Source of the DNA: Vibrio sp. B1FLJ16 | GTDB lineage: Bacteria > Pseudomonadota > Gammaproteobacteria > Enterobacterales > Vibrionaceae | Direction of reading: 5' to 3' | DNA: 64,000 nt | Assembly: GCF_905175385.1 (NCBI RefSeq) | Contig: NZ_HG992750.1 | Span: forward strand, 1,631,418 to 1,695,417 | Part shown: positions 1-64,000 of the stretch, piece after piece | How the letters are laid out: every line of letters starts with the position of its first letter | How positions within the stretch are numbered: position 1 is the first letter of the stretch | Notes under the pieces: model-generated | Told to the model about the DNA's origin: nothing | The model's database searches: none | Seen by the model: only the letters and a program-made list of their open reading frames with translations | Program-made: the position numbers and the translations under genes

Positions 1-121
1 CCTTACTCGTTGCACTGTAAGAAAACTATAGATCAAGTCTTGTAGATGACCACCAGCAAGCAATCCTCCTTGATTAATTGACACAGATTAATAAAGCATC
101 AACTAACCGAGCAACAACAGC

Positions 122-2161
122 GTGAAATACGTAACATGCGCCACCTGTTTGTTGAGTAAGAGAAATGCAGTGACACGCGATCAATTTGAGTTATTGGCAC
201 CCGGTGGCGATTTAGAAGCAATTAAAGCAGCAATCGCAGCAGGCGCAGACGCCATTTACTGCGGGCTGGACCGCTTCAATGCCCGCAATAGAGCAGCCAA
301 CCTCACGCTGGATAACTTAAACGGCGTATTAACACTCGCACACCAGCACAACTGTAAAATCTTCCTCACTCTCAACGTATTGATTTTAGAGAGTGAAATT
401 CCGGCGATCGTGCGCCTGCTCAGTCAGTTAAATACGACCTCCATCGATGGTGTGATCGTGCAAGACCTCGGGCTGGCTTACCTTCTTAAACATCACTTTC
501 CTGATTTAGATGTTCATGCTTCGACTCAGCTCAATACCCATAACGAAGGGCAGATTCTGTTCCTCAATCAGTTAACGGCGAGTCGCGTTAACCTTTCGCG
601 TGAGTTAAATATCGACGAGATAAAACACCTCGCTCAGTTTGGTCGTGAGCATAACGTGATGATGGAAGTGTTTGTTCATGGCTCTTACTGCATCGGATTC
701 TCGGGTATTTGTTATATCAGCAGCGCACGTAATGGCGCTTCTGGTAACCGTGGCCGTTGCAGCCAGCCTTGTCGCGAGCAGTACCAAACGACAAAAGCCG
801 GCCATCACTGCCCGCTTAACCTAAAAGACAACTCCGCCTTTGGTGACCTGCAAGCCCTTGCCGATGCAGGTGTGTACTCGTTAAAAGTAGAAGGCCGAAT
901 CAAGAAATCGCACTACGTTTACACAGTGGTCGATAACTGGCGTCAGCAAATTGATCGCCTGTGTGACGGTTTAGAGCTATCTGACGATACGACTGAGCTT
1001 TACACCGTGTTTAACCGTGATTTCTCCAATGCCTTTTTACAGGGCAACTTCGGCAAAGCAATGTACATCGACAACCCGCGCGATCACGCCGTCAAACACT
1101 TCTCTAAGATTTATCAGTGTCAGTCTGAGAGTGAAGTCCAGCAGGTTAAAAGGAAGCTCTACGATGACAAAACGGCCATCATCGAGAAAGTCGCTACAAA
1201 GACGCAGGGTTTTGATATCAGCTCCGCTCAGGATTCTGGCAGCAGCTTGAAAGGCGCAATTGACGTACCGGATATTCCGCAGCTCACTCAGCCCGACCCC
1301 ATTCAAGGCGCGCCAAAACTGTCGGTGCTGGTCTCTTCTGCGCAGGATGCCATGCTAAGTGAATATCAAAATGTCGATGTCTATTATCAACTGCCAATGG
1401 GGTTAGCGGGTGAGTTAACAGCAATGGTCGAGCTATTCCAAGCAAATCCCGCTCTAAAACCTTGGTTCCCGGCAATTTTGATTGGTGATGATTTCCAAGC
1501 CGCGCGAAATTTCCTTGAGACGATTCAACCTGAGCTTCTTATCACCAATAACTCCGGCGTGGGTATGATAGCGCTAGAGCTTGACTTAGACTGGGTTGCA
1601 GGGCCGCAAATGAACACCACCAACTCTTATGCGTTGAAGTGTTTGCAGGAAGAATTTTCCGCCAGCGGCGCGTTTATCTCCAATGAAGTGAACATGAAGC
1701 AGATGCGCCATATCAAACGCCCACAATCCATGCGCAGCTTCTACAGTATCTATCATCCGAATACCTTGCTTACCAGCCGCCAGTGCCTGTTTCAGCAAAC
1801 CGAAGGCTGCCGTAAAGTGAAGGTAAACAAAGGCTGTCTAAAGCGTTGTGAAAAGCGCACGTCAATCATCAACCTCAAAGACAATCCGTATGTGCTGCAA
1901 AAACAGAAAGGCAGTCATAATTCCCTCTATGGCGAACACCATGTACTGAACCTGCAAGTGTTGCAGGATTTGCCACAACTGTTTACCGACGTGCTGATTG
2001 ATCTGCGCGATATACAGACCGAAACCAGAGTATCGGTCACCAAGCCCGAGCTGATAGATGCCTTTTTGAAGCAACTCTCCGAGAGCAGCGAGCAAAACAT
2101 GCAAACCTTACAGAAGATGGTTCATCCAGCCACCAACGCGCAGTACTTGAAAGGGCTTTAA
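122..2161 (+). CDS. U32-family peptidase / RlhA-like protein
   Basis: Encodes 679 residues of the U32 family (called collagenase-like peptidases; the E. coli relative RlhA/YdcP is needed for 23S rRNA C2501 hydroxylation). The N-terminal barrel begins with ELLAPGGDLEAIKAAI (about residues 24-39) and continues through HASTQLN and the family signature around CYISSARNGASGNRGRCSQP, whose cysteines are typical of U32 proteins. A second cysteine group lies near residues 560-585 (QCLFQQTEGC, GCLKRC), so a metal or Fe-S centre is plausible. The GTG start at 122 has no clear ribosome binding site. A GTG at 170, behind AAGAGA, is an equally good start and would remove 16 residues. The family assignment is firm; whether it modifies RNA or cleaves protein is not shown by the sequence. 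Confidence 0.85.
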   Translation: MKYVTCATCLLSKRNAVTRDQFELLAPGGDLEAIKAAIAAGADAIYCGLDRFNARNRAANLTLDNLNGVLTLAHQHNCKIFLTLNVLILESEIPAIVRLLSQLNTTSIDGVIVQDLGLAYLLKHHFPDLDVHASTQLNTHNEGQILFLNQLTASRVNLSRELNIDEIKHLAQFGREHNVMMEVFVHGSYCIGFSGICYISSARNGASGNRGRCSQPCREQYQTTKAGHHCPLNLKDNSAFGDLQALADAGVYSLKVEGRIKKSHYVYTVVDNWRQQIDRLCDGLELSDDTTELYTVFNRDFSNAFLQGNFGKAMYIDNPRDHAVKHFSKIYQCQSESEVQQVKRKLYDDKTAIIEKVATKTQGFDISSAQDSGSSLKGAIDVPDIPQLTQPDPIQGAPKLSVLVSSAQDAMLSEYQNVDVYYQLPMGLAGELTAMVELFQANPALKPWFPAILIGDDFQAARNFLETIQPELLITNNSGVGMIALELDLDWVAGPQMNTTNSYALKCLQEEFSASGAFISNEVNMKQMRHIKRPQSMRSFYSIYHPNTLLTSRQCLFQQTEGCRKVKVNKGCLKRCEKRTSIINLKDNPYVLQKQKGSHNSLYGEHHVLNLQVLQDLPQLFTDVLIDLRDIQTETRVSVTKPELIDAFLKQLSESSEQNMQTLQKMVHPATNAQYLKGL

Positions 2162-2194
2162 CAGCGAACCTAAATTCAAAGAGCCAGATATTAG

Positions 2195-2572
2195 ATGAAA
2201 CAAGAAACACTTAACTACTTTAATGACTTGAATTACACCATCACGACACAATCAGATGAGGTGTATGAGCTAAATCAGAACCGCACCGGACTAACGGTCG
2301 AGCTTAATTTTTCGGTATTGAACCAGGGAAAGCTCCCAGAATTACAAGTACAAAATACCGATAAAAAGCTGTTCTTCTTAGCGCTCGGCGACGTGGAACA
2401 AATCGGTATTGATAACTTAGAACCATTCTTTCTAAACCTCGATGAACACTGCTCGCTGGTCGTACTGGAAGAAGAGTTCTTTGAACAAAGCATGAAAGAG
2501 ATTTGGATGTTCTTAGCCAAAGACCCGCGCGAACGCGATGCCTTTAAAGAGAGTAAGTACTACAAAGGCTGA
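2195..2572 (+). CDS. small acidic protein of unknown function
   Basis: Encodes 125 residues that I do not recognise. The ATG lies 33 bp after the U32 gene and in the same direction, so the two may be co-transcribed. The protein is acidic and soluble, with no signal peptide or membrane segment, and alternates short beta-like stretches (TGLTVELNFSVL, LPELQVQN, KLFFLALGDVE) with a C-terminal helix rich in Glu, Phe and Trp (EEEFFEQSMKEIWMFLAKDP). Coding is supported by length, a weak AAGAG upstream and adjacency to the U32 gene. Confidence 0.6.
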   Translation: MKQETLNYFNDLNYTITTQSDEVYELNQNRTGLTVELNFSVLNQGKLPELQVQNTDKKLFFLALGDVEQIGIDNLEPFFLNLDEHCSLVVLEEEFFEQSMKEIWMFLAKDPRERDAFKESKYYKG

Positions 2573-2801
2573 AACGGTAATACCTATTCATCGCTAACAA
2601 GGCTGAGATGAAGGTTGACTGTCAACGGTTTAGCTCCTCCGTATCGCAAAGGATCTGGGTATCTCAAGGCTCTACTAATATCGAGCTGCCGATATGAGTT
2701 ATGTCAAAAATATTGACCGAGAATCAGCAGAAGTCAGATTAACAGTAAGCAATAAAAAAACGGCAGTCAGTGATAGGGTTAATCGACAAATAAACCCTAC
2801 A
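2573..2801. other. intergenic, no gene seen
   Basis: No credible coding region. It holds only a small perfect palindrome (GTTGAC-T-GTCAAC, 2614-2626) and a weak hairpin (AGGGTT 2775-2780 with AACCCT 2793-2798) just before the repeat element that starts at 2802. Confidence 0.5.
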
Positions 2802-3081
2802 TATACCCAAGTAACCTCAAGATGCTCGGTTCAGCGAGAATGGCTTGGTTCGCAGTCACGGCAACGATTAGAAGATCTAGTCATTCTAAATCAAAAATCG
2901 TTAACAAAGGCTGTGAGCCAAGCCAACTCGCCCTTCGGGAGCGTGTCACAGGCACTACTTCAGCGTCAAATAACTTGGAAAGAGCTCGCTATTCCACTGC
3001 GTTACTTACTTTGTGAATAAGCCTTGAACTAGCACCAGTGACAACGCTCTGAACCCTGCATCTTGAAGTCACTTGGGTATA
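2802..3081. repeat. MITE-like element with 24-bp terminal inverted repeats
   Basis: A 280-bp non-coding element bounded by 24-bp terminal inverted repeats. The left end starts TATACCCAAGTAACCTCAAG (2802-2825) and the right end (3058-3081) is its reverse complement with two mismatches. It lies between the small unknown gene and the 3' end of the RND operon. Short overlapping reading frames inside it look incidental. Two reduced relatives occur in the same window at 49309-49341 and near 54741-54777, so this is a dispersed family. No transposase is present, so any movement would need a helper elsewhere. Confidence 0.75.
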
Positions 3082-3138
3082 AACTACCATTTTCATGCGG
3101 AGCCGAATTACTCGGTTCGGACTGTAATCCCAAGGACC

Positions 3139-6100
3139 TCAGAGGTTAGGTTGCGCCTCTAGCCCATATTGTGACCATTTAGTTAGCTTTAAATCATCCA
3201 AAATAAGCAGCACGCAAGGCACAACAATTGACGCGAGTAACGTGGCTGAGACTAAGCCAAACGCAATACTGGCAATTAGCGGGATCAGAAATTGCGCCTG
3301 TGTGCTAGTTTCAGTTAACAGTGGAAGTAAGCCTGCAAAAGTGGTTAACGAGGTAATAAATATCGCTCTGAATCGGTCACGCACCGCCGCTCGACAAGCA
3401 TCTATCAAGCGCTCGCCTTGGGTGAAATTCTGCTTAATAAAGTTGACCAACAAAATGTTATCGTTAACGACAATACCCGCTAAGGTTGCAAAGCCAACCA
3501 GACTTGGAATAGTCAAATCAAACCCCATACCTAGATGCCCCCATACCACACCAATCCAGCCCATAGGTATCGCCAGCAGCACTGCGATAGGTTGGGTGTA
3601 ACTTTGGAAAAGGAAAACTAAGATAAGATAGATCCCCACCAGGCCAAGAGCAAAGAAGGTCGCTAGTGAGGAGCCCGTATCTGAGCTTTCTTTATCCTGA
3701 CCTTGAGAGGCAAAACTGACCTCTGGGAATTTCTGTTGAATTTGCGGAACAAATTCACTATTGAACTGCAGCATGACTTCACGCGCATTGGCAACCCGAG
3801 TATCGATGTTGCCTTGGACAACCACCGTATTCATCCCATTAATGCGGTGGATCCGTGAGAAACCTTGTTCTTTGTCAAACGTCGCCACACTTGATAGCGG
3901 AACAAGGGTTCCATTACCTGCCGTCACCATCAAATTATTCAGCTCATACAGGCTAGCTTGGTGAGTAAACTCATCCAATCTCACACTAATATCCACCAGC
4001 TCACCTTGTTGGAAAACCGTCAGATCAGTGCTGCCTTTTACCGCACTGCGCAGCGTTTGAGCAACATTGGAAGCATTAACTCCCATCACGCCGGCTTCAT
4101 CTTTAAGGTTAACGTGGAATTCGGTCCTACCCTCACGCAGATCGGTGGAAAGGTTATAGACACCATCAAATCCCTTCAACCACTTCACAAGCGAGCGGCT
4201 AACTTGATTGAGCTGTTCTAAAGAATCCCCTTGAACTCGAATATCAATACCATTGCCGGCAATGCCACGTTCTTTATCGGTGAACTTGAGTGAAACGACA
4301 TCTGCCGTGGGTCCTACTTTTTGTTTCCAATCTTGAATTAGATCTTTAATGTTCTGCTGCCTAAACTGCGCTGGTAGAAGATCGGCACTGACGGTTGCCA
4401 TGTGCGGCCCCGATTCATTGGCATCAGAATTTGAGTTGAACATGATGGTGGTGCTCGCGACCAAAGGTTGTGAGCTTGGGTATTTCTCTGCGTAATCTTG
4501 ATTGAGATCTTCAAGCGCGGTAGATACTTTCTCTACCACCGTCTCTGTCTGGCTAAGTAAAGTACCCTGCGGGAGCAAGATGCGCGCTTGCAGCACATCG
4601 CTTTCCAAAGCAGGCATGGCTTTGAATTTCAAAAAGCCTGACGAAATAGAAGCTGTCGAGATCATCACCACCATCACCAGTATCCCCAGTGAAAGATAAG
4701 GCGTATTCATCGCTTTGACACTCACTGGCACGAAAAATCTATCTCTGATATTTTCAAACCCAGCAATGAATTTATCCCGTATAGGGTTGGAGCGAAATTC
4801 AGTATGGCTGTGCGCCAAATGAGACGGCAGGATCAAGAAAGCTTCTGTCAGACTGACAAGTAACGTAATCAATAACACGATGGGAATATAGCGTAATACT
4901 TCGCCCATATTACCCGTGAGAAACATCAGCGGCCCTATCACCATGATGGTGGTAGCAAACGATGCGATCACACCAGGGAAAACTTGCTTGGTGCCTTCAA
5001 CCGCAGCGTCAAACGCAGACAATCCTTTTTGCCTCTTGGCTGCGATGTTTTCTGCAATGATCAAAGAGTCATCCATTAGCAGACCAATGGCAACAATCAG
5101 CCCGACCAGCGTCATCATATTCAGGGTATAACCGAGAAGTTGTATCGTAAAAATAGCGCCAAGAAATGAAACCGGCAGCCCCATGGTGACCCAAAAGCTA
5201 AAGCGAATATTAAAGAACGCCCACAACATCAAAAATGCCAGTGCCAACCCTTGTACGCCATTGCTGGTAAGAATTCTCAGGCGTTCAATAATGTTAGTGC
5301 TGGAATCTTGCGTGATGGTTAAAGCGACGCCTTCAGGGGCTTTCGCTTGTTCTTTTTCAACAATGCTGACGATCGCATCCTTAACCGTCAAAGTATCCTG
5401 AAATTGTGTTTTAGACACCTGAAGCAAAGCGGCACGCTGGCCATTGAACAGGATTTGATTTTCATCGGTACTGAACTTCTGCTGAATAACGGCAACATCA
5501 CCCAAACGAACCTGAGTCCCCGCCTCACTGGATTTAATCACAATATTTTCGAAGTCTCTGACGTTACTACCTAAGTGGTCGAAACGGACACTGATCTCTT
5601 CCAAGTCATTACTAAATACACCAGCCGGAGTGCTAATACTTTGCTGTTGTACCAGATTGGACAAGTCAGACACACTCAGGCCGTACTGTTGCAACTTCCA
5701 CTGCGACACGCGAATTTCTATTTCTTGATCCGCAAAACCGCTCACGGTCACCTGCGTGATCATTGGACTGCCTTTTAGCTTGTGTTTAATTTGTTGGGCG
5801 TAAAGATATAAGTCCCTATCTGACATATTGCCGGTAATAGCGACACTGGCCACCGTCGCCACTCTGTCCAGTTTCGACACCGTCATCTGCTCAACCCGAT
5901 CCGGAAAGTCATTTATGGCGTTAACCTGCTGCTGAATATCGCTGGTTAAGGTGTCTATGTCCTCATCATCACCGATTTCCACATTGGCGATGACCAAATT
6001 CTCTCTGGCATCACAGCTTAACTCTTTAATTCCACTCAGCTTATCGAGTGAGTCTTCTAACGGGTAACACACCTCTTCCATCATCTCAAAAGGAGACGCG

Positions 6101-6252
6101 CCCGGATAAACGATTCGAACTTCAATATTTTTGGTCGGGGTGAGCGGAAAAGTGTCTTTCTGAAGTTTGGGCAAGGCAAAACCCCCTAACAGAAGTACTG
6201 CCATCATCAGTACATTGGCGCCAGTGGCGTGTCGTGCGAAAAAAGCGATCAT
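3139..6252 (-). CDS. RND-family efflux permease
   Basis: Encodes 1037 residues, the usual length of an inner-membrane RND pump subunit of the AcrB/HAE1 type. The first transmembrane helix begins near residue 10 (VLMMAVLLLGGFALP). Two periplasmic porter domains follow, and the TM4 motif MDDSLIIAENI carries the Asp pair used for proton relay. A second set of helices follows in the C-terminal half (LATFFALGLVGIYLILVFLF onward). The start overlaps the stop of the upstream adaptor gene by 4 bp, so the two are translationally coupled. An outer-membrane partner is not encoded nearby and is presumably a shared TolC. Substrate range cannot be read from the sequence. Confidence 0.92.
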   Translation of the reverse strand: MIAFFARHATGANVLMMAVLLLGGFALPKLQKDTFPLTPTKNIEVRIVYPGASPFEMMEEVCYPLEDSLDKLSGIKELSCDARENLVIANVEIGDDEDIDTLTSDIQQQVNAINDFPDRVEQMTVSKLDRVATVASVAITGNMSDRDLYLYAQQIKHKLKGSPMITQVTVSGFADQEIEIRVSQWKLQQYGLSVSDLSNLVQQQSISTPAGVFSNDLEEISVRFDHLGSNVRDFENIVIKSSEAGTQVRLGDVAVIQQKFSTDENQILFNGQRAALLQVSKTQFQDTLTVKDAIVSIVEKEQAKAPEGVALTITQDSSTNIIERLRILTSNGVQGLALAFLMLWAFFNIRFSFWVTMGLPVSFLGAIFTIQLLGYTLNMMTLVGLIVAIGLLMDDSLIIAENIAAKRQKGLSAFDAAVEGTKQVFPGVIASFATTIMVIGPLMFLTGNMGEVLRYIPIVLLITLLVSLTEAFLILPSHLAHSHTEFRSNPIRDKFIAGFENIRDRFFVPVSVKAMNTPYLSLGILVMVVMISTASISSGFLKFKAMPALESDVLQARILLPQGTLLSQTETVVEKVSTALEDLNQDYAEKYPSSQPLVASTTIMFNSNSDANESGPHMATVSADLLPAQFRQQNIKDLIQDWKQKVGPTADVVSLKFTDKERGIAGNGIDIRVQGDSLEQLNQVSRSLVKWLKGFDGVYNLSTDLREGRTEFHVNLKDEAGVMGVNASNVAQTLRSAVKGSTDLTVFQQGELVDISVRLDEFTHQASLYELNNLMVTAGNGTLVPLSSVATFDKEQGFSRIHRINGMNTVVVQGNIDTRVANAREVMLQFNSEFVPQIQQKFPEVSFASQGQDKESSDTGSSLATFFALGLVGIYLILVFLFQSYTQPIAVLLAIPMGWIGVVWGHLGMGFDLTIPSLVGFATLAGIVVNDNILLVNFIKQNFTQGERLIDACRAAVRDRFRAIFITSLTTFAGLLPLLTETSTQAQFLIPLIASIAFGLVSATLLASIVVPCVLLILDDLKLTKWSQYGLEAQPNL

Positions 6253-7571
6253 AGCTTGCCCTCTTTCTGAATCGCATTTACAGCTTTAAATCCGCTATGC
6301 GTATCCAACCAGAGGCCGATTTTCTCATCCGGTTGCGGTTGTAAAGACATCCCCTCAACGGCGGGAGAAAGTTTACTTAGTGCAACCACATCACCGAATT
6401 CCACGCCAGATTTGATCACCGCAACCTGCCCTTGGATAAAATCAACGCTCACAGGTTTGATTCTCAGTTTTCCTTCAGAGACAGTGTAAACTTTACCGTC
6501 ATGAATGGCGTTTATCGGTAGCAGTACTTGTTGCTCCATAACCGGAGCTTTAAGCGTCACTTTAACAAAAGTCCCTCGAATAAGTGGTGGTTTCTCACCC
6601 GGGATCGCTTGCTGATAAGGCTGATTGATTTGAGCGACGAGGCTTTGACTTTGAGTCTGAGCATCGATTTCACCTCCGGATCGGCTGACCGCGGCAGGCC
6701 AAGTGATCACTTTATCGCCAGCCTGGAGCTCGACTGTCGCGCTCAAGTTGCTATGAACATCTTCGTCAAGCGAGTCTAAGTGATTGGAATTTCTTAGCGG
6801 GCGCATTTTACCAAGCGGAAACTGCGCGCGTACCTCGACGGCGTCAATGCCATCCGCTTTGAGCAGCAACTCCCCCTTATTGACATACTCAGCAAGCCCA
6901 ACCAAGGTTTCAACAATGCGAATATCAAACGGGGCTTTAATCACGGTTTGTTCAAGATCGCGGTTTGCGAGAGCAAGTTCCGTTTGTAATACCTTCTGCT
7001 GGGCTTGATTAATCGCTAGCTGGTTTTTTTGAGTCTGGAGCTGTTGCTGGCTACTAAGCAGCTCTTTGGTCGCGCGGTCTTTCTCTGTTTTGGAGATATG
7101 CCCGGTCTCACTTAATTTGATTGAGCGTGCATATTCTGACTGTTGTACCTGAAACTCTTTCTCTGCAATCTTGAGTGAATCGATAATTGTTTGTTTTGTC
7201 AGCGTTAGTACTTCAAGCTCTGCCTGCAAGCGAGCAATAATGAGCTGATAAGAGGCGGGATCGATTCTGAGGATTTCGCTATCTTTACGAATAATGGTGC
7301 CAGTTTTGTATTGCTCGGAAACCCATACAACTGCGCCGTCGAGTTCGGACTGTGCCTGCCAATCTTGAGCGGGTTCAGTATGCCCATATCCGAAGGCTGA
7401 AGGTTGGATGTTTCGTGGCTCAACTTTCAGCACTCGCACCACCTTTTTAGGGGCGGCAGTACTCGCTTTGGGCGGTTCGGCCTTCATTCTCGGTGCCACG
7501 ATCAATAGCGCGATGCCTAGTAAAACAGGAGGAATAAACAACGCCCTCTGCAACCAACTGTATCCAGTCAT
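6249..7571 (-). CDS. RND efflux periplasmic adaptor (HlyD-like)
   Basis: Encodes 440 residues of a membrane-fusion protein. It has an N-terminal anchor (FIPPVLLGIALLIVAP), a biotinyl-lipoyl-like segment, a long Gln/Lys/Glu-rich coiled-coil hairpin at about residues 130-215 (SSQQQLQTQKNQLAINQAQQ), then beta-barrel and membrane-proximal domains. There is no lipobox cysteine, so it is probably anchored by the N-terminal helix. It is the first gene of a two-gene operon with the RND permease (4-bp overlap) and links the pump to an outer-membrane channel. No regulator gene lies next to it. Confidence 0.9.
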   Translation of the reverse strand: MTGYSWLQRALFIPPVLLGIALLIVAPRMKAEPPKASTAAPKKVVRVLKVEPRNIQPSAFGYGHTEPAQDWQAQSELDGAVVWVSEQYKTGTIIRKDSEILRIDPASYQLIIARLQAELEVLTLTKQTIIDSLKIAEKEFQVQQSEYARSIKLSETGHISKTEKDRATKELLSSQQQLQTQKNQLAINQAQQKVLQTELALANRDLEQTVIKAPFDIRIVETLVGLAEYVNKGELLLKADGIDAVEVRAQFPLGKMRPLRNSNHLDSLDEDVHSNLSATVELQAGDKVITWPAAVSRSGGEIDAQTQSQSLVAQINQPYQQAIPGEKPPLIRGTFVKVTLKAPVMEQQVLLPINAIHDGKVYTVSEGKLRIKPVSVDFIQGQVAVIKSGVEFGDVVALSKLSPAVEGMSLQPQPDEKIGLWLDTHSGFKAVNAIQKEGKL

Positions 7572-7698
7572 AACGATTCCTTTACCCTAGGTATATTAGC
7601 TGTAGCTTAAATAAAAATTAGCATACAGCCGTAAACAACTTTGCACTCAAGGTCTCAAAATAAGTCAGGCCTCGCAATGGAGACCTGATATTTTTAAC

Positions 7699-8049
7699 TT
7701 ACTGATTGTTTTTACCTTTGCCCATTCCAGCTCTAGGAATAGCTGCGCTTTGATGAGCGATAAACTCTTGCTCAGAAATAACACTGTCTAAATTCTTATC
7801 TAGCGAAGCAAACGTATGGCTTTGATTGATATTTTTCAACTTACGCCCCTCCTCTGCTCGTTGAGCAATACGCTCAGACCGCGCTTGATTAAACTCAGCT
7901 TCCGTTATCTGGCCATTGCCATCCAGATCAAACTGTGAAAATACTGGACGCGACATATTGTTGTTCATGCCTTTATTCATTCCACCAGCCACGGCTCCGA
8001 AAGCAATAGCGATGCAGAGTAACGCAATTATTGTGCTTTTGATTTTCAT
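7699..8049 (-). CDS. secreted EF-hand protein
   Basis: Encodes 116 residues with a signal peptide (hydrophobic residues about 5-20, IIALLCIAIAFGAVAGG). It carries two EF-hand-like loops: FDLDGNGQITEAEF, a full DxDxNGxIxxxE loop, and LDKNLDSVISEQEF, a second and more divergent loop. A Met/Asn-rich linker (GGMNKGMNNNMSR) precedes the first loop, and the protein ends in a basic tail. It is probably a periplasmic or exported calcium-binding protein. An AAGGAAAAC ribosome binding site lies just upstream of the ATG. It sits alone between the RND operon and the NifX-like cluster. Confidence 0.8.
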   Translation of the reverse strand: MKIKSTIIALLCIAIAFGAVAGGMNKGMNNNMSRPVFSQFDLDGNGQITEAEFNQARSERIAQRAEEGRKLKNINQSHTFASLDKNLDSVISEQEFIAHQSAAIPRAGMGKGKNNQ

Positions 8050-8352
8050 GACGTTTTCCTTCTCTTAAACCTTCTATTTAAGGATATGCTAATGTAGGTA
8101 ACGTTACGTAATGTGATGTAAAGGTGTGTAAAGATGACTAAGCAGTTATCGCTTAATGTTCGGAGGGATATAGGGACAAGTCTTGCGTTTTGCCAAATAT
8201 CACTTTTTGTATATCAAAAATACCTGACTATCTGTAACGTATTTTGAAACGTAGCAAGCTTCAGGGCATAACTTTGCTAGAGCTGCATTCATGTCAGTCA
8301 AGGCACTGAATAGCCGCTCAAAGTAGTAATACGGTGGATCCTAATTTTCCAT
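8050..8352. other. intergenic, no gene seen
   Basis: About 300 bp between the divergent EF-hand and NifX-like genes. It should hold both promoters. I see no open frame and no repeat here; the strong palindromes begin at 8353. Confidence 0.5.
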
Positions 8353-8384
8353 AATTAGTTATTGGCATATGCCAATAACTAATT
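8353..8384. promoter_or_regulatory. 32-bp perfect palindrome, likely operator
   Basis: A perfect 32-bp palindrome. The half is AATTAGTTATTGGCAT, and the centre reads TTGGCATATGCCAA. It lies 37 bp before the NifX-like start codon. Its length and symmetry suggest an operator for a dimeric or tetrameric regulator; the divergent DUF134 protein encoded at 9149-9430 is the obvious candidate. That pairing is inferred from position. Confidence 0.7.
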
Positions 8385-8386
8385 GT

Positions 8387-8423
8387 ATAGTGTTCTCCTT
8401 ACACAGATAAAGGAGAACACTAT
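8387..8423 (+). promoter_or_regulatory. hairpin covering ribosome binding site and start codon
   Basis: A perfect 14-bp inverted repeat: ATAGTGTTCTCCTT (8387-8400) pairs with AAGGAGAACACTAT (8410-8423) across a 9-nt loop. The 3' arm contains the Shine-Dalgarno AAGGAG and the first two bases of the ATG at 8422. If the transcript starts upstream of 8387, the folded mRNA should block translation of the NifX-like gene. This could be an RNA thermometer, the target of an RNA-binding factor, or a DNA operator that happens to overlap the site. Confidence 0.7.
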
Positions 8424-8889
8424 GTTGTTTGCCATTCCCTGCCGCGAATCTTCTCTTTCCAATCATTTTGCCAAAGCCCCTCAGATTATGCTGTGGGATA
8501 ACCAAACCAATGCCAAACGAATCCTTGAGCTGCCTAAGTCATCATCGTGTTGTGGTCATAAGCACTTTTGGCGTGAAGTATTGCAAGATAATCAGGTGAA
8601 TGCTGTTGTCGTTCGTTCAATTGGTTCGAATATGCTGAGTACACTATTTAAGCTCAATGTTCGTGTTCTGAGTGCACCGCGTGGGTTCTCTCTGGAGAGC
8701 TTTGATGAAAACCAATTAACTCCAGTCACTCAAATTGAATTTGCTCGGCCGTCAGCGAATAAAAATAAAGCAAGCTGTTCAAGTCAGAGTAAATCACGTT
8801 CTGCTGTGATTGGTATGCGAGAAGCATACAGTGAACGAAGAGTTACAGACCTCGAGTACTCACTAGTAAGCTTTCGCCACAAGCGATGA
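8422..8889 (+). CDS. NifX/NifB-type Fe-Mo cofactor-binding domain protein
   Basis: Encodes 155 residues with the dinitrogenase iron-molybdenum cofactor-binding fold (PF02579 type). It opens with LFAIPCRESSLSNHFAKAPQ, runs through NAVVVRSIGSNMLSTLFKLNVRVLSAP, and carries an SSSCCGHKH metal-ligand-like stretch at about residues 38-46. The C-terminal 50 residues are basic and Ser-rich, outside the domain. The ATG at 8422 is chosen over an in-frame ATG at 8383 because it follows AAGGAG with correct spacing, and 8383 falls inside the palindrome. No nitrogenase genes are present, so the role is probably iron-sulfur or metal cluster handling. It is followed by an NqrM paralogue and a DUF134 regulator. 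Confidence 0.82.
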   Translation: MLFAIPCRESSLSNHFAKAPQIMLWDNQTNAKRILELPKSSSCCGHKHFWREVLQDNQVNAVVVRSIGSNMLSTLFKLNVRVLSAPRGFSLESFDENQLTPVTQIEFARPSANKNKASCSSQSKSRSAVIGMREAYSERRVTDLEYSLVSFRHKR

Positions 8890-8938
8890 ATCACTTGGCG
8901 AAAGCGTTTAAGTTACTCAACCAACCAGAGAAAAAATA

Positions 8939-9148
8939 ATGATATACCTAATCAGCTTTGTGACTTTTTTGGTTGTTGTGGTCTTGATGGCGATAGGCGT
9001 GATGCTAAAACGTCAAACGATACAAGGCAGTTGTGGTGGGCTGGCTAGTATTGAAATAGAAAGAGAGTGCAACTGCGTCGAAACGTGCGATGAGCATGCG
9101 CGTGTACTTTACCAAATACAGGAACCGCAAGTGCCTTTTAGGTTCTAG
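8939..9148 (+). CDS. NqrM-like (DUF539) Na+-NQR maturation paralogue
   Basis: Encodes 69 residues: one N-terminal membrane helix (LISFVTFLVVVVLMAIGVML) and a short cysteine-rich domain with the NqrM signature SCGGL and CNCVETC, giving the four family cysteines. NqrM delivers iron for the Cys-ligated centre between NqrD and NqrE of the sodium-pumping NADH:quinone reductase. The canonical gene normally sits beside nqr-apbE; this copy lies instead behind a NifX-like gene, so it is probably a specialised paralogue. It is in the same direction as the NifX-like gene, 49 bp downstream, and its stop directly abuts the stop of the convergent DUF134 gene. Confidence 0.82.
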   Translation: MIYLISFVTFLVVVVLMAIGVMLKRQTIQGSCGGLASIEIERECNCVETCDEHARVLYQIQEPQVPFRF

Positions 9149-9430
9149 CTATGATTCGCGACTAAACATGAGTGCATGACCATGAACTAAGCTCTGAGCT
9201 ACTTTGGCACGAGCACGCTTTACGATATTGCCAAATGTCTGCCTAGAGACTCCCATGCTAGCCGCTGCTTCTGCTTGACTGAGATCTTCGAGATCGGCCA
9301 GGCGCAGAGCTTCGAGTTCCTCGGCCAACAGCTCAACTTTATCGAGTTGAGAAAGAGGCACGCCATTAGGTTTAAAACACTCGTATGGCGCGCTTCGGCA
9401 AATGTTGCGCTCTTTTTTTGGTCTTGCCAC
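9149..9430 (-). CDS. DUF134 helix-turn-helix regulator
   Basis: Encodes 93 residues of the DUF134 family. The N-terminal segment is typical (ARPKKERNICRSAPYECFKP, with conserved Cys and FKPNG), then a sigma-70 region-4-like helix-turn-helix at about residues 50-80 (LSQAEAAASMGVSRQTFGNI). DUF134 proteins commonly neighbour Fe-Mo cofactor-domain proteins, as here. It is likely to regulate the NifX-like/NqrM-like pair through the palindrome at 8353-8384. It is convergent with the NqrM-like gene (stops adjacent) and divergent from the thioesterase gene with a 49-bp gap. Confidence 0.85.
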   Translation of the reverse strand: MARPKKERNICRSAPYECFKPNGVPLSQLDKVELLAEELEALRLADLEDLSQAEAAASMGVSRQTFGNIVKRARAKVAQSLVHGHALMFSRES

Positions 9431-9479
9431 TTTGTTTACACCTCTAGTCTTATCGTCTTTTCTAACCGAGTAGTATTGT

Positions 9480-9875
9480 ATGTCTATTTATATCCCCAAA
9501 AATCACCAACAATGTGCGGTTTGCTGCCAGCCTTTTTTCAACGATCATAGTGCCATCCACTTTGAGTTAACGGCTGACGGAGGTGTTGTGGGGCAAATTG
9601 TACCAACTAAAAAAGTGCAAGGCTATCAAGGTGTCATGCAGGGCGGTGTGATAGCTACATTGCACGACGCAGCAATGACTCATTGCCTATTCGCTCGTGA
9701 TGTTTGCGCTATGACAGCTCGACTTGATGTTCGCTATATCAAGCCAATCCCTCTCAATTCAGTAATTCAGCTTCAGGCTCATTGCTTGATGGAAAAGAGG
9801 GGTATGTATTTAATGCAGAGTCGCATTTTTATTGGTGGGGACTGTTACTCAGCTGCTGAAGCTAAATTTATCTAA
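9480..9875 (+). CDS. PaaI-family hotdog thioesterase
   Basis: Encodes 131 residues with the hotdog fold. The core motif is GVMQGGVIATLHDAAMTHCL (about residues 57-76; the HGG-type loop reads MQGG), followed by ARLDVRYIKPIPLNSVIQLQ. The N-terminal CAVCCQPFF adds three cysteines unusual for simple thioesterases, possibly a small metal site. It probably hydrolyses an acyl-CoA or acyl-ACP. It is divergent from the DUF134 regulator and is the last gene before the cassette array. Confidence 0.8.
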   Translation: MSIYIPKNHQQCAVCCQPFFNDHSAIHFELTADGGVVGQIVPTKKVQGYQGVMQGGVIATLHDAAMTHCLFARDVCAMTARLDVRYIKPIPLNSVIQLQAHCLMEKRGMYLMQSRIFIGGDCYSAAEAKFI

Positions 9876-10017
9876 TACCCTCGACATACTTGAGATGCTT
9901 GCAATCGCGTTGTGAGACAACACTGTACTAACCTCAATGTGACTGCTCAAATAGCATTCTGTGGAGTCCGATCCACTGTTGTCAGAGAGAACTATTGTTG
10001 ACAAAAGAGGGAGTTCA

Positions 10018-10140
10018 TGTAGCCCAATTAAGGTGGGAAGCGCGCTACTACAACACTCAATTTGAACGCCTTAATCACTAAGCCTAACTTAAACCCAAAA
10101 TACCACGCGTGCTGAATCCCTCTTGAACTGTTTGTTATAA
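10018..10140 (-). repeat. attC site 1 (distal, degenerate core)
   Basis: Read on the minus strand it starts TTATAACAAACAG and has the usual GCGTGGTA middle, but the final core reads GGGCTACA where the other sites have GGGCGTTA. It is the last site of the array, and loss of this core would block excision at that end. The R'' end overlaps the stop codon of the phosphotransferase gene. Confidence 0.75.
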
Positions 10141-10911
10141 CGTTTTTTCCACCGAAATCAACCAACTAGGTACATTTTCTCTAAACCAATTGAAGTACAT
10201 AGAGGCTGATGATTTACCTCGAAATGTCAAGATATTAGTGACTTCGACAACCAACCAAACTTTCGCAAGAATCAAATGTCTTTGCAGTTTATCTTGGGAC
10301 AACTTGGAAGAGTATTGGACGTATTTTTCTACTATTGACTCATAATCACGGCTTGTTCCTAAACCTCTAACCAAAGGAGCCAAATCAATTGCAGGACTAC
10401 CAAAACCAAACCGCTCCCAGTCAAACAAAACAAGTTCGCCATTACCTCTAGTACCCCAGTTCCCCTCATTGCTATCGCCCGATATTAGTCCTTTAAAGTC
10501 GAATAACTCGAATGATAAATGCTGAACAGTTCTTATAGAATCTTGGGTTACCTCAGGCAAGTTTAATCTACTCAATGCAAGGTCAGTAGAGCGTGAATCC
10601 CAAGCGTGGTTCTTTACTGGAAACTCTGGCTGGAACTTCGAATTATGAATGAATGCTAATTGCTCAAAAGTACTTTTATTAGCGTGTAGACCATCGAACG
10701 TAATACTATGGGGAATGTACTCGATAACTAAGTTATTGCCACTAATATTAAGTAGTTTGGGAGTATTTACACCATCTAATGCCGTAGCTGCAAACTGATA
10801 GAAATTAAGTTCAACATCAGATGCATCTCCTTTATAAATACAAGGCTCGCCCTCAAACTCCCCAATTGAAACATGAGCCGCCCCCATTTTGGATAAGTCC
10901 TGTTTTCCCAT
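10135..10911 (-). CDS. cassette: APH/choline-kinase-like phosphotransferase
   Basis: Encodes 258 residues of the aminoglycoside phosphotransferase/choline kinase fold. The catalytic loop reads GDSNEGNWG (equivalent to HGDLHPGN) and the Mg-binding motif is LFDWERFGFGSPAIDLA. The start at 10911 is chosen because AGGGAAG precedes it within the cassette leader; the frame extends further upstream but that part lies in attC site 2. The true substrate is unknown: it may be a small alcohol or sugar, and the missing catalytic-loop His argues against calling it a resistance gene. The stop codon lies in attC site 1. Confidence 0.75.
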   Translation of the reverse strand: MGKQDLSKMGAAHVSIGEFEGEPCIYKGDASDVELNFYQFAATALDGVNTPKLLNISGNNLVIEYIPHSITFDGLHANKSTFEQLAFIHNSKFQPEFPVKNHAWDSRSTDLALSRLNLPEVTQDSIRTVQHLSFELFDFKGLISGDSNEGNWGTRGNGELVLFDWERFGFGSPAIDLAPLVRGLGTSRDYESIVEKYVQYSSKLSQDKLQRHLILAKVWLVVEVTNILTFRGKSSASMYFNWFRENVPSWLISVEKTL

Positions 10912-10927
10912 ATGCTTCCCTGCGTTA

Positions 10928-11047
10928 TAACGCCCGCTTAAGGGGTGAACAACGCAATACTGATGCCGCCGCACACCACCTTAATCACAAAAATCAACGC
11001 ATAGTAAAAATGCCACGCGTTGTGAATCCCTCTTGAACAATTGTTGT
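10928..11047 (-). repeat. attC site 2
   Basis: Intact site of the AACAACGC/GCGTTG sub-type. On the plus strand it begins TAACGCCCGCTTAAGGGG and ends TTGTTGTG. The core GTTGTG is shared with the leader of the next cassette. Confidence 0.85.
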
Positions 11048-11055
11048 GTTTTGGC

Positions 11056-11589
11056 TCAAATTTTACGACTTAACCCATAAATTGCGTGATCAACAATACG
11101 ACCATTTAGGTTTTCCGAACGAGTGACAATACCCTCAAGCCTAAAACCCAAACGTTCACAAACATTGCGGCTTGGCTTATTTTCGACTGCCGCTGATATT
11201 TGAACTTTTTGCATGTTTAGCTCAGTGAACGCAATTTCAACTAACTTGGAAACTGATTTGCTTACAATACCATGACCTTGATATTCAGAACTTAGCCAGT
11301 AGCCAATTTCCACTTTTTCGAGATCGTAATCAATGCTATTAAAACTAATATTGCCAACTAATTTCTCAGCGTAGAAAATAGCACAAACAAGTGATTTCCC
11401 CTCAGCGTAATCATGCAGAGATCGTTTTATAAAGCTAAGAAAGAAATCTTCGCCATCTGCGTGTGGAGGCCAAGCCAACCAGTGACTTAAATATTTGCGC
11501 TCTCTTGTGACTATTTCGAGATACAAAGGGGCAAATTGGGGCTCTACCAAAGCAAGTTGCAACCCTTTTTCAACTTCCAGTGTAAACAT
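11056..11589 (-). CDS. cassette: RimJ/RimL-type GNAT acetyltransferase
   Basis: Encodes 177 residues of the ribosomal-protein-Ser/Ala N-acetyltransferase-like GNAT branch. Key segments are LVGNISFNSIDYDLEKVEIG, YWLSSEYQGHGIVSKSV (acetyl-CoA pyrophosphate loop, QGHGI) and VENKPSRNVCERLGF near the C terminus. The ATG follows AAGAGGAAATC in the cassette leader. The acceptor is unknown. Its upstream attC (site 3) is interrupted by an insertion sequence, so this cassette has lost its normal upstream boundary. Confidence 0.85.
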   Translation of the reverse strand: MFTLEVEKGLQLALVEPQFAPLYLEIVTRERKYLSHWLAWPPHADGEDFFLSFIKRSLHDYAEGKSLVCAIFYAEKLVGNISFNSIDYDLEKVEIGYWLSSEYQGHGIVSKSVSKLVEIAFTELNMQKVQISAAVENKPSRNVCERLGFRLEGIVTRSENLNGRIVDHAIYGLSRKI

Positions 11590-11607
11590 GATTTCCTCTT
11601 AAAAACA

Positions 11608-11623
11608 CAACGCCCTATTAAGG
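11608..11623 (-). repeat. attC site 3, fragment A (split by IS)
   Basis: The plus-strand sequence CAACGCCCTATTAAGG is the outer end of an attC. The rest of the site resumes at 12964, on the far side of the insertion sequence. Confidence 0.8.
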
Positions 11624-11706
11624 TGATGAGATGTTCTCCCCCTACCACTTCACATGACTGTAAGCCATGCTTGGAGTGTTCAGATCCGAAGCAGAAGGAG
11701 AAGACC

Positions 11707-12723
11707 ATGACTCAGCATAAAATCATCGGCATCGACTTAGCAAAAAATATTTTCTTTCTTTTTGAAATCAATCATAAAGGAAGAAACCTCAGTCGTAAAA
11801 AACTTCCACGAAGTAAACTACTTGACTACATCGCAGCGCAAACTCTCTGCATCATCGCGATGGAAGCTTGTTCTGGTGCGCATTACTGGGCTCGTGAGTT
11901 CGAAAAGTTTGGCCACAAACTCCTCCTGTATCCGCCCCAGCATGTCAAAAATCAACGTCGTAAACAAAAGAATGACTATAACGATGCTGAAGCGATTGCT
12001 GAGCTCGCTCTATACCAACGAAACTATACCGTTCCACACAAATCCATCGAACAACAAGACATTCAATCATTGATTCGAATGCGTAGATTATGCGTAACCG
12101 AGAGAACCCGATTGATTAATCAAGTTCGAGGCCTCCTTGCTGAATACGGCATTGTTATATCTAAAGGAAAAGCCTCCTTTAGACAAACCATTCCTGAAAT
12201 AATGGAAAATTCTGAAAACCTACTCTCGCCAACTTTGCGTGAGCTGCTAGCCCATCAATACGAGCGTTATTTATACATCGATGAACAGATTCAATGGTTT
12301 GACGAGAAACTCAACCAAACGGTGAAACAATTCGATAATGCCAAACGACTCATGTCGATCCCTGGTTTCGGGCCTCTGACTAGCCAAGCTGTCGCTGTAT
12401 GGCTCGGCTCAGGCCAACAATTTAAGACTGGGCGAGATGCATCCGCTGCAATGGGGCTGGTTCCAAAACAAGATACCACGGGCGGCAATGTCACGCTTCT
12501 AGGGATAACTAAGCAGGGCAATACTTACATTCGCTCTTTACTCGTTCACGGCGCAAGGGCGGCTTTAAGGCGAGCCAAATTCAAATCCGATAAACTCAGT
12601 AAGTGGATGTTGGACATCCAAGAGCGGCGAGGAGCCAATCGTGCCGCTGTCGCCCTCGCCAATAAATTCATGCGGATTGCCTGGGCAGTCACAACCAAGA
12701 AAGAAGAGTACCAACCAGCATAA
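11707..12723 (+). CDS. IS110/IS1111-family transposase
   Basis: Encodes 338 residues. The N-terminal RuvC-like DEDD domain has GIDLAKN (Asp), AMEACSGAHYWA (Glu) and KNDYNDAEAIAE (two Asp). The C-terminal Transposase_20 domain begins near LMSIPGFGPLTSQAVAVWLG and continues through GLVPKQDTTGGN. The ATG at 11707 is preceded by AAGGAGAAG; an in-frame extension upstream crosses the IS end and is not credible. No frameshift is present, so the enzyme looks intact. It is on the strand opposite the cassettes. Confidence 0.93.
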   Translation: MTQHKIIGIDLAKNIFFLFEINHKGRNLSRKKLPRSKLLDYIAAQTLCIIAMEACSGAHYWAREFEKFGHKLLLYPPQHVKNQRRKQKNDYNDAEAIAELALYQRNYTVPHKSIEQQDIQSLIRMRRLCVTERTRLINQVRGLLAEYGIVISKGKASFRQTIPEIMENSENLLSPTLRELLAHQYERYLYIDEQIQWFDEKLNQTVKQFDNAKRLMSIPGFGPLTSQAVAVWLGSGQQFKTGRDASAAMGLVPKQDTTGGNVTLLGITKQGNTYIRSLLVHGARAALRRAKFKSDKLSKWMLDIQERRGANRAAVALANKFMRIAWAVTTKKEEYQPA

Positions 12724-12963
12724 GACAACAACCATCACCACCCCTTTGCAAAGTACGTAGTGAGATGAATATCAGGATAAATCCTACACGTTGAAAACCT
12801 TGTGCTCACACTGACTTTTAAAGTCGATAAGGTGATTAGGACTTCGTGTTCGACTGCCTCATCTTGGCCAAGGCAATAGCCGCTAAAACAGGCCGTATAT
12901 ATGGTAGTTAACCTGCGCTTTTAATCACACTGCTCACTTGCAAAACTGGGGGAGACCATATAT
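12724..12963 (+). ncRNA. putative seekRNA/bridge-RNA region of the IS
   Basis: A 240-bp tail between the transposase stop and the right subterminal repeat with no coding capacity. In IS1111-group elements the guide RNA is made from this position. The 9-mer TAAGGTGAT at 12828-12836 also occurs across the left junction with the attC (11619-11627), as expected for a target-recognising guide. GTGCTCAC at 12803-12810 resembles the complement of the right-side target GTGAAGCAC with one base missing, which is weaker. The RNA itself is inferred. Confidence 0.6.
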
Positions 12964-13066
12964 GTGAAGCACGCAACCACGACACTCAATTTAACCACCG
13001 TAATCACCAAACTTAACCCAAACTAAAAATGCCAAGCGTGCTGAATCACTCTTAAATTGATTGTTA
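12964..13066 (-). repeat. attC site 3, fragment B (split by IS)
   Basis: Remainder of the interrupted attC, from GTGAAGCACGCAACC to the core TTGTTAG at 13061-13067. It belongs to the AAGCACGC/GCGTGCTG sub-type. Joined to 11608-11623 it would give a normal-length site. Confidence 0.85.
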
Positions 13067-13069
13067 GCC

Positions 13070-13603
13070 CTATGCCCAAAGGTTGCGCGCCTCTACCGCT
13101 TCGATTTTGACACCGAAACTAGAAATACTAGATAACGTGGCATTGTGATGCTCTCGAATTTGAGCCCCACTGGCGTGCTCCTTATCATGAGTTGTGTGAG
13201 CATCCGAAACCAAAGTTACGGGATAGCCTAAACCTGCAGCTCTGCGAATGGTAGTATCAACGCAAAACTCTGATGCGTAACCACACACAATTAAGCTATC
13301 TACATCAAGTTCATTCAAAACACTTTGAAGATTAGTATTCAAGAACGAGTCTGGTGTTGTTTTGCGGACGAAATGGTCACCAGTTTGTGTAATTAAGCTG
13401 GACTGCAATGCCCAACCAGCACTTTCGTATTCAATAACAGATTTAGTTTGCTCGTGCTGGACAAAGATAACTGGGACAGACTTAGCACGCGCCAATTTCG
13501 TAACCTCATTAATTTTGGTGAGTACGATTTGTGATTCAAATGGTTGAGGTTCCGGGTCGAACAGAATCGACTGAACATCAATAACTAATACTGCAGATTT
13601 CAT
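13070..13603 (-). CDS. cassette: isochorismatase-family hydrolase
   Basis: Encodes 177 residues of the isochorismatase/nicotinamidase fold. It opens with AVLVIDVQ (catalytic Asp), has FVRKTTPDSF (Lys) and GYASEFCVDTTIRRAAGLGY (catalytic Cys in SEFCV), so the Asp-Lys-Cys triad is complete. The substrate is unknown: this fold covers amides such as nicotinamide, N-carbamoyl compounds and isochorismate. AGAGGAAAATA precedes the ATG. It is a single-gene cassette between attC sites 3 and 4. Confidence 0.87.
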   Translation of the reverse strand: MKSAVLVIDVQSILFDPEPQPFESQIVLTKINEVTKLARAKSVPVIFVQHEQTKSVIEYESAGWALQSSLITQTGDHFVRKTTPDSFLNTNLQSVLNELDVDSLIVCGYASEFCVDTTIRRAAGLGYPVTLVSDAHTTHDKEHASGAQIREHHNATLSSISSFGVKIEAVEARNLWA

Positions 13604-13622
13604 TATTTTCCTCTGATAGGGC

Positions 13623-13746
13623 TAACGCCGCATTAAGTGGTGAACAACGCGACCACCCAACCTAAACCTTGCCACATTTAGCACTGAAGCTGACCTTGAC
13701 TGAAATCGCCAAGCGTTGAGAATCCGTCTTAAATGCTTTGTTATGT
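13623..13746 (-). repeat. attC site 4
   Basis: Intact site of the AACAACGC/GCGTTG sub-type. Plus-strand start TAACGCCGCATTAAGTGG, end TTTGTTATG. Its core overlaps the stop codon of the HEPN-like cassette gene. Confidence 0.85.
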
Positions 13747-14292
13747 AGCGGACTCACGTCCGTACAATACGTCATTTCTATGCTCCCAGAAGTCCCATAG
13801 ATCACTCTTGGTTTTGACGATCAAAGATGTGATTTTCTCCATCGAATCTTCCGTGAATTGCGCATACTCTTGGTTCATGCCTTTCTTCGACATTTTGAGC
13901 TTTATATAAGTATAGCCCTCGACATCTGTAGCTTCCCAATTAGCATGCACGACCATATTTCTGAGACGACCACTCTCATTTAGATTTGTAATGATTTGCT
14001 CGTAGCCGTCTAATTTACGATCAAGACCCACCTGAAAATCATCACAAAATCGCTTCAATAAATCTACTTTTGACGAATAATTAAGCTTATTCAACACTAT
14101 TAAACCTGGTGCATCAGAACGATCTGTAAAGTGTTCGCACAAAACTGAATCGAGTTCTGATTCTAATGAATTGAAATACATAACGATTAAACCAATGTAA
14201 GGTAATATCCGATCTAGATGTTCTTCGGATTTATCTTCGTCATCAATACAATGAGAAAGGTGTTGTTGAAACTCTACTAGCTTATTTTTCAA
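13741..14292 (-). CDS. cassette: unknown protein with HEPN-like RxxxxH motif
   Basis: Encodes 183 residues from a TTG start behind AAGGAT. The protein is helical. Around residues 113-125 it has SGRLRNMVVHANW, which contains R-x4-H, the spacing of the catalytic motif of HEPN ribonucleases, and a preceding ESELDSVLCEHF helix. I do not recognise a named family. HEPN proteins occur in toxin-antitoxin and anti-phage systems, often with a partner, but no partner gene is in the same cassette. The HEPN reading is a suggestion from one motif. Confidence 0.55.
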   Translation of the reverse strand: MKNKLVEFQQHLSHCIDDEDKSEEHLDRILPYIGLIVMYFNSLESELDSVLCEHFTDRSDAPGLIVLNKLNYSSKVDLLKRFCDDFQVGLDRKLDGYEQIITNLNESGRLRNMVVHANWEATDVEGYTYIKLKMSKKGMNQEYAQFTEDSMEKITSLIVKTKSDLWDFWEHRNDVLYGRESAT

Positions 14293-14322
14293 TCGCTTAA
14301 TCCTTATTTCCGCTTAGCTACA

Positions 14323-14448
14323 TAACGCCGCGTTAAGTAGTGAGCAACGCCACCACAGAACCTAGACTATTGTGCCATAAACACTTAAGCTAAACTTTGA
14401 ACTGAAAACGCCATGCGTTGGGAATCTGCCTTAAACGCTTTGTTATAT
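14323..14448 (-). repeat. attC site 5
   Basis: Intact site of the GCAACGC/GCGTTG sub-type. Plus-strand start TAACGCCGCGTTAAGTAG, end TTTGTTATA, just before the stop codon of the downstream GNAT gene. Confidence 0.85.
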
Positions 14449-14910
14449 TTATTTTTCTCGAACCATTTGTGGGTATCCACTTTGGGCTACTTCATACACA
14501 CGAAATCCAAACTTTTCATACAATTTTATCGCTGAGGTATTCTGAGGATGCACACCAAGCCTTAAACCCGAGACTGAGTTTTCAACCAAGTGTTGCATCA
14601 AAGAAGAAGCTACGCCTAAACCTCGATGTTCCGGATGCACAGCGATCGCAACTTCAGGGTAGTCAGCATATTTGTGAGTTTGGCTAGATTTGTGGCGTAA
14701 TTGGATTAAACCCACCGGCTTGTCTTCAGATGAAAAAGCAAAGAAACCAAGGTCGCCATCCTTGCCCCAGTTCGCATAATACTCTTTGATATGAGGAATA
14801 TCCAAAATATCAGGCTTGTGGTCTGGCTCATTATCAGGAGTCCAAAGCGCTATCAATAGAAACTCTTTCTGTAATTCTACATCCGATTCTTTAACTAATT
14901 GAAATCGCAT
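14449..14910 (-). CDS. cassette: GNAT-family N-acetyltransferase
   Basis: Encodes 153 residues of a GNAT enzyme: beta-4/5 region PVGLIQLRHKS, acetyl-CoA loop VHPEHRGLGVASSLMQHLV (R/Q-x-x-G-x-G/A form), and NTSAIKLYEKFGFRVYEVA near the C terminus. The acceptor is unknown. It is the second acetyltransferase cassette in the array, of a different subfamily from the RimL-like one at 11056. It lies between attC sites 5 and 6. Confidence 0.85.
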   Translation of the reverse strand: MRFQLVKESDVELQKEFLLIALWTPDNEPDHKPDILDIPHIKEYYANWGKDGDLGFFAFSSEDKPVGLIQLRHKSSQTHKYADYPEVAIAVHPEHRGLGVASSLMQHLVENSVSGLRLGVHPQNTSAIKLYEKFGFRVYEVAQSGYPQMVREK

Positions 14911-14926
14911 AACTTACCTATAAATA

Positions 14927-15046
14927 TAACGCCCAGTTAAGGGGTGAAGCACGCAATACCGATGTTACTGCATGGCACTTCAACACCGAAATCAAACGCA
15001 TATCAAAATGCCACGCGTGCTGAATCCCACTTGAACTGTTTGTTAG
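14927..15046 (-). repeat. attC site 6
   Basis: Intact site of the AAGCACGC/GCGTGCTG sub-type, plus-strand start TAACGCCCAGTTAAGGGG and end TTTGTTAGC. Very close in sequence to attC site 7. Confidence 0.88.
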
Positions 15047-15473
15047 CACGCTGCTCTTTAAGCCTTTGGCACACGCCAAGATATTGAAATATAGCACGAA
15101 ACTAATGAATTAAGACACTGAAACCAAACGGGCAGCTGCCAAACTCGAAACTAACTTTAAGCGAAAGTTGGCAAGAAGAAAAACATGCTTAACTGCCCTT
15201 TTTCACCGCTTTCAAATTAGCAAAGAATACGGGCTTCGAACTCGAACAACAGCGACAAAGAAACGCTTGTTTTGCCGAAAATTTCTCAGCGCCAAAGAAA
15301 CCACGCCAGAGAAATAGCCCGAAAGTTAGAAACCGTAAACGGTGAAATCCAAGCGAAAACTATACATCTAGTGCCACCGGAGCGAACGTGAAAGGCACAT
15401 TTGATCAGGTGCAAAGCGAGGAAAAGAAACCAATAAAAACAGAAACTTTTAGCCTTTGATACCAACCTAGTGC
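14927..15473 (-). repeat. ORF-less cassette, copy A
   Basis: A 547-bp cassette (attC site 6 plus a 427-bp body) with no credible reading frame. It is paired with copy B at 15474-16021. The body from 15255 to its 5' end matches copy B over 219 bp with only two substitutions and no gaps. The part nearer the attC (15047-15250) is clearly more diverged. It may carry a promoter or a small RNA; no product can be named. Confidence 0.8.
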
Positions 15474-15593
15474 TAACGCCCAGTTAAGGGGTGAAGCACG
15501 CAATAACCAAGCCGCCGTATTGCACTTCAACACCGAAACCACCGCATACCAAAAATGCCACGCGTGCTGAATCCCACTTGAACTGTTTGTTAG
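15474..15593 (-). repeat. attC site 7
   Basis: Intact site of the AAGCACGC/GCGTGCTG sub-type. A long minus-strand frame runs across it (15405-15707), but that is attC-derived coding of the DUF3265 kind and is not annotated as a gene. Confidence 0.88.
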
Positions 15594-16021
15594 CACACTG
15601 CCCTTTTGGCTTTTGGTACACGCCAAGATATTGAAATATAGCACGAAATTTATGGAGTAAAACACCAAAGCCAAATGGACAACGACTAAACTAGAACTCA
15701 GCCACAAAACGCAAGTTGGCTAGAAGAAAAACATGGTTAACAGCCCTTTTTCACCGCTTTCAAATTAGCAAAGAATACGGGCTTCAAGCTTGAACAACAG
15801 AAACAAAGAAACGCTTGTTTTGCCGAAAATTTCTCAGCGCCAAAGAAACCACGCCAGAGAAATAGCCCGAAAGTTAGAAACCGTAAACGGTGAAATCCAA
15901 GCGAAAACTATACATCTAGTGCCACCGGAGCGAACGTGAAAGGCACATTTGATCAGGTGCAAAGAGAGGAAAAGAAACCAATAAAAACAGAAACTTTTAA
16001 CCTTTGATACCAACCTAGTGC
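15474..16021 (-). repeat. ORF-less cassette, copy B
   Basis: A 548-bp cassette (attC site 7 plus body), tandem duplicate of copy A at a constant offset of 548 bp through the conserved block (15803-16021 here). Identity falls sharply outside that block, giving a mosaic pattern. No open frame with a ribosome binding site is present on the cassette strand. Confidence 0.8.
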
Positions 16022-16144
16022 TAACGCTTTGCTAAGGGGTGAAGCACGCAATAAAGATGTTTCTGCATGGCGCCATAAACACCTAAACTCACCGCAAAGC
16101 GAAAATGCCACACGTGCTGAATCCCTCTTAAGCAACTTGTTATG
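16022..16144 (-). repeat. attC site 8
   Basis: Intact site of the AAGCACGC/CGTGCTG sub-type; the inner arm reads CACACGTGC. Plus-strand start TAACGCTTTGCTAAGGGG, end CTTGTTATG, overlapping the stop codon of the next cassette gene. Confidence 0.85.
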
Positions 16145-16466
16145 CTCGTCTTTCCAGCAACTCTGTAATGCCCTTTTTGAGTTCATCCGACAGACGTTCG
16201 AACTGCTTTGCTGCAACCAAGTTTTCTTCACACATTAGCATAAGCTGAATAAACGCCTTATTACGAGAATGACCATCAAAGATAAGCCTCATTTGCTTTT
16301 CAGATGTTTTGGAATACTGACACATGAAATGAAACCTTTCCCCTGCCAATTCTGACTCGTTAGTAATAGTTTCTATAACGTCATTCAGCTGCCTAGTGCA
16401 ATATAGCTCAATAGCTTCATTTTTAATCTCGCAAAAGACCTTCCAATCAGACTCTTTGATACTCAT
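16140..16466 (-). CDS. cassette: small helical protein, unknown
   Basis: Encodes 108 residues that I do not recognise. The start at 16466 is chosen because GGAGG lies 5 bases before it; in-frame ATGs further upstream lack a ribosome binding site and one lies at the attC edge. The protein is predicted mostly helical (DWKVFCEIKNEAIELYCTRQ; NLVAAKQFERLSDELKKGI), has several Cys and Met, and no signal peptide. It lies between attC sites 8 and 9. Confidence 0.6.
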   Translation of the reverse strand: MSIKESDWKVFCEIKNEAIELYCTRQLNDVIETITNESELAGERFHFMCQYSKTSEKQMRLIFDGHSRNKAFIQLMLMCEENLVAAKQFERLSDELKKGITELLERRA

Positions 16467-16504
16467 GCTAGCCTCCATAAAGTTCCATTTTTCAGCATAG
16501 AGCA

Positions 16505-16628
16505 TAACGCCCAATTAAGGGGTGAACAACGCCTCCACCCAACCTAAAGCATTGTGCCATAAACACTAAATTTGAAGTAGAAACAAAAATGCCAAGCGTT
16601 GTGAATCCCTCTTAAATTGCTTGTTATA
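16505..16628 (-). repeat. attC site 9
   Basis: Intact site of the AACAACGC/GCGTTG sub-type. Plus-strand start TAACGCCCAATTAAGGGG, end CTTGTTATAA, overlapping the stop codon of the ABM-like cassette gene. Confidence 0.87.
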
Positions 16629-16935
16629 ACCACATGTTCTCACGGACTTCATAGTGGCTAACATGACGATCTGGATTCAATTTGTACTTTTCATCCTCTG
16701 GATACAATTTGGCGACACTGATGTCTTCACCAGAAAATGCTTTGATACATTCAAGATCTTCCCAATAAGTCAACAACGTGATTTCAGCAATATCGCCTAA
16801 ATCTCGATTTAAAATTTGAGCACCAAGGAAACCTTGTGTACTAGATGTATCTTTGATACCTGTCTCATACAGGTATGCAACAAACCCTTCTTCATACTCT
16901 TTAGGGCAAGTAGCTTTCCATTCCCTTGCTATCAT
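16624..16935 (-). CDS. cassette: ABM-like dimeric alpha/beta-barrel protein
   Basis: Encodes 103 residues resembling the antibiotic-biosynthesis-monooxygenase/dimeric alpha-beta barrel superfamily: MIAREWKATCP at the start, FLGAQILNR, ITLLTYWEDLECIKAFSGED and a C-terminal HVSHYEV strand. Such small proteins are often heme-degrading or cofactor-free oxygenases, or have no known activity. GGAG lies 6 bases before the ATG. This is the first cassette of the array (closest to the 16958 junction), where expression from a Pc-type promoter would be highest. Confidence 0.75.
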   Translation of the reverse strand: MIAREWKATCPKEYEEGFVAYLYETGIKDTSSTQGFLGAQILNRDLGDIAEITLLTYWEDLECIKAFSGEDISVAKLYPEDEKYKLNPDRHVSHYEVRENMWL

Positions 16936-17198
16936 AAATACTCCATTTTATGCCGTGGTTATAACGCTTTTTATACGGCTTTTAGCCGCTTTTCATACCC
17001 CCATAATGCAGTCTTTTGAATCACAGTTCAATTTATAATCAATAGGTTAATGAGAGGTATGGGGTATTAGATTGCAAAATGACGCATAGTTTTTAAAAAG
17101 CTTACTTCTACACTCCCTCGGATAACTACAGGTAAGGCAAACGTACAGTTCCCCTCAAAACTGCATGTTTTATGTTTTTAAATTTTAAGTGCTAAGAA
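16936..17198. other. array head and flank, no gene seen
   Basis: Contains the cassette junction GTTATAACG (16958-16966), a small hairpin CGGCT-TTT-AGCCG (16976-16988) and a candidate promoter. There is no integrase or integrase remnant that I can recognise. The sequence to the right of the junction does not resemble an attC, so it is either attI-like or a secondary site. Confidence 0.5.
17003..17031 (-). promoter_or_regulatory. candidate promoter reading into the cassette array
   Basis: On the minus strand TTGAAC (17031-17026) and CATTAT (17008-17003) are separated by exactly 17 bp and point into the first cassette, the position of a Pc promoter. The match is by eye. Confidence 0.4.
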
Positions 17199-17225
17199 GG
17201 GATCTGAATTTTAAACTCAGATCCC
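17199..17225 (-). terminator. terminator after yjfF
   Basis: Nine-bp stem GGGATCTGA/TCAGATCCC with an A/T-rich loop, 55 bp after the yjfF stop. The T-run is weak. Confidence 0.55.
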
Positions 17226-17280
17226 CTGTAACTTATCAGCCTACCATTACGAAAGCCTTTCTAATTTCTGTTAACAGCGC

Positions 17281-18279
17281 TTAACTGGTTGCAGATTTCA
17301 GTACTGCGGAATTGGCCACTTGTTTGCGCCGTTCGCCCATGACCAACAACAGGCGTTGTAAGCCAATAAAGCCAAACAACAAAATGCCAACAATAATTTT
17401 TGTCCACCAAGAACTTAGCGTACCGTCAAAAGTAATATAGGTCTGAATTAAGCCCTGGATAAGCACACCAAACAGCGAACCCAAAACCGTTCCTACACCG
17501 CCAGAGAGCAGCGTACCGCCAATCACAACTGCTGCAATGGCATCCAGTTCTACACCAACCCCAGCTAACGGATAGCCCGCAGAAGTGTAAATTGAGAACA
17601 CGATACCTGCGCAGGTTGCCAGAAACGTCGACAGCATATAGATGCCAATTACTGTGCGTCTTACCGGTACGCCCATTAGCCCTGCCGAGGTTGCATTACC
17701 GCCAACCGCATAAACGTTGTTACCGAAACGTGTGCGGTGTGCAAGCAGCATCCCTAGTACCACCACCACCAGCATGATGACCGCCATTAAGCTCAAACGC
17801 CCTCCTCCCCAGATATGCCAAGCGGTACGGGAAAGATCTTTATACACCGGGTCCAAAATCGGTATAGACTGCTCGGAAATCAGAAAGCTCGCCCCACGCA
17901 AGAAGAACATCCCTGCCAGGGTAACAATAAACGCCGGTATTTTTAGCGTATCAATGATCCAGCCCATAAAGCCGCCAAACAGCATGCCCATGACGAGCAC
18001 CGTAAACATTGCTACCAGTGGGTCAACATTCCAATCGCCGATCATTTTCGCCAGAAAGACCCCGGTAAACGCCACCACCGATCCCACCGAGAGATCAATC
18101 CCTCCGGAAAGGATAACAAACGTCATCCCGACAGCAAGAATCCCCAAAAAGGCATTGTCGGTCAGAATGTTACAAATCACTCTAGTTGACATAAATGCGG
18201 GAAATTCGAGCGCACAGAACACATAGCCGACCAGAAAAACACAGATGGTAATGAACAGAGGAAAGTTACGTTTAATCAT
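17281..18279 (-). CDS. yjfF: sugar ABC permease YjfF
   Basis: Encodes 332 residues of the BPD-transp_2 (ribose/galactofuranose) permease family, with about nine to ten membrane segments and the conserved loops DNAFLGILAVGMTFVILSGG, DLSVGSVVAF and AAVVIGGTLLSGGVGTVLGS. It is the last gene of ytfQRT-yjfF and its start overlaps the ytfT stop by 8 bp. With YtfT it forms a heterodimeric channel for a furanose sugar; the E. coli system imports galactofuranose. Here the operon sits beside araFGH, which suggests use for arabinofuranose-containing sugars. Confidence 0.88.
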   Translation of the reverse strand: MIKRNFPLFITICVFLVGYVFCALEFPAFMSTRVICNILTDNAFLGILAVGMTFVILSGGIDLSVGSVVAFTGVFLAKMIGDWNVDPLVAMFTVLVMGMLFGGFMGWIIDTLKIPAFIVTLAGMFFLRGASFLISEQSIPILDPVYKDLSRTAWHIWGGGRLSLMAVIMLVVVVLGMLLAHRTRFGNNVYAVGGNATSAGLMGVPVRRTVIGIYMLSTFLATCAGIVFSIYTSAGYPLAGVGVELDAIAAVVIGGTLLSGGVGTVLGSLFGVLIQGLIQTYITFDGTLSSWWTKIIVGILLFGFIGLQRLLLVMGERRKQVANSAVLKSATS

Positions 18280-19297
18280 GATGGAATTTCCTCTTAACAG
18301 CTTGGATCACCGCCGGAGACTGCATGACCAGCACCAGTAACACGACGACGGATTTAACAATATGGTTCCACTGCGGCTGATAGCCGGAAAGCAAAATGCC
18401 TGTGTTAATACTCTGAATGATGAAAGCGCCAACCAGAGCCAGCAGGAGGTTAAAGCGGCCGCCCATTAGCGACGTACCACCGATCACGACCGCAAGGATG
18501 GCGTCCATTTCGAGCCATAAACCGGCGTTATTTGCATCGGATCCTTTGATATCCGCTGCCACAATGATCCCGGCAAGCGCCGCCATCAGACCGCTCAGCA
18601 CATAGACTGACATCACGATCACAGGGGTATTAATTCCGGCATTTTTTGCAGCCTTGATATTGATACCTACCGATTCAATAAACAGCCCTAATGCGGTCTT
18701 CTTGGTTAAGCACCAGATACCTATCGTGGCGATAATCAACAGAATGATCGGGGTCGGAAGGAGTAAAAATGAACCACTACCAAACCAAGACAGAGTGTCA
18801 TTGGTAAAGGTAACGATCTGCCCCTGAGTGATCAGCTGCGCGACGCCTCGTCCTGCCACCATGAGGATCAACGTGGCGACAATCGGCTGGATCTTAAATA
18901 CCGCAACCAGAAAGCCATTCCACAGACCGCAAACGACGCCAGAGAGCAGTGCGCAAACTAATATCGTCGGTGGCGAGTAGCCCTGTGAGGCCATACTTGC
19001 CAAGACCGCGCCACTAATGGCCATCACCGCCCCAACGGACAGATCGATACCGCCTGTAGCAATCACCAATGTCATACCTAGTGTGAGCAGAGCTACTGGC
19101 GCTCCGCGGTTAAAAATGTCGATCACACTGCCGAACAGACGCCCATCCTGAATATGGATGGAGAAGAAGTTGTCAGCGATGATCGCGTTAACGATAAATA
19201 GGCACAACAGTGCCAGCACTTGTGGCGCACCTTTGGGCAAACTAAATCTGGATTTAGTTGGTGCGTTAGTGCGAGTTGAATGATTAATTGTTGTCAT
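18272..19297 (-). CDS. ytfT: sugar ABC permease YtfT
   Basis: Encodes 341 residues of the same permease family, with LTLGMTLVIATGGIDLSVGA and DAILAVVIGGTSLMGGRFNL as the family loops. The N-terminal 25 residues are cytoplasmic and basic. It follows ytfR by 7 bp and overlaps yjfF by 8 bp, so the four genes form one transcription unit. Confidence 0.88.
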   Translation of the reverse strand: MTTINHSTRTNAPTKSRFSLPKGAPQVLALLCLFIVNAIIADNFFSIHIQDGRLFGSVIDIFNRGAPVALLTLGMTLVIATGGIDLSVGAVMAISGAVLASMASQGYSPPTILVCALLSGVVCGLWNGFLVAVFKIQPIVATLILMVAGRGVAQLITQGQIVTFTNDTLSWFGSGSFLLLPTPIILLIIATIGIWCLTKKTALGLFIESVGINIKAAKNAGINTPVIVMSVYVLSGLMAALAGIIVAADIKGSDANNAGLWLEMDAILAVVIGGTSLMGGRFNLLLALVGAFIIQSINTGILLSGYQPQWNHIVKSVVVLLVLVMQSPAVIQAVKRKFHHD

Positions 19298-19304
19298 CGG
19301 AACC

Positions 19305-20813
19305 TCACATCGCGATTGCTTGCATAATGGCAGGAACGGAGAGATCTTCGGTTTGGATTTCCGCTACCTGCTTACGATCCCGCAGCACTATCACCCGGTC
19401 GGCGTAACCAACTAGTTCTTCCAGCTCGGAAGAGATAACCAGTAAAGCCAGACCGTTGGCACACAAGGATTCGATCAGACGAATGATCTCTGCGTGTGCG
19501 CCAACATCGATACCACGGGTAGGTTCATCAAGAATTAAGAATTTAGGTTTGGTTAATAACCAGCGGGCCAGCAGAACTTTCTGTTGGTTACCACCAGACA
19601 GAAATTCAATCGGCTGCTCAATATTGGGTGTTTTGATGTCCAGTTGTTTGATAAAACGTTGAGACATTTCTTCCTGTTCAGCACGGGATATAGGCCGGAA
19701 CCAACCGCGTTGAGCCTGTAGAGCTAAAATGATGTTTTCCCGCACCGATGCCGCACCGACAATACCGTCGGTTTTACGGTCTTCCGGACAGAACCCGAAA
19801 CCATGCAGTGATGCCTGCCGGGCTGAGTTCACTTTTGTCAGGCGATTTTTCAGTTTGCAGGTACCGCTGTCATTAGACTCTATACCAAAGATAACCTTAG
19901 CGGTCTCAGTACGCCCTGAGCCAAGTAAACCCGCAAGCCCGACTATCTCACCGGCATGAACTTTAAGGTCAAACGGTTCAATCGTGCCGCGTTTTCCGTA
20001 GTTGGAAAATTCCACCACAGGCTCATCACTGAACTTGGTTTTGCCTGCACGTTTAAGTGCGTTATCTTCCAGTTCGCGCCCTAGCATCAGCTTAACCAGT
20101 TCAATCTGAGGAAGCTGGCTTGTTTCTCGCGTACCGACTAACTCGCCATTTCGCAACACGGTGATACGGTCGCTGACTGCATACACCTGGTCGAGAAAGT
20201 GGGTGATAAACACCAGACTGATGCCTTTTGCACGCAGATCGCGCATGATGCCAAACAGCATTTCTACTTCGCTGCTGTCCAGACTGGCCGTTGGCTCATC
20301 GAGAATTAGAATTTTCGCCGAAAGCGATACTGCTCTAGCGATAGAAATGACTTGCTGTATGGCAACAGAAAAACTGTTGAGTGGTTGGGTGACGTCCAAA
20401 TTAAGACCATAACCGGACATGATTTGGCTGGCTTGCTGCGCCATACTTTTACGGTCGACAAGTCCCCATTTTTTCGGTTCGTTACCAATAAACAGGTTAT
20501 CCATAACCGACATATTAGGTAGCAGGTTCACTTCCTGATAAACCGTTCCTATTCCTAACTGCTGCGCATGCGCGGTGTTTTGCGGTGAAATGGATTGCCC
20601 ATCAAGGAAAATATCACCCGCGTCCCGTTGATATACCCCGGTGAGCGTTTTGACCAAGGTTGATTTCCCAGCCCCGTTCTCGCCGAGTAATGCCATGATC
20701 TCCCCTTTTCGCAGTGAGAAATCGACATTTTGCAGTGCCTTAACCCCGGGGAAATGCTTGCTAATCCCTTGCGCTCGTAAGACAACGTCATTGTTACCTA
20801 GATCATAAGACAT
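19305..20813 (-). CDS. ytfR: sugar ABC ATPase YtfR (tandem NBD)
   Basis: Encodes 502 residues with two ATPase domains, as in RbsA/AraG. The first has Walker A GENGAGKST, signature FSVAIQQ (degenerate) and Walker B ILILDEPTASLD; the second has GLAGLLGSGRTE (degenerate Walker A), LSGGNQQKVLLARWL and FLILDEPTRGID. The start at 20813 is chosen because GGAG lies 5-6 bases before it; a frame extending to 20837 passes through the intercistronic hairpin. It powers the YtfT/YjfF channel. Confidence 0.9.
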   Translation of the reverse strand: MSYDLGNNDVVLRAQGISKHFPGVKALQNVDFSLRKGEIMALLGENGAGKSTLVKTLTGVYQRDAGDIFLDGQSISPQNTAHAQQLGIGTVYQEVNLLPNMSVMDNLFIGNEPKKWGLVDRKSMAQQASQIMSGYGLNLDVTQPLNSFSVAIQQVISIARAVSLSAKILILDEPTASLDSSEVEMLFGIMRDLRAKGISLVFITHFLDQVYAVSDRITVLRNGELVGTRETSQLPQIELVKLMLGRELEDNALKRAGKTKFSDEPVVEFSNYGKRGTIEPFDLKVHAGEIVGLAGLLGSGRTETAKVIFGIESNDSGTCKLKNRLTKVNSARQASLHGFGFCPEDRKTDGIVGAASVRENIILALQAQRGWFRPISRAEQEEMSQRFIKQLDIKTPNIEQPIEFLSGGNQQKVLLARWLLTKPKFLILDEPTRGIDVGAHAEIIRLIESLCANGLALLVISSELEELVGYADRVIVLRDRKQVAEIQTEDLSVPAIMQAIAM

Positions 20814-20825
20814 ACAAACTCCAAA

Positions 20826-20852
20826 GCCTCTCATCAAAAGTCGATGAGAGGC
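20826..20852 (-). promoter_or_regulatory. intercistronic hairpin between ytfQ and ytfR
   Basis: Perfect 10-bp stem GCCTCTCATC/GATGAGAGGC with a 7-nt loop, directly before the ytfR ribosome binding site. A hairpin here would stabilise ytfQ mRNA or attenuate ytfR, giving excess binding protein. A similar hairpin follows araF. Confidence 0.7.
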
Positions 20853-20877
20853 CTATAACTAAACGTTAATCATAGAA

Positions 20878-21837
20878 TTAATAACCAAGGTCTTTTTTCA
20901 TTTCGAGCTGTGACTGTGCGTCTTCAGGTAAATAAAGTTTTGACTCAGTCACTATTTTCTTAGGTGGTGTAGCGCCATCATTTTTATAAGCAAGCAGAGC
21001 GTCAAATGCAGGGCCAGCCATATTTGGCGTCAGTTCAACCGTCGCATTTGCCTCACCACTCATCATGGCTTTAAAAATATCAGGTACCGCATCAATAGAG
21101 ACCACTAAAATATCTTCACCCGGTTTTAAACCGGCTTCTTTAATCGCTTGGATTGCACCGATTGCCATATCATCGTTGTGTGAGAATACCGCGCATATAT
21201 TTTTGCCGCCATTTTCCGCTTTAATAAAGCTTTCCATGACTTCTTTACCTTTACTACGAGTAAATTCGCCAGACTGGGTACGGACAATGTTCACATTGGA
21301 AGCCTGGCTGATTGCTGCGTTAAAGCCTTCTTTACGGTCGATAGCCACACTTGCGCCAACGGTTCCTTGTAATTCCACTACATTACAAGGCTTATCTTTA
21401 ACGGTATTTAGCAGCCACTCACCGGCTACTTTACCTTCAAGTACGTTATCTGCAGTTACGGCGGTCATATAAAGTGAGTCATCATCAACCGTGATGCCAC
21501 GGTCTAAAAGAAAGACCGGAATACCATAGTCTTTTGCTTCTTCAAGTACTGGGCCCCAACCCGTCTGAACTACAGGTGCAATAAAGATCGCATCCACACC
21601 CTGAGCAATAAAAGAACGTACCGCTTTAATTTGGTTTTCTTGTTTTTGCTGTGCGTCAGAAATCTTCAACTTAATACCGCGCTTTTCTGCCTCGACTTTA
21701 GAAACAGCAGTTTCAGCGGCGCGCCATCCTGATTCTGAACCAATTTGTGAAAAGCCAACCGTAAGAGTATTAGCAAATACGGACGCAGACATACATAGAC
21801 TGCCGATAGCAGCCGCTAAGGTAAGTTTTTTTAGCAT
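20878..21837 (-). CDS. ytfQ: periplasmic sugar-binding protein YtfQ
   Basis: Encodes 319 residues of the type-I periplasmic binding protein family, close to E. coli YtfQ (galactofuranose binder). The signal peptide runs to about SVFA, with mature start NTLTVGFSQIGSESGWRAAE. Conserved pocket segments include FIAPVVQTGWGPVLEEA, FLLDRGITVDDDSLY and FSHNDDMAIGAIQAIKEAG. It is the first gene of the importer operon, behind a divergent-oriented AraC site pair and a CRP-like site at 21948-22013, so arabinose induction is predicted. Confidence 0.9.
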   Translation of the reverse strand: MLKKLTLAAAIGSLCMSASVFANTLTVGFSQIGSESGWRAAETAVSKVEAEKRGIKLKISDAQQKQENQIKAVRSFIAQGVDAIFIAPVVQTGWGPVLEEAKDYGIPVFLLDRGITVDDDSLYMTAVTADNVLEGKVAGEWLLNTVKDKPCNVVELQGTVGASVAIDRKEGFNAAISQASNVNIVRTQSGEFTRSKGKEVMESFIKAENGGKNICAVFSHNDDMAIGAIQAIKEAGLKPGEDILVVSIDAVPDIFKAMMSGEANATVELTPNMAGPAFDALLAYKNDGATPPKKIVTESKLYLPEDAQSQLEMKKDLGY

Positions 21838-21947
21838 AATCGTTCTCTATCTCTTATTTTTAATTTCACGTTAAGGTATTTGTAAGGTATTGCATTGGTG
21901 TTTATTTTTTATACCAACTTAAGATAGATAATAGATTTTACAAGAGG

Positions 21948-22013
21948 TTAGATCTTGGTCACAGCTAGATTCAGATAGCAATAAAGTCCATTTTCGTAGC
22001 AATTTTATAAATA
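21948..22013. promoter_or_regulatory. AraC direct-repeat sites and CRP-like site upstream of ytfQ
   Basis: Two AraC-type half-sites lie 21 bp apart: TAGCAATAAAGTCCATT (21976-21992) and TAGCAATTTTATAAATA (21997-22013). The first matches the TAGC-N7-TCCATA pattern at all but the last base. A CRP-like site TTAGA-N6-TCACA (21948-21963) lies between them and ytfQ. The order gene, CRP, AraC pair and the pair's orientation are the same as at araF. Confidence 0.72.
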
Positions 22014-22088
22014 ATTTAGCGTTTGTTAATACAATAGTTAATATATTTATCAGTTACTTTTATTCATATTAGATCGATAAAAAACAAA

Positions 22089-22115
22089 AAGGCTCCTTAA
22101 TAAATAAGGAGCCTT
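22089..22115 (-). terminator. terminator after araH
   Basis: Eleven-bp stem AAGGCTCCTTA/TAAGGAGCCTT with a 5-nt loop, followed on the minus strand by a run of T. It ends the araFGH transcript. Confidence 0.85.
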
Positions 22116-22153
22116 GTAGATAAATATAATTTATTTGGTCGTTAGATTTTAAT

Positions 22154-23143
22154 CTATGCCTTTGACGTTTGCTTGTAGCGGTCAAAAATAACAGCCGCTA
22201 GCAGAATTAAACCACGAACAACGTATTGAGCAAACGGAGACATGTTCAATAGGTTCATCGCGTTTTCTACCGTACCCAGAATAAGTACACCAGCGATAAC
22301 GTAAGATACTTTACCGATACCACCTTTCAGAGATACACCACCAAGTACACAAGCAGAGATAACGACTAGCTCAAAACCAACAGATGTCATTGGCTGGCCA
22401 GAAGTCATACGAGCAGCTAGGATGACACCAGCAAGCGCTGCCATAAAGCCAGAGATGGTGTAGATCATCATCTTAGTTTTTACAACGTTAACACCTGCCA
22501 AACGTGCCGCTTCTTCGTTACCACCGATAGCTAGCGTGTTACGGCCATAAACTGTGCGGTTTAGTAGGAAAGTGAAGACAGCGAAAGTAATCAGTGTTAA
22601 CCAGATTGGCGTTGGGATACCGATGAAAGATGAGTTACCCAGAGCAAAGAAGCTCTCTTCTGTGATACCAACTGCTTTACCATCAGAGATGATGTAGCCA
22701 AGACCACGGGCAATCTGCATGGTAGCCAGCGTTGTGATCAGTGCGTTGATTTGCAGCTTCGCAATGACAAAGCCGTTTAGTAGACCAAACGCCACACCAG
22801 ATAGTAGACCAGCGCCCACACCCAGAACAACACTGCTTGTCGCGTTAATAGCCACAGCGGTAACAACACCAGAACATGCGATGACAGAAGCAACAGAAAG
22901 GTCTAGGTCACCACAGGCAAGACAGAACAGCATGGCACACGCCACCATACCACTCATCGAGATGGCCAGACCCAGACCTTTCATATTGATAAAGGTTGCA
23001 AAGTATGGAACGAATAGGCAGCAGAGCAAGAACAGACCTGCAAACACCATTAGCATTCCAAACTTATCCCAGATTTTACCGAAGCTGAAGCCACCAGATT
23101 TTGCTTCTGACTCCATAGATTTAGTAGGGGTAGATACAGACAT
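22154..23143 (-). CDS. araH: L-arabinose ABC permease AraH
   Basis: Encodes 329 residues of the BPD-transp_2 family, close to AraH: about ten membrane helices, MLFCLACGDLDLSVASVIAC and SACVLGGVSLKGGIGKVSYV loops. It is the third gene of araFGH, 17 bp after araG, and ends at a clear terminator. It forms the homodimeric inner-membrane channel for L-arabinose. Confidence 0.92.
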   Translation of the reverse strand: MSVSTPTKSMESEAKSGGFSFGKIWDKFGMLMVFAGLFLLCCLFVPYFATFINMKGLGLAISMSGMVACAMLFCLACGDLDLSVASVIACSGVVTAVAINATSSVVLGVGAGLLSGVAFGLLNGFVIAKLQINALITTLATMQIARGLGYIISDGKAVGITEESFFALGNSSFIGIPTPIWLTLITFAVFTFLLNRTVYGRNTLAIGGNEEAARLAGVNVVKTKMMIYTISGFMAALAGVILAARMTSGQPMTSVGFELVVISACVLGGVSLKGGIGKVSYVIAGVLILGTVENAMNLLNMSPFAQYVVRGLILLAAVIFDRYKQTSKA

Positions 23144-23160
23144 AATGATATTCCTTAATA

Positions 23161-24678
23161 TTAAGCGGCTGCCGAGTCTTCTTTATCTAGCATTGCCAGA
23201 CGAAGTGCGGTTTGTTCATTAAATTCGTCACGTTGAAGTTCACCCGTTACCTCGCCGTCTTTCATCACAACAACGCGGTCAGAGATACCCAACACTTCTG
23301 GTAAATCGCTGGAAACAACGAGTACCGTTACTCCGTTTTCTGCCAGCTTAAAAATCAGTTCGTAAATTTCAGATTTAGCACCTACATCGATACCACGGGT
23401 AGGTTCATCCAGTAAAATCACGCTCATCGCGGTTGACAACCAGCGACCAAGAATCACTTTTTGCTGGTTACCGCCAGACAGCTTGCCAATTGGCTGCTCT
23501 AACGATGACGCTTTTACGTTGAGTGCCTCTTTCTGTTTGGAAGCGTTTTTCTTTTCCCAATCAAAGTCGATAAGGCTCTTAAACTTCAGGTGCCAAGGGC
23601 GAGCACTGATATTGGTGTTCTCCTGAACCGACATGATAGGGACGATGCCGTCTGCTTTACGGTCTTCAGAACAAAGGGTAATACCTGCACGAATTGCATC
23701 TCGTGGGTCTTTAACACCGATTTTGACATCGTGTAAATAAAGTTCGCCGCCGGTCTTTTTATCTGCGCCGAAAATAAGGCGGGTAAGCTCAGTACGACCT
23801 GCACCAACCAGACCAAATAAGCCAAGCACTTCACCTTGCTTTATATCAAGTGAGACAGGTGCGGTTAGCCCCGGGCCTTCAAAGTTTTCAAGGCGTAAAC
23901 CACTCTTACCGTGTTCACGTGGGCGGTAGTTATAAATGTCACTGATTTCACGGCCGACCATCAGCTCAACTAAGCGATCGTTAGTCAGCTCTGAAAGGTC
24001 ATCAAATGATTGAACGTGCTGGCCGTCTTTGAAGATCGTTAACGCATCACACAGGTTAAAAATTTCTTCCATACGGTGTGATACATACATAATGATTTTG
24101 CCGGCATCACGTAGTTCACGGATTACTTTGAAAAGGTTTTTGATTTCACGCTGCGACAAGCTACTGGTCGGCTCATCAAATGCAATGATTTGTGCGTTGC
24201 GGCTCAGTGCTTTGGCAATTTCTACCATCTGCCACTGGCCAATAGACAGCTCTTTTAGCTGGCAGGAAGGGTCAAAGGTTTCCCCTAATCGCTCAAGCTG
24301 AACACGTGCATTTGCGTTAAGTGTTTCGGTATCTACAGTGCCGCCTTTAGTTGGCAGCTGACCAAGGAAAATATTTTCAGCGACAGTTAATTCGGGAACC
24401 AGGTTAAGCTCTTGATAGATAATTGCGATACCGTGATCCAGGGCATCGTTAGTAGAATTCAGCGCAACTTCTTTACCATCAATAGCGATATGACCTTCAG
24501 TTGGTTGGTGAAAGCCACTTAAGGTTTTCAGTAGCGTTGATTTTCCTGCGCCGTTTTCTCCCATCAAAGCGTGTACGCTACCTGCGTCTGCTCGGAAGCT
24601 AACATTATTTAATGCCTTAACACCCGGGAAGTGCTTCGAGATGTTTCGAAACTCGATGTATGAAGGGGACTTCGCCAT
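23161..24678 (-). CDS. araG: L-arabinose ABC ATPase AraG
   Basis: Encodes 505 residues with tandem ATPase domains: N-terminal GENGAGKSTLLKTLSG, LSIGQWQMVEIAKAL and IIAFDEPTSSLS; C-terminal GLVGAGRTELTRLIFG, LSGGNQQKVILGRWL and VILLDEPTRGID. The ATG follows CGGAGAGA. It is separated from araF by a 59-bp spacer that contains a 9-bp hairpin, and drives import through AraH. Confidence 0.93.
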   Translation of the reverse strand: MAKSPSYIEFRNISKHFPGVKALNNVSFRADAGSVHALMGENGAGKSTLLKTLSGFHQPTEGHIAIDGKEVALNSTNDALDHGIAIIYQELNLVPELTVAENIFLGQLPTKGGTVDTETLNANARVQLERLGETFDPSCQLKELSIGQWQMVEIAKALSRNAQIIAFDEPTSSLSQREIKNLFKVIRELRDAGKIIMYVSHRMEEIFNLCDALTIFKDGQHVQSFDDLSELTNDRLVELMVGREISDIYNYRPREHGKSGLRLENFEGPGLTAPVSLDIKQGEVLGLFGLVGAGRTELTRLIFGADKKTGGELYLHDVKIGVKDPRDAIRAGITLCSEDRKADGIVPIMSVQENTNISARPWHLKFKSLIDFDWEKKNASKQKEALNVKASSLEQPIGKLSGGNQQKVILGRWLSTAMSVILLDEPTRGIDVGAKSEIYELIFKLAENGVTVLVVSSDLPEVLGISDRVVVMKDGEVTGELQRDEFNEQTALRLAMLDKEDSAAA

Positions 24679-24702
24679 GACATTCTCTCCGTTAAATCAG
24701 TT

Positions 24703-24727
24703 GGTGACGGCCAAGTTAGCCGTCACC
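24703..24727 (-). promoter_or_regulatory. intercistronic hairpin between araF and araG
   Basis: Nine-bp stem GGTGACGGC/GCCGTCACC with a 7-nt loop. No T-run follows, so it is more likely an mRNA-stabilising or partial-termination element than a full terminator. Confidence 0.65.
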
Positions 24728-24737
24728 GAAAGTGAGC

Positions 24738-25736
24738 TTATAGCCCTTTTTTCGCTAGTTCGTCTCTGAAGTTGTCACGAGTGATAAGGACTACGTCAGT
24801 TACTTCCACGAATTTAGTTGGTTCAACGTCTTCTTTAACCCACTTGTAAAGAGATTCGATACTCTTGTAGCCGTGTACGTCCGGGCTAGGAAGTAGAGAG
24901 CCGTAGAAGCCAGTTGCACTAGACTTCGCAAGTTCGTTAACTGCATCAACACCGTTGATACCGATACCGATTACGTTATCAGCGCCAAAGCCTTGACCTT
25001 CAGTTGCGCGTACGCCACCTAGAACGGTGTTGTCGTTCATACCAACAACAAGCCATTGTTTAACATTTGGGTATTGAACCATTAGAGAGTTAGCTGCATC
25101 CAATGCACCCGGGATATCGTTGGTTTTGGTTGGCACACGATAGATTTGGTCAGCAGGGAAGCCAGCCGCTTTCAGTGCAGAGATTGAACCGTCAACACGG
25201 CGACGTGCTGTATCCAACTCATCGGCAGTGATCGCCATTACGCCTGTGGTTGAAGCATCCCAGTTACGTTTCTGCATTTCTTTGTAAAGCTCAATACCTT
25301 GGCGTTCACCGATAGCTGTTGCAGCCATCATCACCAAAGGTACATTTGTCATTGGCTCGCCTTTAGCATTCAGGAACTGGTCATCAACAGTCACAACTTT
25401 AAGGTCGTAACTTTTCGCTTTCGCCATGATTGCAGGACCTAACTTTGGATCAGGTGTACAGATAACGAAACCTTTTGCGCCCTGAGCCGCTAGAGTGTCG
25501 ATAGCATTGAGGGTTTTTTCGCCATCAGGCACAGCCATTTTTACTACTTCAAAGCCTAAATCTTTACCGGCTTTTTCAGCAAATGACCATTCAGTCTGGA
25601 ACCATGGTTCTTCAGGTTGCTTAACTAGGTAACCTAGTCGCATGTCGTCATTTGAACCAAAAAATGCGTTAGCAGAAGCACTAAGCATGGTTGCGCCAGA
25701 TAAGGCAGCGATTGTGAGTAGTTTTTTTAATTTCAT
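24738..25736 (-). CDS. araF: periplasmic L-arabinose-binding protein AraF
   Basis: Encodes 332 residues, the AraF family. The signal peptide ends near SASANA, then FFGSNDDMRLGYLVKQPEEPW. Pocket and hinge segments include FVICTPDPKLGPAIMAKAK, TVDDQFLNAKGEPM and WLVVGMNDNTVLGGVRATEG, matching the E. coli protein in order. It is the first gene of araFGH and is divergent from araB, with a shared control region of 376 bp containing AraC and CRP sites. Confidence 0.94.
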   Translation of the reverse strand: MKLKKLLTIAALSGATMLSASANAFFGSNDDMRLGYLVKQPEEPWFQTEWSFAEKAGKDLGFEVVKMAVPDGEKTLNAIDTLAAQGAKGFVICTPDPKLGPAIMAKAKSYDLKVVTVDDQFLNAKGEPMTNVPLVMMAATAIGERQGIELYKEMQKRNWDASTTGVMAITADELDTARRRVDGSISALKAAGFPADQIYRVPTKTNDIPGALDAANSLMVQYPNVKQWLVVGMNDNTVLGGVRATEGQGFGADNVIGIGINGVDAVNELAKSSATGFYGSLLPSPDVHGYKSIESLYKWVKEDVEPTKFVEVTDVVLITRDNFRDELAKKGL

Positions 25737-25802
25737 TATTATCCATCCACTGGTAGAGGTAAGTGTTCGCAGTAAATATTTATGGATTTAGAAATATTTA
25801 TA

Positions 25803-25867
25803 AGTGACAAGAATCACAGCAGAAAAAAGTAGCGTTTTTGTCCATTCATTTAGCAGCGGTGAACATG
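25803..25867. promoter_or_regulatory. CRP and AraC sites serving araF
   Basis: CRP site AGTGA-N6-TCACA (25803-25818, one mismatch to consensus) lies nearest araF. Upstream are AraC half-sites TAGCGTTTTTGTCCATT (25830-25846) and TAGCAGCGGTGAACATG (25851-25867), 21 bp apart and pointing away from araF. As I recall, the E. coli araFGH promoter has the same order with CRP next to the promoter. Confidence 0.78.
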
Positions 25868-25948
25868 ATGCGGATCTCAAATGGGGCGTTTTGGTGCATG
25901 AGTGATCCATAAAAGTGCGTAAGGAAACGTTATCCTAGCCATATCTAG

Positions 25949-26065
25949 TGTGATTCAGGTCAAACTTCAGTCTTAGGCGGTTTTTATTGTCATCAGCACA
26001 AAATCCATACCGTGGCAATTTTGTCCATACATGTAGCAAGCGGTGTCATGGCTGAATAATCCATG
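25949..26065 (+). promoter_or_regulatory. CRP and AraC sites serving araB
   Basis: CRP-like TGTGA-N6-TCAAA (25949-25964), then AraC half-sites TGGCAATTTTGTCCATA (26013-26029) and TAGCAAGCGGTGTCATG (26034-26050), 21 bp apart and pointing toward araB, as I1-I2 do at E. coli pBAD. A TATAAATTAT -10-like stretch follows at about 26072. A third weaker half-site, TGGCTGAATAATCCATG, overlaps at 26049-26065. Confidence 0.8.
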
Positions 26066-26112
26066 CAGAGGTATAAATTATAGAAAAATAGATAACCCTA
26101 CATGGAGTTGTT

Positions 26113-27810
26113 ATGAAGCAATTAGCGACACACCCTGCACATGTTATCGGTTTGGATTTTGGTTCAGATTCGGTTCGTGCGCTTATCGTCAACGCTGTAA
26201 GTGGTGAAGAAGTAGCCTCTGGTGTTACTTACTACCCGCGTTGGATGGAAGGCAAATATAGCAAGCCTGAGCAGTCTCAATTTCGTCATCACCCGAAAGA
26301 CTATATAGAAGCAATGACTCAAGCGATTCGTGAAGCGCTTGCAGTGGTTCCTGCTGAAATTGCACAGTCAGTTGTGGGCATCGGTGTGGATACAACGGGT
26401 TCTACACCAGCGCCGGTTGACGCAGAAGGTAACGTTCTCGCTCTTTTACCTGAGTTCGAAGAAAACCCGAATGCCATGTTCATTTTGTGGAAAGACCACA
26501 CTTCTGTATCAAAAGCGGATCTAATCAATGAACTGGCTCATGGCGGCGAGTTTATCGACTACACCAAGTACATTGGCGGTATCTACTCTTCTGAATGGTT
26601 CTGGGCGAAAGCGGCTTGGGTAAGCGAACAAGACGAGCAAGTGGCTAAACACGCTCATAGTTGGGTTGAGCTTTGTGACTGGATTCCTGCGCTGTTAAGT
26701 GGCAACGAGCACCCAAGTAAATTCCGTCATGGCATTTGTGCTGCTGGTCATAAAGCAATGTGGCATGACAGCTGGGGCGGCTTACCAGATCAAAAATTCC
26801 TTTCTGCGATTTCTCCAACCCTGGATGGCATTCGTGAGCGTATGTTTGATGAGGTTTACACTTCTGAAGATGTCGCGGGTTACTTGACGCAAGAGTGGGC
26901 TGAAAAACTTGGTCTACCGGTTGGTTTAGCAGTCGCGGTTGGTGAATTCGACTGTCACATGGGTGCAGTAGGCGCTGGTGCAGGTGAGCACGACTTAGTA
27001 AAAGTTATCGGTACGTCTACTTGTGACATCCTGATGGTTGATGCGGACAAAGTTGGCGACAAGACCATCCACGGTATCTGTGGTCAAGTGAAAGGCAGTG
27101 CGCTTCCAGGTCTAATGGCGCTTGAAGCGGGTCAGTCCGCATTTGGTGATGCTTACGCCTGGTACAAACGTGTACTGATGTGGCCAATCCAACAACTAGC
27201 GAAAGATAACCCTGAAGCAGCAAAAGTGATGGAGCAGCTTGATGACGCCATGATCCCAATGCTTGCACAAGCAGCACAGGAATATGGCTTCAATGAAAAC
27301 TCGCCATTAGCGATGGACTGGCATAACGGCCGTCGTACTCCTTACGCGAACCAACGCCTAAAAGGTGCATTCACAGACCTCAACCTTGGTTCTACTGCAC
27401 CAGCAATGTTTGCAGCATTGGTTGAATCGACCGCTCACGGCGCAAAAGCGATTGTTGATTGCTTTGTTGATCAGGGTATGGATGTTGAGCGTGTTATCGC
27501 TATCGGCGGTATCTCGCAAAAATCGCCTTACGTGATGCAGATGTGTGCGGATGTTATTGGTCGCGAAATCGCAGTAGCAAGCTCTGAGCAATGTTGTGCG
27601 CTTGGCGCAGCAATCTTTGCAGCCGTCGCGGCGGGCGTATATGAAGACGCACAGCAGGCACAAAAAGCAATGGCTAGCCCAATCAGCCAGGTTTACAAAC
27701 CAAATGCAGCAGCGGAAACGGTGCGCAAACAGCGTTACGCAGGCTACCGTGAGCTGGGCCAGCACATCGAGCAAATTTCAGAATCGAAACTTTCTCAGGA
27801 GCGCAGCTAA
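26113..27810 (+). CDS. araB: L-ribulokinase AraB
   Basis: Encodes 565 residues of the FGGY carbohydrate kinase family. The N-terminal ATPase motif is VIGLDFGSDSVRALIVN; the central GIGVDTTGSTPAPVD and C-terminal VIAIGGISQKSPYVMQMCAD are typical of ribulokinase. It phosphorylates L-ribulose to L-ribulose 5-phosphate. It is the first gene of araBDA; the ATG follows GGAG (catGGAGttgttATG). The stop codon overlaps the araD start as TAATG. Confidence 0.95.
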   Translation: MKQLATHPAHVIGLDFGSDSVRALIVNAVSGEEVASGVTYYPRWMEGKYSKPEQSQFRHHPKDYIEAMTQAIREALAVVPAEIAQSVVGIGVDTTGSTPAPVDAEGNVLALLPEFEENPNAMFILWKDHTSVSKADLINELAHGGEFIDYTKYIGGIYSSEWFWAKAAWVSEQDEQVAKHAHSWVELCDWIPALLSGNEHPSKFRHGICAAGHKAMWHDSWGGLPDQKFLSAISPTLDGIRERMFDEVYTSEDVAGYLTQEWAEKLGLPVGLAVAVGEFDCHMGAVGAGAGEHDLVKVIGTSTCDILMVDADKVGDKTIHGICGQVKGSALPGLMALEAGQSAFGDAYAWYKRVLMWPIQQLAKDNPEAAKVMEQLDDAMIPMLAQAAQEYGFNENSPLAMDWHNGRRTPYANQRLKGAFTDLNLGSTAPAMFAALVESTAHGAKAIVDCFVDQGMDVERVIAIGGISQKSPYVMQMCADVIGREIAVASSEQCCALGAAIFAAVAAGVYEDAQQAQKAMASPISQVYKPNAAAETVRKQRYAGYRELGQHIEQISESKLSQERS

Positions 27811-28548
27811 TGGGTAACCAAGCTTTTTTTAAACCAAGAAGAGCGCCTGAAAACACTGCGTCACGACGTTTGGCAAGCCAACCTTGATTTGGAGCGTCAC
27901 AACTTAGTGACGTTCACTTGGGGCAACGTTTCAGCTATCGATCGTGAATCTGGTTTGGTGGTGATTAAACCAAGCGGCGTAGCATACGAAGACCTAAGCG
28001 CAGAAAACATGGTGGTGGTCGATCTGGAAGGTAATGTGGTTGAGGGAGATCTTAACCCATCTTCTGATACCGCGACTCACCTGGTGATGTATCGCACTTA
28101 CGCAAAAATTGGTGGTGTTGTGCACACGCACTCACCGCAGGCAACCGCATGGGCACAGGCAGGTAAAGCAATCCCCGCCCTAGGCACCACTCATGCAGAC
28201 TATTTCTACGGCAGCATTCCGTGTACTCGTGCGCTGACCAATGAAGAAATTGCGAACGATTACGAACTGAATACTGGCGTTGTGATTGCTGAAACCATCG
28301 GTGATGAAAATCCAATGGCAATTCCGGGCATTCTAGTCAAAGAACATGCACCGTTTTGTTGGGGTAAAGACGCTCACAACGCGGTACATAACGCAGTAGT
28401 GACCGAAGTGGTAGCAGGTATGGCTCTGCAAACACTGCAAATCAATCCTTCTGTGGAATATATCAATCAAGCGTTGCTCGACAAGCATTACCTACGTAAA
28501 CACGGGGCAAATGCATATTACGGTCAGTCAGCAAAGAACAAAAAATAA
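27810..28548 (+). CDS. araD: L-ribulose-5-phosphate 4-epimerase AraD, frameshifted
   Basis: The body from 27841 on encodes a clear Ara[52 protein letters not shown] (metal-binding His pair), [16 protein letters not shown] and C-terminal [12 protein letters not shown]. The expected ATG at 27810 (overlapping the araB stop) is in a different frame. It reads MGNQAFF and then goes out of frame at CTTTTTTTAAA (27823-27833). Deleting one T restores [20 protein letters not shown], which joins smoothly to the AraD body. So this is a +1 shift at a T7 run: a real mutation, a phase-variable or slippage site, or an assembly error. Without the shift the only in-frame start would be a TTG at 27889, cutting into the conserved N terminus. 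Confidence 0.88.
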
Positions 28549-28558
28549 AGGGTAAGTC

Positions 28559-30061
28559 ATGAAAGTATTTAACGAAAAACAAGTTTGGTTTGTTACTGGT
28601 TCACAAACGCTTTACGGACCAAAAGTTCTTGAAAACGTAGCACAAGACAGTGCTCAAATCGTAGCAAGCTTTAATGAAACAAGCGCTATTTCAGTGCCTA
28701 TGGTTGATAAAGGTACGGTTAAATCGCCAGACGAAATTCTAAACGTATGTCGCGCAGCAAATAACGATCCTGACTGTATCGGTCTGGTTCTTTGGATGCA
28801 CACTTTCTCTCCAGCGAAAATGTGGATTGCAGGTCTTTCTCAACTGAACAAACCATTCCTTCACCTACACACTCAGTTCAATGCAGGTCTTCCATGGGAT
28901 GACATCGACATGAACTACATGAACACGCACCAAAGTGCGCATGGTTGTCGTGAGTTTGGTTTCATCGGTACACGCATGGATATCGACCGTAAAGTTGTGG
29001 TTGGTCATTGGCAAAACCCTAACGTTCACGCAGAAATTGATGACTGGTGTCGTGCGGCGATCGGTATCGATGCAGGTCAAAACCTGAAAGTAGCTCGCTT
29101 CGGTGACAACATGCGTCAGGTTGCGGTTACAGAAGGTAACAAGGTTTCTGCTCAAATCCAGTTCGGCTATGAAGTTAACGCTTACGGCCTTGGCGAACTA
29201 ACAGACGTAATCCAGTCTGTATCAGATGCAGACGTAGCGCGCATGCTTGATGAATACGCTTCTACTTACGAAATGAAGTCTGAGCTACTGACTGATCCTA
29301 CGCTGCTTAAACTGATGCAACACGAAGCTCGCTTAGAAGTGGGTATGGAGCGTTTCCTTACAGATGTGGGCGCAAGTGCCTTTACTAACACGTTTGAAAA
29401 CTTAACGGGTCTAGGCTCTCTACCAGGCCTTGCAACCCAGCGCCTAATGGCGAAAGGCTTCGGCTACGGCGGTGAGGGTGACTGGAAAACATCGGCTATG
29501 GTTCACATCATGAAGCAGATGGGTAAAGGTCGTGAAGGTGGTACTTCGTTTATGGAAGATTACACCTACAACTTCGGTGCAACGGATCAGGCTCTAGGCG
29601 CACACATGCTAGAAGTGTGTCCAACCATTGCTTCTGCTAAACCTAAGCTAGAAATCCATCGCCATACTATCGGCCTGAAGTGTGATGTTCCTCGACTGCT
29701 ATTTAGCGGTAAAGAAGGTAACGCTCTGAACGTTTCTGTGATTGATTTGGGTAACCGCTTCCGCATGGTTGTGAACACAGTGAAAACCGTTAACCCACCA
29801 CAAACTATGCCTCACCTACCTGTGGCACACGCACTTTGGGAACCAATGCCAAACCTACAAGTTGCAGCGGCAACCTGGATTCACGCAGGTGGCGCACACC
29901 ACAGTGCATACAGCCAACAAGTGAGTGTTGATACACTAGCGGATTACGCTGACATTCTAGGTATGGAAATGGTTGTAATCGATGAAAACACAGAAACTCG
30001 TAAGTTCAAGCAAGAGCTAAAAACTAACAGCTTGTACTACCGTTTAGCTTCTGGCGTTTAA
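28559..30061 (+). CDS. araA: L-arabinose isomerase AraA
   Basis: Encodes 500 residues, full length for Ara[16 protein letters not shown] at the N terminus, [49 protein letters not shown] and C-terminal [12 protein letters not shown], including the active-site Glu and His residues. It converts L-arabinose to L-ribulose. It follows araD by 10 bp and is followed by a strong hairpin terminator. Gene order is araB-D-A here, with araC downstream in the same direction instead of divergent. Confidence 0.96.
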
Positions 30062-30068
30062 TCAATAA

Positions 30069-30090
30069 CCCCCTCAGCTCGCTGAGGGGG
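30069..30090 (+). terminator. terminator after araA
   Basis: CCCCCTCAGC/GCTGAGGGGG, a 10-bp G/C-rich stem with a 2-nt centre, 7 bp after the araA stop. The downstream T-run is short (TATTAT). Confidence 0.8.
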
Positions 30091-30094
30091 TATT

Positions 30095-30256
30095 ATACCA
30101 ATCGTAGTAAATAACTGGTCATTCTAGCTTGTTAAAATACTCGATAACTGCGTTGAAATTTTTGATTGTAGAATAACTACTTATCGAAAAATCTCGCCTA
30201 GTTCTCTAGCATTTTCCCTACGCTACTTCTGATCACTTATTTACTGTGATTGGTAT
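30095..30256. repeat. MITE-like inverted-repeat element
   Basis: A 162-bp element with 27-bp imperfect terminal inverted repeats: left starts ATACCAATCGTAGTAAATAA (30095-30121), right is its reverse complement with four mismatches (30230-30256). It lies between araA and the gene at 30270 and reaches to within a few bases of that gene's ribosome binding site, so it may supply or disrupt the promoter. It is a different family from the 2802-3081 element. Confidence 0.7.
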
Positions 30257-30269
30257 TATCGAGGTAATT

Positions 30270-30782
30270 ATGACGGTTGACGATTCCCAAGTTGCACATG
30301 CTTTAGATATTCACAGTCATCAATGGACGCTGCGCGTAGCCGAGCTATGTCCGACACAGTTTCAACTCTTTTATGGCGAGAAGCTTGTCTTTCATGGCCA
30401 TCTTGAGTTGCTTAACAATGGTGAGCAGTTAGATTCTTCGCAAGCTGAATGGAAGTATCGTCACCGTCAAAATCGTATTGAACAGTGGTGCCAGCTGCAG
30501 CACGGGGATAAATTATCCATCAACATGAATTATTACTTTCACGAAAAAGCAGTGGTTATTGAGTATTTAGCTCGTAACAGTATTCCAACGCGGCTTGACA
30601 TTCGTCATAAGATTACGCCGTTAGAATCAGACGTAAAAGAATCATCTAAACAAGTGAATTTATCCGATTGGCAGCGACGCAGGCATGGGCTTCCAAGCGA
30701 GTCAATTCGCCGCTCAATAAAACCCGATCTGTTTCGTGAAGCTTTTTCCGCCACTCAGTGGATCGTATTAGATAAAATGTGA
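30270..30782 (+). CDS. unknown protein between araA and araC
   Basis: Encodes 170 residues that I do not recognise. The ATG at 30270 is preceded by GAGGT; an upstream ATG at 30246 lies in the repeat element. The central part (LSINMNYYFHEKAVVIEYLA, then SIPTRLDIRHKITPLE) has the alternating pattern of a beta-sandwich and faintly recalls aldose-1-epimerase/galactose mutarotase strands, but the catalytic His/Glu set is not obvious. The C terminus is basic (SDWQRRRHGLPSESIRRSIK). Its position suggests a sugar-related or regulatory accessory role; that is inference from neighbours. Confidence 0.6.
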   Translation: MTVDDSQVAHALDIHSHQWTLRVAELCPTQFQLFYGEKLVFHGHLELLNNGEQLDSSQAEWKYRHRQNRIEQWCQLQHGDKLSINMNYYFHEKAVVIEYLARNSIPTRLDIRHKITPLESDVKESSKQVNLSDWQRRRHGLPSESIRRSIKPDLFREAFSATQWIVLDKM

Positions 30783-30847
30783 CGTCGAAAATCGCAATAC
30801 TTTCGGCCTCAACATACACTAGACAAAATTCTAGTAACTGTTGATCT

Positions 30848-31687
30848 ATGCAAAATACCGATCCTCTCAAGCCCGGATATGATTTTGATGCACATTTAGT
30901 TGCAGGTCTGACGCCAATCATCGAAGGCGATGAACTCGACTATACCATTGACCGTCAAAATGGTATGAAAGGGTATATCATCAATATCACTAGTAAAGGT
31001 GAAGGTACTATTTTCTCTGGCGAACATGAGTTCCATGTGAAAGCCGGCGATATCCTATTGTTCCCACCAAGTGCAGCACACCATTACCGCCGTAAAACCG
31101 ATAACGCTTCGTGGTTCCACCGCTGGGTCTACTTTCGTCCACGTGCATTCTGGAACGACTGGTTAAGCTGGCAAGAAGAGCGCAACGGTGTTTACGTAAC
31201 AAGCGGTTTATCTGCTCAAGATATTGACCATATTGAGAGTCTGTTCGTTGATATTGAATACACCGCTAAGTCAGATCTACCGTATCGTAATGATCTCGCG
31301 ATTAATTTACTCGAACAACTGCTGATCCGCTGTAAGTCATTGCAACCGGACGTAGTGAGTAAAGCGCTGGATCCACGGATTGTTCAAGCGACTAACTACA
31401 TGACCCAGAACCTGAACCAAGACTTTACACTGGAAGAGATAGCGGCACATACCTGTTTGTCTCCTTCTCGTTTGGGTCACTTGTTCCGTGACGAAATGAA
31501 AATGACGATAACCCAATGGCGTGATGATCAGAGGATCAGCCGAGCCAAGCAGTTGTTAGTCACGACGCACTATTCGATAAATCATATCGGGCGGATTGTC
31601 GGCTATTCCGATCCGCTCTATTTCTCACGCGTATTCAAGCGAAAAGCAGGGGTCAGCCCAAAGCTGTTCCGAGAGCAGATTAGTTAA
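30848..31687 (+). CDS. araC: arabinose regulator AraC
   Basis: Encodes 279 residues very similar to E. coli AraC over its length. The cupin domain has PGYDFDAHLVAGLTPI, DRQNGMKGYIINI, GDILLFPPSAAHHY and WFHRWVYFRPRAFW; residues matching the arabinose pocket (the N-arm Pro, Thr of GLTPI, Arg of DRQNG, Tyr of HHY, Trp of RWVYF) are present. The C-terminal double HTH runs through LEEIAAHTCLSPSRLGHLFR and INHIGRIVGYSDPLYFSRVF. It should activate the three site pairs described upstream of ytfQ, araF and araB with CRP. Confidence 0.94.
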   Translation: MQNTDPLKPGYDFDAHLVAGLTPIIEGDELDYTIDRQNGMKGYIINITSKGEGTIFSGEHEFHVKAGDILLFPPSAAHHYRRKTDNASWFHRWVYFRPRAFWNDWLSWQEERNGVYVTSGLSAQDIDHIESLFVDIEYTAKSDLPYRNDLAINLLEQLLIRCKSLQPDVVSKALDPRIVQATNYMTQNLNQDFTLEEIAAHTCLSPSRLGHLFRDEMKMTITQWRDDQRISRAKQLLVTTHYSINHIGRIVGYSDPLYFSRVFKRKAGVSPKLFREQIS

Positions 31688-31757
31688 CGGTTATCTTGAA
31701 CCAAGCGCTGACACTGTCTACAATGGCGCACTTTCTTTACGGATTCCAGGTCAGAAA

Positions 31758-32003
31758 ATGAACGACACTACTAAACCAGATTTACCAGATCGCCTTGCGG
31801 GCAACCCACGTAGCCCATTCTTTGTGAAAGAGTGCTTTGAGCACCAAATCGGTATTCGTTTCAACGGCAAAGAGCGTACTGACGTTGAAGAGTACTGCGT
31901 GAGCGAAGGCTGGGTTAAAATCGCGTCTCCTAAAGCAAAAGACCGTTACGGCAACCCTATGCTTATTCAGCTTAAAGGCACGGTTGAAGCGTACTACGTG
32001 TAA
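31758..32003 (+). CDS. DUF3297 family protein
   Basis: Encodes 81 residues: NDTTKPDLPDRLAGNPRSPF, ECFEHQIGIRFNGKERTDVE, and EGWVKIASPKAKDRYGNPM, the DUF3297 pattern. Function unknown. The ATG at 31758 is used because the family starts here; the frame continues upstream over the araC 3' end without a plausible start. A strong terminator follows. Confidence 0.82.
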   Translation: MNDTTKPDLPDRLAGNPRSPFFVKECFEHQIGIRFNGKERTDVEEYCVSEGWVKIASPKAKDRYGNPMLIQLKGTVEAYYV

Positions 32004-32066
32004 GCCAACCATGTTGTATCGATCTTAAAGCTCAGGCAATATCGCCCTAGGCTAATAAGTTCCGGA

Positions 32067-32097
32067 GGGATCTGAGTTTGACTCGGGTCCCTTTTTT
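32067..32097 (+). terminator. terminator after the DUF3297 gene
   Basis: Eleven-position stem (GGGATCTGAGT against ACTCGGGTCCC, two G-U pairs) with a 3-nt loop and a T6 run. Confidence 0.85.
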
Positions 32098-32265
32098 AAT
32101 ACTTAAAATTCAGTATCTTAACAATCTAAACTTTAGTAAAAAACGCACGATGATTTTCAATTAACTTTGGCATAGAAAACTAACGAGTAACAAAAGGCAA
32201 GACCTGACCTCGCTAATGATTGTAATTGACCCTTATCTCGATATCGCTAAAACGCAAATGTATCG

Positions 32266-32757
32266 TTACGACGAGTGTTTATAACGATCTAACACTTTCT
32301 GCATTTCCAACCTATTTGGCGTAGCATGTTTTTCAACCATAAGGTCAATAAAGTCGTAAGCATCTAAATCAGTTAAGTGATCAATAACACTTGGGTCAGC
32401 GTTCTTATCGAGCAACCAATAAAACTCTTCCAGATCATCTTTAAGAATTGCACCGTGTATCGGCATAGCTCGTTTAGCCATATTTATGTCATTACCACTA
32501 TCTAAATATAACTGAGCAAAGTAATATTTACGTTCTGGATTCAGGTTAAGAAGAGAAGTTACATCGAAGTTTTCACTAAGGTCTTGGTATACTTTTTCTG
32601 AATACCCAAACACCTCAAAATAAGTCATACAGTTATCACTACTAAAAAACTTCATGGAGCCGGACATTGCGCACCTTAATAGTGTGTCTTCCCTTGGGCG
32701 TATAATTATCAGCACACTCAAAATCACCAATACGGTAAAAATAGCTTTCTTTGACAT
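32266..32757 (-). CDS. membrane-anchored unknown protein, ankyrin-like segment
   Basis: Encodes 163 residues from the ATG at 32757, one base after the stop of the gene at 32759 (TAG-C-ATG), so translation is coupled. An N-terminal hydrophobic segment (AIFTVLVILSVLIII) is a signal anchor. Later, PIHGAILKDDLEEFYWLLDK followed by NADPSVIDHLTD resembles a single ankyrin repeat. No family name can be given. The pair is A/T-rich compared with its neighbours. Confidence 0.6.
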   Translation of the reverse strand: MSKKAIFTVLVILSVLIIIRPREDTLLRCAMSGSMKFFSSDNCMTYFEVFGYSEKVYQDLSENFDVTSLLNLNPERKYYFAQLYLDSGNDINMAKRAMPIHGAILKDDLEEFYWLLDKNADPSVIDHLTDLDAYDFIDLMVEKHATPNRLEMQKVLDRYKHSS

Positions 32758-32758
32758 G

Positions 32759-33214
32759 CTAAACCCATACTCGTTTACTAATGATCTGTTCATATCTAGG
32801 TAAAATAAGTGGGTTTTTAATAGCTATTCCTGATAATAATATATTTAAATCTGACTTGAACCTTTGATTAAGAGCATCTACTACGAATTGGTAAATCTCT
32901 ACGTTCCTGAGGTCTTGTGTAGTCGCATGATGAAAAAAGTGAGGGCCCAGTGAAGTTATTAGCTTCTCTATTACTTTTTTAAATGGAGCTCTTGGGTTAA
33001 GGGTGGATTTCCATAACCCCTTCACAATACCAATTGAAAATGAGGCATCAATAGCTTCTAAAAGGAGAGCTTGAGCAAAACTTATCAACTCAGTTGTGAT
33101 AGATGCCACCATAATTTTATTTCTATCAGCTGGAAAAAAACGAATGAGGATTTCTCTTGCTTCCTCTTCATTGAATATGATCTCGGATTCCTTGAATACC
33201 TTTAGCGTGTTCAC
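32759..33214 (-). CDS. unknown protein upstream of the ankyrin-like gene
   Basis: Encodes 151 residues that I do not recognise, mostly helical, with EEEAREILIRFFPADRNKIM near the start and LISFAQALLLEAIDASFSIG in the middle. No signal peptide. It is followed directly by the membrane-anchored ankyrin-like gene. Two small coupled genes with a helical first product and an ankyrin second product would fit an effector/immunity or toxin/antidote pair, but nothing in the sequence proves it. Confidence 0.55.
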   Translation of the reverse strand: MNTLKVFKESEIIFNEEEAREILIRFFPADRNKIMVASITTELISFAQALLLEAIDASFSIGIVKGLWKSTLNPRAPFKKVIEKLITSLGPHFFHHATTQDLRNVEIYQFVVDALNQRFKSDLNILLSGIAIKNPLILPRYEQIISKRVWV

Positions 33215-33652
33215 CGACTTATCCTTGTTCCCTCGTTAACAATCGGTTAATTTTAATCCACCGTATCTCAGGCTTAAATTTCCGAGCAACGTTTTGAGAG
33301 ACATAAAGAATTATTGTGAAATTGATAAGATGGATTCTTACCTCCAGCTTCGAGAAACATTTGATTTCGCCGACTAAGAATACTTTTTATTATCTCCGAA
33401 TAGGCATGATGCACAATTATGTGTTTTCCATACTCGAAGTTATTCGTGTTTTGCTAATTTAAGTAAAAAATCTAAGTAACTTTTGTCCAGAACCTTCACG
33501 GCGGGCGCTCTTCACGGCTTGTGATCACCAAGCGATTCTGTCGTACCACTACTCTCCTAATCCATCTGGTCTCGTTTTGAGTACAAATTGTCTAGACTTC
33601 ATAGATAAAAAACGCCAAAAGAAACAACTCCGCATCGACTCAGGGAGAGAGA
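33215..33652. other. intergenic, no gene seen
   Basis: About 440 bp between divergent genes, A/T-rich on the left side. It should contain the promoters of the unknown pair and of the ABC operon. No repeat or structured element stands out. Confidence 0.5.
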
Positions 33653-34432
33653 ATGGGACGTCCACTTGTCACACTTAAAACAGCCAGCAAAAGCTTTGTT
33701 GATGGTAAAGAGACGCACCGCGTACTGGAAAATGTCAATTTCACTCTGGCAAGGGGAGCAAGTATCGCATTAACGGGGGCAAGTGGTAGCGGGAAAAGTA
33801 CCCTTCTCAATGTGATTGCAGGCTTTGAGCCTCTCACTAATGGTGAGCTATGGTTGGATGGAGAAAACACCGCCGCATGGAAAGACGCACAATGGAGCCG
33901 CTTTCGCTATCAGAAACTCGGCGTGATCTTCCAGCAATTCAACCTGTTAACCCCACTCAATGTTAAGCAGAACATTGCCTTTCCACTGCACCTGAACCAA
34001 CAAAAATGGAACGAATGGTGCGACTATCTGGTGGAAACATTAGGTATAAGCCCCCTGCTCGACAGACATGTCTCTGCCTTATCAGGTGGTCAGCAACAAC
34101 GTGTGGCAATAGCGAGAGCCTTAGCCCACAAACCTAAACTCTTACTTGCTGATGAGCCAACAGGCAACCTCGATCAAAAAGCCGGTTTAGAGGTTATGAA
34201 GCTGCTCAGGGAAATAACTGCTCAGGGTAACACCTCGGTACTTTTGGTCACTCACAGCCCGGAGTGTGCCGGATTTATGCAGACCCATTTACGTTTGAAT
34301 AATGGCTGCCTGAACAACGGACGTTTCAGAAATGATCAACTGACAAATGGTCTCGCGTCTGATAAGAACCTTGCTCACGAGCACCATACTCCAGAGCCGA
34401 AAAGCCGCGATCTGCACCATGATGAAAACTAG
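33653..34432 (+). CDS. ABC ATPase, LolD/MacB type
   Basis: Encodes 259 residues: Walker A GASGSGKSTLLN, Q-loop VIFQQFNLL, signature LSGGQQQRVAIARAL, Walker B LLLADEPTGNLD, H-loop LLVTHSPE. The last 40 residues form an unusual Asn- and His-rich tail (LNNGCLNNGRFRNDQLTNG) beyond the normal end. It partners the FtsX-like permease, whose start overlaps this stop. With the lipocalin-type lipoprotein it matches the AttE-AttFG-AttH set, probably moving a lipid or hydrophobic molecule across the envelope. Confidence 0.88.
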   Translation: MGRPLVTLKTASKSFVDGKETHRVLENVNFTLARGASIALTGASGSGKSTLLNVIAGFEPLTNGELWLDGENTAAWKDAQWSRFRYQKLGVIFQQFNLLTPLNVKQNIAFPLHLNQQKWNEWCDYLVETLGISPLLDRHVSALSGGQQQRVAIARALAHKPKLLLADEPTGNLDQKAGLEVMKLLREITAQGNTSVLLVTHSPECAGFMQTHLRLNNGCLNNGRFRNDQLTNGLASDKNLAHEHHTPEPKSRDLHHDEN

Positions 34433-36920
34433 GCTAGCGCATACCCAGCTGACCCTTAACTTGTTTGTCTCGCATTACCGCCAGGCTCCCTTACAGGCAG
34501 CTGCGATTCTGATTGGGATCGTGCTGGCCGTGACGTTATTTGTTGCGGTGCAGGCCATCAACCTCAATGCCAAGCGCAGTTATGCGCAGTCCACCGAGCA
34601 GCTAAGTGTACAAGCACAAAACCTGGTTGTTCCTCCTGCCGGTCAGCGCTATTTACCCGAATCACTCTACTTTTCACTAAGACAGCAAGGACTGAGCGCC
34701 TCACTGCCGGTGATTGAAGGAAAAGTCAGGGATGAACAAGGACGTCGTTGGTCTGTACAGGGGAGTGACCTGATTGCGGCACTCTCGTCGCGGTCCCGTT
34801 ACTCCGGCGATGCCGATGACAAGCACGATGCTTCCCTGTTTGATAGCGCCTTGCCTCTGCCTGAGCTCTTGGCTGGCGAGCCGATTGTCATGATAAGTCA
34901 ATCTCAGTATCAGAGCGTGGGGGAAGTTGCGTTCATGATTCTGGATAACATAAAAACCAAAGTCATCGTACTGCCTGATGAATGGCAACTCGGCAGTCGG
35001 ATGCTAACGGATATTGGTTTCGCCCAGCAGTTACTCAACAAACAAGGGCAGCTGAGCTATATCGCCGTTTTTAGAACAGATGGCGATACAGACAGAAATG
35101 CGCTGCCGAAATGGCAGAGTCTGGTCGGCGCAAAGGGGCAATGGATTACCAACAACCAGAGTACCGATCTTGGTTCGCTGACAGAAAGCTTTCACCTCAA
35201 TCTCACAGCAATGAGCTTACTGGCGTTTGTGGTCGGTCTGTTCATCGCCTACAACGGTGTGAAGTACAGTTTACTTAAACGTAATCGTCTTTTGGTACAA
35301 ATCCAGCAAGCCGGCATTGCGCCGACAATTGTGTTTGCAGCTTTGTTAGTAGAACTGACGATTCTGGTTACCATTGGCGCTTCACTTGGTTTCGTTTTAG
35401 GTATGCAACTTAGCCACTGGCTGCATCCTACTGTCGCACTGACACTTGAGCAGCTTTATGGAGCAACCCTGCTGCCAGGCACCTGGCAGTGGCAATGGTG
35501 GGCACAGGCTCTGTTACTCACTTTAGCAGCAACGCTGCTCGCGTGCTGGCAACACTTTAAACAGCGAATTCACCAGCCACTTTCTTCTCATGGCGGATTG
35601 TATCAAGCCCCAGAAACATCCAACGAGAATCAGCTCTTCATCATCGGCACAATACTCACCGTGTCCGCGTTGGCGGGGTTATGGATAAGTGAGCATCACC
35701 GCTTTACCATGCTATGGCTCGGCGTGTTAGTGGTATCTATTCCTTTGTACCTGCCGAAAACACTGGTCTCGTTAGCGCGCTGGAGCGAACAGCGCACTAC
35801 ATCCGGCTTACTCCAGTACCTGTTTGCCGAGCTGCTCGAACTGGTCTCGCCCCTCTCGCTCGCTATGATGGCTTTATTGCTCGCAGTGACTGCCAATATC
35901 GGCATGAATACCTTAGTCGGCAGCTTTGAATCTACCTTGAAGCAATGGCTTAACCAAAGACTGCACGCGGATATTTACGTCAGTCCGTCACAAGGTGAAA
36001 TCGCCAGTGTTGAGCATGCTCTGGAGCATTTCAGCAACGTTGAGAAGGTCTATAAGCAGTATTATGTCGACGACAATCTGCAAGGTTTACCCATCTTGCT
36101 TGGCACCAAAGATAAATACACCTTAGAGCAGACTATGGTGTTTAAATCTCACGTTGCTGATTTCTGGCAGCGCTTCTACCGGGGTGAGTTGGTTGCAATC
36201 AGTGAACCAACCGCGGTGAAACTCGGTTTATCCCTCGGCAGTCAACTTAAACTCGATGCGCTGCCAAACAAGATGCTTAGCGTCGGAGCCATTTTCTTTG
36301 ACTACGGCGCTCCCAAAGGTGAAGTTTTGCTCGCTCCTAAACTGTGGCGGGAGAATGGTTTTACCGATTTACCAGTTAGCCTTGGCATCAAAGTCTCAGG
36401 TGATAGAAAAGCGATGTACGAACACCTGCAACAGCAGCTGAAACTGCATCCAGGCCAGCTCTACGATCAGGCGAAAATCAAGTCCACAGCCCTGGAAATC
36501 TTCTCACAAACTTTTGCAATTACCCGAGCACTCAATAGCGTAACCTTAATGGTGGCCGTGATTGGTTTGTTTAGTGCCTGCTTCATGTTGCTCGACGCCC
36601 GTACAACTGCCATCGCAAGGTTGTATGCACTAGGCGTAAACCGCCGTAAGCTGATGGCAATGGTCGTCGGGCAAATCGCAGCTTTAGTCAGCTTCACGCT
36701 GGTTATCGCTTTGCCGCTTGGCGCATTAGTCGGATATATACTGACTGATGTTGTAACCCTGCGCGCTTTTGGCTGGAGCTTAACTTACCTCTGGAGCTGG
36801 AGTGATGCGCTGAGTATCGCCTGCATCACCATTGTCGTTGCAGTTATCGCGACCTTGATTCCTCTCTGGCGCTTGGTAAGCAAACCAATGATGGCAAGTT
36901 TGCAGAGCGAGGTGCTGTGA
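34419..36920 (+). CDS. FtsX-like ABC permease (AttFG-like)
   Basis: Encodes 833 residues with the start at 34419 (or the adjacent ATG at 34422), overlapping the ATPase gene by 14 bp. It is a tandem FtsX permease with about ten helices: LQAAAILIGIVLAVTLFVAV first, the membrane group LTAMSLLAFVVGLFIAYNG through WWAQALLLTLAATLLACW, a second half from LSLAMMALLLAVTANIGMN, and the last group SVTLMVAVIGLFSACFMLL to LSIACITIVVAVIATLIPL. Large periplasmic domains lie between. The next gene starts 4 bp before this stop. Confidence 0.88.
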   Translation: MMKTRLAHTQLTLNLFVSHYRQAPLQAAAILIGIVLAVTLFVAVQAINLNAKRSYAQSTEQLSVQAQNLVVPPAGQRYLPESLYFSLRQQGLSASLPVIEGKVRDEQGRRWSVQGSDLIAALSSRSRYSGDADDKHDASLFDSALPLPELLAGEPIVMISQSQYQSVGEVAFMILDNIKTKVIVLPDEWQLGSRMLTDIGFAQQLLNKQGQLSYIAVFRTDGDTDRNALPKWQSLVGAKGQWITNNQSTDLGSLTESFHLNLTAMSLLAFVVGLFIAYNGVKYSLLKRNRLLVQIQQAGIAPTIVFAALLVELTILVTIGASLGFVLGMQLSHWLHPTVALTLEQLYGATLLPGTWQWQWWAQALLLTLAATLLACWQHFKQRIHQPLSSHGGLYQAPETSNENQLFIIGTILTVSALAGLWISEHHRFTMLWLGVLVVSIPLYLPKTLVSLARWSEQRTTSGLLQYLFAELLELVSPLSLAMMALLLAVTANIGMNTLVGSFESTLKQWLNQRLHADIYVSPSQGEIASVEHALEHFSNVEKVYKQYYVDDNLQGLPILLGTKDKYTLEQTMVFKSHVADFWQRFYRGELVAISEPTAVKLGLSLGSQLKLDALPNKMLSVGAIFFDYGAPKGEVLLAPKLWRENGFTDLPVSLGIKVSGDRKAMYEHLQQQLKLHPGQLYDQAKIKSTALEIFSQTFAITRALNSVTLMVAVIGLFSACFMLLDARTTAIARLYALGVNRRKLMAMVVGQIAALVSFTLVIALPLGALVGYILTDVVTLRAFGWSLTYLWSWSDALSIACITIVVAVIATLIPLWRLVSKPMMASLQSEVL

Positions 36921-38023
36921 TGAAGTGCATTGTGAAAAGCCTCATCCTGATTCTCGGCTGCTTATCTATTATTGGCTGTGAAGAACCCAAGCCACGAGAT
37001 ATGGGGGCGTTATTAGGGACAAATGAAGCACAAAGCGATGCATTCACTCCCGTGGTGAAAGGCGTTGAGCTCACCTTCCCGGCCGATCACCGGGCCCATG
37101 ACGATTTTCGCCATGAATGGTGGTACTTAACCGCGAACCTGACCGATGAGCAAGGTCAGCCGCTTGGTCTTCAATGGACACAATTTCGTTTCGCAGCCGC
37201 ACCTCAGACAAATGAGCAGCAAACAAACAAAACTACATGGCAAAGCCAGCAAATTTACATGGCACACAGCGCTGTCACCACCAGAGATAAACACTACGCT
37301 GATGAAAAATGGTCGCGGGGGCAGGCTCAGTTTGCAGGAGTAGACGGCTCGCCCTTTCGTGTGTATCTCGATGACTGGCAATGGAGGTCGTCAACCGATG
37401 ACCTATTCCCTGCAACCTTAGTCACTCACTCCCGGCAGTTTGCTTACTCACTGACGCTGACCAGTAATGCGCCCTATCAAAAGCAGGGAGACCGGGGTTA
37501 CAGCACAAAAAGTGCCGATGGTCAGGTCGCATCCTATTACTACAGCCAACCGTTTATTGATGTGAAAGGAGAAGTCACCATTGACGGCAAAACTCATCAG
37601 GTGTCGGGCAAAGGATGGATAGATAGAGAGTGGAGCTCGCAATTTTTGCTCAATTCCCAGCAAGGCTGGGACTGGTTTGCGCTCAGGTTAAGTGATGATA
37701 CCAGCTTAGTCGTGTTCCAGCTTCGCGATTCAAAAACAGGACAAGCCAGTTACTCACATGCAAAGCTGATGCATAAAGATGGTACAGGAACCACCATCGG
37801 GCAAAGCGGAATCCGCTTACAAGTGATCAAGCAAACGAAGATTCAGGGACGAAATTACCCGACAGAGTGGCAGCTTTCGATTCCGATCCAACAAATTGAC
37901 CTCACGGTTACAGCACTCAACCCAAACGCCAAAATGCCGCTGACGGTACCTTACTGGGAAGGTCCGGTAACAATTGAAGGCTCTCATTCAGGAACTGGCT
38001 ATATGGAGCTGACAGGTTATTGA
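36917..38023 (+). CDS. AttH-like lipocalin-domain lipoprotein
   Basis: Encodes 368 residues. The lipobox LSIIGC (Cys about residue 21) makes it a lipoprotein. The AttH/CrtC-type tandem lipocalin fold is shown by HDDFRHEWWYLTANL, WTQFRFAAAP, VSGKGWIDREWSSQFL and GWDWFALRLSDDTSLVVFQL. It ends an operon with the ABC ATPase and FtsX permease (4-bp overlap). It may accept a hydrophobic ligand exported by the transporter. Confidence 0.85.
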   Translation: MMKCIVKSLILILGCLSIIGCEEPKPRDMGALLGTNEAQSDAFTPVVKGVELTFPADHRAHDDFRHEWWYLTANLTDEQGQPLGLQWTQFRFAAAPQTNEQQTNKTTWQSQQIYMAHSAVTTRDKHYADEKWSRGQAQFAGVDGSPFRVYLDDWQWRSSTDDLFPATLVTHSRQFAYSLTLTSNAPYQKQGDRGYSTKSADGQVASYYYSQPFIDVKGEVTIDGKTHQVSGKGWIDREWSSQFLLNSQQGWDWFALRLSDDTSLVVFQLRDSKTGQASYSHAKLMHKDGTGTTIGQSGIRLQVIKQTKIQGRNYPTEWQLSIPIQQIDLTVTALNPNAKMPLTVPYWEGPVTIEGSHSGTGYMELTGY

Positions 38024-38049
38024 AGCTGACAATCACCCTTATTTAGTCA

Positions 38050-38185
38050 TTCCAGCGAGCCTTGGCGAGACTAGGAATCTAAAATCAGCGCGCTTAAAAG
38101 ACAGTGAAATATCTTTGACTGCAGAGTACTCGGGCAGAAGATCCTGAATCACGCTCCTTCGTCGCTGTTCAGGATGACAAGACTC
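38050..38185. repeat. degenerate interspersed repeat
   Basis: Non-coding stretch with remnant inverted ends: TAGTCATTCCAGCGAG on the left side and CAGGATGACAAGA on the right. This resembles a common proteobacterial dispersed repeat beginning GTCATTCC. It looks decayed. Confidence 0.4.
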
Positions 38186-38225
38186 TGTAACATGCCAGCG
38201 GCTGTTAAGCGATCGGCATGAAAAA

Positions 38226-38246
38226 GGCCAGCAGTGAATGCTGGCC
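38226..38246 (-). terminator. terminator after tauC
   Basis: Eight-bp stem GGCCAGCA/TGCTGGCC, 5-nt loop, with a T5 run on the minus strand. Ends tauABC. Confidence 0.8.
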
Positions 38247-38275
38247 TCTAAAAACACATTGTCAATGAGTGACGT

Positions 38276-39244
38276 TTAGTACCCTTTCCAAGGCACCAGC
38301 TTTTTCTCCAGATAACGCATGAACAAATCAAACGCATAGGCAATCACACCGATAATAATGATACCGGCGATCACAACATCGGTAACCAAGAATTCTGCGG
38401 CGTTCAGCACCATAAAGCCGATCCCCGCTTCAGCGGCGACCATTTCACTTGCCACCAGCGTTGTCCAGCCAAAGCCGATACCGATACGCAGACCGGTCAG
38501 GATTTCCGGCATCGCACTCTTAATGATGACGTGATAAAGCACTTGAGCTTTAGTAGCACCCATTGAATACGCTGCCTGAATCTGCTCACTGCGTGCTGAG
38601 TTCACTCCCGCCCGGGCGCTCAGTGCTATTGGCGCAAACATCGCCAGGTAAATCAGCGTCACTTTACTGGTCTCATCAATACCCAGCCAGATGATCACTA
38701 ACGGCAGGTACGCAAGAGGAGGCAACGGACGGTAGAACTCAATCATAGGGTCGAAAATACCGCGAATCCAGACATTAGAACCGATAAGAATACCGATTGG
38801 CACAGCGGTAACAACAGCAAGGAAAAAGGCACCAAACACACGACCGAGACTGGCCGCCAGGTGATCCGTCAGTGATACGCCTGAGAATCCGTTAACCACC
38901 AAATCACCAAATCGCTCTATCACCGCACTGGGAGCCGGTAAGAATAGTGGTTTGACCCAGCCCATCTCAGTGACTAACGCCCACAATGCGATAAAGAATA
39001 CACTCGCGATGACAGAAACAATACGCGAATCACCCTGCCCAGGCTCACCATAATAATTACCTGGTACCAGCGTTTTCTTCTTAATCGCATTGACCAGTGC
39101 ATAAAACGGAGGCGTTTTGTGAATCACACTGTCCTGTTTGCTTTTTTCAACAGGTGCTTCTGTTGTCTGCTCTCTCTGTACGCATTCTTGTTTCATCTCC
39201 GGCTCCGCCGTCGCTGTTTCTTTCAAAATAGCTGCCTGGTTCAT
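38276..39244 (-). CDS. tauC: taurine ABC permease TauC
   Basis: Encodes 322 residues of the BPD-transp_1 family (TauC/SsuC). An N-terminal hydrophilic extension of about 70 residues is followed by membrane helices and the EAA loop (ARAGVNSARSEQIQAAYSMG). It overlaps tauB by 1 bp. Assignment to taurine, not other sulfonates, rests on the neighbouring Tpa and TauR genes. Confidence 0.88.
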   Translation of the reverse strand: MNQAAILKETATAEPEMKQECVQREQTTEAPVEKSKQDSVIHKTPPFYALVNAIKKKTLVPGNYYGEPGQGDSRIVSVIASVFFIALWALVTEMGWVKPLFLPAPSAVIERFGDLVVNGFSGVSLTDHLAASLGRVFGAFFLAVVTAVPIGILIGSNVWIRGIFDPMIEFYRPLPPLAYLPLVIIWLGIDETSKVTLIYLAMFAPIALSARAGVNSARSEQIQAAYSMGATKAQVLYHVIIKSAMPEILTGLRIGIGFGWTTLVASEMVAAEAGIGFMVLNAAEFLVTDVVIAGIIIIGVIAYAFDLFMRYLEKKLVPWKGY

Positions 39245-40095
39245 TACGCCACCTCCGGCACTTCATCCTGGTGAATGATGGAAAGGATCTTTTCACGCAT
39301 CTCGATAAAATCGGGCATGGATTTCACTGCTCGCGCATCCCGGCACTCAAGAAAACGCTTATTGAAATCCAAATCAAAGCTATGAGTAATGCGTCCCGGT
39401 CTTGGTGACATCACAATAAGGCGTGATGCCATAAATAATGCCTCTTCGACACTGTGAGTGATGAAGAACATCATTTTGTTAGTGGTCTGCCACGCATCAA
39501 GCAGCAGCTCTTGTAAGGTCTCACGGGTTAACGCATCAAGCGCACCTAATGGCTCATCGAGCAAAAGAATACTTGGGTCATTGGTTAAAGCCCGGGCAAT
39601 ACCCACACGCTGCTGCATACCACCAGAAAGCTGATACACCTTGTGATGGTGGAAACCCTCCAGACCAACCAATTCAAGATACTTAGCCGCACGTTCCAGG
39701 CGCTCTTCTTTGCTAACGCCTCTTAGTTTTAAACCAAAGGCTGTATTTTCGATTACATTCAGCCAAGGAAATAACGCATGCTTTTGAAACACCACGCCCC
39801 GGTCAGCGCTTGGGCCATTTATCTGGTCACCAATATCACGTCCCATGACAACGCGGGGTAAGCCTTCCACCGATGAGTCGCCCAGAGTCAGATACCCTTC
39901 TGTCGGAGTGATAAACCCAGCCATCAGATTCAACAGTGTCGTTTTGCCACAGCCAGAAGCCCCGAGTGCAACCACCAGATCGCCCTGCTCTATCTCTAGA
40001 TTCACACCCGATAGTGCCAGAACAGGCTCTCCACCCTGACGATCTTCATACACGACAGATACGTCTTCTATTTTCAGTGTTTTCTCTGCAGACAT
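39244..40095 (-). CDS. tauB: taurine ABC ATPase TauB
   Basis: Encodes 283 residues: Walker [14 protein letters not shown]-loop [14 protein letters not shown], signature [15 protein letters not shown], Walker [14 protein letters not shown]-loop [13 protein letters not shown]. It is the ATPase of TauABC and lies between tauA and tauC. Confidence 0.9.
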
Positions 40096-40126
40096 ACGCT
40101 ACTTCCTTGTTTTGCAATGATTGTGA

Positions 40127-41164
40127 TTATTGAGCTTTTGCAGCCTGAGCGTAGCTTGGGTTAACAAATACGCTGTAATCCGGCATCAGTGCTGATATCT
40201 TCTTCTCTTTCAACAAGAAAGCAGATGTTGCTTCGAGCGCTTTCGTCGCACCGCCTTCTTTACCACAGCCCAGCCACTGACAAGAAAGCTGAGTATCCAC
40301 GTCCAGGAACTCGTACAGGCTCATTGCGTCAACCACACCTTCTGGCTCGCCGCCAGACAGCTTCGCAACAGAGATTGCGATCGGGTCATTCGCGCTGAAG
40401 GTTTCTTTCCCTGCACGGTACTGCTCATCAACGTTAGCCACAACCGAGATAAACTTGGTAACAAACTCACCGTTTTCAGCCGCAAACTGCTTGTTCGCAA
40501 TCATGCCGTCGAAAGTTGGTTTTCCCCACGCGCTAAGCTGCTTAGAGCTGATAAGCACGCTGCCGTCCTGCTTGATTTTGCCTAAAGCCGGATCCCAGAT
40601 GAAAGCACCATCAATATCACCGCGCTGCCAAGCAGCCATAATCGCGTTTGGTTGCATGTTGATTAGCTTGACGTCTTTCTCGCTCAGACCAAATTGTTCA
40701 AGAGCAAACAGCATGTGAAAGTGGGTAGTAGAAACAAATGGGACTGCGATGCGTTTGCCTTTCAGATCAGCAGGAGAGCTGATGCCGCTGCCTTTTTTCA
40801 CCACCAACGCTTCTGCATCTGCGATGTTTTCCATTACCCAGACCAACTCCATCTCAACGCCGTTACTTGCCGCGCTGGCAATCGGGCTTGAACCAGCAAC
40901 GGTCATATCAACAGCACCTGCCGCCATAGCTGTGATCGCTTTCGCGCCCGAATCAAACTTGCGCCATTTGATGTCGTAACCTGTTTCTTTTTCAATTAAC
41001 TTCTGGTCGATGGCATACTTCATCGGGTTAAACATTCCCTGGTACCCGATGGTCACTTCTTTCGCTGCCCAGGTATTCAGTGAGCAAAGCAAAGTGCCGA
41101 TTAATACCGTTTTCGTCGCCAATTTGGTTTTCAATGATTTATTCATCAGTGTCTTCATGTCCAC
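40127..41164 (-). CDS. tauA: taurine-binding protein TauA
   Basis: Encodes 345 residues of the SBP_bac/NMT1-like periplasmic family, with signal peptide ending near NTWA (about residue 33) and mature start AKEVTIGYQGMFNPM. Pocket segments are VAGSSPIASAASNGVEMELV and AIMAAWQRGDIDGAFIWDP. It has its own upstream control region with CTGG-type direct repeats. It binds taurine for TauBC. Confidence 0.88.
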   Translation of the reverse strand: MDMKTLMNKSLKTKLATKTVLIGTLLCSLNTWAAKEVTIGYQGMFNPMKYAIDQKLIEKETGYDIKWRKFDSGAKAITAMAAGAVDMTVAGSSPIASAASNGVEMELVWVMENIADAEALVVKKGSGISSPADLKGKRIAVPFVSTTHFHMLFALEQFGLSEKDVKLINMQPNAIMAAWQRGDIDGAFIWDPALGKIKQDGSVLISSKQLSAWGKPTFDGMIANKQFAAENGEFVTKFISVVANVDEQYRAGKETFSANDPIAISVAKLSGGEPEGVVDAMSLYEFLDVDTQLSCQWLGCGKEGGATKALEATSAFLLKEKKISALMPDYSVFVNPSYAQAAKAQ

Positions 41165-41216
41165 TTCCTTATGTGCTGTATGACATCTTCACATTACGGA
41201 CTGAGGTTGTAGTTAG

Positions 41217-41250
41217 GTAGTACCAGAGTATTTCTTTATTGGTCCAGTTA
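41217..41250 (-). promoter_or_regulatory. candidate TauR boxes upstream of tauA
   Basis: On the minus strand CTGGACCAA and CTGGTACTA are 21 bp apart. A similar pair (CTGGTACTA, CTGGCCCAG, 20 bp apart) lies upstream of the TSUP gene at 44630-44658. TauR is known to bind CTGGAC-type direct repeats in alphaproteobacteria. The match is by eye. Confidence 0.5.
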
Positions 41251-41306
41251 CGCACCAATACAGTGCGCTAAGTTAGTGCATTTAGTGTCATGCAAATAAA
41301 ACGAAA

Positions 41307-41347
41307 AAGCGCCTTGGCAATCCACTGACGGGATCCCCAAGGCGCTT
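41307..41347 (-). terminator. terminator after tpa
   Basis: Eleven-bp stem AAGCGCCTTGG/CCAAGGCGCTT with a 19-nt loop, followed by a T-run on the minus strand. It separates tpa from tauABC. Confidence 0.8.
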
Positions 41348-41372
41348 ATATAATTATGGTTTTAAGCAGACG

Positions 41373-42803
41373 TTAAAGCACGGGCTCTGCGACTTTTTCG
41401 GCAATAACAGCCTCTATCACATTCGCAATTTCATCCGCCTGCTCCATCGTAAGTGTCAATGGCGGGCTCAGACACAGTGTGTTATTAAACCGTTCAAACG
41501 ATCGGTTGGTACGACCGATGAGTACGCCCCGCTTCATGCATTTAGCCACAATGTCAGCAGCGACCGCTTCTTTGACCGGCTCTTTACTCACTTTGTCTTC
41601 CACCAGCTCAATACCGAGGAAAAGCCCCTTGCCTCGGACATCACCAACCATTTCATATTTCGGTTTCAGCAGCTGAAGTTTCGCCATCAAATAATCACCA
41701 ACCTGTGCGGTATTCTCGATCAGGTTCTCTTCTTCAATGATTTTTAAGTTCTCCAGTGCCGCAGCCGGACCGATTGTACAGCCCCCAAAAGTACTGATGT
41801 CTCGGAAATACCCATACTTATCAGACGGATCATCCTTGAACTGCTGGAACACTTCTTCCGTTGTTACCGTGCAAGAGATAGCGGCGTACGCTGAGGCAAC
41901 CCCTTTCGCCATCGTAACGATATCCGGCCTGATGCCGTAATGCTGGTAACCGAACCATTTACCGGTGCGACCCACGCCACACACGACTTCATCTACGTGG
42001 ATCAGAATGTCGTACTTTGTACAGATGCGCTGGATCTCTTCGTAATACCCTTCCGGTGGTGTGATCACTCCACCACCTGCGGTGATCGGTTCTACGACAA
42101 TCGCGCCGACCGTTTCAGGCCCTTCACGTAAAATTACCTCTTCCAGTTGCTGCGCGGCTTTGACGCCGTAGCTCTCAGTGCTATCGTCTCCAAGGGAAGT
42201 AAACTGACTGCGGTACTCACAACAGTGAGGGAACTCGACAAAGCCCGGTGTAAACGGACCGTACTGTTTTCTGCGCTCTTCTTGCCCGGTAGAGCTCAGG
42301 CAAGTAATGGTCGTGCCGTGATAATCGCGCTCGCGGTAAAGGATCTTATGTTTTCTTCCGCCATATTTTTTATGCGCAATCTGGCGCACGATTTTGTAAG
42401 CTTTCTCATTCGCCTCTGAACCAGAGTTAGAGAAATACACACGGCTCATGCCCGGCATTTTTTCAATCAGTTTGCTCGCAAACTCAGCCATCACCGGAGA
42501 TCCCGCGGAACCTGCAAAATAGTTCAACTGCAGTGCCTGATTTTTTATCACCTCAGCAATTCGCTCACGGCCATAACCAACATTGACACACCAGACGCCA
42601 CCCGAACTCGCATCTAAATAACGGTTGCCTTTGATATCCCAGACATACTCGCCTTTACCATGCGACATGATAAGCGGTGACTGGTTTTCAAACAGCGCGT
42701 GTTGGGTTAAGTGATGCCAGACATGCGCTTTATCCCACGCTTCTACCTGTTCAACATCATGCTGGGCTGGCTGCTGTGCCAAATGTGATTGTCCGTAATC
42801 CAT
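41373..42803 (-). CDS. tpa: taurine-pyruvate aminotransferase Tpa
   Basis: Encodes 476 residues of class-III PLP aminotransferases. Motifs: YFSNSGSEANEKAYKIVRQI, IHVDEVVCGVGRTGKWFGYQ and the Lys motif VTMAKGVASAY. The start at 42803 follows AAGGAGAG; an upstream in-frame ATG lacks one. Next to TauABC and TauR, it should transfer the taurine amino group to pyruvate, giving alanine and sulfoacetaldehyde. A general omega-aminotransferase role cannot be excluded. Confidence 0.87.
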   Translation of the reverse strand: MDYGQSHLAQQPAQHDVEQVEAWDKAHVWHHLTQHALFENQSPLIMSHGKGEYVWDIKGNRYLDASSGGVWCVNVGYGRERIAEVIKNQALQLNYFAGSAGSPVMAEFASKLIEKMPGMSRVYFSNSGSEANEKAYKIVRQIAHKKYGGRKHKILYRERDYHGTTITCLSSTGQEERRKQYGPFTPGFVEFPHCCEYRSQFTSLGDDSTESYGVKAAQQLEEVILREGPETVGAIVVEPITAGGGVITPPEGYYEEIQRICTKYDILIHVDEVVCGVGRTGKWFGYQHYGIRPDIVTMAKGVASAYAAISCTVTTEEVFQQFKDDPSDKYGYFRDISTFGGCTIGPAAALENLKIIEEENLIENTAQVGDYLMAKLQLLKPKYEMVGDVRGKGLFLGIELVEDKVSKEPVKEAVAADIVAKCMKRGVLIGRTNRSFERFNNTLCLSPPLTLTMEQADEIANVIEAVIAEKVAEPVL

Positions 42804-43037
42804 AAACACTCTCCTTCGATTTGCTTCCACCTTAGACAAACACCTTGTCTGGCAGATAGATCCAGTTGCAGCTTTTTATGGTGACAAACCGAATTTGATA
42901 CGGCTGGCAAATGACAAATTAAAAGTTGGTATGTTTGATGCTTACATTCTCTTAACAAGACACGATTTCGTTAACAAATGCTATTTCGTTAATACGCAGT
43001 TTCTTTAAAAAATAGCGACAACGTCAAAGGCTGGGTT

Positions 43038-44516
43038 ATGAAAAGTGAATATCTGATGCACATACAGTTCTCCCCAGAGAGAAGCTTGCAGGAACAGATA
43101 AGGGAGCACTTACTTGACGCAATGCGTAAAGGCGTCTTTGAAGATAAGGCTCTGCCGTCCTGCCGTAAGCTGGCATCAATGCTACGGGTATCCCGCAATA
43201 CCGTTGTGCTTGTGTATGACAAGCTGGTTGATGAGGGCTATTTAATGGCTCAGGAACGCAGCGGTTACTATCCGAATACTGAGGCATTAAACGAAGGTTT
43301 AAGTTTAAGCAGCCCTTCAGTAACATCACGTAACGACGCCATTCTTGGTGCAAAGCCTGCCCATTTCTGGACCAACCGGATCAAGAAAGACCTGCGCAGT
43401 CAGCGCAATATATCCAAAGCGAAAAACTGGCAAGATTACCCGTACCCTTTTCTGTTCGGCCAACCGGATCACTCACTGTTCCCTCTCAACCACTGGCGTG
43501 AATGCTGCCGGTTATCGCAGCGTGCAGGTGTGGTGAAAGACTGGATATCAGACTCTATCGACAGCGACGACCCAGCACTGATTAAGCAATTACAAAACAA
43601 CGTGCTGACAAAACGCGGCATACAAGCCCATCACGAAGAAATTCTGGTGTCCATCGGCACACAGAATTCCCTTTATCTGCTCGCAGAGCTACTGGCAAAT
43701 GAGGACACATCCATCGGCGTTGAAGAGCCTGGCTACCCGGATGTGCGTAATATCTTTGCCTCACGCGGCGCAAATATTGTTCCTATTGGCATAGACTGCC
43801 AGGGTATCGAAATTAACGACAAGCTGAAGAAATGTGATTATGTCTACGTGACGCCAAGCCATCAAGTGCCAACCAATGTCACCATGTCGATGCAGAGACG
43901 TCAGGCATTGCTGGATGCAGCAGAAAAATATGACTTTGTGATCATAGAGGATGACTACGAAAGTGAAGTCAATGTACTGAGTCAGGCGAGCCCGTCACTT
44001 AAAAGTCTGGATAAACATGGTCGGGTTATTTACATCGGCAGCTTATCCAAGTCTTTGTCTCCGGGACTCAGATTAGGTTATATGGTGGCTGAGCGACCTC
44101 TGATTCAGGCAACACGTTCGCTCAGGCGTCTGATGTACCGCCATCCACCAGCCAACAACCAACGCACCTGTGCCTTGTTTATTTCTCTCGGGCATTACGA
44201 TACCTATCTGCGCAAGCTGAAGAACTGCTATCAGGAACGCTGGACAGAAATGCGTACGTCGATAGAAAAGCACCTGCCGCAATGTGTCACCACAGAAACC
44301 ATGGGAGGCAGTTCATTCTGGCTGAAATTACCCAAACATATCGACTGTGAAGTGTTTGCGAAAAAAGCGCAGGATGTTGGCGTGCTGGTAGAACCAGGAA
44401 CCATTCACTTTGCCCGTTTCCACATTGATAGCCGGAGGTACATAAGGCTGGGTTTCTCCGCGATCGATAAAGACAAAATAGACGCAGGGATTAAAAAGCT
44501 CGCTTCGCTGTTATAA
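43038..44516 (+). CDS. tauR: MocR-type taurine regulator TauR
   Basis: Encodes 492 residues: a GntR winged helix (SLQEQIREHLLDAMRKGVF, PSCRKLASMLRVSRNTVVLV) fused to an aminotransferase-like domain with the PLP lysine in YIGSLSKSLSPGLRLGYMV. It is divergent from tpa, with 234 bp between them. TauR senses taurine through PLP and activates tauABC/tpa. Candidate CTGG boxes are given at 41217-41250 and 44630-44658; one more CTGGATC lies at about 42870 on the minus strand. Confidence 0.87.
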   Translation: MKSEYLMHIQFSPERSLQEQIREHLLDAMRKGVFEDKALPSCRKLASMLRVSRNTVVLVYDKLVDEGYLMAQERSGYYPNTEALNEGLSLSSPSVTSRNDAILGAKPAHFWTNRIKKDLRSQRNISKAKNWQDYPYPFLFGQPDHSLFPLNHWRECCRLSQRAGVVKDWISDSIDSDDPALIKQLQNNVLTKRGIQAHHEEILVSIGTQNSLYLLAELLANEDTSIGVEEPGYPDVRNIFASRGANIVPIGIDCQGIEINDKLKKCDYVYVTPSHQVPTNVTMSMQRRQALLDAAEKYDFVIIEDDYESEVNVLSQASPSLKSLDKHGRVIYIGSLSKSLSPGLRLGYMVAERPLIQATRSLRRLMYRHPPANNQRTCALFISLGHYDTYLRKLKNCYQERWTEMRTSIEKHLPQCVTTETMGGSSFWLKLPKHIDCEVFAKKAQDVGVLVEPGTIHFARFHIDSRRYIRLGFSAIDKDKIDAGIKKLASLL

Positions 44517-44629
44517 ACCAGCCATTAGAGAGCGGTTTACAGCAAGATAAACCATACATCACAAACATAAATTTTGGCGTTATTTTTATTATTTTTCATG
44601 TCCTTATCTGCACCCATAAATAACCCCAA

Positions 44630-44658
44630 CTGGTACTAAAGAAACCAGTCTGGCCCAG
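44630..44658 (+). promoter_or_regulatory. candidate TauR boxes upstream of the exporter gene
   Basis: CTGGTACTA (44630-44638) and CTGGCCCAG (44650-44658), direct repeats 20 bp apart, similar to the pair upstream of tauA. Suggests the exporter and reductase belong to the TauR regulon. Confidence 0.5.
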
Positions 44659-44694
44659 GTAAAGTAACTTACAGCGTTAACCTTTATTAATAAG

Positions 44695-44739
44695 AACGTG
44701 ATTAATAAAAAAGTGGTTAATGAGAAAGTGGTTAATGAG
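44695..44739 (+). repeat. 15-bp tandem repeat before the exporter gene
   Basis: Two exact copies of AAAGTGGTTAATGAG (44710-44739) and one upstream copy with four changes (44695-44709). The array ends at the AAGGAAG ribosome binding site. Copy number could vary by slippage. Confidence 0.75.
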
Positions 44740-44753
44740 AAAGGAAGTACGAC

Positions 44754-45479
44754 GTGTCAGAATTTATCATCATTTCTACATTAGTTGTCGCAGGGTTTAT
44801 AAGAGGCTATACCGGTTTCGGATTCTCAGCCTTGGTCATCCTTGTACTTTCTTCGATGTATCCCGTAACGGACATGGTACCTGCAGTGCTGCTGTTAGAT
44901 CTGCTAGTTTGCTTGCCTCTGGTCTCTTCTGCATGGAACAAAACCGATTTTAAAGCGCTGAGCCCCCTGCTTTGGGCGACCGGACTTGGCGTACCGTTTG
45001 GCTATCTTTTATTGCTCAACCTGCCGGATCATCTGCTCAAGGTTATCGTACCTGGGGCCATACTCGCACTGGCCGCACTCAGTCACAGCAAAAATGCCCT
45101 GTCATTACGGCTATCACGATCACCTGTGTTGTGCGGGTTTATGTCAGGCTGGACAACCAGCGCAGTATCCGCCGGAGGAGCACCCGCTGTGATATACATG
45201 CGCTACAGCAATATGCCAATTGAGGCGCAGCGCAACAGCCTGATCAGCTATTTCTTTCTCACCACCTGTTTTGTTGTCGGGAGCAGTTACGTAATAACCA
45301 AGCAGTGGCACTTTATGCCGGATCACCCACTAGGTTATGCGCTGATTGCGATGACAGCATTAATGGCGGGGAAACTGGCTTTCAAATACAAGAACGTAAA
45401 AATAATTCATCAAGGGGCATTCTATCTGATGTTAACCCTATCAGCCCTGACTCTACTTCGAGCGGTTTGGATGCTCTGA
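44754..45479 (+). CDS. TSUP-family exporter, probable isethionate exporter IsfE
   Basis: Encodes 241 residues of the TauE/SafE (TSUP) family with about seven membrane helices, starting IISTLVVAGFIRGYTGFGFS, with the second repeat SGWTTSAVSAGGAPAVIYMR. GTG start behind AAGGAAG. The family exports sulfite or organosulfonates. Because a sulfoacetaldehyde reductase follows 50 bp downstream, isethionate is the likely cargo, as described for Chromohalobacter IsfE. Sulfite is the alternative. Confidence 0.82.
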   Translation: MSEFIIISTLVVAGFIRGYTGFGFSALVILVLSSMYPVTDMVPAVLLLDLLVCLPLVSSAWNKTDFKALSPLLWATGLGVPFGYLLLLNLPDHLLKVIVPGAILALAALSHSKNALSLRLSRSPVLCGFMSGWTTSAVSAGGAPAVIYMRYSNMPIEAQRNSLISYFFLTTCFVVGSSYVITKQWHFMPDHPLGYALIAMTALMAGKLAFKYKNVKIIHQGAFYLMLTLSALTLLRAVWML

Positions 45480-45529
45480 CGAGACCCTCTAAATAATTAC
45501 GGATGCTAAAACGAATAAGGACATTGACT

Positions 45530-46291
45530 ATGAATTTACCTACTGTGTTTATCACCGGTGCAACATCAGGCTTCGGCCAGGCAGCAGCCCGGTGTTTTGG
45601 TCACGAAGGTTACCAATTAGTACTGACAGGCCGACGCAAGGAGCGATTGGATGCGCTCGCAGATGAGCTGTCTCAGGCGTGTGATGTCCATGTTGCGGCT
45701 CTGGATGTACGGGATGCTGAAGATGTAAAAACGGTAATTGAACAGTTACCGGAGCAATTTAAGAACATCGAAATTTTAATTAACAATGCCGGTCTGGCAT
45801 TAGGAGCAAGCCCTGCTCACCAGGCTTCCTTAGACGACTGGCATACCATGATCGACACTAATGTCACCGGCCTTGTTAACGTCACCCATGCGTTGCTGCC
45901 AATACTCCTAGAACAGCCTAAAGCGACAATTATTAACTTGGCGAGCATCGCTTCTAACTGGTGTTACCCGGGCGCGCACGTCTACGGAGCGAGTAAAGCG
46001 TTTGTTGCCCAGTTTTCACGTAACTTGCGATCAGACTTCGCAGGTACGGGACTTCGTGTCACCAGTTTAGAGCCGGGCTTGTCGGAAAGTGAATTCAGTT
46101 TAGTGCGCTTCAACGGTGATCAGGATAAGTACAACCAAATTTACGATGGCACTAATCCTCTTCAGCCGGAGGATATTGCTGACATCATGCTTTGGGTTGC
46201 GGAGCAGCCAAGCCACATCAACATTAACAGTTTAGAAGTGATGCCTACCAGTCAGGCGTGGGATAACTTCAAAGTAGTTAAACGCGCTTAA
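45530..46291 (+). CDS. isfD: SDR-family reductase, probable sulfoacetaldehyde reductase IsfD
   Basis: Encodes 253 residues of the short-chain dehydrogenase family: nucleotide loop TGATSGFGQAAARCF, NNAGLALG, Ser of INLASIASNW and the catalytic YGASK (Tyr, Lys). The RR in TGRRKER suggests NADPH preference. Similarity to IsfD/YdfG-type enzymes plus the taurine context point to reduction of sulfoacetaldehyde to isethionate. The start at 45530 follows AAGGA. Without the context it would be a general 3-hydroxy acid or serine dehydrogenase. Confidence 0.8.
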   Translation: MNLPTVFITGATSGFGQAAARCFGHEGYQLVLTGRRKERLDALADELSQACDVHVAALDVRDAEDVKTVIEQLPEQFKNIEILINNAGLALGASPAHQASLDDWHTMIDTNVTGLVNVTHALLPILLEQPKATIINLASIASNWCYPGAHVYGASKAFVAQFSRNLRSDFAGTGLRVTSLEPGLSESEFSLVRFNGDQDKYNQIYDGTNPLQPEDIADIMLWVAEQPSHININSLEVMPTSQAWDNFKVVKRA

Positions 46292-46741
46292 GGCCTTATT
46301 AAAGAAACGTACTAGCGAGCGAAGAAACAATACAAGCAAAGCAGCCACAAGGAGTTTTGCTTTTCTCACCGCCTAAGAGTGCTTTTCAAAGCTCCACTCT
46401 AAACGCTAAAGGGAAGCCGAAGCGCAAGCCCTTTCCCCGTCAACCAGACCAAAACAGAAAACCCGTTAAATCACTCACTAAAACGGGTTTTCAAACTGTA
46501 ATGCGCAAAAAACATCAGAACCGGATGACCAAGCGACTTTAAATCGTTTGCGCAACCAGCTATTAAACACGGTCACACGCATTAACATTAAATTAACATC
46601 ATAATAACAAACAATAAACTTACAGTACCTGAGTTGCGATGAATAAATGCAGACCCATCGATACTCACCGGTGAGTGCAAAGCAAAACTCTATGAATAGT
46701 CGGTACAAAATCGGCGTAATAGGCTTTGTCTATTTAGGAAA
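46292..46741. other. intergenic, one hairpin, no gene seen
   Basis: About 450 bp with no credible gene. The only strong structure is the hairpin at 46457-46492. The right half is A/T-rich. Confidence 0.5.
46457..46492. terminator. hairpin, probable terminator after isfD
   Basis: Perfect 11-bp stem GAAAACCCGTT/AACGGGTTTTC with a 14-nt loop. A-tract and T-tract are part of the stem, so it could stop transcription in either direction. Confidence 0.6.
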
Positions 46742-46778
46742 ATAGGAATCAGCTATCAATAAGATAGCCAAAAGCAAT
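46742..46778 (+). promoter_or_regulatory. OxyR binding site for ahpCF
   Basis: ATAG-N7-CTAT-N7-ATAG-N7-CAAT: the four-part OxyR consensus with exact spacing and one mismatch in the last element. It ends just before a promoter with -35-like TTTAAT (46783-46788) and -10 TATACT (46805-46810), the position for activation. Confidence 0.9.
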
Positions 46779-46869
46779 TTTATTTAATCTTAGTCCGGTG
46801 CCAATATACTTACCGAAAGCAAGAAAAGATTTGCTAACCCGATAAAATAACCGAAAGGAAAGTAAAGTA

Positions 46870-47427
46870 ATGATCAATACTAAAATCAAACCATTTACAG
46901 CTACAGCGTTTAAAGAAGGCGAATTCGTACAAGTTACAGAACAAGACGTTCTAGGTAAGTGGGCAGTATTCTTCTTCTACCCAGCTGACTTTACATTCGT
47001 TTGTCCGACTGAACTAGGTGACCTAGCTGACCACTACGCAGAACTACAAAGCCGTGGCGTAGAAGTTTACTCAGTATCAACTGACACTCACTTCACTCAC
47101 AAAGCATGGCACGACAGCTCTGAAACTATCGGCAAGATCAACTACTACATGCTTGGCGACCAAACTGGCAACATCACAAACAACTTCGGTGTGATGCGTG
47201 AAGGTCAAGGTCTTGCAGACCGTGCTACTTTCCTAGTTGACCCAGAAGGTACTATCCAAGCTATGGAAATCACTGCAGAAGGCATCGGCCGTGACGCAGA
47301 AGACCTACTACGTAAAGTGAAAGCTGCTCAGTACGTTGCTGCTCACCCAGGTGAAGTATGTCCAGCTAAATGGAAAGAAGGCGAAGAAACTCTAGCTCCT
47401 TCTCTAGACCTAGTAGGCAAAATCTAA
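46870..47427 (+). CDS. ahpC: alkyl hydroperoxide peroxiredoxin AhpC
   Basis: Encodes 185 residues of the typical 2-Cys AhpC/Prx1 family. Peroxidatic Cys in [17 protein letters not shown], resolving Cys in [13 protein letters not shown]. Catalytic Thr (PTE) and Arg ([10 protein letters not shown]) are present. It reduces hydrogen and alkyl peroxides with electrons from AhpF. It is under the OxyR site at 46742 and is followed by ahpF. GAAAGGAAAG lies upstream of the ATG. Confidence 0.97.
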
Positions 47428-47602
47428 TTCTAGATTAGTCAGCCTAGGCTCAGCCTAAGAAACTGGTTCAGTCTAAGAACCAGACCTAATTTGAGAACAC
47501 TCCGGGTTAGATACCTTGACGACCTTCTGCCCGGTTTGTTCTCTCCTCATTGTTTTTATCCAGAGTAACCACTCTTCTGTCTATTTAAAGGTAATAACGA
47601 CT

Positions 47603-49171
47603 ATGTTAGACCAAGCGATTCAACAACAACTTAAACAATATCTGGCTAATGTAAAAGAAGACGTCCGTCTAGTGGTTAGCCTAGATGAAAGCAAAGCGGC
47701 CAACGATATTCTGTCTCTGGCGAATCAAATCGCAGAAATGAGCGACCTTATTACTGTTGTTCGTGATGACGCGGCTAGCGATCGTAAGCCAGTAATGGCG
47801 GTAACAAACCCGACGAAAGGCACATCGCTTCGCTTTGCAGGCCTGCCTATGGGTCACGAATTTACATCTTTAGTCCTTGCACTTCTTCACTCCGGTGGTC
47901 ATCCAATCAAGCTTGAGCCAGAAGTGATTGAGCAAATCGCTGCACTTGATAAAGATCTGGATGTAGAAATCTTTATTTCTCTATCTTGTCAAAACTGTCC
48001 TGATGTTGTTCAGGCATTCAACATGATGGCTGCTATCAACCCGAAAGTGAAAGCGACAATGATCGATGGTGCTTTGTTCCAGGACGAAGTTAAGCAGCGC
48101 GATATCATGGCTGTACCAAGCGTATTTGTTAACGGTGAGCTATTCGGCCAAGGCCGTATGTCACTGACTGAAATTCTTAATAAAGTAGACGACGGTGCAA
48201 GCGAAAAAGCAGCTAAAGCACTGGATGAAAAAGAAGCATACGACGTACTTGTTGTAGGCGGTGGCCCTGGTGGTAGTGCAGCAGCGCTTTACGCGGCTCG
48301 TAAAGGTATCCGTACTGGTGTTGTCGCTAAGCGTTTTGGTGGTCAGGTTATGGACACCATGGCTATCGAAAACTTTATCTCAGTAAAACGTACTGAAGGT
48401 CCTAAGCTGGCAGCCGATCTTGGTGAGCACTTAAAAGAGTACGACGTTGACGTAGTAACTGAACAAGTCGCTAAGAAAATTATGGGTGCTGCGCATACTG
48501 AAGATGGCCTTATCCATGTTCAGTTAGAAAGTGGTGCAACACTTAAGAGCCAGAGCGTTATCCTAAGCCCAGGTGCGCGCTGGCGTGAAATGAACGTACC
48601 AGGCGAGCAAGAGTACCGAAACAAAGGTGTTGCATACTGCCCACACTGTGACGGTCCGCTGTTCAAAGGTAAGAAAACTGCCGTTATTGGTGGCGGTAAC
48701 TCAGGTATCGAAGCGGCTATTGACCTTGCCGGTATCGTGGAGCATGTAACGGTTCTTGAATTCGCTGACGTACTACGTGCTGACCAAGTACTTATCAACA
48801 AAGCGAACTCACTGCCAAACGTTGAAATCATTACAATGGCACAAACCACTGAAGTTGTTGGTGATGGCAAGCGTGTGACTAGCCTGAAATACAAAGACCG
48901 CAACACAGATGAGATCAAAGAGATTGAACTGTCAGGTATCTTCGTCCAAATCGGTCTAGTTCCTAATACTGAGTGGCTGAAAGACTCTGATGTAAACTTG
49001 TCTCCACGTGGTGAAATTGAAGTAGGCAGCCATGGCGAAACCAGCATGGAAGGTGTATTTGCAGCAGGTGACGCAACAACAGTACCTTACAAACAGATCA
49101 TCATCGCGATGGGTGAAGGTGCAAAAGCAAGTTTAGGCGCATTTGACTACCTGATTCGTAAACAAGGTTAA
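47603..49171 (+). CDS. ahpF: alkyl hydroperoxide reductase AhpF
   Basis: Encodes 522 residues. The N-terminal double-thioredoxin domain has [10 protein letters not shown] (CxxC). FAD domain [20 protein letters not shown] domain [18 protein letters not shown], active disulfide YCPHCDGP, and C-terminal [20 protein letters not shown]. The start at 47603 follows AAAGG; a longer frame begins at 47516 but lacks a ribosome binding site and adds a non-conserved segment. It passes electrons from NADH to AhpC. The gap to ahpC is 175 bp. Confidence 0.96.
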
Positions 49172-49198
49172 TCTCCGAATCTCCCGTGACAAAAAACG

Positions 49199-49292
49199 CA
49201 CCGCGTTGATTTCTCGGCTATTAAAATAGCCTGCCAGATGAAAATCTCAGAGAAGAAACTCTTCTGGCAGTAAATCTTATCGGGGCGCGGTG
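49199..49292. other. structured non-coding element, three-way-junction fold
   Basis: Between the ahpF stop and terminator. Closing stem CACCGCG (49199-49205) with CGCGGTG (49286-49292); inside are two hairpins, GGCTATT/AATAGCC (49216-49231) and CTGCCAGA/TCTGGCAG (49231-49238 and 49263-49270). The predicted RNA is a three-way junction. It could be a 3' UTR small RNA or a small palindromic repeat unit. Confidence 0.5.
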
Positions 49293-49308
49293 ATAAATTT
49301 CCCGGGAG

Positions 49309-49341
49309 TATACCTAAGTAACCTCAATTACTCGGGTATTA
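49309..49341. repeat. reduced copy of the 2802 repeat family
   Basis: TATACCTAAGTAACCTCAA joined to TTACTCGGGTATTA: the two ends of the 2802-3081 element with the interior missing, forming a short imperfect hairpin. Confidence 0.6.
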
Positions 49342-49367
49342 CAAAAAGAAAGAAGCCCAAAGATTTT

Positions 49368-49398
49368 GCCAGCAGCCCTCTATCTGCTGGCTTTTTTT
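49368..49398 (+). terminator. terminator after ahpCF
   Basis: Eight-bp stem GCCAGCAG/CTGCTGGC, 8-nt loop, T7 run. Confidence 0.9.
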
Positions 49399-49594
49399 AT
49401 TTGAAGAAAAGTAAGTAACAGCTACGACTATTGACCACTTTTTTGTATCGACAGTAACTCAGCCTTAAAAAGAACCGGCTGATAAACATCTACAGATCCC
49501 AACCACTACATAAAAAAATCTATTCAAACTCAAACCGAATAAAATCATTGCACTATACTCTCGTAGACAGCAAGTAGCATATGGAAACGAGTCT

Positions 49595-51166
49595 ATGAAA
49601 ATTAAGTCAATTGCAGCAATGATAGGAGCAGCTTTACCTGTAACGGCTCTGGCCGCTGAAAAGCCAAATATTGTGGTAATTTTCGGCGATGATATTGGTT
49701 GGCAGAATGTCAGTGCTTATGGCTTGGCGACGATGGGGTATAAAACACCTAACATCGACAGCATTGCGAAAGAAGGCATCATGTTTACCGACCACTATGC
49801 TCAGCCTAGCTCTACCGCGGGCCGTGCAGCATTTATTACTGGGCAATACCCGATTCGTTCGGGCATGACTACAGTCCAAATGCCAGGCGGTACGTTAGGG
49901 CTAAAAAAAGGCTCGCCTTCCCTAGCTGAGGTGTTAAAAGAAGCAGGCTATGCGACTGGACAGTTTGGTAAAAACCACCTGGGCGACCAAAACTTTTCCT
50001 TACCAACTGTCCATGGTTTTGATGAGTTCTTCGGCAATTTGTATCACTTGAACACCCAAGAAGAACACGAACAGAGAGACTTCCAGAATTTTGCTAAAGC
50101 ATATTCCGGCTCAGTAGAAGAGTATGAGAAAAAATTTGGTACTCGTGGCGTATTACATTGCTTCGCTACGGAAACCGAAGACAAAACGGTTGAGCCTAGG
50201 TTTGGGGCTGTTGGTAAACAAAAATGTACTGACACCGGTCCTCTGGGTCAGGAGCGTATGAAGAACTTTGACCGTGAGGAAATGCTGCCAGCGGCAGTCA
50301 ACTTTATCGACAAATCCATCAAAGACAACAAGCCATTCTTTACCTGGATTAACACCAGCCGCATGCACTTGTACACACGCTTAGATGAAAAATGGCGCTA
50401 CGCTGCAGAGCACCTTACTAGTGAATATGACCTCTACGGCAGCGGTATGATGCAACACGATGATGACATTGGTTATTTACTCGAAGAGCTCAATAAAAGA
50501 GGCTTGACCGAGAACACCATCATCGTCTACTCAACAGATAACGGTCCTGAACACTCTTCCTGGCCTCATGGTGGTACTACACCATTCCGTGGTGAAAAGA
50601 TGACAACCTATGAAGGCGGGGTCAGAGTACCAACTATGGTCAAATGGCCAGGCGTTATTCCTGCAGGGCAAGTACTGAATGGTATTCAAGGGCATCAGGA
50701 TCTCTTTACTACTCTAGCCTCTGCTGCGGGGGTTAAAGATGTTAACGAGAAGATGATTAAAGAGAAAAAACAGTTTATCGATGGTGTTGATAACTTAGCG
50801 TACTGGAAAGGTGAATCAGATAAATCTGCGCGTAACTCTATTTTTTACTACTTTGAGAGTCAGCTGTCAGCCGTTCGCCTTGGCCCGTGGAAGTTCCACT
50901 TCGCCATTGCTGAGAACTACTATGACAACCTCTTACCATTAGCTAAGCCTAAACTGTATAACCTACGCGCGGACCCGTTGGAAAGTTACGACTCGGTAGA
51001 TGCGAACGGACATTTAGTGCAAAAAATGTCGTGGTTGCTGGCTCCGGTAAGTGAAATGATGCAAGAACATGTTAAAAGCCTTGTGGATTACCCCCCAACG
51101 CAAGGAGGAACGACGTTTGACATGACAAAAATGATAGAAGACGCGATGAGCTCTACGCAGCGTTAG
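49595..51166 (+). CDS. Ser-type arylsulfatase, secreted
   Basis: Encodes 523 residues of the type-I sulfatase family. The signal peptide ends near ALAA; mature [14 protein letters not shown] has the metal-binding Asp pair. The formylglycine motif is S73-T-A-G-R77 ([16 protein letters not shown]), the S-x-A-x-R variant, so activation needs an anaerobic-type radical-SAM maturase (AtsB/AslB), which is not in this window. Later motifs: [19 protein letters not shown] and [15 protein letters not shown]. The substrate is unknown. It is followed by a palindrome and a bidirectional terminator. Confidence 0.88.
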
Positions 51167-51175
51167 CGCTCATTG

Positions 51176-51199
51176 GATTTTCCTTTGCAAAGGAAAATC
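51176..51199. repeat. perfect palindrome between convergent genes
   Basis: GATTTTCCTTT-GC-AAAGGAAAATC, an 11-bp stem with 2-nt centre, just after the sulfatase stop. It could add to termination. Confidence 0.7.
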
Positions 51200-51204
51200 G
51201 ACTG

Positions 51205-51233
51205 AAAAGGCGAATGATATGTTCGCCTTTTTT
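51205..51233. terminator. bidirectional terminator, sulfatase/helicase
   Basis: AAAAGGCGAA/TTCGCCTTTT stem with a T-run on the plus strand and the A-run giving a T-run on the minus strand. Serves both convergent genes. Confidence 0.85.
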
Positions 51234-51299
51234 ATTATTATCCGTCTGATCGAACGCCGCCTAGAAACTGGCGATGCCGTTAAGAGCGTGGCTTTTTGT

Positions 51300-52538
51300 T
51301 TACTTCGCACTCGAAGCTTGGCGTTTAGGTTTGCCTTGGAACTGCTTAATGCTCTTCTTAGCATTAGTTCGGCGGTTGGCTTTTTTATCGCGAGGCGCGC
51401 GTTTGCTCTCACCTGTCGAAGGTTTGTCCGTCACAGGAAAACCTGCCAGATCTTGCACTGGTAATGCACGTTGAGTGAGGTTGCGAATCGCGCTCAGTGC
51501 GTCCATTTCACCATGGCATACCAGCGACATCGCCACACCTTGCTCGCCCGCGCGAGCTGTACGCCCTACTCGGTGAACGTAAGTTTCTGCATGCATTGGC
51601 AGTTCAAAGTTGATCACTACAGGCAATTGCTCAATATGAATGCCGCGCGCTAGTAGATCGGTGGCAATCAGCACCTGTGTTTGCCCGGATTTAAACTGAG
51701 CCAGTGCTACTTCTCGCTCATTTTGACTCTTATTGCCATGAAGCGCATTGGTCGAAATACCCGCTTTGATTAACTTTTTCGCTAAGCCATCGGCGTTCTC
51801 TTTCGCACCGATAAAGACCAACACCTGCGTCCAAGCATTTTGTTGGATAAGTTCAATCAACGCCTTGGTTTTACTGCCTTTGTTGACGAGGTACAGCGTT
51901 TCAGCAATATCTTGGTTGGTGCTGTTTTCTTGATGCGCTGCCACCTGTTTCGGTGCGCGCATCAACTGCTTAGCTTTTTCCTTCAACTCTTCAGAGAACG
52001 TCGCTGAGAACATCGCGGTTTGGCACTGGTTCGAGGTTTGCATCGCGATGTTCTGTACATCTGGCCAAAAGCCCATGTCTAGCAAACGGTCGCCTTCATC
52101 CAATACTAGGTAATGAATATTACTCAAATCCAAGCCGTTGTTTCCTAGGTCAACCAAACGACCTGTCGTCGCGACAAGGACATGAGGATCGTTCGCTAAC
52201 GCTTGCTGTTGTTTCTCTTTATCAACGCCGCCACACAAACACACTGCGTTGAGTTCAAGAGCTTGACCAACTTGGCTAATCGCTTCACTCACTTGCATTG
52301 CCAGCTCACGCGTTGGCACAAGAATTAGCGCTTTTTGCTGAGAATTTACATTGAGTTTTTCTAACAAAGGCAAAGCATAAGCAAGCGTTTTTCCGCTGCC
52401 TGTATTCGCCAATGCCAACACGTCTTTGCCGGCTAACAGTTCAGGAATCGCTAACGCTTGAATATCGGTCGGCTTCTTGAAGTCTTTTGGCAGTGCGTGA
52501 ATCAGCTCGGAACTCAATGAAAGAGTAGAAAATGGCAT
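51300..52538 (-). CDS. DEAD-box-type RNA helicase with DEGD motif II
   Basis: Encodes 412 residues: Q motif KKPTDIQALAIPELL, motif I ANTGSGKT, Ia PTRELA, Ib TTGR, motif II VLDEGDRLLDMGF (DEGD at residues 147-150 instead of DEAD), III SATF, IV-V region ALHGNKSQNEREVALAQFK, ATDLLARGIH, VI HRVGRTARAG. The C-terminal tail is basic (KRAPRDKKANRRTNAKK). RhlE/SrmB-like in size. The Ala to Gly change in motif II is conservative and probably does not abolish ATPase activity. Confidence 0.9.
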   Translation of the reverse strand: MPFSTLSLSSELIHALPKDFKKPTDIQALAIPELLAGKDVLALANTGSGKTLAYALPLLEKLNVNSQQKALILVPTRELAMQVSEAISQVGQALELNAVCLCGGVDKEKQQQALANDPHVLVATTGRLVDLGNNGLDLSNIHYLVLDEGDRLLDMGFWPDVQNIAMQTSNQCQTAMFSATFSEELKEKAKQLMRAPKQVAAHQENSTNQDIAETLYLVNKGSKTKALIELIQQNAWTQVLVFIGAKENADGLAKKLIKAGISTNALHGNKSQNEREVALAQFKSGQTQVLIATDLLARGIHIEQLPVVINFELPMHAETYVHRVGRTARAGEQGVAMSLVCHGEMDALSAIRNLTQRALPVQDLAGFPVTDKPSTGESKRAPRDKKANRRTNAKKSIKQFQGKPKRQASSAK

Positions 52539-52693
52539 TAGCTAAACCTTGTACTTTTGGGTGAAGAGGCAATAAAAACAATGAAGATGCGGTAAAACGC
52601 AGGCGCGGACTTTACCACAATCTGTTAGGTGAACCATCCTATTTTAGGCGCTTAAACCAAGCGTCGCCTATACAAATCGTCAGAAAACAAAAA

Positions 52694-52728
52694 AGCCGTT
52701 AGTCTGTACTGCCACAGAGCTAACGGCT
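52694..52728. terminator. terminator after ctlX
   Basis: AGCCGTTAG/CTAACGGCT stem extended by TCTGT/ACAGA, with T-runs on both sides. On the minus strand it ends ctlX transcription. Confidence 0.85.
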
Positions 52729-52792
52729 AAAAAACCATGAAGAGAACGCTTCGTCAGCACTTCACTGCGGCTGACAAAAAATGTGTAGTTTG

Positions 52793-53794
52793 TTAAAGCA
52801 CAGCTTTGCGACTCGGTAAGAACACTTCGCCCAACATACAGCGAACCGAGCCACCACCAATAGATTCAATGGTAGTCACATCAAAAGGTAATAACTTACC
52901 GTGCGTCGCCAACTGGTTTCTTTGCGCTGGTGAGAATGCATCGTAGGACGATTGAGACATCGCAATCACCTTGTCACCATTCACGGTTTCCAGTTGAAGA
53001 ATATTGCCGCAGAACTGGTTCATCTGTTCAATCGAAATTGAAATCACTTGTTTATCTTTTGCCAGTGATTTCATGACGAAGCGACGCTCAAACTCAGGGA
53101 TCACTTCATCACAGATAACGCAGAACTGCTCACCAATCGCCATCATTACGTTGGTATGATAAATCGGCGACCCAGATGGTAAACGAGTCTGGAAAGAGAT
53201 CACATGGTCGTAACCAATACGGTTTGCATAATCTTCCAGAACTAAGCGGTCACAACGCTGTGACAGTGCCGCGTAAACCGTCTTATTAAAGTGATCAAAA
53301 ATCATCACACCAGTACTTTCCAGATACGCTTGTTCGCTTACGTATTCCGTTAAACTGTCTTGCTGGTGTACTTCGCGGCCGGCTTTAGCTAATGCAGCTA
53401 CTAAGGCGTCTGGGCGAACTTCATTCTGGCGGTTTTCACAAGCCATCGGGAATGTATATAACGTTCCGTCACACGTCGTACTGAACCAGTTGTTCGGGAA
53501 CACTGCATCTGGTGTTGCAACGTCAGACAACGGGTAGTCAAACTCCACCACCTGAACGCCTTCCTGACGCAAAGTCGCTACCATCGAAGCAAATTCAGCC
53601 ATGGTTTTTTTCGATACGTCTTCTTGACTGAGCGACACCTGATTTTGAAACTCATTGTCTTTCGCAGTTTCTTCGTTAAAACGAAACTCTTTAGGTGGCA
53701 CCATCACTACGCAGTTTGCGGTATGGCGCAGAGCACTTTGTGTGCTTTCTTCGTTCCCATTAGCAAATTGGGGTACTGATTCGTGTAATAGCAT
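52793..53794 (-). CDS. ctlX: CtlX-type amidinotransferase-fold hydrolase
   Basis: Encodes 333 residues of the amidinotransferase/ADI fold: VMVPPKEFRFN, ATPDAVFPNNWFSTTCDGTL, SGSPIYHTNVMMAIG (catalytic His) and GGGSVRCMLGEVFLP (catalytic Cys). This is the citrulline-utilisation hydrolase type (CtlX). The start at 53794 is preferred to the ATG nine bases upstream because AAGGA gives normal spacing only to the second ATG. An arginine-related role is likely; the exact substrate is not certain. Confidence 0.85.
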   Translation of the reverse strand: MLLHESVPQFANGNEESTQSALRHTANCVVMVPPKEFRFNEETAKDNEFQNQVSLSQEDVSKKTMAEFASMVATLRQEGVQVVEFDYPLSDVATPDAVFPNNWFSTTCDGTLYTFPMACENRQNEVRPDALVAALAKAGREVHQQDSLTEYVSEQAYLESTGVMIFDHFNKTVYAALSQRCDRLVLEDYANRIGYDHVISFQTRLPSGSPIYHTNVMMAIGEQFCVICDEVIPEFERRFVMKSLAKDKQVISISIEQMNQFCGNILQLETVNGDKVIAMSQSSYDAFSPAQRNQLATHGKLLPFDVTTIESIGGGSVRCMLGEVFLPSRKAVL

Positions 53795-54496
53795 CCGATA
53801 CATTCCTTATCACTAGAATGAGGAGATTGTAAATACATTGTTAACCAAGATTTTACTGTTTTCACGATTATTTCATCCCCTCAAAAGGAACTTTTACTGC
53901 CAAATAGTAAATATACAGTAATAACTCTCCCCACCTTATCGGCTTGAAATTTTATGTGAAGCCGATTATGAATCCAAAAAATCCGTGTTATGTCTTCAAA
54001 TTATAGTCAATTTTACTGAGTTAGCTTTAACAAATAGACAGTTCATCATTTATCGGGCTTTAACCTCCTTAAATTGCCTTTATATAAATCTCAATAAAAA
54101 ACCCAAAAACGTGAATATAAATTCAGCAATTTCACAAAGTATATGCGGATAATTTCAGCGAGATGCACTCGCTTCCTTCTGAGTACTAAAGTCAGGTTAT
54201 AACCTGATGCCCAGTAGACTGGCTGAGCTCTTAGTAGCTCTAATCCAGAGAAAGACGGAAGAATACGAATCAATTCTCATATGTGGGACAGTTATATGGG
54301 ATAAAGATCACGCTTACTCTGTTAGTATCGCACCTCGTTGCGTATCTAACATTGACAGATCCATTGGCTTAATTCATTTATCCAGTCACTTCTTGATAAG
54401 CAACTATACTTAACAAACAGTTGTTCTAGGGTCTTAAAAGCCCAATAGCTGTAACTGGAGCCGAGTATCTAAAACTAGCAATAAGGTGGTTAGCTT
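53795..54496. other. intergenic, no supported gene
   Basis: About 700 bp, A/T-rich on the left. A 68-codon frame at 54207-54413 has no ribosome binding site and no recognisable motif, so it is not called. Promoters of ctlX and of the small zinc-ribbon gene should lie here. Confidence 0.5.
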
Positions 54497-54616
54497 ATGT
54501 GTAGTAAATGTGGTTCAATGCAGATCGTACAAGTTAAACCGAGTTGGACTGATAAGCTATTTGGCTTCTCAGAGAAGTGGAAATGCCAACTTTGTAGTAA
54601 GATCTTCCGCATCTAA
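54497..54616 (+). CDS. 39-residue zinc-ribbon microprotein
   Basis: A small open frame with MCSKCGSMQIVQVKP at the start and WKCQLCSKIFRI at the end: CxxC (residues 2-5) and CxxC (residues 30-33), a minimal zinc ribbon. AAGGTGG lies 7 bases before the ATG, and a good terminator follows 40 bp after the stop. No family known to me. Too short for usual gene callers. Confidence 0.7.
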   Translation: MCSKCGSMQIVQVKPSWTDKLFGFSEKWKCQLCSKIFRI

Positions 54617-54656
54617 AAAATAAAAAATACTCTTAGTTTTCTAAGAAAAAGCAGTG

Positions 54657-54682
54657 ACCCGACACTAACTAGTCGGGTTTTA
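54657..54682 (+). terminator. terminator after the zinc-ribbon microprotein
   Basis: ACCCGAC/GTCGGGT stem with an 8-nt loop followed by TTTATTTT. Confidence 0.8.
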
Positions 54683-54740
54683 TTTTGCCTTCTCCCCACC
54701 AACTCCTCAGACCAAGCCCCTCGCCCGTAGAGAAGTCGTT

Positions 54741-54777
54741 CTCGCTGAACCTAGTATATTGAGGTTATTTAGGTATA
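54741..54777 (-). repeat. truncated copy of the 2802 repeat family
   Basis: On the minus strand, TATACCTAAATAACCTCAA followed 10 bases later by GGTTCAGCGAGAA, both present in the same order in the left part of the 2802-3081 element. Only this end remains. Confidence 0.6.
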
Positions 54778-54826
54778 AAATCAGCCCCACTAAATTCACT
54801 GTTAAAGTCATACATTACTGATCATT

Positions 54827-55534
54827 ATGAACAAAAGTTTGTTAACGAATGTCCTCGCTGTGGTATTGATGGGCGCTGGCCATCATCTTGACAACGACTA
54901 TCTTTGGTTTGCAGGTTTATTCGCATTTTCTGGTGCTATTACCAACTGGCTTGCCATCCATATGCTGTTTGAAAAGGTGCCTGGACTGTACGGCTCTGGT
55001 GTCATTCCGGCTCGATTTGAAGAATTTAAACTGGCAATCAAAAATCTAATGATGGAGCAGTTTTTTACTGCCGCGAATATTGACCGCTTTTTGAATAAAG
55101 AGATGACAAGTGGCGGTAGCATCAACCTCCAGCCTGTGATCGATAAAGTTGACTTCAATCCTGCTTTTGATTCTTTAGTTGAGGTAATCGAAGGATCTCA
55201 GTTTGGAGGCATGCTGGCGATGTTTGGCGGTGCAGAAGCACTCCAACCGATGAAGCAACCTTTTGTTGAGAAGATGCAGCAATCTTTAGTTGAACTCAGC
55301 CAAAGCGACTCAGTGAAAGAAGCACTGAAAGAGCAATTTGAGTCACCAGCCATGATGGATGAAATCAAACAAAATATCGAAGGCATCATTGATCAACGCC
55401 TTAGCGAACTCACACCAGCACTGGTCAAAGAAATGGTCCAAAAAATGATCAAAGAGCACTTAGGCTGGCTAGTAGTCTGGGGCGGTGTATTTGGTGGCTT
55501 GATTGGGGTTCTGACCACATTAATCAGTGGCTAA
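54827..55534 (+). CDS. DUF445 membrane protein
   Basis: Encodes 235 residues of the DUF445 family: N-terminal membrane helix, then GAITNWLAIHMLFEKVPGLYG (the family motif), GSGVIPARFEEFKLAIKNLM, a helical cytoplasmic or periplasmic region, and a C-terminal helix LGWLVVWGGVFGGLIGVLTT. Function unknown. Convergent with the Lrp-family gene across a terminator. Confidence 0.85.
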   Translation: MNKSLLTNVLAVVLMGAGHHLDNDYLWFAGLFAFSGAITNWLAIHMLFEKVPGLYGSGVIPARFEEFKLAIKNLMMEQFFTAANIDRFLNKEMTSGGSINLQPVIDKVDFNPAFDSLVEVIEGSQFGGMLAMFGGAEALQPMKQPFVEKMQQSLVELSQSDSVKEALKEQFESPAMMDEIKQNIEGIIDQRLSELTPALVKEMVQKMIKEHLGWLVVWGGVFGGLIGVLTTLISG

Positions 55535-55560
55535 TAGACTGGTATTCTGAACAATTCTAA

Positions 55561-55584
55561 AAAGGAGCAGCTTGCTCCTTTTTT
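55561..55584. terminator. bidirectional terminator, DUF445/Lrp
   Basis: AAAGGAGCA/TGCTCCTTT with a 3-nt loop, A-run on the left and T-run on the right. Confidence 0.9.
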
Positions 55585-55608
55585 GATCTCTATAGCATGG
55601 ATGTGTCT

Positions 55609-56085
55609 CTAGCCGAGCAATTCGGGATTCACGCCAAATCCGGTTTTATGCTCTTCAATCACCACTTCACTGCGCGTCTGAATCACACCTGGTAGCGTAC
55701 CAAGTTTACTCGACATAAATTCCTGATAGGCTTTCATACTTTTGACACGGACTTTAATCATGGTATCGAAATCCCCGGAAAGTGAATAACACTCTTCAAT
55801 TTCCGGCATTAAAGCCACCGCTTTAGCAAACTTCTCAAAAATCGAGAAGCTGGTTTGATCAAGACGGATATGAATGAACACCTGAACGTCCAGACCTAAT
55901 TTTTCTGCATTGAGTTCGGCGTGATAACCATTGATATAACCTTCCTTCTCTAACCTTTTAACCCGGTCAGAACAAGGAGAAGTGGTCAAGTTTATCAGCT
56001 TTGCAAGTTCAACAACTGGAATGCGCCCTCGCGCATGAAGCACTCTCAAAATATGTAAGTCAATTCTGTCCAATTGATAACTCAT
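55609..56085 (-). CDS. Lrp/AsnC-family regulator
   Basis: Encodes 158 residues: HTH LDRIDLHILRVLHARGRIPV followed by VELAKLINLTTSPCSDRVKR, then the RAM ligand domain (CYSLSGDFDTMIKVRVKSM). It is smaller than global Lrp in sequence similarity and is a local paralogue. The target is not shown. An amino-acid link is likely for the family, and both ctlX and the put operon are near. Confidence 0.87.
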   Translation of the reverse strand: MSYQLDRIDLHILRVLHARGRIPVVELAKLINLTTSPCSDRVKRLEKEGYINGYHAELNAEKLGLDVQVFIHIRLDQTSFSIFEKFAKAVALMPEIEECYSLSGDFDTMIKVRVKSMKAYQEFMSSKLGTLPGVIQTRSEVVIEEHKTGFGVNPELLG

Positions 56086-56551
56086 TAACCTGTCCTAGTT
56101 ACAACTTATGGGGCTTAACAGTAATCGCTCAAACTGGATTTGCAAACCGGCAAATGAACAAAGTATGAAATCTGCTTTGTTTTCGTATTGGCTCAGCACA
56201 AAAAGCGGACACTACAACTATGTCAACCGGTGCCAACAACGTAAATTAAGAAAGAGAATGACAGAGAATGGACTGACTTAAACGCGCAGACAAAAGAAGT
56301 TAGCCAGACGTAATCAACAGGAAAGTCTGTAAAGCGAGATACAGGTAATTTAGAGATGAATTGCTAGTGGTGCTAATCAAGAAAAAATTGAACACAGTAG
56401 AAACGTATTCATTGTCCTTAAAAGATGAAAAATACAACGCCATTACTGAGGGACAGTATTGCTATAAGGAATAAACTTTAAGCAAATCTAGCTGGTCCAT
56501 GAGCCATTATTTCACGTTCTGAACGGCCCTCAGTATCAGCATCAGTCAACA
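56086..56551. other. intergenic, no gene seen
   Basis: About 465 bp, A/T-rich, between two minus-strand genes. No repeat, RNA gene or open frame with a ribosome binding site was found. Confidence 0.45.
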
Positions 56552-56800
56552 TTACACCATTGCTGATGTTTGTCTTGTCGGGTGCGCTATGACTTCGCCA
56601 ATAGCACGATGATTGCAACAACGGCAGTAATACTGTGGCTCCATTTCATAATAGTGCTGACCCGAAACAAACTTCACCATCAGTTGGGTAAAGATCAGTA
56701 CTTTCCCTGAAAAAGTTTCGTCTGGTTGCGCATCACAACGTCTCATGATCACTTTGTGTTGAGTCGATTTTCTGCAAGCTGCGCAGTATATTTGTGGCAT
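56552..56800 (-). CDS. small zinc-ribbon protein
   Basis: Encodes 82 residues with CAACRKSTQHKVIMRRCD at the start and YYCRCCNHRAIGEV near the end: two CxxC pairs about 55 residues apart, a zinc ribbon with a beta-strand insert. Function unknown. Soluble. Confidence 0.65.
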   Translation of the reverse strand: MPQIYCAACRKSTQHKVIMRRCDAQPDETFSGKVLIFTQLMVKFVSGQHYYEMEPQYYCRCCNHRAIGEVIAHPTRQTSAMV

Positions 56801-57289
56801 TTCATGGTCTCCTGTCTATCTTTGCGGTTATTGTCATTGACATATTTTGTTCAAAATAATTCCATGTTAAAAAACACAGTTGCCTATTTTGCGTACTATC
56901 TTCAAAAATTAGGCTCTATGCGTTAAAAAACTGGGGTATGGATCAGACATCAATTTATGTTCCACTTCTATAAGAACAATCGTCAATCAGTGTAAGAATA
57001 CGGCGTAAGACAAATAAGCCTTTGTTAGGAAGGACTATTTCATCATTAAAGACATACATTAACTGTCACTGAATTGTTAGTTTTTAGTGTTTTAAATGAA
57101 CAAATTACAGAGTTTTTCAGATATTTAGCCCGTACTGCCTGTTCAATAGAATCGAGCCTACATGACATGCATGCCTTACAAGTAAACAAAGTAAAGAAGC
57201 GGTCTCGATAAAATCGAAACTCCCCTAATACTGAGTAAAACGGATACGTACTGATACTAGTAGTTAAATGGAAGGGTCAGATAAAAATA
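56801..57289. other. intergenic, no gene seen
   Basis: About 490 bp with no open frame worth calling; mostly A/T-rich. It ends at the put operon terminator. Confidence 0.45.
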
Positions 57290-57312
57290 AAGCCCGCTTT
57301 AAAAGCGGGCTT
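57290..57312 (-). terminator. terminator after the put operon
   Basis: AAGCCCGCTTT/AAAGCGGGCTT, 11-bp stem, with T-rich sequence following on the minus strand. Confidence 0.85.
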
Positions 57313-57337
57313 CAGTCATTTTAGTTATCGAGATTTA

Positions 57338-58831
57338 TTAGTCTAAACTAACTAACTTTTGCTTGTATGACTTGTGTTGCTCCAGTACGTCGTGCGCAGC
57401 ACCGCCAGTCATCTTACTTACAACAACGATAGCGAGTGTTGAGAAGATGATTCCCGGAACAATCTCGTAAACATCAAACCAACCGCCTGACAGCTGTTTC
57501 CATACAACGATTGTGATACCACCGATAAGGATACCCGCTAATGCGCCGTTACGGTTCATACCGCTCCAGTAAAGGCTAAGAACAACCGCTGGACCAAATG
57601 CCGCACCGAAACCAGCCCACGCGTAAGAAACCAGGCCTAATACTGAGCTGTCTGGCGTCATCGCAAGGAATAGCGCGAGTAGAGAAATTACGATTACACC
57701 GATACGGCCAATCATTACGATCTCTTCTGAAGACGCGCTTGGCTTAAATACCTGCTTGTAGAAGTCTTCTGCTAATGCTGAAGAAGAAACAAGAAGCTGA
57801 GAGTCCGCTGTACTCATTACCGCAGCCAGAATCGCTGCCAGTAGGATACCTGCGATCACTGGGTGGAATACAGTGTTCACTAGTAGCATGAAGATCTTCT
57901 CACCATCTTCCAGTTGCGTACCCGGATGACCGGTTACCCATACCAGACCAACAAGACCTACCAGCATTGCACCTGCCATAGACAGCGCAGTCCAACTAAC
58001 AGCAATACGACGAGCAGTCGTTAGATCTTTGTTTGAGCGAGAAGCTTTAAAACGAGCCAGAATGTGCGGCTGACCGAAGTAGCCCAGACCCCAAGCAGCT
58101 AGTGAGATAATCGCGATAGCGGATAGTGGCTCGCCTTTCACGTCATTCCAAAGCGTTAGCAGTTCTGGGTTAATGCTGTGCATGTCTGAAGAAAGCTGGC
58201 CAAAACCACCTTCCATTACCGCGACAGGAACAATCATCAGAGCTGCTGCCATCAGTAATCCTTGTACTAAGTCAGTCCAGGATACCGCAAGGAAGCCACC
58301 AAACAACGTGTAAGAAACCACACACACTGTACCAATGATTACTGCGTACGTGTAATCAAGGCCGAATACTGTTTCAAACAGTTTGCCCCCTGCTACCAAG
58401 CCCGAGCTGGTGTAGAAAAGGAAGAAAAGAAGAATGAAAAACGCAGAGATAGTCTGAATCAGTTTTGAAGTATCGTTAAATCGACGTGACAGGAACTCTG
58501 GCAACGTTAGTGCATCTGTCTGGATGCTGTAAGTACGCAGGCGTTTTGCACTGATTAACCAGTTCGCCCATGTACCAATAAGCAGACCACCAGCCAGCCA
58601 AAGTGCCTCCATACCCGCAGCGTACGCGTAACCCGGCAGACCAAGCAGCAACCAGCCACTCATATCTGACGCACCTGCCGATAACGCAGCAGGCCACGGA
58701 CCTAAGCTACGGCCGCCCAGGAAGTAGTCAGATGAGTTGGAAGTCCGTTTATACGCGATAACGCCAATGGCAACCATAATTAATAAATACGCCACAAATG
58801 TGGACGTGATAGCAAAGCTATTTTCTATCAT
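57338..58831 (-). CDS. putP: Na+/proline symporter PutP
   Basis: Encodes 497 residues of the sodium:solute symporter family, about 13 membrane helices: FVAYLLIMVAIGVIAYKRTS, SDYFLGGRSLGPWPAALSAG, ASDMSGWLLLGLPGYAYAAG, AWGLGYFGQPHILARFKASR and ILAAVMSTADSQLLVSSSAL (sodium-site Ser/Thr). The start at 58831 follows GAGGA; an upstream in-frame ATG lacks one. It imports proline for PutA. Confidence 0.93.
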   Translation of the reverse strand: MIENSFAITSTFVAYLLIMVAIGVIAYKRTSNSSDYFLGGRSLGPWPAALSAGASDMSGWLLLGLPGYAYAAGMEALWLAGGLLIGTWANWLISAKRLRTYSIQTDALTLPEFLSRRFNDTSKLIQTISAFFILLFFLFYTSSGLVAGGKLFETVFGLDYTYAVIIGTVCVVSYTLFGGFLAVSWTDLVQGLLMAAALMIVPVAVMEGGFGQLSSDMHSINPELLTLWNDVKGEPLSAIAIISLAAWGLGYFGQPHILARFKASRSNKDLTTARRIAVSWTALSMAGAMLVGLVGLVWVTGHPGTQLEDGEKIFMLLVNTVFHPVIAGILLAAILAAVMSTADSQLLVSSSALAEDFYKQVFKPSASSEEIVMIGRIGVIVISLLALFLAMTPDSSVLGLVSYAWAGFGAAFGPAVVLSLYWSGMNRNGALAGILIGGITIVVWKQLSGGWFDVYEIVPGIIFSTLAIVVVSKMTGGAAHDVLEQHKSYKQKLVSLD

Positions 58832-58964
58832 TTGATAGTCCTCGTTATAATAATTTCCTTCCTTGTCTCCTTTAACATTTTGCTGTCTCAGCAATGCGTT
58901 AAAGCAAGAGACACCAATCTGGATAAGCCCTCTGGCTTAATCCAGACTGATATCACAAGTCAGG

Positions 58965-59672
58965 TTAGTGAGCCTCGTTCCCCAACTCCAGAAGAGTTGC
59001 GTTACCACCCACCGCAGTAATATTTATCGTTCGAGTACGTTCAGTTATAAAACGTAACGACAGATGAGGATCATGAGCCAGTTTTGGTGACTCTAAATCC
59101 GTTTCAGAGACTAGGCCGACGATGGCACCATCGCGCTTAGCCAGTTGAAGATTGAGCGCATGCTCAACCTGAGAATGCCCAACATAACCCACACTACGTA
59201 CATCGCTATCAAGTAACTGAGCTGACGCATCGTACGCAACAACCTGGACTAAGTTAGATGGGAAGTTAGTTGACGACACAGCTTGCGTAACCAGCTGGTT
59301 AAGCTCTGCATTGTCGCTACAAATCACAACGCTGTTACCTGCAATTAAGGCACAGGTGATCATTGCAAAAGTACTGTATAACGCATTTGCGGAGTTTTCA
59401 GTGTTGTTCTCACAAACCACCAAAGCAACACCGCGACCGGCAGCATACAGCTCGTTAGTCTCACCCGTAGGCCCTACTAACTGATGAGTTTCTGCAAGAA
59501 GTGTGGACGCCTGTTGCAGATGGTAAGAAACCACTTTAGCAACGACGGCGTTTTGTCCTTCAAGTGCAGATTTAAATGCCAGAACGTGCTCGCATTTGTA
59601 ATCAAAATCGGTCAGATTCCACTGTTCCCACGCAGAAAATGCATCTTTAAAATATGTGATCTGATGAACCAT
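58965..59672 (-). CDS. stand-alone PutA C-terminal (ALDH-superfamily lid) domain
   Basis: Encodes 235 residues that match the C-terminal domain found fused to long PutA proteins: GPTGETNELYAAGRGVALVV, then LQLAKRDGAIVGL, and the end RTRTINITAVGGNATLLELG, which parallels the last residues of E. coli PutA (GPTGE..N; QREGAIV; AAAGGNASL). No catalytic Cys or Glu of aldehyde dehydrogenase is present. It lies 11 bp after putA in the same operon. It may act in trans to cap the substrate channel; that is inference. Confidence 0.8.
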   Translation of the reverse strand: MVHQITYFKDAFSAWEQWNLTDFDYKCEHVLAFKSALEGQNAVVAKVVSYHLQQASTLLAETHQLVGPTGETNELYAAGRGVALVVCENNTENSANALYSTFAMITCALIAGNSVVICSDNAELNQLVTQAVSSTNFPSNLVQVVAYDASAQLLDSDVRSVGYVGHSQVEHALNLQLAKRDGAIVGLVSETDLESPKLAHDPHLSLRFITERTRTINITAVGGNATLLELGNEAH

Positions 59673-59683
59673 AATGCGACTCC

Positions 59684-62600
59684 TTATGCGTTTTCTGCTT
59701 GAGCAAGAAGTTGTTGAGTAAAGCGGTACAGGTAGTGCGGACCACCAGCCTTCGGACCGGTACCAGACAGACCCTGACCACCAAATGGCTGAACGCCCAC
59801 TACAGCACCAACTTGATCTCGGTTGATGTAGCAGTTACCTACACGTGCGTGTTTTTCAATCCAGCGGTAAGTGGTTTCATTACGGCTGTGGATACCCATA
59901 GTCAGACCAAAACCAGTTTGGTTGATCTGCTCAACAACGTTTGGCAGTTCAGACGCTTTAAAGCGAACGATGTGAAGAATCGGACCAAATTGCTCTTCTT
60001 TAAGCACGTCAATACCAGAGATTTCGAACGCACTTGGTGATACAAAATCGCCGTTCTGACACGCTTCATCCAGCTGCAACTCAGCAACTTTAGTTTGTGT
60101 CTTATTCATGTGCTCTAGGTGAGCCAGAAGTTTTTGCTTCGCATTTTGGTCGATAACAGGACCAACATCCGTTTTATGCAGGTATGGCAAACCGACATGC
60201 AGCTCTTTCATCGCACCCTTGATAAGTGTGATAATGCGATCTGCGACATCTTCCTGCACGAACAACACCCGCAGCGCAGAACAACGTTGACCAGCAGAAG
60301 CAAACGCAGAGCGGATAACATCACGTACTACCTGCTCTGGTAGTGCCGTACTGTCGACGATCATCGCGTTTTGGCCGCCAGTTTCAGCGATAAACGGTAC
60401 TGGCTTAGCAGAACGCTCTGCCAGTGTCACATTGATACGCTGCGCCGTTGCCGTAGAACCAGTAAATGCCACACCAGCGATTGCATCGTGAGAAGTCAGT
60501 GCATGACCAATTTCACTACCGCGACCAGGAAGCAGCTGGATGACGCCGGCAGGGAAGCCAGCTTGTAGCATAAGTTCAATCGCACGAGCAGCAATTAAGC
60601 TGGTTTGCTCTGCCGGTTTCGCAACTACAGTGTTACCTGCAACCAGTGCCGCCGTTACCTGACCAAGGAAAATTGCCAGAGGGAAGTTCCAAGGGCTGAT
60701 ACATACAAACGCACCCAGACCTTCACGGCTCGAAATGCGTTTCACACCATCAAAACCTTCCAGTTCAAATGGTTGCAAGTTCTGCGCTTGTTTTGCGTAG
60801 TAACGACAGAAATCTACCGCTTCACGAACTTCATCAATGCTGTCGTGAATCGTCTTACCCGCTTCTTGGTGACAGATAGCCACCAGCTCCGCCAGGTTCT
60901 GCTCCATTAAGTCAGCAAGTGCTTCTAAGCACTTCGCTTTCTGCTCAATCGCGGTACCTTTCCATTCAGGGAAAGCACTTTGCGCGGCTTGAATTGCTGC
61001 GGAAACATGATCAAGAGTAGCGAAAGCAACTTTACCAACTTCAATACGACGATCGTAAGGCGCTGTAACGATCTCGGCTGCGTTCTCCTTGATCATGCTT
61101 TCGGCAAATGACTCGCCGTTGATCACAGGACCCGCAGTCCATTGATTTGTCAGGAAGCTTTCAACCTGGCTCTCAAATGGTTTTGCTTCACTGTCGATAT
61201 CAATGTTAACGCCGTAAGAGTTTTTACGCTCTGGGAAAATACCCGTTGGCAATGGAATCTTGTCGTTGTGCAAAGTATCAAAAGCAGTCAGCACATCCAC
61301 TGGGTGGTGCGTTAGCTCATAGATAGGGCAACGAGCATCAACCAGACGGTGTACAAACGAACTATTCGCGCCGTTTTCAAGCAGACGACGAACCAGGTAT
61401 GGGAGCAGATCCGCATGGCTACCAACCGGCGCGTAGATACGCACTGGCTGACCGTATTTGGTCATCACGTGGTTGTACAGTGAATCGCCCATGCCGTGCA
61501 GGCGTTGGAACTCGTAATCTTTGTGCTGTGCCATAACAGCAATCGCCGTCACAGTGTGCGCATTGTGACTTGCGAATTGAGGGAAGATATTGCCACGAAC
61601 GCTTTCACTCAACAGGAATCGAGCACAAGCTAGGTAAGCAACATCTGTCGCTTCTTTGCGGGTATATACAGGGTAGTTTTCGTATCCTGCTTGCTGAGAC
61701 CATTTGATTTCACTATCCCAGTAAGCCCCTTTAACCAGACGCAGTGGGATAAGATCGCCTTGCTCTTTTGCCAGGGCATTCAACCACACAAGCACTGGCA
61801 ACGCGCGTTTCGAATAGGCTTGTACTACAAGACCAAATTTACCCCAGCCTTTAACCATATCGCTGCGGTAAATCTTTTCGAACAGCTTAAGAGACAGTTC
61901 AAGACGGTCAGCCTCTTCCGCATCAACAGTGATGGCAACGTCGACTTCAATCGCACGTTTTAGCAGTTGCATCAGCGTGTCATAAAGCTCAGTCATCACA
62001 CGCTCTTCATTCGCCACTTCGTAACGAGGGTGCAATGCCGATAACTTAATCGAGACAGAAGGAGCTGGGCTGGTCTCGCTACCGTAAGTCTCTCGACCTA
62101 CAGCTTCGATCGCCATCAGATAATCTTTGAAGTATTTGTTTGCATCCGCCGTAGTCAGCGCTGCTTCACCTAGCATGTCAAATGAGTAAGTAAAGCCTTT
62201 GTCGCGCATTGGACGACCATTTTTTTGCGCTTCTTCAATCGTGCGGCCACGAACAAACTGGTGACCCATGATCTTCATCGCCTGATACATGGCTTTACGG
62301 ATCACTGGTTCAGAGAATTTGTTTACCAGACGGTTAACAGCCTGACTCGGGCTCTGGGTGCCTTTTTCGCCAAGACCAATCACTTTACCCGTTAGCATCA
62401 AACCCCATGTTGAGGCATTCACGAATACAGAATCAGAGTTCTTCAGGTGAGATTTCCAGTCCGCAACACTCAGCTTATCTTTGATCAAGGCATCAGCTGT
62501 TGCTGAATCAGGGATACGCATCAGTGCTTCAGCAAGACACATCAGCAGGATACCTTCTTGCGTATCTAAGCTGTATTCCAGCAGCAGTGCATCAATCATC

Positions 62601-62815
62601 TGAATTGACTTCTTATCGGAGCGGATAGCTTCAATAAGTTGGGTCGTTTGGATAGTGATCGCCGATTTTTCTTCCTCTGTCGGCGTCGCTAGCGGCAACA
62701 GTTGCTCTAGCCATTGAGACTCGTCCACCATATACAATGGCGAGATCAGTGACCACAACTTATCAAGCGGCTGCTCGACAAATTCCGGTGTCAACACGTT
62801 CGTAGCTGTAAACAT
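59684..62815 (-). CDS. putA: bifunctional proline dehydrogenase/P5C dehydrogenase PutA
   Basis: Encodes 1043 residues. The N-terminal helical and PRODH barrel regions include ASTWGLMLTGKVIGLGE, RLVKGAYWDSEIKWSQ and GSHADLLPYLVRRLLENGAN. The ALDH half from about residue 560 has CISPWNFPLAIFLGQVTAAL, FTGSTATAQRIN, PFIAETGGQNAMIV (Glu), AGQRCSALRVLFVQ (Cys) and QPFGGQGLSGTGPKAGG. It has no N-terminal ribbon-helix-helix DNA-binding domain, so it is not self-regulating like E. coli PutA, and it lacks the fused C-terminal lid domain, which is a separate gene just downstream. Confidence 0.95.
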   Translation of the reverse strand: MFTATNVLTPEFVEQPLDKLWSLISPLYMVDESQWLEQLLPLATPTEEEKSAITIQTTQLIEAIRSDKKSIQMIDALLLEYSLDTQEGILLMCLAEALMRIPDSATADALIKDKLSVADWKSHLKNSDSVFVNASTWGLMLTGKVIGLGEKGTQSPSQAVNRLVNKFSEPVIRKAMYQAMKIMGHQFVRGRTIEEAQKNGRPMRDKGFTYSFDMLGEAALTTADANKYFKDYLMAIEAVGRETYGSETSPAPSVSIKLSALHPRYEVANEERVMTELYDTLMQLLKRAIEVDVAITVDAEEADRLELSLKLFEKIYRSDMVKGWGKFGLVVQAYSKRALPVLVWLNALAKEQGDLIPLRLVKGAYWDSEIKWSQQAGYENYPVYTRKEATDVAYLACARFLLSESVRGNIFPQFASHNAHTVTAIAVMAQHKDYEFQRLHGMGDSLYNHVMTKYGQPVRIYAPVGSHADLLPYLVRRLLENGANSSFVHRLVDARCPIYELTHHPVDVLTAFDTLHNDKIPLPTGIFPERKNSYGVNIDIDSEAKPFESQVESFLTNQWTAGPVINGESFAESMIKENAAEIVTAPYDRRIEVGKVAFATLDHVSAAIQAAQSAFPEWKGTAIEQKAKCLEALADLMEQNLAELVAICHQEAGKTIHDSIDEVREAVDFCRYYAKQAQNLQPFELEGFDGVKRISSREGLGAFVCISPWNFPLAIFLGQVTAALVAGNTVVAKPAEQTSLIAARAIELMLQAGFPAGVIQLLPGRGSEIGHALTSHDAIAGVAFTGSTATAQRINVTLAERSAKPVPFIAETGGQNAMIVDSTALPEQVVRDVIRSAFASAGQRCSALRVLFVQEDVADRIITLIKGAMKELHVGLPYLHKTDVGPVIDQNAKQKLLAHLEHMNKTQTKVAELQLDEACQNGDFVSPSAFEISGIDVLKEEQFGPILHIVRFKASELPNVVEQINQTGFGLTMGIHSRNETTYRWIEKHARVGNCYINRDQVGAVVGVQPFGGQGLSGTGPKAGGPHYLYRFTQQLLAQAENA

Positions 62816-62837
62816 GTGTGTTCCTCAATCTCACTCC

Positions 62838-62902
62838 TCGAAACCGCTTCGAGGATCATCAATGGCTGGGAGTGTATTTTGAGGCCGACAAGAATACTTG
62901 TC
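62838..62902 (-). promoter_or_regulatory. putA upstream control elements
   Basis: Two elements. Hairpin CCTCGAA/TTCGAGG (62836-62854) in the 5' leader, and palindrome GACAAG-AATA-CTTGTC (62887-62902), a candidate operator for the AraC-family regulator. Assignment is positional. Confidence 0.5.
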
Positions 62903-63141
62903 AAAAACTACGGTATTTTTGCTAAAAACTCGCTTTTATAACAAAACATCCACACAATCACACTCAAATAGGCAATATTTTGTGTTGTAAGTTTTAAATA
63001 TTCCAGTTTAATCACAACAAAACATCATTGATATCAATAATTTTGTAGACATATTTACGTTTTTAATACGATACGAAAGAACATATTGTACGACTGGGAC
63101 GGTTTAAAGCAGAAACGGCAGGGATGCCCTTAACAGAAACA
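62903..63141. other. intergenic, A/T-rich, no gene seen
   Basis: About 240 bp between putA control elements and the putR terminator. A/T-rich; no clear additional site found. Confidence 0.45.
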
Positions 63142-63166
63142 AAAAGACCATGCTTTAGCATGGCCT
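63142..63166 (-). terminator. terminator after putR
   Basis: Stem GACCATGCT/AGCATGGCC (one G-U pair) with a T5 run on the minus strand. Confidence 0.8.
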
Positions 63167-63186
63167 TAAATAAGAAGCTCCCAACT

Positions 63187-63999
63187 CTATCCAACTTGTT
63201 TTTTATATTGGGAAGGAGATAAGCCCTGGAGACGAGTAAAGGTGTGAGTAAAAGTGCTTTGATTAGAGAAGCCAGTAAACTCTGCAATCTGTCCAAGGGA
63301 TAGCTGTCCTTGTTTAATAAGCTCTCGCGCCATATCGATACGTTTACCTAACACGTACTGATGAGGTGTAATCCCCATTTGATCTTTGAACAAACAGTGA
63401 AACTGGCTTTCACCCAGAAACACACGGCCAGCGAGTTGAGCCACACTGATCTTATGGCTCAGGTGCTGCTCGATATAACGATCTATCGCTTCCAGATCAA
63501 AACGTGATTCTTTGCGGGTGGTTTCAAAGGCAGAAATATGTCGCTGCATCAAAGCAATGACCGTATCATTACACGCACGGCTTAGCAGAAGATCATCAGG
63601 ATGGCTGCGCATCTCCTGAACGAGCATCTGAATCAGCTTCTGGATCTGACTATCTAGTTTGAAATAAAGATGTGAACGTTCTAGGTTATTGATTTTATCC
63701 AACATCGCAGGATCGTCATTGGTCGGCTTTGGCATGTTGAGTACCAAAATATCCGACTGATTTATCACGCCTCCGAAAGCATGATCAGAGCAAGCAGTAA
63801 CCACACATCCCTGCCCCGGACCAACTAAATTTCCCTGACCACGCACTTCAAATTCAGCTTGCCCTTTCAGCCCAATAACAATCTGAGTGTAAGAGTGATC
63901 GTGACATTCCATATAAGACGGAAGTGTGATCAACTCGGCAGGACGAGGCTGCACACATTCTTTATCTAACGGGGCTTTCGGGTTATCTGAATCACTCAT
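63187..63999 (-). CDS. AraC-family regulator of proline use (PutR-like)
   Basis: Encodes 270 residues: a cupin-type sensing domain (TQIVIGLKGQAEFEVRGQG) and the C-terminal AraC double HTH (ISVAQLAGRVFLGESQFHCL, then LGQIAEFTGFSNQSTFTHTF). It lies upstream of putA in the same direction, with a terminator between. It probably replaces the missing DNA-binding domain of PutA. The gene starts at the window edge, so an upstream extension cannot be ruled out. Confidence 0.85.
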   Translation of the reverse strand: MSDSDNPKAPLDKECVQPRPAELITLPSYMECHDHSYTQIVIGLKGQAEFEVRGQGNLVGPGQGCVVTACSDHAFGGVINQSDILVLNMPKPTNDDPAMLDKINNLERSHLYFKLDSQIQKLIQMLVQEMRSHPDDLLLSRACNDTVIALMQRHISAFETTRKESRFDLEAIDRYIEQHLSHKISVAQLAGRVFLGESQFHCLFKDQMGITPHQYVLGKRIDMARELIKQGQLSLGQIAEFTGFSNQSTFTHTFTRLQGLSPSQYKKQVG

Positions 64000-64000
64000 T

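Follow-up and report, generated by a model that had tools for sequence, protein, structure and literature searches.

Gene content of the locus

The window, by which we mean the whole stretch of 64,000 nucleotides analyzed here, lies at 1631418-1695417 on contig C2 of a two-contig Vibrio genome of 4.78 Mb. It carries a NifX-like gene (8422..8889, + strand, 155 aa) which was assigned by Pfam to PF02579 (Nitro_FeMo-Co) at 47.9 bits against a curated cut-off of 26.3, with putative cofactor binding. This gene is followed by an NqrM-like gene (8939..9148, + strand, 69 aa, PF04400 by Pfam) and by a convergent gene on the - strand (9149..9430) encoding a DUF134 protein (PF02001, 77.5 bits, curated cut-off 27) with a sigma-region-4-like helix-turn-helix, which is the regulator we propose. 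Searches of the same genome returned one NifX match at E 0.001, one DUF134 match and two NqrM matches, the second NqrM-like gene being located on the other contig, C1.

The closest named relatives of the NifX-like protein (17 loci) were found in V. tubiashii T33, V. atypicus, Grimontia hollisae, V. pacinii and V. mytili. The G. hollisae protein (L124) was 85% identical to that of the window, above several Vibrio species, and the operator palindrome at this locus was 36 bp long with outer arms of its own, a combination which suggests that horizontal transfer may have occurred. Two genomes contained two NifX-like copies each (L125 and L126 in V. pacinii, L003 and L223 in G063), and in both pairs each copy had a separate operator and the hairpin regions differed. 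Between the small genes at 10034-16627 of the window we noted repeats of approx. 50-140 nt (TAACGCC..TTAAG.. / ..TTGTTAT), which we take to resemble the attC sites of a chromosomal integron cassette array, and inside this cassette-like array an ORF at 11536-12723 was labeled by eye as transposase-like.

Inverted repeats upstream of the NifX-like gene

An inverted-repeat search identified a hairpin with 14-nt arms at 8387..8400 and 8410..8423 (+ strand), which are 100% complementary and enclose a 9-nt loop. The 5' arm, which lies mostly upstream of the predicted transcription start, holds the anti-SD motif CTCCTT, and the 3' arm runs from the SD motif AAGGAG (8410-8415) through the AT of the ATG start codon (8422-8424). 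Directly before the hairpin is a 32-bp perfect palindrome (8353..8384) made up of two 16-nt arms (8353-8368 and 8369-8384) with no loop, and we propose that its 20-bp core, TTATTGGCATATGCCAATAA (8359-8378), serves as the DUF134 operator. Both repeats and the placing of the SD and start codon in the 3' arm had been described in an earlier prediction made from the letters of the window (the original prediction), and the search bore this description out.

When folded as RNA the hairpin gave -18.7 kcal/mol (z -7.05) and the palindrome -16.9 kcal/mol (z -6.06), and none of 200 shuffles equaled either value. The 64-kb window contained seven perfect inverted repeats with arms of at least 11 nt and a loop of 12 nt or less, and among its perfect inverted repeats with loops of this size the hairpin and the palindrome, which are adjacent, ranked first and second. 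The two repeats are not due to chance. An intrinsic terminator was also considered and none was found in 8050-9480.

Conservation of the palindrome core

To place the palindrome among relatives we used 115 loci from 196 Vibrio genomes, searched upstream of NifX or DUF134-NifX genes. In 113 of these loci, 25 of which held two cores, the exact motif GCATATGC was present at a distance of no more than 400 bp before the first gene, and the remaining two loci carried the motif with one base changed. The original prediction had considered such an arrangement not to be expected for a NifX-like gene, which proved incorrect for the palindrome core. NifX and DUF134 (over the cut-off) co-occurred, being found in an identical set of 113 of the 196 genomes. 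Among order-level DUF134 loci (approx. 3 kb each, from six other families and one Vibrio) the core was present in 27 of 29 and absent from L102 and L119; at L121 it was found only far from DUF134, where it lay upstream of a NifX gene (L158). Across the phylum DUF134 scored over the cut-off in 14 of 398 genomes, nine of them above 50 bits and eight of these nine within the order, and GCATATGC was not found in L230 (class) or L231. Support for the operator is confined to the order, and the reading of the palindrome core as a conserved DNA operator is well supported by these comparisons. At L161, L005, L004 and L203 the operator palindrome was 36-44 bp long, and its outer arms were specific to the lineage. 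The outer arms paired better than swapped arms in loci with the gene order of the window (z 3.6), and the excess was not significant in DUF134-first loci (z 0.5) or in those with DUF134 on another contig (z 0.75).

A regulon of many sites was rejected, as the Vibrio genome itself contained a single operator site at up to three mismatches of the 20-mer and a reversed control pattern gave three. The DUF134 protein matches sigma-70 region-4 models or folds, an SRQT..N stretch was invariant across 21 DUF134 sequences, and no solved structure matched DUF134 by sequence at E 0.1. The co-occurrence and the constant SRQT..N stretch point to binding of DUF134 to this operator, and we give such binding, taken jointly with the translational lock proposed below, about an even chance. 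No description of an operator or function for DUF134 / COG1342 (PF02001) was found in the literature searched, which was mostly without subscription papers, and among the matches listed for GGCATATGCC the titles look unrelated to an operator. Two candidate sources on DUF134 (PMC10434189, PMC8459023) had matched on other DUF numbers and were set aside.

Predicted promoter

The left half of the operator core is a -35 hexamer, TTGGCA (8362..8367, + strand), which is followed at 18 bp by a -10 hexamer, TATAGT (8386..8391, + strand), overlapping the 5' arm of the hairpin. This pair was the sole sigma-70-like match in 8050-9480, and since shuffles averaged 2.9 such matches it is by itself no evidence for a promoter. 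The comparison across loci was restricted to those with enough sequence (53/55, 32, 13/16, 5/11 and 1). Of the 53 loci sharing the gene order of the window, where DUF134 is downstream on the opposite strand, 52 had a TAnnnT motif 16-19 bp from the -35, as did 26 of 32 DUF134-first loci, against 1/53 and 1/32 with a shifted spacer; the corresponding figures were 2/13 with DUF134 on another contig and 0/5 with DUF134 further upstream. This cross-locus comparison makes the predicted promoter convincing. An AT-rich block, GGATCCTAATTTTCCA (8336..8351, + strand), is partly conserved upstream of the operator and may be an UP element.

By a rule of thumb from the position of the -10, transcription is predicted to start at 8398..8401 (+ strand), close to a start downstream of 8400, which the original prediction had named as counting against its reading. 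Because the -10 overlaps the 5' arm, the gene's own mRNA is predicted to lack most of that arm, and in the window at most three of the 14 bases fall within it. The predicted start usually falls inside the 5' arm in the 22 dereplicated leaders that share this gene order, and nine of these leaders have over half of the arm beyond the rule-predicted start minus 2 nt.

SD:anti-SD pairing in related leaders

When the leaders were read, perfect stems were found only in the nearest relatives L001, L002 and L004, with one mismatch in L003, and in other leaders (e.g., L016, L223, L024 and L142) the SD and start codon were hidden by unrelated sequences. In relatives sharing the gene order of the window the SD is likewise hidden by pairing, as originally claimed for the window, each lineage using sequences of its own. 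Among 83 NifX-first leaders, 15 had z below -2 (mean z -0.70). We then compared the pairing of each leader's own arms with that of arms swapped between species in 79 of the 83, four rows being left out as their match did not begin with a start codon. Own arms outpaired swapped arms at all dereplication levels (0 or 1 of 5000 permutations), dereplication being by ungapped identity and not by tree. The split by gene order was chosen post hoc, after the pooled result, and the pooled test was significant too. For the gene order of the window (22 dereplicated of 54 leaders) own arms gave -10.36 kcal/mol and swapped arms -7.09 kcal/mol (z -5.7, 0 of 5000 permutations). No excess was observed with DUF134 on another contig or far away (n=14, z -0.4), with DUF134 upstream of NifX (n=4, z 0.5), in DUF134-first leaders (n=17, z 1.2) or in control genes of the window (n=24, z 1.3).

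Shuffling of the 5' arm only gave a combined p of 1.5e-6 for the gene order of the window and 1.5e-5 without the clade of the window, with just seven of the 22 dereplicated leaders at z below -2; the other classes and 30 control genes were not significant, two of 14 other-contig leaders having z below -2. The top signal in a scan of pairing from -260 to +78 was at the SD (z -5.6), with lesser peaks over the operator (z -3.2) and around -120 (z -3.3). Covariation across leaders, a check proposed with the original prediction, was measured in 11 close leaders: six pairs were changed on both sides when both helices were counted, compared with 2.7 in shuffles (7 of 500 reached six), and the hairpin helix alone contributed only two of its 14 pairs, with 77.9% of cells paired and one pair broken in seven of the 11 leaders. 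Overall the hairpin exceeds local chance.

Proposed mechanism and alternatives

In a longer RNA the SD and start codon lie in a stable predicted helix, and the predicted cost of opening the region from SD to ATG is 17-18 kcal/mol, compared with 5.7 kcal/mol if the RNA starts at 8398-8401. Relief from loss of the 5' arm averaged 4.1 kcal/mol in the gene order of the window and 0.8-2.4 kcal/mol in other classes and controls. This relief was larger than in 64 pooled others (p 7.7e-4) and than in DUF134-first leaders or controls (p 0.0016 each); the difference from the other-contig class was weak (p 0.041), and that from the class of NifX with DUF134 upstream was not significant (n=4, p 0.33).

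We propose that DUF134 would bind the palindrome core as the operator of the neighboring protein and, since this operator overlaps the -35 of nifX-nqrM, would most likely repress by competing with sigma. Transcripts started further upstream would carry both arms, burying the SD and start codon, and RNA from the gene's own promoter would begin near the end of the 5' arm, without most of it, and be freely translated. Stray transcription would then be unable to bypass the operator and the gene would answer only to its own promoter. We consider the combination of a DUF134-repressed promoter with a translational lock on upstream-started RNA to be evenly balanced between right and wrong. A more specific version, which we put forward only tentatively, would make DUF134 a stand-alone relative of sigma region 4 that sits on back-to-back -35-like half-sites (TTGGCA/TGCCAA) and blocks the -35 by imitating sigma. 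The same 80 bp would contain a lock on the chromosome resembling that of T4 gene e, its anti-SD hidden in promoter DNA, and the operon would be deaf to outside transcription.

The nearest upstream gene of the NifX-like gene in the window is divergent, which counts against the read-through lock. Codirectional upstream ORFs were present in 29 of 55 loci with this gene order, and no significant link was seen between the strength of the hairpin and the presence of such a codirectional gene (p 0.069 for all loci, 0.082 after dereplication) in a test of 27 plus against 26 minus loci, in which L029 was set to minus by hand and L141 left out, from an earlier count of 29 plus.

The proposed lock keeps part of the original prediction. 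Hiding of the SD and start codon by the hairpin would hold for RNA with both arms and not for the gene's own mRNA, with its predicted start at 8398-8401, and regulation of that mRNA by the hairpin is probably wrong given the overlap of the conserved -10 with the 5' arm. The best explanation of the palindrome is an operator in the DNA covering the -35, and not a second RNA switch. Two-level control would survive in changed form, with an operator acting on DNA and a lock acting on read-through RNA.

The main rival of the lock is template switching in replication, which would have perfected short imperfect repeats (the proposed seeds being TATAGTG at the -10 with CACTATG at the start, and the operator core), leaving the operator real and the hairpin without a role. 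Template switching can create, maintain and repair perfect stems (PMC8794818). It would account for the hairpin as well as for the long arms of the palindrome, and it fits stems that are perfect in the nearest relatives with sequences that differ between lineages. It also fits the palindromes of at least 34 bp, which occurred in four dereplicated lineages among 53 dereplicated sites with approx. 0.004 expected (at least 30 bp, also four lineages, 0.04 expected), the outer arms differing between lineages. The strongest pairing excess, however, falls on the SD and is not seen in the other leader classes or in control genes, and this class- and site-specific signal argues for selection too, although mutation and selection are not exclusive. 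We regard template switching without a role for the hairpin as possible but unlikely.

The strong hairpin, and pairing that is kept as sequences change, could also be accounted for if the main transcription start lay upstream of 8387 and translation were regulated by the hairpin as a thermosensor, a riboswitch or a switch opened by a protein. This is improbable in view of the -10 at a fixed distance in 52 of 53 loci of the gene order, which in the window overlaps the 5' arm, and of the TTGGCA/TATAGT promoter being the sole sigma-70-like match in its region. A 14-bp perfect stem is moreover very stable for a switch, and an Rfam scan of 8100-8700 returned one match, to a microRNA family (E 0.96), and none over the cut-off. 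That the hairpin serves as another DNA operator, bound by DUF134 or by a different factor, is in our judgment the least likely reading. The hairpin does form a perfect inverted repeat spanning the -10 and start region, and loci with two operator cores do exist (25/113), but its sequence does not resemble GCATATGC and lacks the conservation between relatives that the operator core shows.

Comparison with known systems

As in RNA thermometers and riboswitches the SD lies in a hairpin, but unlike in these the 5' arm is probably mostly absent from the gene's mRNA, and the Rfam scan gave no match over the cut-off. In the leaders of IS10 and IS50, read-through RNA that comes in from outside folds back and masks the start signal, which blocks its translation; the Vibrio lock, unlike these, would not be at a transposase gene. 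A case of the Vibrio type was not found in the literature on insertion-sequence leaders, including the part available of PMC8450116. With regard to DUF134 / COG1342 (PF02001), the neighboring gene is a clear member, and this uncharacterised family gains a testable operator linked to NifX-like and NqrM-like genes.

The closest arrangement, a lock embedded in a promoter, has already been described for phage T4. The SD and/or start codon of T4 gene e (lysozyme), soc, 49 and I-TevI are in an RNA helix, and the late promoter of gene e is in the region encoding the 5' strand, so that short transcripts are without that strand (PMC3014915). The Vibrio site resembles gene e in having the SD and start codon in a predicted helix of a longer RNA. 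As to the promoter, the conserved -10 overlaps the 5' arm in the window, but in nine of 22 relatives most of the arm extends beyond the predicted start minus 2 nt. The Vibrio site differs from the gene e late promoter in that its promoter is chromosomal, of the sigma-70 type and placed under a proposed DUF134 operator, with its start and effect predicted, and would be a candidate for a bacterial chromosomal promoter whose DNA encodes a lock against read-through translation, of which many natural variants are available.
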